Source: Thermomicrobium sp.
GTDB lineage: Bacteria > Chloroflexota > Chloroflexia > Thermomicrobiales > Thermomicrobiaceae
Direction of reading: 5' to 3'
NCBI GenBank assembly: GCA_025060175.1
Contig: JANXBE010000007.1
Location: 1-35,892 of the forward strand
DNA length: 35,892 nt
Each line of letters begins with the position of its first letter. Positions within the stretch are counted from its first letter, which is position 1. Position numbers and translations under genes: made by a program. The notes beneath the pieces were generated by a model. That model saw only the letters and a program-made list of their open reading frames with translations, was not told the DNA's origin and made no database searches. Shown here one piece after another: positions 1 to 35,892 of the stretch.

Positions 1-86
1 GGGACGTCAATGCCAACGGGACGCTGGAAACCGGGGTGGATGCGCTCGTGATTCCAGCCAACAGCGCGCCGTTGCCCGTGGGGTGA
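1..86 (+). CDS. 3' end of an unidentified gene
   Basis: An open frame entering from the left edge encodes about 27 residues, starting DVNANGTLETG and ending PLPVG before a TGA stop at 84-86. The DxNxNGxxETG pattern resembles the calcium-binding turns found in secreted or surface proteins, but the fragment is too short to assign a family. It is followed eight bases later by a strong hairpin, as expected at a gene end. Product unknown. Confidence 0.5.
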   Translation, partial: DVNANGTLETGVDALVIPANSAPLPVG

Positions 87-93
87 AGCGACA

Positions 94-128
94 GGGTCCT
101 GGTTTGTTTCGGTCGCTGACCAGGACCC
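94..128 (+). terminator. Hairpin after the leftmost gene
   Basis: A perfect 10-bp stem (GGGTCCTGGT at 94-103 paired with ACCAGGACCC at 119-128) closes a 15-nt loop. It starts 8 bases after the TGA of the partial gene. There is no clear T-tract after it, so it is either a weak intrinsic terminator or a transcript-end stabiliser. It lies between convergent genes and may serve both strands. Confidence 0.5.
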
Positions 129-314
129 CACCGCGTCCAGTCTCGCTCCCGTCCGGACCTCGTCGACCGACGATGCCCGGAAGCGAGCGGAGCGAGAGGT
201 GCGGTCGTCCTCGAAAGCTCCGACCTCAGCAGGTAACGAGGTGCGACCGCTGCGACAGTGCCTCTCGAACGGTCGGTCTCAGGTCGACGCACGGGGGTGC
301 GCGCTCCGAGCGAG

Positions 315-989
315 TCAGGCGAGCCAGCCGGACTCCTCGAGCCAGGGCAAGACCGCGTCGAGGCCCGCTAAGACGGCGTCCGCTGCTTCCAAGCCACCCA
401 GGTGGCGCGTGTGGTCGTTCGGGACGGCTAGGCAGCGCAGACCGGCAGCGCGGGCCGCGGCGACGCCGAGCGGCGCGTCTTCGATCGCGACGCAGCGCTC
501 CGGCGGCAGTCCGAGCCGCGCAGCGGCGAGTCGGTAGCAGTCCGGAGCCGGTTTGCCGTGGCGAACGTCGTCCCCGGTCACGACGACGGCGAACGTCTGG
601 GTGAGGCCCAGTTCGTTCAGGACGACCTGCACGTAGCGGCGATGGCCGCTGGTGGCCAGTCCGAGGGGAACGGCTCGTGCGTGCAGCGTGGCGAGCAGCT
701 CCAGCGCACCGGGCATCGGCCGGACGTTGCCGGGTAGATGGGTCAGGAAAATGGCGTCACGCTCGCGTGCTGCCTCGTCTGGCGGTACCGGGAGTGCCAA
801 CGCTTCGACGATGATGCGGGCTGCGTCGACGAGGCGCTGTCCGAAGAGCCGCGGCAGGAGCTCGTCCGGCAACGTGCGGCCGAACCGCCCGACGTAGCGT
901 TCCCAGGCGGCCAGCTGGAGCGCTTCGGAGTCGACCACGACCCCGTCGAGATCGAACACGACCGCGATGACTCGCTCGTCGCCGTCCAT
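315..989 (-). CDS. HAD-superfamily phosphatase, beta-phosphoglucomutase-like
   Basis: This 224-residue protein has all four haloacid dehalogenase motifs. Motif I is FDLDGVVVDSE near the N-terminus (nucleophile and acid/base Asp), motif II is LATSGH, motif III is the HGKPAPD lysine, and motif IV is AIEDAPLGVAAA. The helical cap between motifs I and II is the type seen in beta-phosphoglucomutase and phosphoglycolate phosphatase relatives. The substrate, probably a small phosphorylated sugar or glycolate, cannot be fixed. The ATG at 989 is chosen because the frame upstream overlaps the preceding gene and has no family similarity. A GGTGAAG-like ribosome site precedes it, and it starts 4 nt after the stop of the ADP-ribosylglycohydrolase-like gene, so the two are probably co-translated. 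Confidence 0.88.
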   Translation of the reverse strand: MDGDERVIAVVFDLDGVVVDSEALQLAAWERYVGRFGRTLPDELLPRLFGQRLVDAARIIVEALALPVPPDEAARERDAIFLTHLPGNVRPMPGALELLATLHARAVPLGLATSGHRRYVQVVLNELGLTQTFAVVVTGDDVRHGKPAPDCYRLAAARLGLPPERCVAIEDAPLGVAAARAAGLRCLAVPNDHTRHLGGLEAADAVLAGLDAVLPWLEESGWLA

Positions 990-993
990 CGCT

Positions 994-1992
994 TCACCGG
1001 GCCAAGAGCCGGAGATACCGTCCGGCTCGTTGCTGCGCAGCGCGGAAAAGCCCGCGCGCTGCCATGAGCACGTAGGGACGTCCTGCGAGTCCTTCCACGA
1101 AGGCAGCCGGCAGACGCGATGCGCCGAGGTGGCAACCTGCGAGGGCGCCGGTGATGGCTCCCCGCGTGTCGGTGGCTCCACCGGCGTTGACCGCGAGCGT
1201 CACGGCACGGGTGAAGTCGTCCGGTGCGGCAGCGAAAGCGGCGAATGCCGTCGCCACGACTTCGTCCACATTCGGCGAGGTCCCCAAGGCGACGAGCCGG
1301 TGAATCGCGTCCTCGGCGTCGGGGGCGAACGGGTGCTTGGTGACTCGGCGCAGCTGGCGGGCCACACGGTCCTCGTCGATGAATCGGGCGACTTCGTCCA
1401 GGAGAACGACCGGAGGAACGGTGCCCTGCACGAGCAGCCAGACGGCGTAGGCGACCGCCAGTGCGCCGTTGACGACTTCGGGATCGGCGTGGGTGATCAA
1501 CGTCGCCCGAAGGACATCTCGGACGAACAGTTCCGGGTTGAAGGTGCACAGTCCGTGCAACAGTCCGATCGGTGCAGCGCGGGCGGCAGCACTGCCGGTC
1601 GCGGTGTCGGGACCGGCGAGGCCTCGTTGGAAGTCACCATGGACAGCCGCGGCTGCGAGCGCGCGGCGCGTCGGCTCGTCCAGGAAGCGAGCTCCCGGAC
1701 CGTCGAGTACCCGTAGAAAGCGGTAGCCCGCTCCAGCGATATCCAGGTAGCCACCCGTTCCGATCGCGCTCTCGACCAGGCAGAGTGCGAGCTCCGTCTC
1801 GTCGGTGTACTCGCCGATCGCGTGCGTCTCGTCATCGCCGAGCGGGACGAATCGTTCGAGCCAGCCGTACCGGGCGGCGATCGCGTCCCGTGTCCAGCCG
1901 CTGACCGGTGCGCCGAGCGCATCGCCGATCGCCATGCCGAGCAGACAACCCGTGAACTTGTCCAGGAGGTCAGTCGGCCCGTGTTCTTGCAT
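994..1992 (-). CDS. ADP-ribosylglycohydrolase family protein with altered metal motifs
   Basis: This 332-residue protein shows the ADP-ribosyl-hydrolase (DraG/ARH) fold signatures: GCLLGMAIGDALGAP at about 15-29, TDETELAL at 63-70, a central ITHADPEVVNGA segment, and GGATDTRGAITGALAG at 271-286. Family members normally carry TDDT and GGDTDT, whose Asp residues hold two metal ions. Here the second Asp of TDDT is Glu and the first Asp of GGDTDT is Ala (residue 273), while the following Asp-Thr is kept. The protein may therefore bind one metal, act on another substrate, or be inactive. Start choice: the ATG at 1992 puts the conserved LLDKFTGCLLG just after the N-terminus. A GTG at 2004 directly behind GAGAGGAC is an alternative. 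Its downstream partner is the HAD phosphatase. Confidence 0.82.
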   Translation of the reverse strand: MQEHGPTDLLDKFTGCLLGMAIGDALGAPVSGWTRDAIAARYGWLERFVPLGDDETHAIGEYTDETELALCLVESAIGTGGYLDIAGAGYRFLRVLDGPGARFLDEPTRRALAAAAVHGDFQRGLAGPDTATGSAAARAAPIGLLHGLCTFNPELFVRDVLRATLITHADPEVVNGALAVAYAVWLLVQGTVPPVVLLDEVARFIDEDRVARQLRRVTKHPFAPDAEDAIHRLVALGTSPNVDEVVATAFAAFAAAPDDFTRAVTLAVNAGGATDTRGAITGALAGCHLGASRLPAAFVEGLAGRPYVLMAARGLFRAAQQRAGRYLRLLAR

Positions 1993-2008
1993 CCGCGCGT
2001 TCACCGTC

Positions 2009-2042
2009 CTCTCGCGCCCCAGAGACAAGTGAAGCACGAGAG
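2009..2042 (-). promoter_or_regulatory. Hairpin overlapping the ribosome site of the ADP-ribosylglycohydrolase-like gene
   Basis: On the minus strand CTCTCGTGC (2042-2034) can pair with GCGCGAGAG (2017-2009), 9 bp with one G-U pair. The 3' arm contains part of the GAGAGGA sequence that is the best ribosome site for the gene starting at 1992. Folding would hide it. A regulatory role is inference. Confidence 0.25.
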
Positions 2043-2407
2043 GGCGCGAGGCGCCGAATCTCGTCGGAGGCGCGCCCGACAGCGACGGTGCTCTCGACGG
2101 GCGAGGGGGCGAACACGTACCGCGCGGTGCCGACCCTGGTCGGTCATCGCGAGCTCGACCAGGCTGGCACGACGACTGGTATCCGCGTCAGCGGCGCATC
2201 GGACGGTTCCCGTGGAGGAGCGCGCGCACGAAACGATCGCGCGGGCGCTGACCCGACCTGGCGCGGAAGACGCGCCCCTATGTCTGGCTGCGTGCGCACC
2301 ATCGTGGGGGAACGGTTCGCTACTGGTCGACCGTCCAGGATCGCTGGGTTCGGCATCTTGGCGAGCGCCCGGGGCATCGAGCGGAGCCGCGCTTGCGCGC
2401 TCGCGGC

Positions 2408-2431
2408 CGTTGCCAGATACTGCAGGCAACG
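2408..2431. promoter_or_regulatory. 7-bp dyad, possible operator
   Basis: CGTTGCC (2408-2414) and GGCAACG (2425-2431) form a perfect inverted repeat around a 10-bp spacer, about 95 bp upstream of the operon at 2524. The size and spacing suit a dimeric regulator. No regulator gene adjoins it. Confidence 0.25.
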
Positions 2432-2483
2432 CGCGCGGCGCGTTGTGGTCGGGAGCTGGTCGCCGATGTACGCTGAATGCGGA

Positions 2484-2504
2484 GAGGGCGCGCGGTGCGC
2501 CCTC
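2484..2504 (+). repeat. 8-bp perfect hairpin just upstream of the ribosome site
   Basis: GAGGGCGC (2484-2491) pairs perfectly with GCGCCCTC (2497-2504) over a 5-nt loop. It ends about 7 bases before the AGAGGAG ribosome site of the gene starting at 2524. It may be an mRNA leader hairpin or a leftover upstream terminator; there is no T-tract. Confidence 0.35.
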
Positions 2505-2523
2505 GCATCGAGAGGAGCGGCGG

Positions 2524-2877
2524 ATGTACCTGACCGATGCGCTCCAACGCATCCGCCAACGGCTCGTCGAGAACCGCGCACGACCGGAAACCCTCGCACT
2601 CGTGGAGAGCGTGCTGGCGACAGCGGAGCGGGCTGGTGGCGATCAAGCCCAGGTGCGGTCGTTGCTGGAGCTGGTACGGCGGTTGATGCGGACTCCGCAA
2701 GCGAACAGTAACGTCGGCATCTACGATGACCTGGCGGTGCTCGAAGAGCAGCTGGTCCGCCAGGCAGCCCAAGCGGCGGCAGCGCGGGGGCAGGAGGAGG
2801 AGCGACCCTTGCCCAAGCCGAAGAAGTACTACCGAGAGCTCAAGGAGCGCGAGCGCCGCAAGCCGGACGGTTCGTGA
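2524..2877 (+). CDS. Small hypothetical protein, first gene of the operon
   Basis: This 117-residue protein does not match a family I recognise. It is mostly helical, with Ala, Leu, Glu and Arg-rich heptad-like stretches (roughly residues 3-95). A basic, charged tail contains PKPKKYYRELKERERRK. There are no membrane segments and no signal peptide. The start is supported by a strong AGAGGAG site 7 bases upstream. It lies 33 bases ahead of the dehydrogenase gene, so it is probably the first cistron of the 2524-7027 operon. Confidence 0.7.
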   Translation: MYLTDALQRIRQRLVENRARPETLALVESVLATAERAGGDQAQVRSLLELVRRLMRTPQANSNVGIYDDLAVLEEQLVRQAAQAAAARGQEEERPLPKPKKYYRELKERERRKPDGS

Positions 2878-2910
2878 CGGACTGGCCTGCGAGTCGAAGG
2901 GGGACGGCAC

Positions 2911-3915
2911 GTGAGCGAGCGGGTCTACCGGGTCGTGCAGTACGGTCTGGGCCCGATCGGGCAGGAACTGGCGCGCTTGGCGATCGAACGCCCCTCCTTC
3001 CGGCTCGTCGGGGCGATCGACATCGATCCAGCCAAAGTCGGTCGAGATGTGGGGGAGGTGCTCGGGCTCGGCGAGCCGGTCGGTGTCGTCGTGCGCCCGG
3101 ATGCCGAGGCGGTCTTAGCGGAGACGCGTCCGGACTGCGTGCTCCATGCGACCGGTTCGTTCTTGGACCGGGTATTTCCCCAACTGGAAACAGCAGTTCG
3201 TGCCAGCTGCAACGTGGTCTCGACCTGTGAAGAGCTGGCATTCCCGGCGGCGGGCCACCCGGAACTCGCGTCGCGTCTCGACGAGCTGGCGCGGGAGCAG
3301 GGGGTGACTGTGCTCGGGACTGGTGTCAATCCCGGCTACGTCATGGATACGTTGCCGTTGTTCTTCAGCGGGGTCGCGCAGACCGTGACCGCGGTGCAGG
3401 TGCAGCGGATCCAAAACGCCTCGACCCGTCGCAAGCCGCTCCAGGAGAAGATCGGAGCGGGAAGGACGATCGAGGAGTTCCAGCAGTTGGTCGCCGCCGG
3501 GAGCGTGCGGCACGTCGGGCTGCGCGAGTCGGCATACCTGATCGCCGCTGGCCTCGGTTGGACGGTCGAGCGGTACGAGGAGCGGATCGAACCGGTGATC
3601 GCGGAGCGACGGATCGTCACCGAGTACTTCACGGTGGAACCGGGTCGCGTGTGCGGTGTCGATCAGCTCGGGCGTGCCATCGTCGGTGGCAGCGAGCGAA
3701 TCACCTTGCACCTCCGGATGTATCTCGATGCCGATCCCGCGTACGACCGGGTGCGTCTCGAGGGGGCTACGCCCCTCGAACTGGTGATCCCGGGTGGCCT
3801 GCAAGGTGATCGGGCCACGACGGCGATCGTCCTCAATGCGGTGCCGCGGGTCGTCGAGCATCCCCCTGGGCTGGTGACGATGGTCGATCTTCCCATCATT
3901 ACCGTTCGGCAGTGA
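2911..3915 (+). CDS. Dihydrodipicolinate reductase-like NAD(P)H dehydrogenase, 2,4-diaminopentanoate dehydrogenase type
   Basis: This 334-residue protein begins with a Rossmann motif, QYGLGPIGQELARLA (GxGxxG at about 12-17), followed by an acidic AIDIDPAKVGRDVGEVLG segment. It then has the HATGSF and TGVNPGYVMDTLPL stretches typical of the DapB-like branch that includes 2,4-diaminopentanoate dehydrogenase of ornithine fermentation. It is longer than DapB (about 270 residues) and lacks its catalytic HH motif, so it is unlikely to make lysine. The exact substrate is not visible; a 2-amino- or 4-amino-acid oxidation is plausible given the M20 peptidase and aminotransferase downstream. The start is GTG at 2911 behind a GAAGGGGGA ribosome site. 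It is followed 38 bases later by the NYN gene. Confidence 0.75.
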   Translation: MSERVYRVVQYGLGPIGQELARLAIERPSFRLVGAIDIDPAKVGRDVGEVLGLGEPVGVVVRPDAEAVLAETRPDCVLHATGSFLDRVFPQLETAVRASCNVVSTCEELAFPAAGHPELASRLDELAREQGVTVLGTGVNPGYVMDTLPLFFSGVAQTVTAVQVQRIQNASTRRKPLQEKIGAGRTIEEFQQLVAAGSVRHVGLRESAYLIAAGLGWTVERYEERIEPVIAERRIVTEYFTVEPGRVCGVDQLGRAIVGGSERITLHLRMYLDADPAYDRVRLEGATPLELVIPGGLQGDRATTAIVLNAVPRVVEHPPGLVTMVDLPIITVRQ

Positions 3916-3953
3916 TGCCGTCGGCAGGTTTTCGGCCGGGACAGGAGGACTGT

Positions 3954-4586
3954 ATGGTCTTGCCCAACCAGATGGATCGCGTCGCAGTCTTTTTCGACAT
4001 GTCGAATCTCTATTTCGTCGCCCGTGATCTGGGCGTCCGGATCGATTATTCCCGCCTGTTGGAATTTCTCGTCGCGGGGAGACGACTCGTCTGTGCCTAT
4101 GCCTACGTCACGCTGGCGGGCGACGAGTCGAGTGCCGTTCCCTTCCTGACCTGGCTTCGGCGGAACGGGTTCCGCGTCGTGACGAGAACGTTGCGACGAG
4201 TCGGTGACGGTGTGCTCCGTGGTGACCTGGACCTGGAACTGGCGGTCGACGCATTGCTCCAGGCTCCGCATGTCGACGTCGTGGTGCTGGTCACGGGTGA
4301 CGGTGACTACTGTTATCTGGTCGAGACGATCCAGCGGCTGGGGAAGCGCGTGGAGATCGCATCGGCACCCCGCAACACGGCGGTGGAACTGATGGAACTC
4401 GCTGATTATTACGTCGATCTGGAGGCGAATCTCCGGCACTTCAGTCAGCCGCGTCCTTCGTCCGCGGGCCGTGCAGAGAGTGGTCCAGGGAATCGCGTCG
4501 GCGAGCCGTGGCGTGCACGGTCCGAGTCGGAGGGGGAAGCGGCGTGGGAAGCGCGGGAGTTGATCGATGACGATCTCGATCGCTGA
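3954..4586 (+). CDS. NYN (PIN-like) domain protein, LabA/DUF88 family
   Basis: This 210-residue protein has the NYN nuclease-like fold. VAVFFDMSNLYFVARD near the N-terminus carries the first acidic residue. A middle segment, RGDLDLELAVDALLQ, carries further acids. VVVLVTGDGDYCYLVETIQRLGKRVEI has the paired Asp, and a NTAVELMELADYYVDL strand follows. This arrangement is that of LabA/DUF88 proteins, predicted metal-dependent RNases. The C-terminal 45 residues are a charged, low-complexity tail rich in Arg, Glu, Ser and Gly. The ATG at 3954 is chosen for its AGGAGGA site; the frame extends upstream without a ribosome site. Its end overlaps the M20 peptidase start by 20 bases. Its reason for sitting inside a metabolic operon is unknown. 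Confidence 0.82.
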   Translation: MVLPNQMDRVAVFFDMSNLYFVARDLGVRIDYSRLLEFLVAGRRLVCAYAYVTLAGDESSAVPFLTWLRRNGFRVVTRTLRRVGDGVLRGDLDLELAVDALLQAPHVDVVVLVTGDGDYCYLVETIQRLGKRVEIASAPRNTAVELMELADYYVDLEANLRHFSQPRPSSAGRAESGPGNRVGEPWRARSESEGEAAWEARELIDDDLDR

Positions 4587-5703
4587 GTTCGCCGCGCGGC
4601 GGGACGTGCTGCTGGCCGAACTCCGCACGCTCGTCGAGTTCGAGTCTCCCAGTACCGACAAGGCGGCTGTCGACCGGCTCGTGCGGTACCTGCGTGACCG
4701 CTGCCGCGATCTCGGTGCGTGCATCGAGGAGTATCCGCAACAGGAATTCGGCGATCTTACGGTCGCGGCTTGGGCTGGGGGAGATCCTGCGCCCCGCGAA
4801 CCGCTGCTCGTCTTGACGCACATCGACACGGTCTGGTCGGTGGGCACGCTCGCCCGGCGCCCCTTCCGTGTGGAAGGGGATGTCGCCTTCGGCCCGGGCG
4901 TTTACGACATGAAGGCGAGCGTCGCGATGTTCTTGGAGGCGATCCAGTTCCTGCACACGCGCGGGTTGGCTCACCGGCCGATTCGATGGTTGATCAATAC
5001 CGAGGAGGAGGTCGGCAGTCCGGTCTCGCGCCCGCTGATCGAGTCCGAGGCACAGCGCAGCGCCTACGTCCTCTGCCTCGAGCCACCAGCGCCCGGCGGT
5101 GCCTTGAAGACAGCGCGTAAGGGGGTCGGCATGTTTGCGCTCCGGATCGTCGGGCGGGCTGCGCATGCGGGCGCTGACCCGGAGCGTGGGGTGAGCGCGA
5201 TCCAGGAGCTGGCGAACCAGATCCGCTACCTGCACAGCTTGAGCGATCCGCACCGTGGCACCACGGTGAACGTCGGTGTGGTCGGTGGGGGGACGCGGAG
5301 CAACGTGGTGGCAGCGGAGGCCTGGGCACAGGTCGACGTGCGGGTGGCGACGCAAGCCGAGGCCGAACGGGTCTGCGCGGCGGTGCTCGGCGCCCGCCCG
5401 TGGTTGCCTGGTGCGACGGTGGTCGTGCAGGGTGGGATGAACCGGCCACCGATGGAGCGCACTCCCGCGATCGCGGCAGCGTTCGAGCGAGCACGGTCGA
5501 TCGCTCGTGCACTCGGGATCGAGCTGACCGAGGCGGCGACCGGTGGTGCGAGCGATGGAAACTTCACGGCAGCGCTCGGGGTGCCCACCTTGGACGGGTT
5601 GGGTTGCCCGGGAGACGGAGCGCATGCGGAGCATGAGCAGATCAGTATCCCTGGGTTGATCGAGCGGACGGCCTTGCTGGCAGCGCTTCTCCATCGGCTG
5701 TGA
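4567..5703 (+). CDS. M20-family zinc peptidase/deacylase, glutamate carboxypeptidase-like
   Basis: This 378-residue cytoplasmic amidohydrolase has the complete M20 metal site. These are THIDT (His85, Asp87), GVYDMKAS (bridging Asp114), TEEEVGS (catalytic Glu147 and metal Glu148), LEP (Glu172), the dimerisation-domain GRAAHAG (about 196-202), and the final GAHAEHE (about 351-357). The GVYDMKAS/TEEEVGS pattern and single lid domain place it with CPG2-like glutamate carboxypeptidases and ArgE/DapE relatives. The precise N-acyl amino acid or peptide is not evident. No signal peptide is visible. It overlaps the NYN gene by 20 bases and is followed 46 bases later by the aminotransferase, suggesting that it releases an amino acid which the aminotransferase then uses. 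Confidence 0.87.
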   Translation: MTISIAEFAARRDVLLAELRTLVEFESPSTDKAAVDRLVRYLRDRCRDLGACIEEYPQQEFGDLTVAAWAGGDPAPREPLLVLTHIDTVWSVGTLARRPFRVEGDVAFGPGVYDMKASVAMFLEAIQFLHTRGLAHRPIRWLINTEEEVGSPVSRPLIESEAQRSAYVLCLEPPAPGGALKTARKGVGMFALRIVGRAAHAGADPERGVSAIQELANQIRYLHSLSDPHRGTTVNVGVVGGGTRSNVVAAEAWAQVDVRVATQAEAERVCAAVLGARPWLPGATVVVQGGMNRPPMERTPAIAAAFERARSIARALGIELTEAATGGASDGNFTAALGVPTLDGLGCPGDGAHAEHEQISIPGLIERTALLAALLHRL

Positions 5704-5749
5704 GGCGACGTGGGATGGATGGAACGATGAGGAAAGGACGGGGTTGACG

Positions 5750-7027
5750 ATGCGACTCGAGGTCGATCCATTGCAGATCCTTCCACGGGTGCTCGCGCGC
5801 TACTCCTCGGTCGTCGTGGACCGCGCCGAGGGGTTGTACGTCTGGGACGTCAACGGCGAGCGCTGGATGGACTTCACCTCCGGTATCGCGGTCGTGAATA
5901 CCGGGCACTGCCATCCGCGCGTGGTCGCCGCGATTCGCGAACAGGCAGGAAAGATCATCCATGCCCAGGCCAATATCCTGATCCACGAACCGATGCTGCG
6001 CCTCTCGCAGCTGATCACCGCGACGTTACCACCCCAGTTGAACCAGGTGTTCTTCACGAACTCGGGTGCCGAGGCGGTGGAGGGGGCGGTCAAGCTGGCC
6101 AAGGCGGCCACCCGTCGTCCGGCGGTCATCGCCTTCCGCGGTGCTTTCCACGGTCGGACGCATCTGGCGATGGCGTTGACGAGTTCGCGCGTCAAGGTGC
6201 GTGGGCACTACGAGCCCTTGGTGCCGTCGATCTACTACGCGCCCTATCCCTATCCCTTCCGCAACCCGTACAACGTGCCGGCGGAGGACGTCGACCTCGT
6301 GTGCATCGCCGAGTTGGAGCGTCTGTTCCAGACGATGGTGATGCCGGACGATGTGGCAGCGATCATCGTCGAGCCGATGCTCGGCGAGGGCGGGTATGTG
6401 TTGCCGCCGAAGCGGTTCCTTCAGAACGTGCGCGCGATCTGCGACCGGTACGGCATCCTGCTCATCGTCGACGAGATCCAGACCGGAGTCGGTCGGACGG
6501 GACGGATGTGGGCGTTCGAGCACTTCGACATCGTGCCGGATATCGTCACGATGGCGAAGGGGATCGCCTCCGGTCTCCCGCTGGCAGCAGTGGTCGCGAA
6601 TCGAGACCTCATGGATCGATGGGAACCGGGTGCGCACGGTGGAACGTACGGCGGCAATGCGGTCGCCTGCGCAGCGGGCGTCGCGACATTCGAGGTGATG
6701 CGCGACGAGCGGCTGCCGGAGAATGCGGCCCGGATCGGGAACTATCTCATGGCGCAGCTGCGCGAGATGCAACAGGAGTTCCCGATCATCGGAGAGGTGC
6801 GCGGCCTTGGGCTCATGATCGGCGTCGAGCTGGTCAAGCCTGACCGGTCGCCGAACGGCGAAGCGGTCAAGCGAGTCCTGCAGCGGGCGCAGGAACTGCG
6901 GACGCTCCTGATCACCGCCGGCGAACAGGACCACGTGATCCGGGTGATTCCACCGCTGATCATCGAGCAGCACCAGGCGGATGCGTTCCTAGAGGTATTC
7001 GCCGATGCGCTGAAGCGCGCACAGTAG
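5750..7027 (+). CDS. Class-III PLP aminotransferase, 4-aminobutyrate/acetylornithine type
   Basis: This 425-residue protein is a fold-type I, class-III aminotransferase. It has SGAEAVEGAVKLA (phosphate binding, about 105-117), FRGAFHGRT (about 129-136), EPMLGEGGY (about 208-216), VDEIQTGVGRTG (Asp241-Glu242), and TMAKGIASGLP with the Schiff-base lysine at about 270. Sequence and length resemble 4-aminobutyrate aminotransferases more than ArgD. The AGVGRTG-type loop is intact, so it should be active. It would move an omega-amino group to 2-oxoglutarate in the cytoplasm. Start choice is open: a TTG at 5744 has the better spacing to AAAGGA, while the ATG at 5750 is the standard codon and matches the family N-terminus. 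It is the last gene of the 2524-7027 run. Confidence 0.88.
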   Translation: MRLEVDPLQILPRVLARYSSVVVDRAEGLYVWDVNGERWMDFTSGIAVVNTGHCHPRVVAAIREQAGKIIHAQANILIHEPMLRLSQLITATLPPQLNQVFFTNSGAEAVEGAVKLAKAATRRPAVIAFRGAFHGRTHLAMALTSSRVKVRGHYEPLVPSIYYAPYPYPFRNPYNVPAEDVDLVCIAELERLFQTMVMPDDVAAIIVEPMLGEGGYVLPPKRFLQNVRAICDRYGILLIVDEIQTGVGRTGRMWAFEHFDIVPDIVTMAKGIASGLPLAAVVANRDLMDRWEPGAHGGTYGGNAVACAAGVATFEVMRDERLPENAARIGNYLMAQLREMQQEFPIIGEVRGLGLMIGVELVKPDRSPNGEAVKRVLQRAQELRTLLITAGEQDHVIRVIPPLIIEQHQADAFLEVFADALKRAQ

Positions 7028-7199
7028 TCGGCGTCGAGGAGGCGGCTCCACGAGGTCGTCCACTCACGGTCAATCGGCGGCCGCACGGCACGCTCGTCGG
7101 GTGGATCGGCGTTGCCCGACCGGGTACTGGGGATTCGGGTGAACACCGGTCAGACGACCGGTTCCGCGCCCCTACCCTTCCGGCCGTACTCACCCCACG

Positions 7200-7240
7200 A
7201 AAAAACGCGCGGAGCACTGGGGGACGGAGCGCTCCGCGCG
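7200..7240 (-). terminator. Intrinsic terminator of the small RNA
   Basis: Read on the minus strand, CGCGCGGAGC (7240-7231) pairs perfectly with GCTCCGCGCG (7215-7206), a 10-bp GC-rich stem over a 15-nt loop. It is followed at once by six T's (7205-7200). This is a canonical Rho-independent terminator on the minus strand only; on the plus strand the hairpin is followed by purines. Confidence 0.75.
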
Positions 7241-7244
7241 CCAA

Positions 7245-7264
7245 GGGAAGGGAAGGGATTGGGG
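7245..7264 (+). other. G-quadruplex motif
   Basis: Four G-tracts (GGG at 7245, 7250 and 7255, GGGG at 7261) are separated by loops of 2, 2 and 3 bases. This short-loop arrangement is a strong DNA G-quadruplex former on the plus strand. It lies exactly opposite the C/U-rich linker of the predicted small RNA. Confidence 0.6.
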
Positions 7265-7306
7265 TGCGGGTCGGGCAGCGGGGGTGCTTCCCGCCCGCCG
7301 CTTCAC

Positions 7307-7336
7307 AGTATACCATCGTAGTTCTGTCGAGTGCAA
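7307..7336 (-). promoter_or_regulatory. Minus-strand sigma70-type promoter of the small RNA
   Basis: Read on the minus strand, TTGCAC (7336-7331) is followed after 18 bases by TATACT (7312-7307), close to consensus TTGACA and TATAAT. In this GC-rich window such a match is rare. The predicted start is about 7300. Confidence 0.6.
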
Positions 7337-7696
7337 ACGGCGGTCGGCGAGGGTCGTCTCCCCCGGTCGTACAGGGGCGTCGCTGCAGGCGAGACCGCAG
7401 CGTGTCGAGACCCGTTCCCGCGGTGCGTGACTTCCCGGCGTGCGTTCGGCGTCGGAGAGCCCGCAGGTCGGAGAGACCGGCACTGGGAGTGCAGCCGGGC
7501 GGTTCTGGGCAACCGCGAGCGCGCCGCCAGCAGCCGACCGACGCGGGTTCCGTTCTCGGCGAGCCTCACCCAGGGTGTGGACTTCTCCCGGTCACTGCGC
7601 ACGGCTGCCCCGGCCAGTGGAGATCCCTGTCCTGATCCGGCGGGGAGACCGATATTGTCAGCAGGACAGCTGGTCAACGAACCGGGAGGAAGGGCG

Positions 7697-9421
7697 ATGC
7701 GATGGGATGGTCGCCAAGGGTCGGTGCGTCAGGAGGAGGCTCCCCGCGAGGGGCATCCCGGGGATGGCGCGGTGTCGTTGCTCGACCGCTTGCGTGCCCT
7801 GTTCGAGGGCGGACTCGCGAACCTCTGCGCGCCGCTGGCGTTGGAGACGACCGATGAACGAGGTCGCCTGCTCGCACGGGCGTTGGAGCGTTTTCGGCAC
7901 GAACTGCGCGCGACGATGGAGACGCTGGAGACGGTGATCCGGCGTTCGGCGAGCGGGGTCGCTCGGAGCGCCGTCCGTCTTCAACACGTCGCCCGCGAGA
8001 TCGATCATGCGCGCCAGAGCATGGAATCGGTGACCCTCGCCGTGCGGGAGACCCACAGCGGAGCGGAGGAGGTCGCGCGCGCGGCGAGCAGTGCGGCAGT
8101 GGCGGCCCGGGCGGTCGACCAGCGCGCTGCGACTGGCGTGCACCTGAGCGAGGAGGCCGAACGGCAGGCCAGGGCTCTTCGGCAGCACATGGAAGAGGTG
8201 GCCGAGCGGCTCGAGACGCTCCTGGAGCAGGTCGCTGCCATCATGCAGGTGAGCGATCTCATCGCTGGGATCGCCAAGCAGACGAACCTCTTGGCACTCA
8301 ACGCGGCGATCGAAGCTGCACGGGCTGGAGAGCATGGGCGTGGTTTCTCGGTCGTCGCAGAAGAAGTCCGCAAGCTCGCCGAGCATACCGCGCGACAGAC
8401 GCGCGAAATCCGGACGCTTACCGACACGCTCGCGGCGCAACTGGCTCCGGCCCGTCGAGCGCTCAGCGAGAGTCTCGGGGTGATAGCGGCTTCGAACGAG
8501 ATGATGGCAGCGCTGGGGCGGACGCTCAGGGAAACGAGCGCACTGGCTGGCGATGCTGCCGGTGCCATCGATGCGATCGCCGCTGCGGTCCGCCAGCAGA
8601 CCGTGGCGTTGGAGAACGCGACGCGGGCACTGGAGCGCGCGAGCGCGAGCGTGCAGACCATCGAGCGAGAGGCTCGGGCAGTGGCGGAGGAGACGTTCGC
8701 GCTCTCGCGACTCTCGGAGGGCGCCTACGAGCAGCTGGACAGGTGGGACACGGGGAGTACCTTTCACCGCGCCTTGGCCGCCTGCCGAGACCTCTCGGCG
8801 CGGTGCCAACGGGTGTTCGAGCGGGCGATCGACGAACGGCGTGTGCGACTGGAGGACGTGTTGGACCTGCGGTACACGGAGATCAAGGGTGCGGCGATCC
8901 AGTCCTTGGCACGGCTGTTCGACGTGCGTCGGGTGCCACCGGACGGGTTCCAGCCCCCCAAGTACGCCACGGCGTACGATGCCGTCGTCGATCTTGAACT
9001 CTCCGCGGAGATGGAGGCGGTGCTCCGGGCGACCCCACATTTGGTCTTCGCGCTCCCGATCGACCTGAACACCTATGCGCCGATGCACAACCGTGCCTTC
9101 TGCCAGGACTGGACCGGCATCCCTGAGCGTGACCTCGTCGGGAACCGCGTCAAACGCTTCTTCTGGGACCAACGGGTGCTGGTGCGTGGCGCGCGAGTCG
9201 GTCTGGGGGACTGCGCCGAGCGATTACCGAACATCGCAACTAGGCAACAGTTCATCCAGGCGGGATGCGATCTCCGCGAATCGCCCGGACAACGGGAACG
9301 GTTTCTCGTCCAAACGTACGCGCGCGATACCGGCGAGGTCATGACGGTGATCACGGTGCCGCTCTTCGTCAAGGGACAGCGTTGGGGTGCAGCGTTAGTC
9401 GGATGGAAGGAAGAGCACTGA
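7697..9421 (+). CDS. Soluble methyl-accepting chemotaxis protein with C-terminal sensor domain
   Basis: This 574-residue protein has no transmembrane segment or signal peptide. Long helical coiled-coil regions (about 60-340) surround the conserved hairpin tip, with [21 protein letters not shown] at about 191-211 and [15 protein letters not shown], which contacts CheA and CheW. Residues about 355-574 form a separate domain. [10 protein letters not shown] (about 457-466), NRVKRFFWD (about 483-491), [11 protein letters not shown] and [10 protein letters not shown] match the Cache-like sensor found at the C-terminus of many soluble chemoreceptors (commonly D-NGY-PTHN). The sensor is therefore cytoplasmic and after the signalling tip. 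The ATG at 7697 follows a GGAGGAAGG site; longer upstream frames lack one. It precedes a second soluble receptor by 93 bases. Confidence 0.87.
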
Positions 9422-9514
9422 CGTCCACGGTCACCTCAAGCGTTTCGGTTGGAGAGCCGAACATTCCTCAGTAGGGCGATCGGGGGATCCGTGGGCATGA
9501 CGATCGGAGGGACG

Positions 9515-10951
9515 ATGGTGGAACGCGGAATCCTCGGCAGAAGTGGGCGCGACGGTCTGGATGGGTTCGGCACGAGCGCTCGGGTCGTCGCGGCGGAACT
9601 CGCGGTAGAACCTGGCGACACGCCGGTCTGGATCGAGGAACTCGATGCACTGGCGCGCGCGCTGGCTCGGGGCGATCTCGTTGAGGCGGAACGGGTCGTC
9701 AACCAGCTGCCGGCCTGGGTCCGTGCGGTCTGGGAGCCGGTCGTCGTGTCGTGGCGAGAGCGGGTCGTGGAATTCCTGGTGGCAGCCTCCGGCGCAGTCG
9801 CGGAAGGACTGCGACCGGTGCAGGCGGCGGACGAGTTTCTGATGGCCTTCCGGGAACAGCGGGAGCAAGCGTCACAGGCGGCATCGGTCGCGCGGGAGCT
9901 GGCCAGTTCGGTCGAGGTCGTTTCGGGGAGCGTGGCCCAGGTCTCGGACGCTGCCCGGAGCGCGGCCGAACGCGCTGAGGCGGGGATCGCGCGGGTCGAC
10001 GAAGCGCTGCGGTCCTTGACCGATGTCGCGCGCTCGGTGTCGGAGCTGCAGGCGCGGATCGAGGACCTCTCCAAAGCGGTGGGTCCGATCACGCAGGTGC
10101 TCGGCACCATCGCGACGATCGCGAAACAGACGAATCTCTTGGCGCTGAACGCAGCGATCGAGGCGGCGCGTGCCGGGGAACATGGCCGGGGGTTCGCGGT
10201 CGTGGCCGAAGAGGTGCGCCGACTCGCGGTTTCGACGCAGGAAGCGGTGTCCGGGATCCGCAGCCAGGTGCAGGCACTCTCCGACGGGATGCAGCGAGTC
10301 GGCGAAGCGATGGGCATCGTGGCGGAGGGTGTGGAGAACGGTGCGCTCGTCGCGGCCGGAGGCCAGGAGGCGTTGGCTGCGATCCGGAAGGCGGTCGATG
10401 CCATCGTCGGACCGTTGCAGGAGATCGCGTCGGCGGCCGAGGAGCAGGCACAGGCGGTCGGACAGCTAGCGCGGAACGTCGGCCAGGTGGCGGACGTCGC
10501 AGAGCGAGTCGGCCGCCAGGCGGACGAACTTACGGTCGTCGTGCTCGAACAGATGCACCGTCTCCGGACGGTACGCGAACTCGTGGCCCAGACGACGGTG
10601 TCTCTCACCGACAGCCAGTTGGCCCAGGTCGCCAAAGCCGATCACCTTTTGTGGGTGCAACGCTTGCTCGCGATGCTGCACGGACGCGAGCAGCTCCAGC
10701 CGGAGCAGGTGGCAGACTGGACGGTTTGTCGACTGGGTCGGTGGTACTACGGACGCGGCCGTGAACGGTATGGCTCTTCGAACGTGTTCCGCGCGCTCGA
10801 GGCTCCCCACCAGCGGCTGCATCAGACAGCGGCCGAGGCGGTCCGAGCGTGGAACCGGGGTGAGCATGAGCGAGCGCGGGAACTCGTCGTCGAAGTGCGG
10901 CGCATTTCGGGCGAGATCGTGCACCTGCTGGAGACGCTCCGCACGGTGTGA
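9515..10951 (+). CDS. Soluble methyl-accepting chemotaxis protein with C-terminal CZB zinc domain
   Basis: This 478-residue protein has no membrane segments. After about 110 residues of uncertain fold comes a coiled-coil signalling region whose tip contains [21 protein letters not shown] (about 201-221) and [13 protein letters not shown]. The last 110 residues are a CZB (chemoreceptor zinc-binding) domain. The 3-His/1-Cys ligand set is visible: His377 in KADHLLW, Cys405 in CRLGRWYYG, and His432 and His436 in PHQRLH. CZB receptors are known to respond to zinc and to the oxidant HOCl. The ATG at 9515 is preferred for the GGAG site five bases upstream; ATG 9497 and TTG 9449 are possible longer starts. 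It probably shares a transcript with the receptor before it. Confidence 0.87.
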
Positions 10952-11000
10952 CGACGCTGCACGAGCCGACGATCGTCTCGTCGCGCGATGAGCGGACGGG

Positions 11001-11042
11001 GTCGACGGCCCATGGCCGAGCACGGCACTCGGACTCGTCGAC
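11001..11042 (+). repeat. Nested hairpin downstream of the CZB receptor
   Basis: GTCGACG (11001-11007) pairs with CGTCGAC (11036-11042). Inside the loop CCGAG and CTCGG form a second small stem. It lies 50 bases after the receptor stop and may help end that transcript, but no T-tract follows. Confidence 0.3.
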
Positions 11043-11411
11043 CAGGCAGGAGGGAAGGTCGCGTGGGCGGTCGGTCCGGGTCGTCAGAGGCGGCGTGACC
11101 GAATCGCGTGGGGCTCTGCTGCAGTCGTCCCGTCGGAGGAACGTTGTGGAACAGGAGCCAGCGGGCACGGTGTCGGCCAGCGCTGGCGCGACGTGCGACG
11201 ACCGTGTGCTGTGGAGAAGCGGAGCGCGCGTCGTCGCGACCGGGCGTAGGTCTCCGCGAGGCCCGGTGAGCATCGGAGTCGGCTGCCGTCGGTTCGTCGG
11301 TGCACTCAGCGGTTTCCACCTCGTGAACCGTCTCGGCTCTCGTTCCTTCCCGAACTCGGGCGGAATCCCGATGATCCGAGCCCTCCACCGACCGTCGAGA
11401 GGATGCACTGG

Positions 11412-11438
11412 GGTCACCTCGCAGGTGTCGAGGTGGCC
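11412..11438 (+). repeat. 10-bp hairpin in the gap
   Basis: GGTCACCTCG (11412-11421) pairs with CGAGGTGGCC (11429-11438) across a 7-nt loop, with one T-G wobble pair. It is the strongest fold in the gap. Its function is unknown, and no T-tract follows on either strand. Confidence 0.4.
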
Positions 11439-11593
11439 TTGCTGCCGCCATGAGGTGCTGCAGATCCTCAGCGATCACTGGCTCCGTTGAACACGAGGAC
11501 GGAGCACGTCCGCGCTTGCGGGAGCGGTGCAAGAGCTTCCCGTTCGCGGTTCGCTTGCTCGGTGATCTGCACGGAATCGACACCAGCCCGCTC

Positions 11594-11622
11594 TTGTGGG
11601 CTGTTCCGACTGCCGGTAGAGT
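11594..11622 (+). promoter_or_regulatory. Candidate promoter of the purine permease
   Basis: TTGTGG (11594-11599), 17 bases, TAGAGT (11617-11622). The -35 overlaps a small hairpin, AGCCCGC/GTGGGCT (11585-11602), which could be a regulatory site. The match to consensus is only partial. It would give a leader of about 33 nt before the GTG at 11662. Confidence 0.35.
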
Positions 11623-11661
11623 TCGCGCTGTGCGGGCACGCGAGCGGGAGGAGGTGGCGGA

Positions 11662-13113
11662 GTGAGCCAGCGAGCGATCGGAACCGGGACTGCCGCGGGA
11701 GAAACGTGGCTCGAGCGGTTCTTCCAGCTCCGCGCACTGGGAACCACTGTGCGGACGGAGCTCTTGGCCGGTGTCACGACGTTCATCGTGATGGCCTACA
11801 TCATCTTCGTGAACCCACAGATTCTCAGTACGCCGGATGTCCCCGACAAGCTCTCCATCTCGGCCGTCACCACTGCGACCGCACTCGTCGCTGGTGTCAT
11901 GACGATCGCGATGGGGCTCGCGACGAATCGGGCGTTCGCCATGGCTCCAGGCATGGGGTTGAACGCGGTCGTCGCCTTCCAGCTCATGGGTGCGATGGGC
12001 CTGAGCGCGGCCGAGGCGATGGGCGTCATCGTCGCGGAAGGACTCGTGATCACGGTCCTCGTGCTGCTCGGTATCCGGCGATACGTGATGGAAGCGATCC
12101 CGCTCGAGCTCAAGCAAGCGATCTCGGTGGGGATCGGCCTCTTCATCTTGTTCATCGGTCTGGTCAACGGCGGTATCGTGGTCGCGGATCCGGCGACCCT
12201 GGTGCGCCTGGGTGACCTGCGGGGCGTGCCCGTCTTCGTGACGGGCGTCGGTCTGCTCATTACCCTGTTCTTGCTGGCCCGGGGGGTCCGCGGTGCGCTC
12301 CTGTGGGGCATCGTGCTGACGACGGTCGTGGCGATCATCGCGCGAGCGGTCACCGGCACCGACGCTTTTCCTCCCGGCGTGGCGCAGTTACCCAGTCAGT
12401 GGATCGCGGCACCGGATTTCAGTCGGATCGGTGATTTCAGCTTTGGCTTCTTCGCCAAGCTCGGTGTCCTGACCGCGATCCTCGTCGTCTTCTCGATCAT
12501 GCTGGCGGACTTCTTCGATACGATGGGAACCTTGATCGGTGTCGGGCGTCAGGCAGGCTATCTGAACGAGCGCGGCGAGTTCCCGCAAGCCCAGCGGGCG
12601 TTGCTCGTGGACTCGCTCGGGGCCGTGATGGGCGGCGCCTGCAGTGCGTCCTCGGCGACGACCTACATCGAATCGGCAGCTGGTATCAGCGTCGGTGGCC
12701 GGAGCGGTCTCACGTCGGTCGTGACCGGGGTGCTGTTTCTGCTCTCGATGCCGTTGTGGCCGGTGGTCGGGATCGTACCGGCCCAAGCCACCGCTCCGGC
12801 CTTGATCATCGTCGGCTGGATGATGATGGGTGTCCTGAGCGAGGCGGAAGCGGAGGCCGAAGCGAAGGAGTCACGTCTGCGCATCGGTGGTATCGATTTC
12901 GCCAACCTGGAGATCGGACTCCCGGTGACCGCGACGATGCTGATGATGCCGTTCACCTACAGCATCACCGATGGCATCGGCGCTGGGTTCATCACCTATA
13001 CCTCGATCAAAGTGTTCCGCGGGAAGTTCCGCGAGGTGCATCCGGTCTTGTACGTCGTGAGCGCTGCCTTCGTCGTCTACTTCCTCCGCCATGCTCTGGG
13101 GCTCGTGGTCTAG
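11662..13113 (+). CDS. AzgA-type purine (hypoxanthine/guanine/adenine) permease
   Basis: This 483-residue integral membrane protein of the NCS2/AzgA branch imports nucleobases with protons. The N-terminus reads RTELLAGVTTFIVMAYIIFVNP, the family's standard opening. APGMGLNAVVAFQL follows and is a substrate-channel signature. The second half has DFFDTMGTLIGVGRQAG and the AzgA-specific SSATTYIESAAGISVGGRSG (about 329-348), followed by a helix-rich C-terminus. About 12-14 hydrophobic segments are visible. A charged insert of alternating Glu-Ala near 393-402 (EAEAEAEAKE) lies in a cytoplasmic loop. The GTG start at 11662 is supported by GGGAGGAGG. I looked for a purine riboswitch upstream and did not find one. 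Confidence 0.88.
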   Translation: MSQRAIGTGTAAGETWLERFFQLRALGTTVRTELLAGVTTFIVMAYIIFVNPQILSTPDVPDKLSISAVTTATALVAGVMTIAMGLATNRAFAMAPGMGLNAVVAFQLMGAMGLSAAEAMGVIVAEGLVITVLVLLGIRRYVMEAIPLELKQAISVGIGLFILFIGLVNGGIVVADPATLVRLGDLRGVPVFVTGVGLLITLFLLARGVRGALLWGIVLTTVVAIIARAVTGTDAFPPGVAQLPSQWIAAPDFSRIGDFSFGFFAKLGVLTAILVVFSIMLADFFDTMGTLIGVGRQAGYLNERGEFPQAQRALLVDSLGAVMGGACSASSATTYIESAAGISVGGRSGLTSVVTGVLFLLSMPLWPVVGIVPAQATAPALIIVGWMMMGVLSEAEAEAEAKESRLRIGGIDFANLEIGLPVTATMLMMPFTYSITDGIGAGFITYTSIKVFRGKFREVHPVLYVVSAAFVVYFLRHALGLVV

Positions 13114-13123
13114 GACCTGTCCA

Positions 13124-13342
13124 TCACGTCAGAGCTGTCTGCTGGACGGCCGTGATGAGCAAGAGGAGGAATGCGAGCCCGATGAGATAGGAGCCGAGCA
13201 CTGCGGCGAGCGTCCACGTCAGCGTGCCGGGTTGGTCTCCGGCGGCATCGTCGCGGTCCGCTCGGCGCATGCAGGCGAGCAACCAGTGCGGTCCGACGAA
13301 GAAGATCGCTAGTGCCACCAGGACAGTGACGAGATCGAGCAT
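13124..13342 (-). CDS. Small two-segment membrane protein
   Basis: This 72-residue protein has two hydrophobic stretches, about residues 4-22 (VTVLVALAIFFVGPHWLLA) and 44-66. A charged loop, MRRADRDDAAGDQ, lies between them. Both segments are long enough to cross the membrane. No family is recognised. The ATG at 13342 has no strong ribosome site, so translation may depend on the gene upstream, whose stop is 22 bases away. It converges with the purine permease, 10 bases from its stop. Confidence 0.55.
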   Translation of the reverse strand: MLDLVTVLVALAIFFVGPHWLLACMRRADRDDAAGDQPGTLTWTLAAVLGSYLIGLAFLLLLITAVQQTALT

Positions 13343-13364
13343 CGTAGAACCGGTCGAGTCACAC

Positions 13365-13538
13365 TCAGCTCGTCGCTCGCTGCCGCGCCACGAGAACGGC
13401 CACGACGACGACGAGCGCGGCCAGTGCCACGAAGAGGATCGCTCCGACGACTCCACTGACCCAGCCGGCGAAGGTCAGCAGGGCGAGGAGACCGAACAGG
13501 GGAAGCAGGAACCAGATCAGGACCTGCAGGCGTTGCAT
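13365..13538 (-). CDS. Small two-segment membrane protein
   Basis: This 57-residue protein is nearly all hydrophobic. One segment spans about residues 4-26 (LQVLIWFLLPLFGLLALLTF) and another about 29-50 (VVGAILFVALAALVVVVAVL). It ends in ARQRATS. The start at 13538 is supported by AAGGAG at seven bases. It resembles short proteins found in Actinobacteria and Chloroflexota that carry no assigned function. It is likely transcribed together with the 72-residue protein downstream. Confidence 0.6.
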   Translation of the reverse strand: MQRLQVLIWFLLPLFGLLALLTFAGWVSGVVGAILFVALAALVVVVAVLVARQRATS

Positions 13539-13894
13539 GGCGGTGCTCCTTTCGGCGAACCACCCACGCGGTGCGCGGGTCGCACGCCTCCGTTCCCTTG
13601 CGGTACCCGGAGCATACCACGGTCGGCACGCGTGTGCGCGGGTCTGTCCTGGCACGAGCGATCGCGGCTCGCAGAGCGGCGGGCCGCTTCGTGGGACGGG
13701 TCTCGGAGCGAACCGACGTCGCTCGCGGCCGAGAACGGAGACGTTCGTCGCCTTCGCCCCGAGGGCGCTGAGCGTTCAGATTTCCGGAGCGAAGGCTCAG
13801 CGGGAAGGGTGACAGTGCATCCGGCCGTCAGGTGCTCTGCAGGGGTGGCCGTTCGGCGGTCTTGGACCAAGAGCGTGAGCCGGTAACGTCCGCG
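13539..13894. other. Intergenic region between the CDF exporter and the small membrane genes
   Basis: No gene is supported. The promoter of the small membrane gene pair must lie here; TATGCT on the minus strand near 13612 could be a -10 but has no matching -35. One perfect 8-bp inverted repeat is present (CGCTGAGC at 13766-13773, GCTCAGCG at 13795-13802), possibly the end of the CDF transcript, without a T-tract. Confidence 0.4.
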
Positions 13895-14806
13895 TCATTC
13901 GGTCCAGATGCGGTATCCCCGTGTCAGCTGGAGGTGCTCGGGAAGCGCGGGCTCGACGTGGACCGTCACGTCGGCTGGTTGTCCGACCACCTCCTCGACG
14001 GCGCGTGCGACCTCGCTGGCGATCTCGTGCGCTTCGCGGACGCTGAGTTCCGGGTCGACCTGGATGTGGAGGTCGACCCAAACCAGTCCGTCACCGCCGC
14101 GGGTTCGGATGTTGTGGACCCCTTCGACGCCGGGCACCTGGCGTACGGCTCCCTCGATCGTCTCGACCGGGACGACGGCAGTGTCGGAGAGCGTCAGTGC
14201 AGCGTCACGGATGATCGTCCAAGCGCCCCAACCGATCACGCCGGCGATCCCGACCGCGAGCAAGGCATCCACGACCGGATACCCGAAGCGGACCGCGACG
14301 AGTCCGACGATGACCGCCGTGGAGACGAGCGCATCGGCCGCCGTATGCTTGGCGTCTGCGCTCAGAATGGAGCTCCGCAACTGACGGCCGCGCCGGCGCT
14401 CCCAGGTGCTGACGCCGAGATTGACGAGGAGCGTCGCGGCCATCACGGCGAACGAGAGTGCGGTGACTTCTGGTCGAGCTCCTGTTTGGAGCCGTTGCCA
14501 CGCTTCCTGCAAGATCTGTACGACGAGAAGGCCCATCGCACCCGCGATGACGAGCGCCGTGAGCGCCTCGAAGCGTCGGTGTCCATAGGGGTGGTCCGGA
14601 TCCGGTGGACGGGCTGCGACAGCCATGCCGACCAACCCCACGACGTTCGCGGAAGCGTCGAAGAGCGAGTTGAGGCCGTCGGAGAGGATGGAGAGGCTAC
14701 CGGTCAGGAAGCCGACGACCAACTTGGCTACCGAGACGGTCAGGTTGAGCACGAGCACGACCGCGAGCGTGCGGCGAATGGCGCGCGTCCGTGCAGTGGG
14801 AACCAT
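13895..14806 (-). CDS. Cation diffusion facilitator (CDF) metal exporter
   Basis: This 303-residue protein is a complete CDF transporter that exports Zn2+, Fe2+, Mn2+, Co2+ or similar ions in exchange for protons. Helix II carries the first half-site, SILSDGLNSLFDASANVVGL (a D-x-x-x-D type site). HPYGHRRFEALTAL follows as the TM2-3 loop signature. Helix V carries the second half-site with LSADAKHTAADALVSTAVI (SADAxHxxxDxxxS). The cytoplasmic domain from about residue 215 contains VPGVEGVHNIRTR and VDLHIQVDPELSVREAHEIA. A DxxxD first site is more typical of Fe/Mn/Co members than of HxxxD zinc exporters. The ATG at 14806 has AGGAG 10 bases upstream. The upstream region contains repeats that may be regulatory. 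Confidence 0.88.
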   Translation of the reverse strand: MVPTARTRAIRRTLAVVLVLNLTVSVAKLVVGFLTGSLSILSDGLNSLFDASANVVGLVGMAVAARPPDPDHPYGHRRFEALTALVIAGAMGLLVVQILQEAWQRLQTGARPEVTALSFAVMAATLLVNLGVSTWERRRGRQLRSSILSADAKHTAADALVSTAVIVGLVAVRFGYPVVDALLAVGIAGVIGWGAWTIIRDAALTLSDTAVVPVETIEGAVRQVPGVEGVHNIRTRGGDGLVWVDLHIQVDPELSVREAHEIASEVARAVEEVVGQPADVTVHVEPALPEHLQLTRGYRIWTE

Positions 14807-14886
14807 CGGCGGATCGCTCCTCGCCAGGCCTGCGTCCAGGTGCAACTCTACGCAGAGACGAGGCCGAAGTGGAGGAGAATGCTCGA

Positions 14887-14902
14887 ATTCACTGGTGTGA
14901 AT
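14887..14902. promoter_or_regulatory. Palindrome ATTCAC-TGGT-GTGAAT, possible metalloregulator site
   Basis: A perfect 6-4-6 inverted repeat lies 81 bp upstream of the CDF exporter start. It is AT-rich compared with its surroundings. The size fits a dimeric repressor, and the position suggests control of metal export. No regulator gene adjoins it, so the binding protein is unknown. Confidence 0.35.
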
Positions 14903-14920
14903 ATCGGCGTAGGACGAAAG

Positions 14921-15009
14921 GTCTCGTCCTCGGACCCTTGGAACGGTGGGGATGCGCGCCCCGTGCCAGTCCACGACCGACGTCTCGTCCTCGGAGACGC
15001 GGAACGGTG
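14921..15009. repeat. Tandem 28-bp repeats upstream of the CDF exporter
   Basis: Copies at 14921-14948 and 14982-15009 share GTCTCGTCCTCGGA and GGAACGGTG at identical spacing. Only the five bases between them differ (CCCTT and GACGC), so 24 of 28 bases match with a 61-bp period. Each copy can join a small hairpin with neighbouring sequence (AGGACGA/TCGTCCT at 14911-14930; CGTCTC/GAGACG at 14981-14999). Regulator binding sites or a structured leader are both possible. Confidence 0.45.
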
Positions 15010-15325
15010 ACCTCAGGAAAGCCGGTTCCCGGCCAGCTCCGCTGCGATCCCGGTGCTGGCGCCAACGGTCCATTCGGCACGGGGCCTGGAACGGCGATCG
15101 CCGGAAGGGGTGGCAGCTGACGGCGCGGTACCGACGGGGAGCGTGGCGAGCGAAAGACGGGGTCGTGGCACCAGGCATGCGCGTGGTCGTTGCCTGCGAT
15201 GGGCTTCCTCCGCACGGTCGGAGAGCGTATGCAGCCAGGGCGATCGGGGCGCGGCCTGCGCATTAAGATTGACGAGGCGCCCGATGGCGCGTGGGAGAAG
15301 GAGCTGCGAACCGGGAGGTCGTGGC

Positions 15326-16153
15326 ATGAGCCGATTCACCTGGGTACCGATCAAGCAGTACACGGACATCCTGTACGAGCGGTTGGAGGGGGAGGGGATC
15401 GCGAAGATCACCATCAATCGTCCAGAAGTGCGCAATGCGTTTCGTCCCTTGACGGTGGTAGAGATGATGGACGCCTTCGCGCACGCGCGGGACGACGCTT
15501 CGATCGGCGTCGTGCTGCTGACCGGGGCGGGGGACAAGGCATTCTGTTCCGGTGGTGACCAGCGTGTTCGGGGCGATGGTGGCTACGTGGACGAGCAAGG
15601 GATCCCTCGTCTCAACGTCCTCGACCTCCAGAAGCAGATCCGTTACCTCCCGAAGCCGGTGATCGCAGTCGTCAACGGCTATGCGATCGGTGGTGGACAC
15701 GTGCTCCACGTGGTCTGCGACCTCACGATCGCAGCGGAGCATGCGCGGTTCGGTCAAGTGGGACCGCGGGTCGGCAGTTTCGATGCCGGCTATGGGGCGA
15801 CTCTACTCGGGCGAATCGTCGGACACAAGAAGGCGAAGGAGATCTGGTTCCTGTGCCGGCAGTACACGGCGCAGGAGGCACTCGAGATGGGGCTGGTCAA
15901 CGCGGTCGTTCCTTACGAGCAGTTGGAGGAAACGGCTGTCCAGTGGGCGCGCGAGATCCTCGAGAAGAGCCCGATGGCGATCCGCTTCCTGAAGGCGGCG
16001 TTCAATGCAGATACCGACGGGCTGGCTGGGCTGCAGCAGCTCGCTGGCGATGCGACGCTCCTCTACTATCTGACGGACGAGGCGAAGGAGGGACACCGGG
16101 CCTTCCTGGAGAAGCGCAAGCCGGACTTCTCGAAGTTTCCACGCTTCCCCTGA
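15326..16153 (+). CDS. menB: 1,4-dihydroxy-2-naphthoyl-CoA synthase
   Basis: This 275-residue crotonase-fold enzyme closes the second ring of menaquinone, turning o-succinylbenzoyl-CoA into dihydroxynaphthoyl-CoA. It has the oxyanion-hole segment [13 protein letters not shown], the second glycine-rich loop [16 protein letters not shown], and the MenB-specific [17 protein letters not shown]. The last of these, together with the [10 protein letters not shown] ending, separates it from general enoyl-CoA hydratases. The length is normal. The ATG at 15326 follows GGGAGG. It is the first gene of menB-menA-menC-(membrane protein)-menE, with menA 24 bases downstream. Confidence 0.93.
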
Positions 16154-16177
16154 TCCGACGCGCTCGAGAGGGGTACG

Positions 16178-17095
16178 ATGTCCGCGGGGAGTTCGGAGGG
16201 ACACGTTGCCGTCGGATCGGCTTGGCGTGTCTGGCTGCTCGGCGCCAGGCCTGCGACCTTGGTTGCTGCCGTTGGACCGGTGCTCGTCGGGACCGCGGTC
16301 GGCGTTCGAGAGGGAGGCACGGTCCGGTGGTGGCCGTTTCTGGCAGCGCTCCTCGCAGCGGTGTTGATCCAGATCGGCACGAACTACGCGAACGACCTCT
16401 TCGATTACCTCAAGGGGGCTGACCGACCGGACCGGGTCGGACCGACTCGGATCACGGCGCGCGGTCTGGTCACGGTGGCAGCGATGCGGCGTGCCGTGGT
16501 TCTGACGTTCGCAGCGGCGACAGCGATCGGGCTCTCGCTGGTTTGGGTGGGGGGATGGCCGATCCTGGTGATCGGCGTGGCGTCGATCGCCGCGGGTCTT
16601 CTGTACACGGCCGGACCTTGGCCCCTGGGCTATGTGGGACTCGGCGATGCGTTCGTTTTCCTGTTCTTCGGCTTCGTCGCGGTCACTGGGAGTGCGTACT
16701 TGCAGAGCGGAACGTTCTCCTGGCTCGCGTCGATCGCCGCGGTACCGATCGGTGCGTTGATCACCGCGATCCTGGTCGTGAACAACCTGCGTGATCTCGC
16801 GACCGACCGCCTCGCAGGCAAGCGGACGCTAGCGGTGCGCATCGGTGACCGGGCCACGCGTTGGGAGTATGCGTTGTTGATCGGGATCGCGTATTTCGTC
16901 CCACCCGTGCTGTGGCTCATGGGTGAGTCCGAGCGCATGGTCCTCCTGCCGTGGCTGACCGTGCCGCTCGCGGCACGTCTGGTGCGGATCGTCCTGAGTG
17001 GGGCCTCCGGTACAGCACTCAATGCCGTCTTGCGGCGAACTGGTCAGCTGCAGCTGCTCTTCGCGTGCCTCTTCGCGATCGGTTTGCTGGTGTGA
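16178..17095 (+). CDS. menA: 1,4-dihydroxy-2-naphthoate polyprenyltransferase
   Basis: This 305-residue UbiA-family membrane enzyme attaches the polyprenyl tail to dihydroxynaphthoate. The first Asp-rich motif is NYANDLFDYLKGADR (about 68-82, NxxxD). The second is NNLRDLATDRLAGKRTLAVRIG (about 202-223). WRVWLLGARPATLVAAVGPV opens the protein, as in other MenA. About eight or nine hydrophobic helices are visible. ATG at 16178 follows GAGAGGGG. Its stop overlaps the GTG start of menC by four bases (GTGA). Confidence 0.9.
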   Translation: MSAGSSEGHVAVGSAWRVWLLGARPATLVAAVGPVLVGTAVGVREGGTVRWWPFLAALLAAVLIQIGTNYANDLFDYLKGADRPDRVGPTRITARGLVTVAAMRRAVVLTFAAATAIGLSLVWVGGWPILVIGVASIAAGLLYTAGPWPLGYVGLGDAFVFLFFGFVAVTGSAYLQSGTFSWLASIAAVPIGALITAILVVNNLRDLATDRLAGKRTLAVRIGDRATRWEYALLIGIAYFVPPVLWLMGESERMVLLPWLTVPLAARLVRIVLSGASGTALNAVLRRTGQLQLLFACLFAIGLLV

Positions 17096-18168
17096 GCGGA
17101 CTGTCGTTACGCTGGTGGCCCTATCGGTTGGCACTGCGGAGGCCGCTGCGGAGCGCGAGCGGGTGCATCCTGGAGCGGCGCGGCTTCGTCCTGGAGCTTC
17201 GTGCCGCTGACGGGGCCAGGGGATTCGGCGATGTGGCGGTGTGGCCAGGGACCGAGTCGACGACGCTCCCGGATGCGCGCGCGTGGCTCGACGCCTTCGC
17301 TGCTCCCGACTGGCTGCAGTGCGAGCGGACGCTCTGGTCGGCGCTCGAGCGGCTTCCGGCCTCGACGGCCGGTGCCCGGGCAGCTCGCGCTGCCGTCGAA
17401 ACGGCCCTGCTCGATCTCGGCGCCCGACGCAGCGGGATCCCGCTCGCTCGCGCTCTCGATGCTGCGGCTGGATCGGCCGTGGCCGTCAATGCCCTGATCG
17501 GGGTCGCGGAGGTGGAGGAGACGGTCGCGCTCGCTCGGGCAGCGGTCGCTGCAGGCTTCGAGACGGTGAAGCTGAAAGTGCGCATAGAACCGAGCGATGC
17601 GGAACGGATCGCCGCGGTTCGGGCTGCGATCGGCCCGACAGTGCGGATCCGGCTGGATGCGAACGGGCTGGCGAGCGTCGCGCAGGCGCGTGCCTTCGCA
17701 CAGGCGGTGGCGCCAGTGGGGATCGAGTACCTCGAACAGCCAGTCGCGACGCTCGAAGAACTGGCGGAGCTGCGTCGCTGTTCTCCGGTTCCCGTGGCGG
17801 CCGACGAGGTGCTGACGGGGCCCGAAGCGGTGCAACGAGCGCTCGACCGAGAAGCAGTCGACGCGCTCGTGTTGAAGCTCCCGGTTCTCGGCGGGCCTCT
17901 GCGACTCTTGCAGGCAGCCGAGAGGGCCGCGCAGCGTGGAGTGGAGGTCATCGTTTCCAGCGTCATCGAGTCCGGGATCGGGCTGGCTGCAGCGCTGCAC
18001 ACAGCGGCGGCGTTGCCTGCTTCCGGGCAAGCTCATGGGCTGGCGACGGCTGGAATACTCGTCACGACGGGAATCGCCCAGCGGTTGACTCCGGTAGGAG
18101 GGATCGTGACGCTCCCCGAGGGGAGCGGACTCGGCGTCGAATGGGAGGAAGGGCAGGCGAACGGATGA
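17092..18168 (+). CDS. menC: o-Succinylbenzoate synthase
   Basis: This 358-residue enolase-superfamily enzyme dehydrates SHCHC to o-succinylbenzoate. The superfamily residues are present: the KxK motif in TVKLKVR, the metal ligands in RLDANG, EYLEQP and AADEVL, and the second catalytic lysine in LVLKLPVLGG. Its place between menA and menE supports MenC rather than a dipeptide epimerase of the same family. The GTG start at 17092 overlaps the menA stop, and there is no strong ribosome site, so translation is probably coupled. Frames extending further upstream lie inside menA and are not used. The stop overlaps the next gene by four bases (ATGA). Confidence 0.88.
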   Translation: MSGLSLRWWPYRLALRRPLRSASGCILERRGFVLELRAADGARGFGDVAVWPGTESTTLPDARAWLDAFAAPDWLQCERTLWSALERLPASTAGARAARAAVETALLDLGARRSGIPLARALDAAAGSAVAVNALIGVAEVEETVALARAAVAAGFETVKLKVRIEPSDAERIAAVRAAIGPTVRIRLDANGLASVAQARAFAQAVAPVGIEYLEQPVATLEELAELRRCSPVPVAADEVLTGPEAVQRALDREAVDALVLKLPVLGGPLRLLQAAERAAQRGVEVIVSSVIESGIGLAAALHTAAALPASGQAHGLATAGILVTTGIAQRLTPVGGIVTLPEGSGLGVEWEEGQANG

Positions 18169-18572
18169 AGGAAGAACGTCCCGGGCGCCGACGTGTCGCT
18201 GTGGTGGCGACCGGCGCTCTCGTCACCGTGTTCGGTTTCGCACTCTGCGCGGCGGTCGTGCCCCGGGTTCTCGCCAGTTCGTCAGGATTCGCTAACCTGC
18301 TGGTCGTGGTGGCAGGGGTTCTCATCGCAGGGAGCTGGATGCTCGTCGGAGCGGAAACGTGGCGCTTCGGTGGGCGAATCTGGGGAGCATTCTTCGGCTT
18401 CCTCGCGTATCTCCTCGCCGGCGTCGTGTGGACCGCTGGTTTCGTCCTGGTCGATCCGTGGCAAGTCGATTTTCGCCAGGTCGATCTCGTGCGCTTCGTC
18501 GCATACTCGGTCCTGCTCTGGCCCTATGCGCTCGTCTACACCTTCGAGTGGTTCGGGCTCGCTGGCTTCTGA
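18165..18572 (+). CDS. Four-helix membrane protein inside the men operon
   Basis: This 135-residue protein has four hydrophobic segments: about 14-34, 42-62, 71-95 and 109-128. The N-terminus, MKEERPGRRR, is strongly basic and suggests that it stays in the cytoplasm. I do not recognise the family. The start is the ATG of an ATGA overlap with menC. menE begins 13 bases after its stop. Its tight position between two menaquinone genes hints at a link with quinone synthesis or with holding the pathway at the membrane, but nothing in the sequence shows a catalytic site. Confidence 0.72.
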   Translation: MKEERPGRRRVAVVATGALVTVFGFALCAAVVPRVLASSSGFANLLVVVAGVLIAGSWMLVGAETWRFGGRIWGAFFGFLAYLLAGVVWTAGFVLVDPWQVDFRQVDLVRFVAYSVLLWPYALVYTFEWFGLAGF

Positions 18573-18585
18573 GGACGGTCGACGG

Positions 18586-20055
18586 ATGCGTCTCCCAGAG
18601 TGGCTCGCCTGGCGCGCTGCAGTGACACCGGAGCGGCTCGCGCTCGTCTGGGGCGAGCGGCAGTGGACGTTCCAGGCGTTGGCCCGGGAAGCCGATGGCT
18701 GGGCGCGTCGACTGGCTGGGCTCGGCGTCGGTTTCGGTGACCGCGTGGCGCTCTGCCTTTCGAACCGCCCGGAGACCGTGATCCTGGTCCACGCCGCGAG
18801 TCGACTCGGCGCGGTTCTCGTCCCGCTGAACGTACGACTCGCTGCGGCGGAACTGCTCCGTCTCCTCGGCGATGCCGAGCCGCGCGTCGTCCTCGTCGAG
18901 ACAGCGACGCGGGACAAGGTGGCCGCGTGGTCGGGGCACGTCGTCGACATCGATCGCGACCTGGATGGCCTGTCCGATCGCTGCGTGGACCTCCGACGGG
19001 ACGTCGAGTCGGACGACGTGCACACGCTGGTGTACACCTCTGGAACGACCGCTCGGCCGAAGGGAGTCGTGCTCACCTATGGGAACCACTGGTGGAGCGC
19101 GCTCGGATCCTCGCTCAACCTTGGCCATGTTGCGAGCGACCGGTGGCTCCTCTGTTTACCGCTGTTCCACGTCGGAGGGCTCGCGATCCTGTTCCGGAGC
19201 GTGATCGGGGGCTTCGCGGTCGAACTCCACGAGCGCTTCGACGCCGCGGCAGCGAACGAGGCGATCGACCGCGGCGTGACGTTGGCTTCGGTGGTCGGGA
19301 CGATGTTGTGGCGGATGCTGGAGGAGCGGGGCGGCCAGCGCTATCCAGCGCATCTGCGCGCGATCCTGTTGGGTGGTGGGCCGGCGCCACGGCCGTTGCT
19401 CGAACGGTGCGCAGCGATGGCTGTACCGGTCCTCCAAACCTACGGGTTGACGGAAAGCGCGTCGCAGGTGACAACGCTCGCTCCCGAGGACGCACTGCGG
19501 AAGCTCGGCTCGGCAGGCAAGCCGCTCTATCCCACGCGGGTGCGGATCACCCGGCAGAACGGGAGCGAGGCAGCGCCGGGAGAACCAGGGGAGATCGAGA
19601 TCCGGGGACCGGTGGTGACGCCGGGCTACTGGAGGCGACCAGAACTCACCGAGCAGGTCTTCCGGGACGGATGGTTGCGCACCGGTGATGTCGGGTATCT
19701 CGATGCCGACGGCTATCTCTACGTGCTCGATCGTCGCGAGGACCTCGTTCTCACCGGCGGCGAGAACGTGTACCCAGCCGAAGTCGAAGCCGTGCTCCTC
19801 GGCCATCCGGCAGTCGCCGAGGCGGCAGTGGTGGGGATATCGGACCTGGAGTGGGGTCAGCGGGTGGTGGCTGCGGTCGTCCTGCGAACAGGAGCGAACG
19901 TCTCCGAGGAAGAGTTGGTCGCCTGGTGTCGGGCGCAGCTCGCAGGGTACAAGGTTCCGCGCGCGATCCGGTTCGTCGCGGAGCTGCCGCGGACCGCGAG
20001 CGGCAAGGTCCAGCGCTGGCGTGTTCGCCAGCAGTGGGAAGAGGATCGCATCTGA
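18586..20055 (+). CDS. menE: o-Succinylbenzoate-CoA ligase
   Basis: This 489-residue adenylate-forming enzyme activates o-succinylbenzoate with ATP and CoA. The P-loop is YTSGTTARPKGVVLTYGN, followed by the A5 motif TYGLTESASQ, and RTGDVGYLDADGYLYVLDR, with the hinge motif and GGENVYPAEVEAVL after it. The A10 lysine is in PRTASGKVQRWRVR. Family membership is certain; MenE rather than another acyl-CoA ligase is inferred from the operon. The ATG at 18586 has a weak GAGGA upstream and the frame before it belongs to the membrane protein's other phase. It is the last gene of the operon. Confidence 0.88.
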   Translation: MRLPEWLAWRAAVTPERLALVWGERQWTFQALAREADGWARRLAGLGVGFGDRVALCLSNRPETVILVHAASRLGAVLVPLNVRLAAAELLRLLGDAEPRVVLVETATRDKVAAWSGHVVDIDRDLDGLSDRCVDLRRDVESDDVHTLVYTSGTTARPKGVVLTYGNHWWSALGSSLNLGHVASDRWLLCLPLFHVGGLAILFRSVIGGFAVELHERFDAAAANEAIDRGVTLASVVGTMLWRMLEERGGQRYPAHLRAILLGGGPAPRPLLERCAAMAVPVLQTYGLTESASQVTTLAPEDALRKLGSAGKPLYPTRVRITRQNGSEAAPGEPGEIEIRGPVVTPGYWRRPELTEQVFRDGWLRTGDVGYLDADGYLYVLDRREDLVLTGGENVYPAEVEAVLLGHPAVAEAAVVGISDLEWGQRVVAAVVLRTGANVSEEELVAWCRAQLAGYKVPRAIRFVAELPRTASGKVQRWRVRQQWEEDRI

Positions 20056-20345
20056 GCAGCATGGTTCCGTCCGCGTCGAAGCGGCAGCGAGTCCCGGAGC
20101 GATGTCCGGTGCTCGGCGACCGATCCGGTCGATGGTGACCGATCTCCGGTGGACTGGAGGCGCCTGCGGCTCCACCGCGTGGTCTGCGCATGACGTCGGC
20201 GGCGCGGGCTGCTCGGGTGCGAGATCGGGCGAGTGCGCGCCTGTCGTGGTGCGCGCGAGGAGTGCACGATTGCTCATCGGGTCGTGCACGCCGTACAATG
20301 CGCGACGGGAGGAGCGTCGTCCGAACTCGTCGAACGGGGTGGGGC
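20056..20345. other. Intergenic region between menE and the malic enzyme
   Basis: No gene is supported. It contains a possible end-of-operon hairpin: CGGTGGA (20147-20153) pairs with TCCACCG (20171-20177) over 17 bases, without a T-tract. It also contains the malic enzyme promoter at 20270-20299. Confidence 0.45.
20270..20299 (+). promoter_or_regulatory. Sigma70-type promoter of the malic enzyme gene
   Basis: TTGCTC (20270-20275), 18 bases, TACAAT (20294-20299). The -10 differs from TATAAT at one position. The predicted start near 20306 gives a leader of about 40 nt. This marks the malic enzyme as a transcription unit separate from the men operon. Confidence 0.6.
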
Positions 20346-22859
20346 ATGTATCTGCTCGATCAGCCAGATGCGGCGTTAGCGTACCGGCGGCAGTATCGTG
20401 GGCTGATCGGCATCGCGAGCAAAGTACCGCTGCGTGACCGGGCGATGCTCAGCCTCGTCTATACGCCGGGAGTCGCGGAGGCGTGTCGGGTCATCAGCCG
20501 CGACGAGGTGGCATCGTTCGACCTGACGGGGCGTGGGAACACGGTCGCGATCCTGACCGATGCGTCGGACCTGTTCGGTCCGACGCGGGCACCGGTCGAG
20601 GCGGCGTTACCACTCCTCGAGGCCAAGGCAGTGCTGTTCAAGACGTTCGCTGGTGTCGATGCCGTACCGATCGGCGTGGACCTGACCGATCCGTTGGAGA
20701 TCGTGGAGGTCGCGCGGTCGTTGATTCCGACGTTCGGCGCGATCTGCCTGGATCATATTCGGGCTCCCCACAGCTTCACGATTCAAGACCACCTGGAGAA
20801 GGCGGCGCCGATTCCGGTCTTTTCCAACCAGCACCACGGAACAGCCATCCTGGTACTCGGCGCGTTGAAGAACGCGCTGGAAGTCGTCGGGAAACGACTC
20901 GAGCAGGTGCGGGTGGTCATCGCGGGCGCTGGGCTGGCTGGGATCGGTGTCGCACGGCTTCTCACCCGCGTGGGCGTCAAGGACCTCATCGTCTGTGACC
21001 GTGCGGGGGCGATCTACCTCGGGCGGCCGTATCGGATGAACTGGGCGAAGGCGTACTTGGCGAAGGAGACGAATCCGGAACGGCGGCGCGGTAGCTTGGC
21101 CGAGGTCCTCCGTGGTGCCGACGTCTTCATCGGGTTGGCGCGCGGCAACATCCTGACGCCGGAGATGGTTGCAGCGATGGCACCCGACCCGATCGTCTTC
21201 GCGCTGGCGCTGCCGACGCCGGAGATCGATCCGACGCTCGCCCGTCAGGCTGGGGCAGCGGTCGTGGCGACTGGGCGATCGGATTATCCGAACATGATGG
21301 ACGTCTCGCTCGTCTTCCCTGGGGTCTTCCGCGGTTTGTTGGACTCCGGCGCCCGGAACATCCGCTTGCGGACGCTGATCTATGCCGCAGAGGCGTTGGC
21401 GAGTCTGGTGGCGCCGGAACAGCGCGGGCCGGAACAGATCGTGCCGCAGATCTTCGACTTCCGGGTCGCGCCGGCGATCGCGGCGGCGGTGGTCCAGGCA
21501 GCGCTGGAGACGCAGGAGGCGACGCGGCAAGTCGATCCGCAACAGGTGGCGGAGAATACGAGGCGCTATATCTACGAGGGAGCGTTCGAGCCGCCACGCC
21601 CGTCGAACCGGCGCGGCCGGTCATTGGCCGAGCAGGCGTTGGATCTGCGTCGGCGGTATCGTGGGGTGCTCGAGATCCGCAGCAAGCTCCCGGTCCGGGA
21701 TCATCACATCCTCAACTTGCTCTATCTCCCACCGGCAGCGTTGGCGCCGGTCGAGGAAGTCCGTCACCATCGGGAAGCGGTCTACGACCTGACCGTGAAG
21801 GGGAACCTGGTCGCGATCGTGACCGATGGGAGCGCTGTTCTGGGGCTCGGGGATATCGGGCCGCAGGCAGCACTGCCGGTGATGGAAGGGAAGGCGGTGC
21901 TGTTCCAGTCGCTCGGTGGCGTCGAGGCGTTTCCGATCTGCATCGCGGAACGCGACCCGGAGCGGATCGTGGACATCGTCGCGGCGATCGCTCCCTCGTT
22001 CGGTGGCATCAATCTGGAAGACATCTCGGCTCCCCGTTGCTTCGAGATCGAGGCTGCGCTCAAGGAGCGCCTCGACATGCCGGTGTTCCATGACGACCAG
22101 CACGGGACCGCGATCGTGGTGTTGGCGGCGCTCATCAATGCGTTCAAGCTCCGCGAAACCCCACTCGCCGAGGCGAGGGTCGTCATCAACGGGGCCGGTG
22201 CCGCTGGCATCGCGACGGCGAAACTGCTCCTGGTCTATGGCGTCGGTGACGTGGTGCTCTGTGACCGACACGGTGCGATCTACCGCGAGCGCGAGGTGGG
22301 AATGAATCGCTACAAGATGGAGATCGCTCGGCTCACGAACAAGGCAGGGGTTCGAGGGGATCTCGCGGAAGCGCTCGTCGGTGCGGACGTCTTCATCGGT
22401 CTCTCGAGCCCGAACATTCTCACGCCGGAGATGATCCGGACGATGGCTCCAGCGCCGATCGTGTTCGCGCTGGCCAATCCCGATCCGGAGATCCATCCGG
22501 ATCTGGCGCTCGAAGCCGGGGCGCTCGTCGTGGCGACCGGCCGCTCGGATTTCCCGAATCAAGTGAACAACTCCCTCGCCTTCCCTGGTGTCTTCCGCGG
22601 TGCGCTGGACGTGCGCGCCCGCGACATCAACGACGCGATGAAGCTGGCGGCGGCACAGGCGATCGCCGAGCTCGTCAGCCCACGCCAGCTCTCCCCGCAG
22701 TCCATCATTCCGGACAGCCTGGACCTGAATGTCCCGCCGGCCGTGGCGGCAGCGGTCGCGCGTGCAGCGCTGGAGACCGGTGTCGCGCAGGTGCACGCCG
22801 ATCCTGACGACGTTGCTGCCCGGACGCGCGAACTCTTGTATGAGGGTACGCGGCGCTGA
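20346..22859 (+). CDS. Tandem (two-domain) malic enzyme fusion
   Basis: This 837-residue protein consists of two complete malic-enzyme domains in a row (about 1-415 and 425-837). Malic enzymes convert malate and NAD(P)+ to pyruvate and CO2. Domain 2 has the metal and substrate residues: GLGDIG (about 500-505), EGK (Lys516), LEDI (Glu558, Asp559), HDDQHGTA (582-589), ANP (Asn711), QVNN (739-742) and NAD(P) motif GAGAAG. Its YTPGV loop has become YLPPA (460-464). Domain 1 keeps YTPGVAEAC (39-47), Lys94 and GAGLAG. It has lost the rest: LDHI for LEDI, SNQHHG for HDDQHG, ALP for ANP, MMDV for QVNN, and GLGDIG is gone. Domain 1 alone should be inactive. It has its own promoter, and the exchanger gene follows after 32 bases. 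The GTG-rich frame upstream of 20346 is not used because GGGGTGGGG precedes this ATG. Confidence 0.9.
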   Translation: MYLLDQPDAALAYRRQYRGLIGIASKVPLRDRAMLSLVYTPGVAEACRVISRDEVASFDLTGRGNTVAILTDASDLFGPTRAPVEAALPLLEAKAVLFKTFAGVDAVPIGVDLTDPLEIVEVARSLIPTFGAICLDHIRAPHSFTIQDHLEKAAPIPVFSNQHHGTAILVLGALKNALEVVGKRLEQVRVVIAGAGLAGIGVARLLTRVGVKDLIVCDRAGAIYLGRPYRMNWAKAYLAKETNPERRRGSLAEVLRGADVFIGLARGNILTPEMVAAMAPDPIVFALALPTPEIDPTLARQAGAAVVATGRSDYPNMMDVSLVFPGVFRGLLDSGARNIRLRTLIYAAEALASLVAPEQRGPEQIVPQIFDFRVAPAIAAAVVQAALETQEATRQVDPQQVAENTRRYIYEGAFEPPRPSNRRGRSLAEQALDLRRRYRGVLEIRSKLPVRDHHILNLLYLPPAALAPVEEVRHHREAVYDLTVKGNLVAIVTDGSAVLGLGDIGPQAALPVMEGKAVLFQSLGGVEAFPICIAERDPERIVDIVAAIAPSFGGINLEDISAPRCFEIEAALKERLDMPVFHDDQHGTAIVVLAALINAFKLRETPLAEARVVINGAGAAGIATAKLLLVYGVGDVVLCDRHGAIYREREVGMNRYKMEIARLTNKAGVRGDLAEALVGADVFIGLSSPNILTPEMIRTMAPAPIVFALANPDPEIHPDLALEAGALVVATGRSDFPNQVNNSLAFPGVFRGALDVRARDINDAMKLAAAQAIAELVSPRQLSPQSIIPDSLDLNVPPAVAAAVARAALETGVAQVHADPDDVAARTRELLYEGTRR

Positions 22860-22891
22860 CGACAGTCGAGGTCGGCGCGAAGGGCGGTGGG

Positions 22892-23884
22892 GTGGGGGCG
22901 ACGCTCGCCGTATTCGTCGTGAGTGCCGCATTCGTCGTCCTGGCCGGCTGGGAACTGACGCGGCGGGCGGAAGAGCTCGCCGAACGGACTGGCCTCGGCC
23001 ATGCCTGGATCGGTGCCATCGTGCTCGCGGCTGCGACCTCGCTCCCCGAGCTTTCGGTCGACCTCGTCGCAGTCCGTCGGGGCCTCTCTAACTTCGCCAT
23101 CGGCGATCTCTTCGGCTCCTGCATGGTCAACATGGCGGTCCTCGCGGTGGCTGACCTCGCGACGCCGCAGGTTCGGATCTTGACCCGGGTCGTGATCGAC
23201 CAAGCGTTGGCCGGGACGGTGGCGATCGTTCTGCTGGCGATCGCCGCACTCGGGATCGTGACGGCGGCGGAGTTCGCTGTGCTGGGAATCGGATGGGCGA
23301 CCGGTCTCATCGGACTGGTGTACCTCTGGGGTGCTTGGTTGTTGCACGCGACGCGGCGAGCGCGTCTGCTACCGGTGCCACTCGAGGACCCGACGCGAGC
23401 CCCTCGGGGGCTCGCGCGATCCGTCATCCGGTTCGGTGCAGCGACGGTCGTCCTCCTCGTCGCGGCAGGGTATCTCATCGCTGCCGCGGAGACGTTGGTC
23501 GGGCGACTCGGCGTCACGATCGGCTTCTTCGGGATCGCCGTGTTGGCGGTGGTCACCTCGCTGCCGGAGATCGTGGTCTCCGCTGCTGGTCTGCGCCGCG
23601 GTTCCTACGACCTGGTGGTCGGGAATCTGCTCGGGAGCAACGCGTTCAACATGGTGATCCTGTTGTTCCTCGATGTCGCTGACGGGCGAGGCCCGCTCCT
23701 GCGGTACGCGGAGCCATCGGTCTTGGTCGGCAATCTCTTCGCGATCCTCCTCACTGCCCTCGTGGTCGTGGGCACACTCAGCCAAGCGGAGCCACGCCAC
23801 CGTTTTCTCGATCCCGGTGCACTCCCGGTCCTCCTCTTCTACGCGCTCGGAGTCTTGGCGGCTTACCAGGCGACGCTATCCTGA
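22892..23884 (+). CDS. Sodium/calcium exchanger (CaCA) family protein
   Basis: This 330-residue membrane protein has the two-fold repeat of the CaCA family. Each half holds an alpha motif: AAATSLPELSVDLVAVRRG (about 47-65) followed by GDLFGSCMVNM, and VVTSLPEIVVSAAGLRRG followed by VGNLLGSNAFNM. The acidic residues that bind the exchanged cation are kept (both Glu in SLPE). About ten hydrophobic segments are visible, with a short charged loop near 150-170. The first repeat has GSCMVNM where most have GSNxxN, so the Asn is replaced by Cys. The GTG start at 22892 is uncertain because the region is G-rich. It is 32 bases after the malic enzyme and may be on the same mRNA. Confidence 0.85.
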   Translation: MGATLAVFVVSAAFVVLAGWELTRRAEELAERTGLGHAWIGAIVLAAATSLPELSVDLVAVRRGLSNFAIGDLFGSCMVNMAVLAVADLATPQVRILTRVVIDQALAGTVAIVLLAIAALGIVTAAEFAVLGIGWATGLIGLVYLWGAWLLHATRRARLLPVPLEDPTRAPRGLARSVIRFGAATVVLLVAAGYLIAAAETLVGRLGVTIGFFGIAVLAVVTSLPEIVVSAAGLRRGSYDLVVGNLLGSNAFNMVILLFLDVADGRGPLLRYAEPSVLVGNLFAILLTALVVVGTLSQAEPRHRFLDPGALPVLLFYALGVLAAYQATLS

Positions 23885-23889
23885 GCGGA

Positions 23890-23920
23890 GACTCGGCCGG
23901 GCAGGAATTCGGGCCGAGTC
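23890..23920. terminator. Hairpin between convergent transporter genes
   Basis: GACTCGGCC (23890-23898) pairs perfectly with GGCCGAGTC (23912-23920), 9 bp over a 13-nt loop. It starts six bases after the exchanger stop and lies 65 bases from the stop of the convergent P-type ATPase. It probably serves both transcripts; no T-tract is present on either side. Confidence 0.45.
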
Positions 23921-23985
23921 GCAGACCGCTCGAGGAGGGGATGCGTGCTGGCGCCGCGAGGACGGCAGGGATCGAGGGGGCCGAC

Positions 23986-26799
23986 TCAGGCGGCTCGACG
24001 GCCTGGAACCGGGTACCGAACCGGGCGAACCGCGTTCGCGATCTCGCTCATTTCCCAGGAGTCGCCGCGTGGCCAACGACGACGGACGAGTTTGTGGAGT
24101 TCAACGACGAGGACGATCGTCGTGGCGATCAGCACGATGCGGAGCCAGATCTCGAGCGGGATCGGCTGGACTCGCAGGACGAGCTGGGTGACGGGGAGAT
24201 AGAGCGCGCCGATATGGACGACCAGCGCTGCGATGACCGCGACGAACAGCATGCGGTTGGAGAAGGGACTCAGTTGCAGGAGCGAGCGGACGCTGGATCG
24301 GGCGTTCCCTACCTGGAAGTTCTGGAAGAGAACCATGGTGGTCAATCCGACAGTCCGAGCCAAGTCCACCGATCCCGTCGTGCGGAGTGTCCAATCGAAG
24401 AGATAGAGTGTCCCTGCCGCCATCACGATGCCGCTCAACAACGTCCGCTCCCACAAGAGCGGGGAGAGGATCCCTTCGCGTCGTGAGCGAGGCCCGCGAC
24501 GCATCAGTCCTGGTTCCTTCGGCTCGAACGCCATCGCCACGTCTTGGAGACCGCAGGTGACCAAGTTGAGCCAGAGGAGTTGTGCCGGGTAGAAGGGGAG
24601 AGGCCAGCCGGCAAGGACTGCGAAGGGAAGCGCGAAGATCATCGCTGCACCAGTCGAGATCAAGAAAAACGTCGCCTTGCGGAGGTTGTCGAAGGCACCG
24701 CGTCCTTCTTCCACGGCAGCGACGATGGTGACGAAGTTGTCGTCGGTGAGCACGATGTCGGCGGCTTCCCGTGCCACGTCGGTGCCGCTCTTGCCCATAG
24801 CGACGCCGATCTCCGCTGCCCGCAGTGCCGGCGCGTCATTGACGCCGTCGCCGGTCACGGCGACGGTCTCGCCGTTCGCTTGCAGCGCACGCACGATGCG
24901 GAGTTTCTGTTCCGGCTCGACGCGGGCGAAGACGGAGATTCGTTGAACGGCCTGGCGGAGTTCCTCATCCGACAGCCGTTGCAGTTCGCGGCCGGTCAGG
25001 ACGCCAGCTTCCCGCGGGGCGATGCCGAGATGCTCGGCGACGGCGGCGGCGGTCGCTGCGTGATCACCGGTGATCATGATCACCCGGATGCCCGCTTCCT
25101 GGCACTGGGTGATGGCCTCGCGGACGCCTGGACGCGGTGGGTCCCAGAGCCCGACCAGGCCGAGGAAGGTCAGGCCATGGGGCTGCAGGAGGGCGTCGAG
25201 CCGCTCCGCCGCCTCCATGGCGATCGGTCCGGCGGCGAAACCGAGGACGCGCAGCCCGCGGCTCGCCAGTTCCTGGGCTGCGGCGAGGATGCGCTCGGAC
25301 TCTATGGGAGTCACGCCATCCGGACCGGCCCAGGTCGTGCACATTTCCAGGATGCGCTCTGGCGCCCCCTTGGCGAACAGGTACAACTCGTGGTCCACGC
25401 GGCAGAGAACGGCCGAGAAGCGTCGATCCGGTTCGAACGGGACCACAGCGGTGACCGGATAGACCTGTTCGATCTCTTCTCGAACGAGGCCGACGCGCGC
25501 TCCGGCCGCCAGGAGAGCGATGTCGGTCGGATCACCGAGGCCCTCGACCTCCTGGCCGAGTTCCGCAGTGCGAGTGAGCGTCGCCTCGTTCGCGAGGACG
25601 CCGGTGAGGAGGACGCGGGTCAGGGGTGGGAGCTCCCAGAAGGAGCGAGCGATGACCTCTTCGATCGGTCCGTGGGCGGTCTGGGACGAGGACGTTTCCC
25701 GAGGATCGAGTGGGTAACAGGAGCCTGCGGCCCACGCGGAGTGTGCCGTCATCTTGTTTTCCGTGAGGGTGCCAGTCTTGTCCGAGCCGATCACCGTGGT
25801 GCTTCCCAGGGTCTCGACAGCCGCAAGGTGTCGGACGATCGCATGACGGCGAGCCATCCGTTGCGCGCTGACGGCGAAGACGAGCGTCAACACGATCGGG
25901 AGCCCTTCCGGGACGATAGCGACGGCGGCACCGACCGCGAACTTGAACAGGAGCGTCCACGATTCTCCTCGGAGAAGCCCAAAGGCGCTGATCACCAGGA
26001 CGCCGAGCACGACGAACAAGGCGACCAGCTGTGCGAAGCGGGTCATCTGCCGTTGGAGCGGCGTTTCAGGCTGTGCCTCGCGGCGGGCTAACTCGGCGAT
26101 TTTGCCGAGCTCGGTCGCCCGTCCGGTCGCGACGACGATGCCCACCCCGCGACCGCTCGTGACGATGGTGCCGAGGTAGGCCATCGAGCGTCGATCGGCC
26201 AGTGGCGTATCAGGTGCGACCGGGTCGACCTGCTTGACGACCGGCACGGACTCGCCCGTAAACACCGATTCGTCGACCATCAACGCAGTCGTCGTCAGAA
26301 GACGGACGTCAGCGGGGACGCGGACACCGGATTCGAGCAGCACGATATCCCCGGGGACGAGGTCGCGGGCCGGAATCTGCCGCTCCTCGCCGTCGCGCAT
26401 GACGCGGGCACGTGGGCTCACGAACTGCATCAACGAGCGGATCGCCTGTTCGGCTCGAAGTTCGTGGAAGGTACCGATCGTGGCGTTGATGAGCAAGACT
26501 GCGACGATGGCAGCGGTGTCGACCCACTCGCGCAGCGCTGCCGTGATGAGTGCGGACACCACGAGCACGGAGATCAGTGGACTCCGAAACTCCCGCACGA
26601 AGACGAGCACGGGATTGGGCGGCCGTGCGCTCTCGATCTCGTTCGGTCCGTACCGCAGGAGCCGACGTGCTGCTTCCGGAGAAGCCAAGCCTCCTTGCGA
26701 CGCGCCCATGAGTTCGAGGACGTGGCGCGCTGGCAACGCGTGCCACTGGTATGCCCCTTCGGAGGGGGTCACCGAAGGGTTTCTTGTAGGATTCGGCAT
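23986..26799 (-). CDS. P-type cation-transporting ATPase, PII-like, altered cation site
   Basis: This 937-residue pump has all the P-type ATPase motifs: TGES (181-184, actuator), PEGLP (297-301, helix 4), SDKTGTLT with the phosphorylated Asp340, KGAPE (477-481, nucleotide site), TGDH (577-580) and GDGVNDAP (650-657). Ten hydrophobic segments and an N-terminal cation-ATPase domain place it near SERCA/PMR1-type pumps. The cation-site residues differ: helix 5 reads LISTGAAMIF, without the Asn and Glu of calcium pumps. Helix 6 reads NLVTCGLQDVAMAFEP, with Cys749 for the usual Asp. The ion is therefore uncertain (Na+, K+, H+ or another), and calcium is doubtful. ATG at 26799 follows GAAGGA. It lies 94 bases downstream of the UspA-CBS gene on the same strand. 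Confidence 0.88.
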   Translation of the reverse strand: MPNPTRNPSVTPSEGAYQWHALPARHVLELMGASQGGLASPEAARRLLRYGPNEIESARPPNPVLVFVREFRSPLISVLVVSALITAALREWVDTAAIVAVLLINATIGTFHELRAEQAIRSLMQFVSPRARVMRDGEERQIPARDLVPGDIVLLESGVRVPADVRLLTTTALMVDESVFTGESVPVVKQVDPVAPDTPLADRRSMAYLGTIVTSGRGVGIVVATGRATELGKIAELARREAQPETPLQRQMTRFAQLVALFVVLGVLVISAFGLLRGESWTLLFKFAVGAAVAIVPEGLPIVLTLVFAVSAQRMARRHAIVRHLAAVETLGSTTVIGSDKTGTLTENKMTAHSAWAAGSCYPLDPRETSSSQTAHGPIEEVIARSFWELPPLTRVLLTGVLANEATLTRTAELGQEVEGLGDPTDIALLAAGARVGLVREEIEQVYPVTAVVPFEPDRRFSAVLCRVDHELYLFAKGAPERILEMCTTWAGPDGVTPIESERILAAAQELASRGLRVLGFAAGPIAMEAAERLDALLQPHGLTFLGLVGLWDPPRPGVREAITQCQEAGIRVIMITGDHAATAAAVAEHLGIAPREAGVLTGRELQRLSDEELRQAVQRISVFARVEPEQKLRIVRALQANGETVAVTGDGVNDAPALRAAEIGVAMGKSGTDVAREAADIVLTDDNFVTIVAAVEEGRGAFDNLRKATFFLISTGAAMIFALPFAVLAGWPLPFYPAQLLWLNLVTCGLQDVAMAFEPKEPGLMRRGPRSRREGILSPLLWERTLLSGIVMAAGTLYLFDWTLRTTGSVDLARTVGLTTMVLFQNFQVGNARSSVRSLLQLSPFSNRMLFVAVIAALVVHIGALYLPVTQLVLRVQPIPLEIWLRIVLIATTIVLVVELHKLVRRRWPRGDSWEMSEIANAVRPVRYPVPGRRAA

Positions 26800-26893
26800 C
26801 GTCCGTCCTTCGCTCGATGAGCCTTCGACGCTGGCCTGTGTGCCGCGGTCCTGTGACGGTGGTGCGAGCGACGATCAGCGAACGTCGTTCCGA

Positions 26894-28291
26894 CTACCGG
26901 GAACTCGCACCCGATCGGTCTTCCTCGCTCCGTGCGCTGGGGCGGTGGGCTACCGCCTTGAGCACGTCATGACGCGTGACGATGCCGACGAGCTTCCCCT
27001 CTCGCAACACCGGCACGTGGCGGACGTTGGCCGCGACCATCCGCTCGGCGAGTGCGCCGAGCGTCGTGTCTTCGGTCACCGTCACCTCGGGGGTGCGGGC
27101 TACCTCACCGGCTTTCAGCCGCCGCGCCTCGGCGTAAATGCGGTCGATCGTTTCGGCATCGATCCAGCGACCGAACAGTTGGGGGGCACGCAAGGCGGAG
27201 AACGGAATGGGACGCTCGCGGGCCAAGAAATCCTCCTCGCGGATCAGGCCGAGGAGTCGCCCCTCCGCATCGACGACAGGAACAGCCCCGATCTGGTGTT
27301 CGAGCATGAGCTTGGCGACCTGCTCCAGTGTCGTGTCCGGGTCGACCGTGATCGGGTTCGCTGTCATGATGTCACGGACTCGGAGCGGACCGGATTCCAA
27401 CGATGGTTCTTCGATGGCTGCACTGACCGCTCGCGGGCGGTGCAAGAGCAGGGGAACGGTCGTCGTATGGAGCACATGCTCTGCGGTGGACCCGAGGAGG
27501 ACACGGCGGATACCGCTCGCGCCGTGCGTGCCCATCGCGATGAGGCCGGCACGCCGTCGCGACGCTTCCTCGGCGATCGCCTCAGCCACTGAGCCCTGGC
27601 CGAGACTCCACGTCGTCCGATAGCCGCGCTCCTGGAGACGCTGTGCGATGTCCGCCAGGTAGCGTTCCCATCGCGTCGGTTCCTCCCGGTCGGTCAGGAC
27701 GTGGAAGAGGTGCAATGCGGGAGGTTCGTGCCGGCCCAGGAGCGTGAGTGCTGTCTCGATCGCCTCCTCGGCCAAGGGCGAGCCGTCCAGGGGCACGAGG
27801 ATGGGGGAGAGGGAGACCGGCGCGTTCGGCGGTGGGATCGGTATGCCCGCGCGGACGACGAGCACCGGTAGGCGAGCGTGTTGGACGACGTTGAAGGTCA
27901 CGCTACCGACGAGGAGACGTGTCACTCCGAGTCGGCCGTGACTGCTCATGGCGATGGCCGCGGCGCGTTCTCCCTCAGCGAAGGCCAAGATCGCCTTCGC
28001 TGGCTCTCCGAGGACGACCTCGACGCGGGTCGAGACATCGCGCACCGTTTCCGCGAGTCGGACGATCGCCTCACGGCGCTGCTGGAGCCAGCGTCGGATC
28101 AGCTGCTCGACCTGTTCCCCCTCGGCTTCCAGGTACGACCGCAGGGATTCGGTCACCTCGACGACCGACAGCAGCACCAGCTCGACCCCGAGCTGTTGGG
28201 CCATCGCTCGGCCAAAGGGGAGTGCACAGTGCGTTACCCGCTCGGGATCGAGGTAGGTGGGCAGGACAGGAACGACGATCGGTCCACCCAT
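26894..28291 (-). CDS. Universal stress protein (two UspA domains) fused to a CBS pair
   Basis: This 465-residue cytoplasmic protein has three parts. UspA domain 1 (about 1-147) carries SSHGRLGVTRLLVGSVT. UspA domain 2 (about 161-285) carries MGTHGASGIRRVLLGSTA. Both match the ATP-binding G-x2-G-x9-G-S/T motif. Residues about 304-450 form a CBS pair: VRDIMTANPITVDPDTTLEQV and later VTVTEDTTLGALAERM, each with the VPVxxxxxxLxGIVTRxD type ending. CBS pairs sense adenosine nucleotides, so the protein combines two kinds of nucleotide sensor. It ends with a charged tail. ATG at 28291 follows GGGAGGGAGAG. It lies just upstream of the P-type ATPase and could tie pump level or activity to energy state. 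Confidence 0.88.
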   Translation of the reverse strand: MGGPIVVPVLPTYLDPERVTHCALPFGRAMAQQLGVELVLLSVVEVTESLRSYLEAEGEQVEQLIRRWLQQRREAIVRLAETVRDVSTRVEVVLGEPAKAILAFAEGERAAAIAMSSHGRLGVTRLLVGSVTFNVVQHARLPVLVVRAGIPIPPPNAPVSLSPILVPLDGSPLAEEAIETALTLLGRHEPPALHLFHVLTDREEPTRWERYLADIAQRLQERGYRTTWSLGQGSVAEAIAEEASRRRAGLIAMGTHGASGIRRVLLGSTAEHVLHTTTVPLLLHRPRAVSAAIEEPSLESGPLRVRDIMTANPITVDPDTTLEQVAKLMLEHQIGAVPVVDAEGRLLGLIREEDFLARERPIPFSALRAPQLFGRWIDAETIDRIYAEARRLKAGEVARTPEVTVTEDTTLGALAERMVAANVRHVPVLREGKLVGIVTRHDVLKAVAHRPSARSEEDRSGASSR

Positions 28292-28548
28292 CGCTTCTCT
28301 CCCTCCCCGCTCGTGACCCGGTTCCTTCTGCCCAAGCCTAACATGGGACGGCGCGACCGTCGCGGTCCGCTGACGCGACTCTGCGGTACCGGCTCGGCAT
28401 CGATGCGGTCGGCTTCATCGCGGCGGCGAGGCTCGTCCAACCGCAAGACGATCCGGCCTGGGTCGCGCGAGACGCCGCACCGGGATCTCCTCTCGCAGGC
28501 TGTGCATCGCGCGCACTCCCGACGGCGTGCGCGGACGGGGCGATCCCG

Positions 28549-29409
28549 TCAGGTCATGAGGCGATAGACCCGCTGGGCGTTGCCACCGAAGATCGCTGCC
28601 TGCTCGTCCTCGCGCAAGCCGCTCGTGAGCGAGCGATACAGCCGAACGGTCGAGCGATAGTCGGCAGCGAGCGTGGCGACCGGCCAGTCGCTCCCCCAGA
28701 GGAGCCGACCGGGGCCGAAGTGTTCGAGCGCGAAGTCGACGACAGGACGGATCGTCTCCAGGGTGGGGTGTGGGCCAGCCTCGGTGAGCAGCCCGGAGAG
28801 CTTGCACCAGACGTTGTCGAAGGGGACGAGCGCGGTCATCCGTTCACGCCAGCGGGAGAGGTCACCGCTGGCGATCGGCGGCTTGGCGAGATGATCGACG
28901 ACGAGCGTGAGCTCGGGGAACCGCTCGGCTAGCTGCGGCACGTGTGGGAGGTGGTCCACCCGGACGAGGAGATCGAGAGTCAGCCCTCGTTCAGCCACGC
29001 AGGCGATTCCTCGGAGCACGTCCGGGGTGACCAGCCAGTCCGGATCAGGGACATTTTCGGCAGTGGCCCGGACACCGCGAAACGACGGATGCGCGCAGTA
29101 GCGATCGAGGCGCTCTGCAACGTCCGCTGCCCCGAGGTCGACCCAACCGACCACCGCGACGATCCACGGGTAGCGCTCGCTGAGCGAGAACCACCATCGG
29201 TGGTCCCATTCCGAACGGGCGGCCTGGACGATAACGATCCGATCGACACCGACGGCTTGCCGTTCCGGATCGAGATCGTCCGGACCGAAGCTCCGATGCA
29301 ACGGTCGGAGCTGCTCCGCGAGTTCCGGCGTCATCCAGTAGAGGTCAGAGCGTGCGATGTCCCAGAAATGAACGTGCGTATCGATGATCGGTGTGGTGTC
29401 GATCGGCAT
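28549..29409 (-). CDS. Amidohydrolase-2 family lactonase, probably L-fuconolactonase
   Basis: This 286-residue TIM-barrel hydrolase has the metal motif IIDTHVHFWD (His12, His14) and VVDHLAKPP. It ends with LLWGSDWPV, the Asp that activates water. WxSxLxxR-like residues and the DxxxYxWMTPE opening resemble L-fucono- and L-rhamnono-1,5-lactonases. It would open the lactone formed by the aldo/keto reductase. ATG at 29409 follows GAGGAG and lies 16 bases after the reductase stop. It is the last gene of the sugar operon seen here. A gap of 257 bases without recognisable features separates it from the UspA-CBS gene. Confidence 0.82.
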   Translation of the reverse strand: MPIDTTPIIDTHVHFWDIARSDLYWMTPELAEQLRPLHRSFGPDDLDPERQAVGVDRIVIVQAARSEWDHRWWFSLSERYPWIVAVVGWVDLGAADVAERLDRYCAHPSFRGVRATAENVPDPDWLVTPDVLRGIACVAERGLTLDLLVRVDHLPHVPQLAERFPELTLVVDHLAKPPIASGDLSRWRERMTALVPFDNVWCKLSGLLTEAGPHPTLETIRPVVDFALEHFGPGRLLWGSDWPVATLAADYRSTVRLYRSLTSGLREDEQAAIFGGNAQRVYRLMT

Positions 29410-29425
29410 CTGCGGCTCCTCGTGC

Positions 29426-30403
29426 TCAGCGATCGCTGACCAGTCGACCGGTTTGCGGATCGTCCGAGAGCGGCTCGACCGTGGCGAGGTCCGCCCACAG
29501 CTCGTCGGGGATCGGCCAGGTCGCGAGTTCCAGCGTCTGCGCCACCCGTTCCGGACGGCTCATCCCGACGATGGTCGAAGCGATCCGAGGGTCTCGGAGC
29601 GAGAACTGGAGCGCTGCCGCGGCGAGCGGCACAGCGTAGCGCGCGCAGATGGACTCGAGCTGGCGGGCTCGTTCGAGCTCGTCCGGCCGAGCCTGACGGT
29701 ACGCGTAGCGGGGGAAAGTCGAGGGACCCTTGGCGAGCAGCCCGCTGCCGTAGGGGGCAGCGTTGACGACAGCGACACCGAGTTGGTGGGCACGCCGCAG
29801 CAAGGGCTCGGCTGTCCGGTTCAAGAGGGTGTAGCGGTTGTGCGTGATGACGACCTCGAAGACTTTCGTCTCGACGTACTCCAGGAGCATCTCGATGGGA
29901 CCGGCCGCGACGCCGACGTGCTCGATCACCCCCTCCTCGCGCAAGGTCAACAGCGCCTCGACTGGCCCACCGGGAGCCAGGGCGCGCTCCACGGTCAGTC
30001 CAGCGTGTTCTGGGTCGTGGAAGTAGACGAGTTGCAAGCGCTCGAGTCCGAGAAGACGCCGGCTCCGTTCGACCGAACGGCGCACCTGATCAGCGTCGAA
30101 GCGACCGGTCGCGAGATCGCGGTCGGCTTTGGTCGCCAGGACGAAGCCGGGCGGCACGCCACCGAACTCGCGCACGGCGAGGCCGATCCGGCGCTCGCTC
30201 TCGCCGTCTCCGTAGGCGGCGGCGGTGTCGAGGAACGTGATAGGGCTCCGGAACAGGGCGCGGAGGGTGGCGAGCGCCTGATCTTCCGGGACACGGTAGC
30301 CGAAGGCTTCTGGCATGTCGCCGAGCGGGGCACAGCCGGCACACACGATACTGACTTCCAGGCCGGTGCTGCCCAGCGTGCGGCGTGGAAGAGCGGCGTT
30401 CAT
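29426..30403 (-). CDS. Aldo/keto reductase, probable L-fucose (D-threo-aldose) 1-dehydrogenase
   Basis: This 325-residue NAD(P)-dependent enzyme has the catalytic set of the aldo/keto reductase barrel: Asp59 and Tyr64 in FLDTAAAYGDGESE, Lys92 in LATKADRD, and His129 in VYFHDPEH. Within the family it is closest in pattern to the bacterial D-threo-aldose/L-fucose 1-dehydrogenases, which oxidise the free sugar to its 1,5-lactone. The start, ATG at 30403, shares one base with the mutarotase stop (TGATG) and follows GGAGG, so translation is coupled. A lactonase gene follows, matching the reaction order. The exact sugar is inferred from the operon. Confidence 0.8.
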   Translation of the reverse strand: MNAALPRRTLGSTGLEVSIVCAGCAPLGDMPEAFGYRVPEDQALATLRALFRSPITFLDTAAAYGDGESERRIGLAVREFGGVPPGFVLATKADRDLATGRFDADQVRRSVERSRRLLGLERLQLVYFHDPEHAGLTVERALAPGGPVEALLTLREEGVIEHVGVAAGPIEMLLEYVETKVFEVVITHNRYTLLNRTAEPLLRRAHQLGVAVVNAAPYGSGLLAKGPSTFPRYAYRQARPDELERARQLESICARYAVPLAAAALQFSLRDPRIASTIVGMSRPERVAQTLELATWPIPDELWADLATVEPLSDDPQTGRLVSDR

Positions 30404-30780
30404 CACGGCGCCTCCGATCGGTGGTTCGGTCCGTGGCGGTGTTGGGGCCAGTCGAGATCGAAGACCAGTTCCATGGGTGCCCACCACTCGTCCGGGTTCG
30501 CCTCCGGTGCGCGTTCCTGGAGCGTCGCCATCAGGCGATTCCATTCGGCTGAGATCGGGTCCTCGTTGACGCGCGGGAAGTCGCGGACGGGATCGAAGGA
30601 ATCGTCGGCCTCGACGTACATGAAGAGACGGCGCCCGCGGAGGAAGATGCGCATCGTGTGAATGCCGACCTCGCGGAGACGCGCGCAGACCTGCGGCCAG
30701 ACAGCCCGGTGATAGCGGACATAGGCGGCGACGGCTTCGGGATCGTCGCGGAGACAGAGCGTGAGACCGAAGCACTGCAC
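30403..30780 (-). CDS. L-rhamnose/L-fucose mutarotase family protein
   Basis: This 125-residue protein is a dimeric ferredoxin-like mutarotase of the RhaM/DUF718 family, which interconverts sugar anomers. It has YVRYHRAVWPQV with the catalytic His, HTMRIFLRGRRLFMYVEADD, and EWNRLMATLQERA followed by WWAPMELVFDLD, all in the family order. The GTG at 30780 is chosen because GAGGGGAG lies eight bases upstream; its frame is open further up, but there it overlaps the SDR gene. It starts 14 bases after the SDR stop, and its own stop overlaps the aldo/keto reductase start. Confidence 0.85.
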   Translation of the reverse strand: MQCFGLTLCLRDDPEAVAAYVRYHRAVWPQVCARLREVGIHTMRIFLRGRRLFMYVEADDSFDPVRDFPRVNEDPISAEWNRLMATLQERAPEANPDEWWAPMELVFDLDWPQHRHGPNHRSEAP

Positions 30781-30794
30781 GCGTGGCACTCCCC

Positions 30795-31547
30795 TCACTG
30801 TGCCAGCCAGCCACCGTCGACGACGAGGATGCTGCCGGTGACCGCGGCGGCTTCGTCGGAGGCGAGGTAGAGCGCAGCAGCCGCCACTTCTTCCGGGCGG
30901 ACGAGCCGTCCCATCGGTTGGCGAGCTTCCAAGGCGCGACGTGCTGCGACGGGATCCGCCTCCAGCGCGACCAGGCGTTCGACCCACGGCGAATCGACCG
31001 TTCCGGGGCAGATGCAGTTGCAGCGGATCCCGTCCTTCACGTAGGCGATGGCGAGCTGTTTGGTCAGAGTCACGACTGCCCCTTTGCTGGCGCAGTAGGC
31101 GGCGCGTTTGGGAATGCCGATCAGTCCGGCGACCGAGCCGATGTTGATGATCACGCCGGAACGGCGGGCGAGCATGCTGGGCAGCGCGTACTTGCAGCAG
31201 AGGAACACGCCGCGCACGTTGACGGCGAAGACGTTCTCCCATTCGTCGAGCTCGGTCTCGTGAAGGTCCCGAGTGGTACCGATACCAGCGTTATTGACGA
31301 GGATATCGAGGCGACCGAACCGAGCGACCGTGTGCTCCAGTAGCGCGCGGACGCTCGCTTCATCCCGGACGTCCACCGGATAGGGGACGATCCGCTCTGG
31401 AGCGAACGAGGCGGTCGCCTCGGCTGCAGGCCGATCGAGGTCGGCTGCGACGACCGTCGCGCCGGCGGCGGCGAAGCGGTGGGCGATCGCCTGGCCGATC
31501 CCCGAGCCGGCGCCTGTCACGAGCGCGATGCGGTCCTGGAGCATCAT
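30795..31547 (-). CDS. SDR oxidoreductase, probable 2-keto-3-deoxy-L-fuconate dehydrogenase
   Basis: This 250-residue classical short-chain dehydrogenase has TGAGSGIG (NAD binding, about 10-17), NNAGI, the catalytic Ser in INIGSVAG and YxxxK in AAYCASKGAV. The segment NCICPGTVDSPWVERL and the C-terminal YLASDEAAAVTGSILVVDGGW match the DHRS6-like group that includes 2-keto-3-deoxy-L-fuconate dehydrogenases. In that pathway it acts after the dehydratase. Two adjacent ATGs (31547, 31544) are possible; GGGAG is eight bases before the first. It lies 14 bases downstream of the second permease gene. Confidence 0.83.
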   Translation of the reverse strand: MMLQDRIALVTGAGSGIGQAIAHRFAAAGATVVAADLDRPAAEATASFAPERIVPYPVDVRDEASVRALLEHTVARFGRLDILVNNAGIGTTRDLHETELDEWENVFAVNVRGVFLCCKYALPSMLARRSGVIINIGSVAGLIGIPKRAAYCASKGAVVTLTKQLAIAYVKDGIRCNCICPGTVDSPWVERLVALEADPVAARRALEARQPMGRLVRPEEVAAAALYLASDEAAAVTGSILVVDGGWLAQ

Positions 31548-31561
31548 CGATCGGACTCCCT

Positions 31562-32587
31562 TCAGCCTCGGACTGCGCCGAGGAGCAGACCGCGGGCGAT
31601 GTAGCGTTCGAGCACGATCGCTAGCGCGATCACCGGGCCGATCATGAGGAGGATGAGGACGGACATGTACCACCACTGCGGGCCGCGCGTCGCGTTCTGC
31701 GCTGCGACCAGCAGCGGCATGGTCTGCGCATTGGCACTACTGAGGAAGAGTGCCAAGAGATATTCGTTCCAGGCGAGGACGAAAATGAAGAGAAAAGTCG
31801 CGACGAGACCAGGGAGGGAAAGGGGAAGAACGATCCGCCAGAGGATTTGGTAACGGTTTGCGCCATCGATCGAGGCGCTCTCCTCCAGTTCGATCGGTAT
31901 GGTCCGGAAGTAATCGCGGAGCAGCCAGACCGCGATCGGCAGATTCGCTGCGACGTACGCGATGACCAGCGCGGTCCTGGTGTCGAGCATCCGCAGTTGC
32001 TGAAACAGCATATAGATCGGAATGACGATCGCGACCGGAGGCAACATCCGTTGCGAGATCATCCAGAAGGCGATATCGGCATTGCCGAGCCGAGGGCCAC
32101 CGGCCTTCCGGAGGACAACAGTGCGCAGCAGCACGAAGGTGCCCAACCCACTGGCGACGGCGAGCGGCCAGGGAACGCCGAGTTGCACGGCGGCGGCTGC
32201 CAACACAGCGAGGAGGAGGAAGACGAGCACGCTGGCCACACGCACGCGATACGTGAAGCGACTCAGGCCGTAGGTCGCGGCTGCTCCGAGCACGAGCGTC
32301 AAGACGGAACTCGTTGCACCGACCACGACCGTGTTGAGATACGGACGGAGCGTATCGTTGCCGAGATCGATCAGGATGTACCGCCAGGCGTGCAACGATG
32401 GCTGGAAGTCGACGAAGGGAAGATAGGTCGGCCCTTCGTTGACGTGTACGGGCAACTTGAAGGCCGTGATGGCTAACCAGTACAGGGGAAAGAGGACGAC
32501 GAGCGTCCACAGGCCCAAGACGAGGTAGGAGACCGTCGCCCCGAGGAGAGTCGGACCCGTGGGACTCGAGCGCCAACGCGGTGCCAT
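31562..32587 (-). CDS. Sugar ABC transporter permease, MalG type, with extra helices
   Basis: This 341-residue inner-membrane protein has the permease EAA loop EESASIDGANRYQILWRIVL (about 236-255), which couples to the ATPase. The helices expected of a MalG-like permease are present, ending with IVLERYIARGLLLGAVRG. It is longer than the usual 270-290 residues. Between helix 2 (about 84-108) and the PPVAIVIPIYML helix (about 183-194) there is an insertion at about 117-165 with two more hydrophobic segments. ATG at 32587 follows GGGAGG; a GTG six bases earlier overlaps that site. It starts 10 bases after the upstream permease stop. Confidence 0.87.
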   Translation of the reverse strand: MAPRWRSSPTGPTLLGATVSYLVLGLWTLVVLFPLYWLAITAFKLPVHVNEGPTYLPFVDFQPSLHAWRYILIDLGNDTLRPYLNTVVVGATSSVLTLVLGAAATYGLSRFTYRVRVASVLVFLLLAVLAAAAVQLGVPWPLAVASGLGTFVLLRTVVLRKAGGPRLGNADIAFWMISQRMLPPVAIVIPIYMLFQQLRMLDTRTALVIAYVAANLPIAVWLLRDYFRTIPIELEESASIDGANRYQILWRIVLPLSLPGLVATFLFIFVLAWNEYLLALFLSSANAQTMPLLVAAQNATRGPQWWYMSVLILLMIGPVIALAIVLERYIARGLLLGAVRG

Positions 32588-32597
32588 GACCACCTCC

Positions 32598-33779
32598 CTA
32601 GAGCGCTTCGGTGAGGCGACGGTGCATGAGACGGACGTAGGCGATACCGACGAACGTCACGACGAAGAGCAGGGAATAGGCGACGGCTGCCGAGGTCCCA
32701 TAGTCGAGGGAACGCCACAGGACGTAGGCGTGCAGCGTGAGCGATTCGGTCGCTGTCCCCGGCCCGCCGCCGGTCAACACATTGGGCATGTCAAAGATCT
32801 TGAAGGCTTCGATCAACCGGATCAAGATGACGGTGCTTGCGACTGGTGCGATCTGCGGCAACGTGATGTGCCAGAAGATCTGCCAGCGGTTGGCACCGTC
32901 GACGATCGCGGCTTCGATCGGCTCCGATGACTGACTCTCGAGGGCGGCGAGCAGGACGATGAACATGAAGGGGGTCCATTGCCAGAGATCGCCGATCATC
33001 ACGGCGATCCGTGCACCCCACGGGTCGTTGACCCAGCTCACGTTGGCGTATCCGAGCCAGTTCGCGACCGGCGCGAACGGTCCCTTCCCAGTGTCGGTGA
33101 GCATCCGGAACGTGTAGGCGACGCCGACCGGTGTGATCATCATCGGTAGGAGGAACACGACGCGGAAGAACCGGCGACCGGGTAGCTGTTGCGCGCAGAG
33201 CGTCGCGAGCAATAGCCCTACCAGGAACTGGAGTGCGACACCGCCGAACACGTAGACCCAGGTCACGACGAGTGTCCCGGGGCGCCCCGTGCTCGCGGCG
33301 ATCGTCCGCACGGCCAGCCAGAGTGCGAGCAATCCCGCGAACGCAACGATCCCATGCCCCAGGATCCGCAGGCTGGTGACCGGCCCGGAGGAAAGGGATC
33401 GCCAGAGAAGGAAGACCCACAGACCGGCGAGTAGCAAGAAGACCATCCAACCGCCCACTCCGATGTGGCCGAGGCTTCCGAGAAAGTGTTCTCGCTCGGT
33501 ACCGAGGAGAAGCTTCCGGTAGTTCGCAAAGCCGACGAAATCGATCCGGAATCCACCGGCGACGGGTTGGAAGCGAGACAGGGAAAGATACAGCGAGAAC
33601 AGGAGCGGGAAGATGGACAGGACGAGGATAACGAGGACAGCGGGCAAGACGAGAACAGCTCCGGCCTGACGATCGAGCCAGGCCAAGAACCGTTCCTGGG
33701 GACGGGGAATGCGGCGAGCTGCAATTGCCACCGCATCCCCGCTCGCTCGCTGGGTCGTGACCGGATGCGACTCGTGCAC
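32598..33779 (-). CDS. Sugar ABC transporter permease, MalF type, with extra helices
   Basis: This 393-residue inner-membrane protein has the EAA loop EPIEAAIVDGANRWQIFWHI (about 286-305) and the family segments RVVFLLPMMITPVGVAYTFR, MLTDTGKGP and DMPNVLTGGGPGTATESL. Ordinary permeases of this kind have about 290-310 residues. Here an insertion at about 103-165, carrying two hydrophobic segments and a basic loop, precedes the WVYVFGGVALQF helix. The GTG at 33779 is chosen for AGGGAG seven bases upstream and because the longer frame overlaps the binding protein. It lies 20 bases after the binding-protein stop. Confidence 0.85.
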   Translation of the reverse strand: MHESHPVTTQRASGDAVAIAARRIPRPQERFLAWLDRQAGAVLVLPAVLVILVLSIFPLLFSLYLSLSRFQPVAGGFRIDFVGFANYRKLLLGTEREHFLGSLGHIGVGGWMVFLLLAGLWVFLLWRSLSSGPVTSLRILGHGIVAFAGLLALWLAVRTIAASTGRPGTLVVTWVYVFGGVALQFLVGLLLATLCAQQLPGRRFFRVVFLLPMMITPVGVAYTFRMLTDTGKGPFAPVANWLGYANVSWVNDPWGARIAVMIGDLWQWTPFMFIVLLAALESQSSEPIEAAIVDGANRWQIFWHITLPQIAPVASTVILIRLIEAFKIFDMPNVLTGGGPGTATESLTLHAYVLWRSLDYGTSAAVAYSLLFVVTFVGIAYVRLMHRRLTEAL

Positions 33780-33799
33780 GAGCCCGCTCCCTGTCCGGA

Positions 33800-35332
33800 T
33801 CAACGGATGCTGAGACTGGAGCGATAGGCCTGCTTCTGCTTCTCGCGCCCGAGTTCGTTCGTGATTTCGTTCCACCCCTTGGTCAGCTCTTCCATCGCTT
33901 GCTTCGTCGTCAATTCGCCGGCGAGATACCGCGACAGAACCGTGTCGAGCACGACACCTTGATACCGCTGGGCACCGGGGATGCGGAGATCGAGCACCAT
34001 GTTAGGACTGTTTAGGCTGTCCTTGATCGCGCCCAGGTAGTTGCGGGCAGCTGCTTCGCTCATTCCGGCTTTGACCCAGAGGTCGATGTTCTCGAACTGC
34101 GAGGTGCGGTAGGGGTTGAAGCCGGTTCTGCCGATCGTCACGTCGACGTTCGCTTGCGCTGGCTGACTCATGTACGACAGGAAGGCGTAACCGGCGTCCT
34201 TCACCTTGGCGGGAGCGTTCTTGTTGATCGCGCCTGACCAGCCACCGAAGGCGGCGTAGGGTGCATGGTTGACCCCGTTGATCGCATGCGGGCACGTGTT
34301 GGCATCGCAGGTGACGATCTTGCCCGCGCTACGGTCCCAGACCTCCTTGCTCCCCGGCAGGATGATCGCGCCTACCTTGTCCTTGACCTTGGACTGTTCG
34401 GGATCGATCGCCAGCGTTCCGATGTCTCCCCAGTCGATAGTCAGGGCACAGCGCCCAGTCACGAATGCCGCCCGGCTGTCACCCACGTCCCAGTTCAACT
34501 CGTCCGGCGGACCGTACTTGCCGGTCTCCTTGTAGATTTCGAGCGCGCGGGCGAAGGCCTCATTGTTGGTCAGCGGTTCCATGGTATCGGCGTCGAAGAA
34601 GGACCCCTGTTGAGTTCCCTGGCTCTGCAGGAAGGAGGCTGCGATCGACCAGAACATCCAGTAGCTCTGCGCTCCTCGACGCTTGGCGATCCCAGAGCCG
34701 AAGTCCGGCACGCCATCCCCGTTCAAGTCTTTGCCGTGGAAACGTTGGGCGATGGCGAGGTAGTCCTCCCACGTTTCCGGCGGCTTGAGCCCCTCCGCTT
34801 CGAGAAGGTCGCTGCGGTAGTACACCATCTGAAAGTCACCGTCCAACGGGATCGTGTAGATCTTGCCACCGTAGGTGGCACTGAAGTTGCGGAAGAAGGG
34901 GGCGATGTCGTCCCACTGCAGTGCAGGATCGGCTTCGATCCGGGGTGTGAGATCCTCCAAGTAGCCCGGTTCGACGTAGTCGGCCATCCATTGGGGAGCG
35001 AAGACGATGACGTGATAACTGTTGGTCCCTGTCGTGAAGTCGGTCAAGATTTTCTGATAGAGATCGGCGAACGGTACCGTGATGACGTTGATCTTGGCTC
35101 CAGTCAGCTGCTGGAACTCCGGAGCGCGGCGCTGCAGTGGCTCGGCGATCTGCGGCCCGGTAAAGGTGATCACGTTCACCTCGACGCCGTCGAAGCGCAT
35201 CCCGGTGGCTGGGGTGCCAGCGGCTGGACCGGGCGTGGGAGTTGCCTCCTCCCGGCGGCACGCAGCGAGCAAGGCGCTCCCAGTCGCGCAGGTCATCGCG
35301 AGTAGCTGACGGCGTGAAAGTCGGTGCGTCAT
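33800..35332 (-). CDS. Sugar ABC transporter substrate-binding lipoprotein
   Basis: This 510-residue extracytoplasmic protein captures the sugar for the two permeases. The N-terminus has a twin-arginine motif (SRRQLLAM, Arg7-Arg8) and a lipobox, LLAAC, with the lipidated Cys25, then a Pro/Thr/Gly/Ala-rich linker to about 44. The mature part has family-1 binding-protein features: FTGPQIAEPLQRRAPEFQQLTG, PFADLYQKILTDFTTG and an ETWEDYLAIAQRF segment. A CDANTCPHAING insertion (two Cys) could form a disulfide. The start, ATG at 35332, has GAGGAGG upstream and overlaps the IclR stop by four bases. The ATPase subunit is not in this window, so a shared MsmK-type ATPase probably serves this transporter. 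Confidence 0.88.
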   Translation of the reverse strand: MTHRLSRRQLLAMTCATGSALLAACRREEATPTPGPAAGTPATGMRFDGVEVNVITFTGPQIAEPLQRRAPEFQQLTGAKINVITVPFADLYQKILTDFTTGTNSYHVIVFAPQWMADYVEPGYLEDLTPRIEADPALQWDDIAPFFRNFSATYGGKIYTIPLDGDFQMVYYRSDLLEAEGLKPPETWEDYLAIAQRFHGKDLNGDGVPDFGSGIAKRRGAQSYWMFWSIAASFLQSQGTQQGSFFDADTMEPLTNNEAFARALEIYKETGKYGPPDELNWDVGDSRAAFVTGRCALTIDWGDIGTLAIDPEQSKVKDKVGAIILPGSKEVWDRSAGKIVTCDANTCPHAINGVNHAPYAAFGGWSGAINKNAPAKVKDAGYAFLSYMSQPAQANVDVTIGRTGFNPYRTSQFENIDLWVKAGMSEAAARNYLGAIKDSLNSPNMVLDLRIPGAQRYQGVVLDTVLSRYLAGELTTKQAMEELTKGWNEITNELGREKQKQAYRSSLSIR

Positions 35333-35892
35333 CGTACTGCCCTCCTCCTCATCTCGATCCGTTCCGCTGTCCGCTCGATGCTCGTTCGCTCGCTTCCGGC
35401 GTAGCCGAGCCGATGCGAAAGCTCTCGTGCTGCACGCTGAACCGTGGTGGCGAGTTCTTCGGCGCGTGTTGGCGAGATCCGCGTCACCGGCACCGAGATG
35501 CTCAGGGCGGCGACGACCGATCCGTTCGCGTCACGGACCGGGGCGCCGAAGCACCAGACGTCGGGGAGCGTTTCGCCCCGGTCGAGGGCGTAGCCTTGGG
35601 CACGGACCAGGGCGAGTTCGGCCCGCAACGCTTCCGGATCGGTGATGGTGCGCGGGGTGAGCGCGACCAAGGGGCCAGACGCGAGCAGCTGGTCGAGTTC
35701 CTGCGGCGGCAGCCACGCCAGCAGGCATTTGCCGAGGGACGTCGCATGGGCGGGCAGGCGGGTACCGACTTCCGACGCCAGACGCACCCACTGAGTCCCC
35801 TCCTGTTTGCCGACGTACAGCACCTCGCGTCCTTGCAGGACGGCCAACTGGATCGTCTCGCCCAGTTCGCGAGCCAACGGGCGGGCGATTTC
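35329..35892 (-). CDS. IclR-family transcriptional regulator (partial, C-terminal domain)
   Basis: The frame enters from the right edge and gives about 187 residues, nearly all of the effector-binding domain. It shows LGETIQLAVLQGREVLYVGK at the start, then PAHATSLGKCLLAWLP, the LALVRAQGYALDRGE strand, and CFGAPVRDANGSVVAALSISVP. This is the standard IclR GAF-like ligand domain. The N-terminal helix-turn-helix must lie beyond the window. Its stop overlaps the binding-protein start (ATGA), so the regulator is the first known gene of the sugar operon and is co-translated with it. It probably senses the sugar or an early product, such as the lactone or acid. Confidence 0.85.
   Translation of the reverse strand, partial: EIARPLARELGETIQLAVLQGREVLYVGKQEGTQWVRLASEVGTRLPAHATSLGKCLLAWLPPQELDQLLASGPLVALTPRTITDPEALRAELALVRAQGYALDRGETLPDVWCFGAPVRDANGSVVAALSISVPVTRISPTRAEELATTVQRAARELSHRLGYAGSERTSIERTAERIEMRRRAVR

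Follow-up and report, generated by a model that had tools for sequence, protein, structure and literature searches.

The gene at positions 20346-22859 on the forward strand of the window (the whole 35,892-nucleotide stretch of Thermomicrobium sp. DNA analysed here) joins two malic enzyme (ME) domains in one chain, and the product is very probably an obligate pseudo-heterodimer within a single chain, whose one active site is composite, analogous to monomeric isocitrate dehydrogenase. The original prediction had proposed such an enzyme, with the first domain (D1) either donating its YTPGV loop to the second (D2) or acting as a regulatory pseudoenzyme. Donation is supported by the geometry of homologous enzymes and by reciprocal losses of catalytic residues that were found in 100 out of 100 tandem enzymes.

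The translation of this part of the window gives an uninterrupted frame, i.e. a complete gene of 837 amino acids plus a stop codon. Two Pfam families, malic (PF00390) and Malic_M (PF03949), are each matched twice with scores above the cut-off (112.2 and 149.5 bits), which confirms the two ME domains in one frame. The mechanical open reading frame starts at 20190 (889 aa), but the frame of the Thermomicrobium roseum orthologue begins at the ATG that corresponds to 20346. The closest named match is the megaplasmid of T. roseum DSM 5159 (NC_011961.1; 94.9% identity over all 837 residues, in one uninterrupted piece), and relatives in the same genus carry the gene at 94-96% identity. The genome containing the window is a 54%-complete assembly. 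No stop codon or frameshift lies between the two halves. Separate genomes, the complete T. roseum record among them, yield 100 proteins with this undivided frame, so the tandem ME is not an assembly artefact. We note that the gene table of NC_011961.1 (L153:12001-14514) lists only the second half (TRD_RS15155, 411 aa, NADP-dependent malic enzyme), even though the 837-residue frame is open there; this table is incomplete, and an annotation of the first half may exist in another listing. The tandem architecture may thus be under-annotated.

All features described below lie on the forward strand. D1 (residues 1-415, 20346..21590) was delimited by the ME profile and by a structure match (5cee on residues 6..393, rmsd 1.4). 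It combines a degenerate catalytic pocket with an intact dinucleotide motif, GAGLAG (residues 194-199, 20925..20942), and carries the tyrosine motif Y39-T-P-G-V43 (20460..20474), which is predicted to be donated. The catalytic Lys, K94 (20625..20627), is also kept in this protein. The metal-ligand pair, which is Glu-Asp in single-domain enzymes, reads L-D136-H137-I (20751..20756), and the H-D-D motif has degenerated to S160-N161-Q162 (20823..20831) in the context S-N161-Q162-HHG; position 161 is that of the catalytic-triad Asp, whose role follows PMC11944484. L289 (21210..21212; A-L289-P) replaces the Asn that contacts substrate and nicotinamide, D319-V320 (21300..21305; M-D319-V320) replaces an Asn pair, and FGPTRA stands in place of GLGDIG. 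The motifs originally named for D1, both kept and lost, were all located as described. The loss of the metal-binding Glu and Asp holds for this protein, in which Glu has become Asp136 and Asp has become His137, but it is not general in the order, where other members retain the Asp.

D2 (residues 416-837, 21591..22856; ME profile and structure match) has a full catalytic core and a remodelled Tyr loop. Its core comprises GLGDIG (500-505, 21843..21860), the catalytic Lys K516 (21891..21893), the metal ligands E558-D559 (22017..22022), the triad Asp and a further metal ligand in HD583-D584Q (22092..22097), the cofactor motif GAGAAG (616-621, 22191..22208), and the substrate Asn residues N711 (22476..22478) and N741-N742 (22566..22571). 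The claim that D2 keeps these motifs was therefore correct. The Tyr loop of D2 reads Y460-L-P-P-A464 (21723..21737): TPGV is indeed lost, as had been noted, but the Tyr itself is retained, and the loop has in addition gained one inserted residue.

This division of the catalytic residues was followed in a comparison set of 100 full-length tandem MEs and 95 single-domain MEs, from which one tandem-looking Nitrospirae locus with a broken frame (L040) was omitted. Eight core positions were scored, in D1 numbering and with the letters of the single-domain enzymes: K94, E136, D137, D161, D162, N289, N319 and N320. All eight residues are present in 95 out of 95 single-domain enzymes and in 100 out of 100 D2 domains, and the full set occurs in 0 out of 100 D1 domains. 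D1 domains lack between two and eight of them, and the triad Asp D161 is gone in every one; the catalytic Lys is replaced by R, V or A in 15 out of 100, which requires at least five changes on a FastTree tree. The Tyr motif follows the opposite course: YTPGV is kept in every D1, whereas Y-x-P-G-V is intact in none of the 100 D2 domains. The one-residue insertion in the Tyr loop occurs in all D2 domains and in 0 out of 195 others (100 D1 and 95 single-domain), and the Tyr460 position itself is occupied by Tyr in 91 domains, by His in seven, and by Cys and Phe in one each; these replacements require a minimum of five changes on the same tree. In other words, a full catalytic set is obtained only by pooling the Tyr motif of D1 with the Lys, triad Asp, three metal ligands and substrate Asn residues of D2. 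The search of related genomes for the domain pair and for paired losses thus showed an absolute split, and among the 100 relatives there was none in which both halves are intact or their roles exchanged.

Two further positions distinguish the halves, and both correspond to cross-chain contacts in the ME of Entamoeba (EhME), the residue correspondence being taken from motif spacing. Residue 105 (D105, 20658..20660), equivalent to EhME Asp131 which contacts Ile49 of the partner, is Asp in all 100 D1 domains and Glu in all 100 D2 domains. Residue 99 (EhME Lys125) is Lys in 100 out of 100 D1 but in 48 out of 100 D2 domains. When positions were contrasted by region in the first 51 tandem enzymes, the result went in the expected direction at modest significance (Fisher p 0.005). 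The contrast is weakened by six conserved positions that lie outside the Tyr loop and yet share the pattern of D1 (99, 101, 156, 183, 191 and 232); only position 99, the known cross-chain contact, stands out among these in the 100-protein set. The Lys of the GK motif (EhME Lys46, also a cross-chain contact) was inspected as well. Its positions in the window are 20403-20405 (residue 20) and 21666-21668 (residue 441); it is Lys in 95 out of 95 single-domain enzymes, and a small or aliphatic residue in 100 out of 100 tandem D1 and in nearly all of the D2 domains listed.

The published structures of small ME dimers offer an explanation for this pattern, since the tyrosine of YTPGV reaches the active site of the partner subunit (PMC7902834, PMC11944484). 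In MaeB the Tyr (Y52) is donated to the opposing active site (PMC7902834), and in the prokaryote-like EhME the chains are entangled, with a Lys120-Tyr65' contact of 2.8 A and a beta1-beta1' pairing between chains (PMC11944484). Given donation across protomers, D1 has retained the parts required of a Tyr donor, and D2 everything else. We propose that the tandem ME arose when the two protomers of a small ME dimer of the usual entangled type were fused into one chain, in which D1 and D2 would pack like the two halves of the ancestral dimer. The crossover arm of D1 would then carry Tyr39 into the pocket of D2, as inferred from the homologous crystal structures, and the chemistry would take place at D2 with K516, E558, D559, D583, D584, N711, N741/N742 and the D2 cofactor site. 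The mirror site, composed of Tyr460 and the D1 pocket, would be doubly broken and dead, so that one chain is predicted to have one site for the oxidative decarboxylation of malate. Y460 may keep a residual role, as this residue is still Tyr in most D2 domains.

The structure prediction of the full chain, which had been suggested as a check, gave a confident pseudo-dimer (AlphaFold, mean pLDDT 92.5, pTM 0.92); such a pTM over 837 residues points to a confident arrangement of D1 relative to D2. The input alignment contained 27 sequences, only six of them full tandem rows, so that few relatives informed the model of D1. Both D1 and D2 match small MEs of known structure (Z 46-54, rmsd 1.2-1.9), and the predicted tandem model has the fold of these enzymes. 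Non-swapped eukaryotic MEs, in which the Tyr stays with its own chain, align, as far as the ends of the ranges tell, from model residues 24-28 to 837, i.e. from the D1 arm to the end of D2. When residues 60-837 were predicted alone, with the D1 arm (1-59) removed, beta1 of D2 (residues 442-446, 21669..21683) lost its strand assignment. This is the behaviour expected if D2 beta1 pairs with D1 beta1 (residues 21-25, 20406..20420), its predicted partner across the pseudo-dimer interface, in the manner of the EhME pairing. In the shortened model most eukaryotic ME rows start at the linker, at original residue 414 (355..778 in the new numbering), which places their body on D2; several others still start inside D1 (44..778 and 12..778), and the deletion test is therefore supportive but not clean.

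The tandem ME occurs across the whole order, and beyond it in further Chloroflexota (G149, G150, G345 and G379) and in records labelled Deltaproteobacteria (placed in Myxococcota), Proteobacteria and Vampirovibrionales, with many more in relatives of three such genomes. The lineage labels in the 100-protein set include Thermomicrobiales-type Chloroflexota, Myxococcota, Pseudomonadota, Melainabacteria and others; some of these labels may be wrong, since most of the genomes are metagenome-assembled. A tree was built from 38 tandem pairs and 24 single-domain enzymes by a quick method with SH-aLRT and no bootstrap; in it D1, D2 and the single-domain MEs form one clade each (SH-aLRT 99/97/98). A single ancient fusion therefore explains the tandem MEs, which may later have spread by transfer or by descent. 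The dN/dS values against nine close relatives, where computable, are 0.02-0.10 in both halves, with a high dS for several pairs; these substitution patterns indicate strong purifying selection on D1 and D2 alike. In 14 out of 14 near-complete genomes of the family no further ME gene turned up, as all reported Malic_M matches there belong to the two domains of the tandem gene.

Unfused adjacent ME pairs (G407/L150 and L035) were considered as forerunners in which the split had already taken place, and were rejected because in either pair the motif set is retained by the two genes alike. The two adjoining single-domain MEs at L150:2206-5260 each have an N-terminal extension that by eye resembles an ACT domain; those at L035:2970-5409, in a Clostridiales assembly, are likewise separate genes with all motifs intact. 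Another unusual arrangement is seen in L124 (G149:C80:1900-6460), where a partial second tandem ME adjoins a complete one and the D2 of the partial copy has Phe at the Tyr460 position (LFLPPAN).

The cofactor motif of D1 deserves separate consideration. Its GxGxxG glycines and the following Asp218 are present in 100 out of 100 D1 domains, while the third Gly is Ala in 49 out of 100 D2 domains. D1 has on the other hand lost N289, whose MaeB equivalent by our inferred correspondence, N300, contacts the nicotinamide (PMC7902834). Taken together this suggests that D1 may accommodate the adenosine moiety of a nucleotide, and regulation through this site, in addition to Tyr donation, is a tentative possibility raised by the sequence conservation. 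A wider version, in which the tandem MEs form a widespread class with D1 both donating Tyr and allosterically controlling the single D2 site through bound nucleotide, and in which the entanglement of the ancestral protomers may also have left a true knot in the fused chain, seems to us rather unlikely. It is very improbable that D1 is chiefly a regulatory pseudoenzyme which gates D2 in its nucleotide-bound state, with Tyr donation secondary or absent. The nucleotide motif is indeed stricter in D1 than in D2 and selection on the two halves is equally strong, but a Rossmann fold may retain GxGxxG for structural reasons, and such a role leaves unexplained both the known cross-subunit geometry of the Tyr and the fact that YTPGV is the one catalytic motif retained in every D1, and is dismantled in D2. 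We give a similarly small chance to the idea that the altered pocket of D1 has gained a new catalytic or ligand-binding activity: SNQHHG is strongly conserved within the order, yet the pocket varies by lineage (HNDQHG, LHEAHV, NNHREG and others), which implies no common new activity, and the triad Asp is lost in every lineage.

The prevalence of Tyr460 could also be read as a sign that D2 is active alone, or in a D2-D2' pair, through its own Tyr, with D1 as a decaying passenger. We hold this to be most unlikely, as nine of the 100 enzymes have His, Cys or Phe at this position through repeated changes, every D2 carries the loop insertion, and D1 does not decay: its dN/dS is as low as that of D2 and its YTPGV is invariant. 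That the product is simply an inactive remnant is hardly credible. Each half does lack part of the catalytic set, but the two sets of losses complement each other and are preserved from phylum to phylum, the dN/dS values are low, and the near-complete genomes of the family appear to have no other ME.

The gene order around the tandem ME is shared with T. roseum, with an AMP-binding ligase upstream that is annotated in T. roseum as o-succinylbenzoate-CoA ligase; an AMP-binding ligase also adjoins the tandem gene in G007, a genome of the same family. Downstream in the window (22892-23884) lies a gene for a Na/Ca exchanger family protein (PF01699). In another genome (L032:4493-6305) the tandem ME is near the TRAP transporter genes DctP and DctM, which belong to a class of C4-dicarboxylate transporters.

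Why small MEs share active sites between subunits was called unclear in the paper on the Entamoeba structure (PMC11944484), and the tandem MEs are a natural experiment on this sharing. The residues are divided alike in every tandem enzyme compared, so the two halves label donor and acceptor residues, including those at interface positions 99 and 105. The tandem ME is also a ready system in which single-site and two-site behaviour can be compared, and in which the possible retention of a dead half as a nucleotide sensor can be studied.

We found no earlier description of a fused or tandem malic enzyme in the open-access papers searched, in line with the original remark that no such described system was known, nor was a reported assay of a tandem-form ME found in these papers. 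The closest relatives are the small prokaryotic-type MEs of Phytoplasma (5CEE), Thermotoga (TM0542, 1VL6/2HAE), Pyrococcus (1WW8/2DVM) and Entamoeba (3NV9), which have the fold of each tandem half, the same catalytic residues as the two halves pooled and, by homology, the same entangled composite-site architecture. They are however homodimers of one chain of ~390-490 aa with two composite sites, whereas the tandem ME consists of two diverged copies in one chain with only one of the two sites complete. It is thus a fused variant rather than an ordinary small ME, as it is not a homodimer of single-domain chains. The hybrid MaeB enzymes are of similar length and also have an ME domain whose Tyr is donated to the opposing site (PMC7902834), but their second domain is a phosphotransacetylase (PTA), while that of the tandem ME (416-837) is another ME. 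Pfam gave no PTA match in the tandem ME, which is therefore not a MaeB hybrid. In monomeric isocitrate dehydrogenase a domain duplication replaced the dimer by a single chain with a single site, according to the title of Yasutake 2002 as cited in PMC5979607. It is the nearest precedent for the principle, and for the principle only, as it belongs to another enzyme family. The sequence and the predicted model of the tandem ME agree with this type of organization, i.e. one chain that mimics a dimer and has one site. A further parallel is the C1/C2 pair of mammalian adenylyl cyclase, a pseudo-heterodimer of unrelated fold and chemistry whose shared interface holds a working site and a degenerate one.
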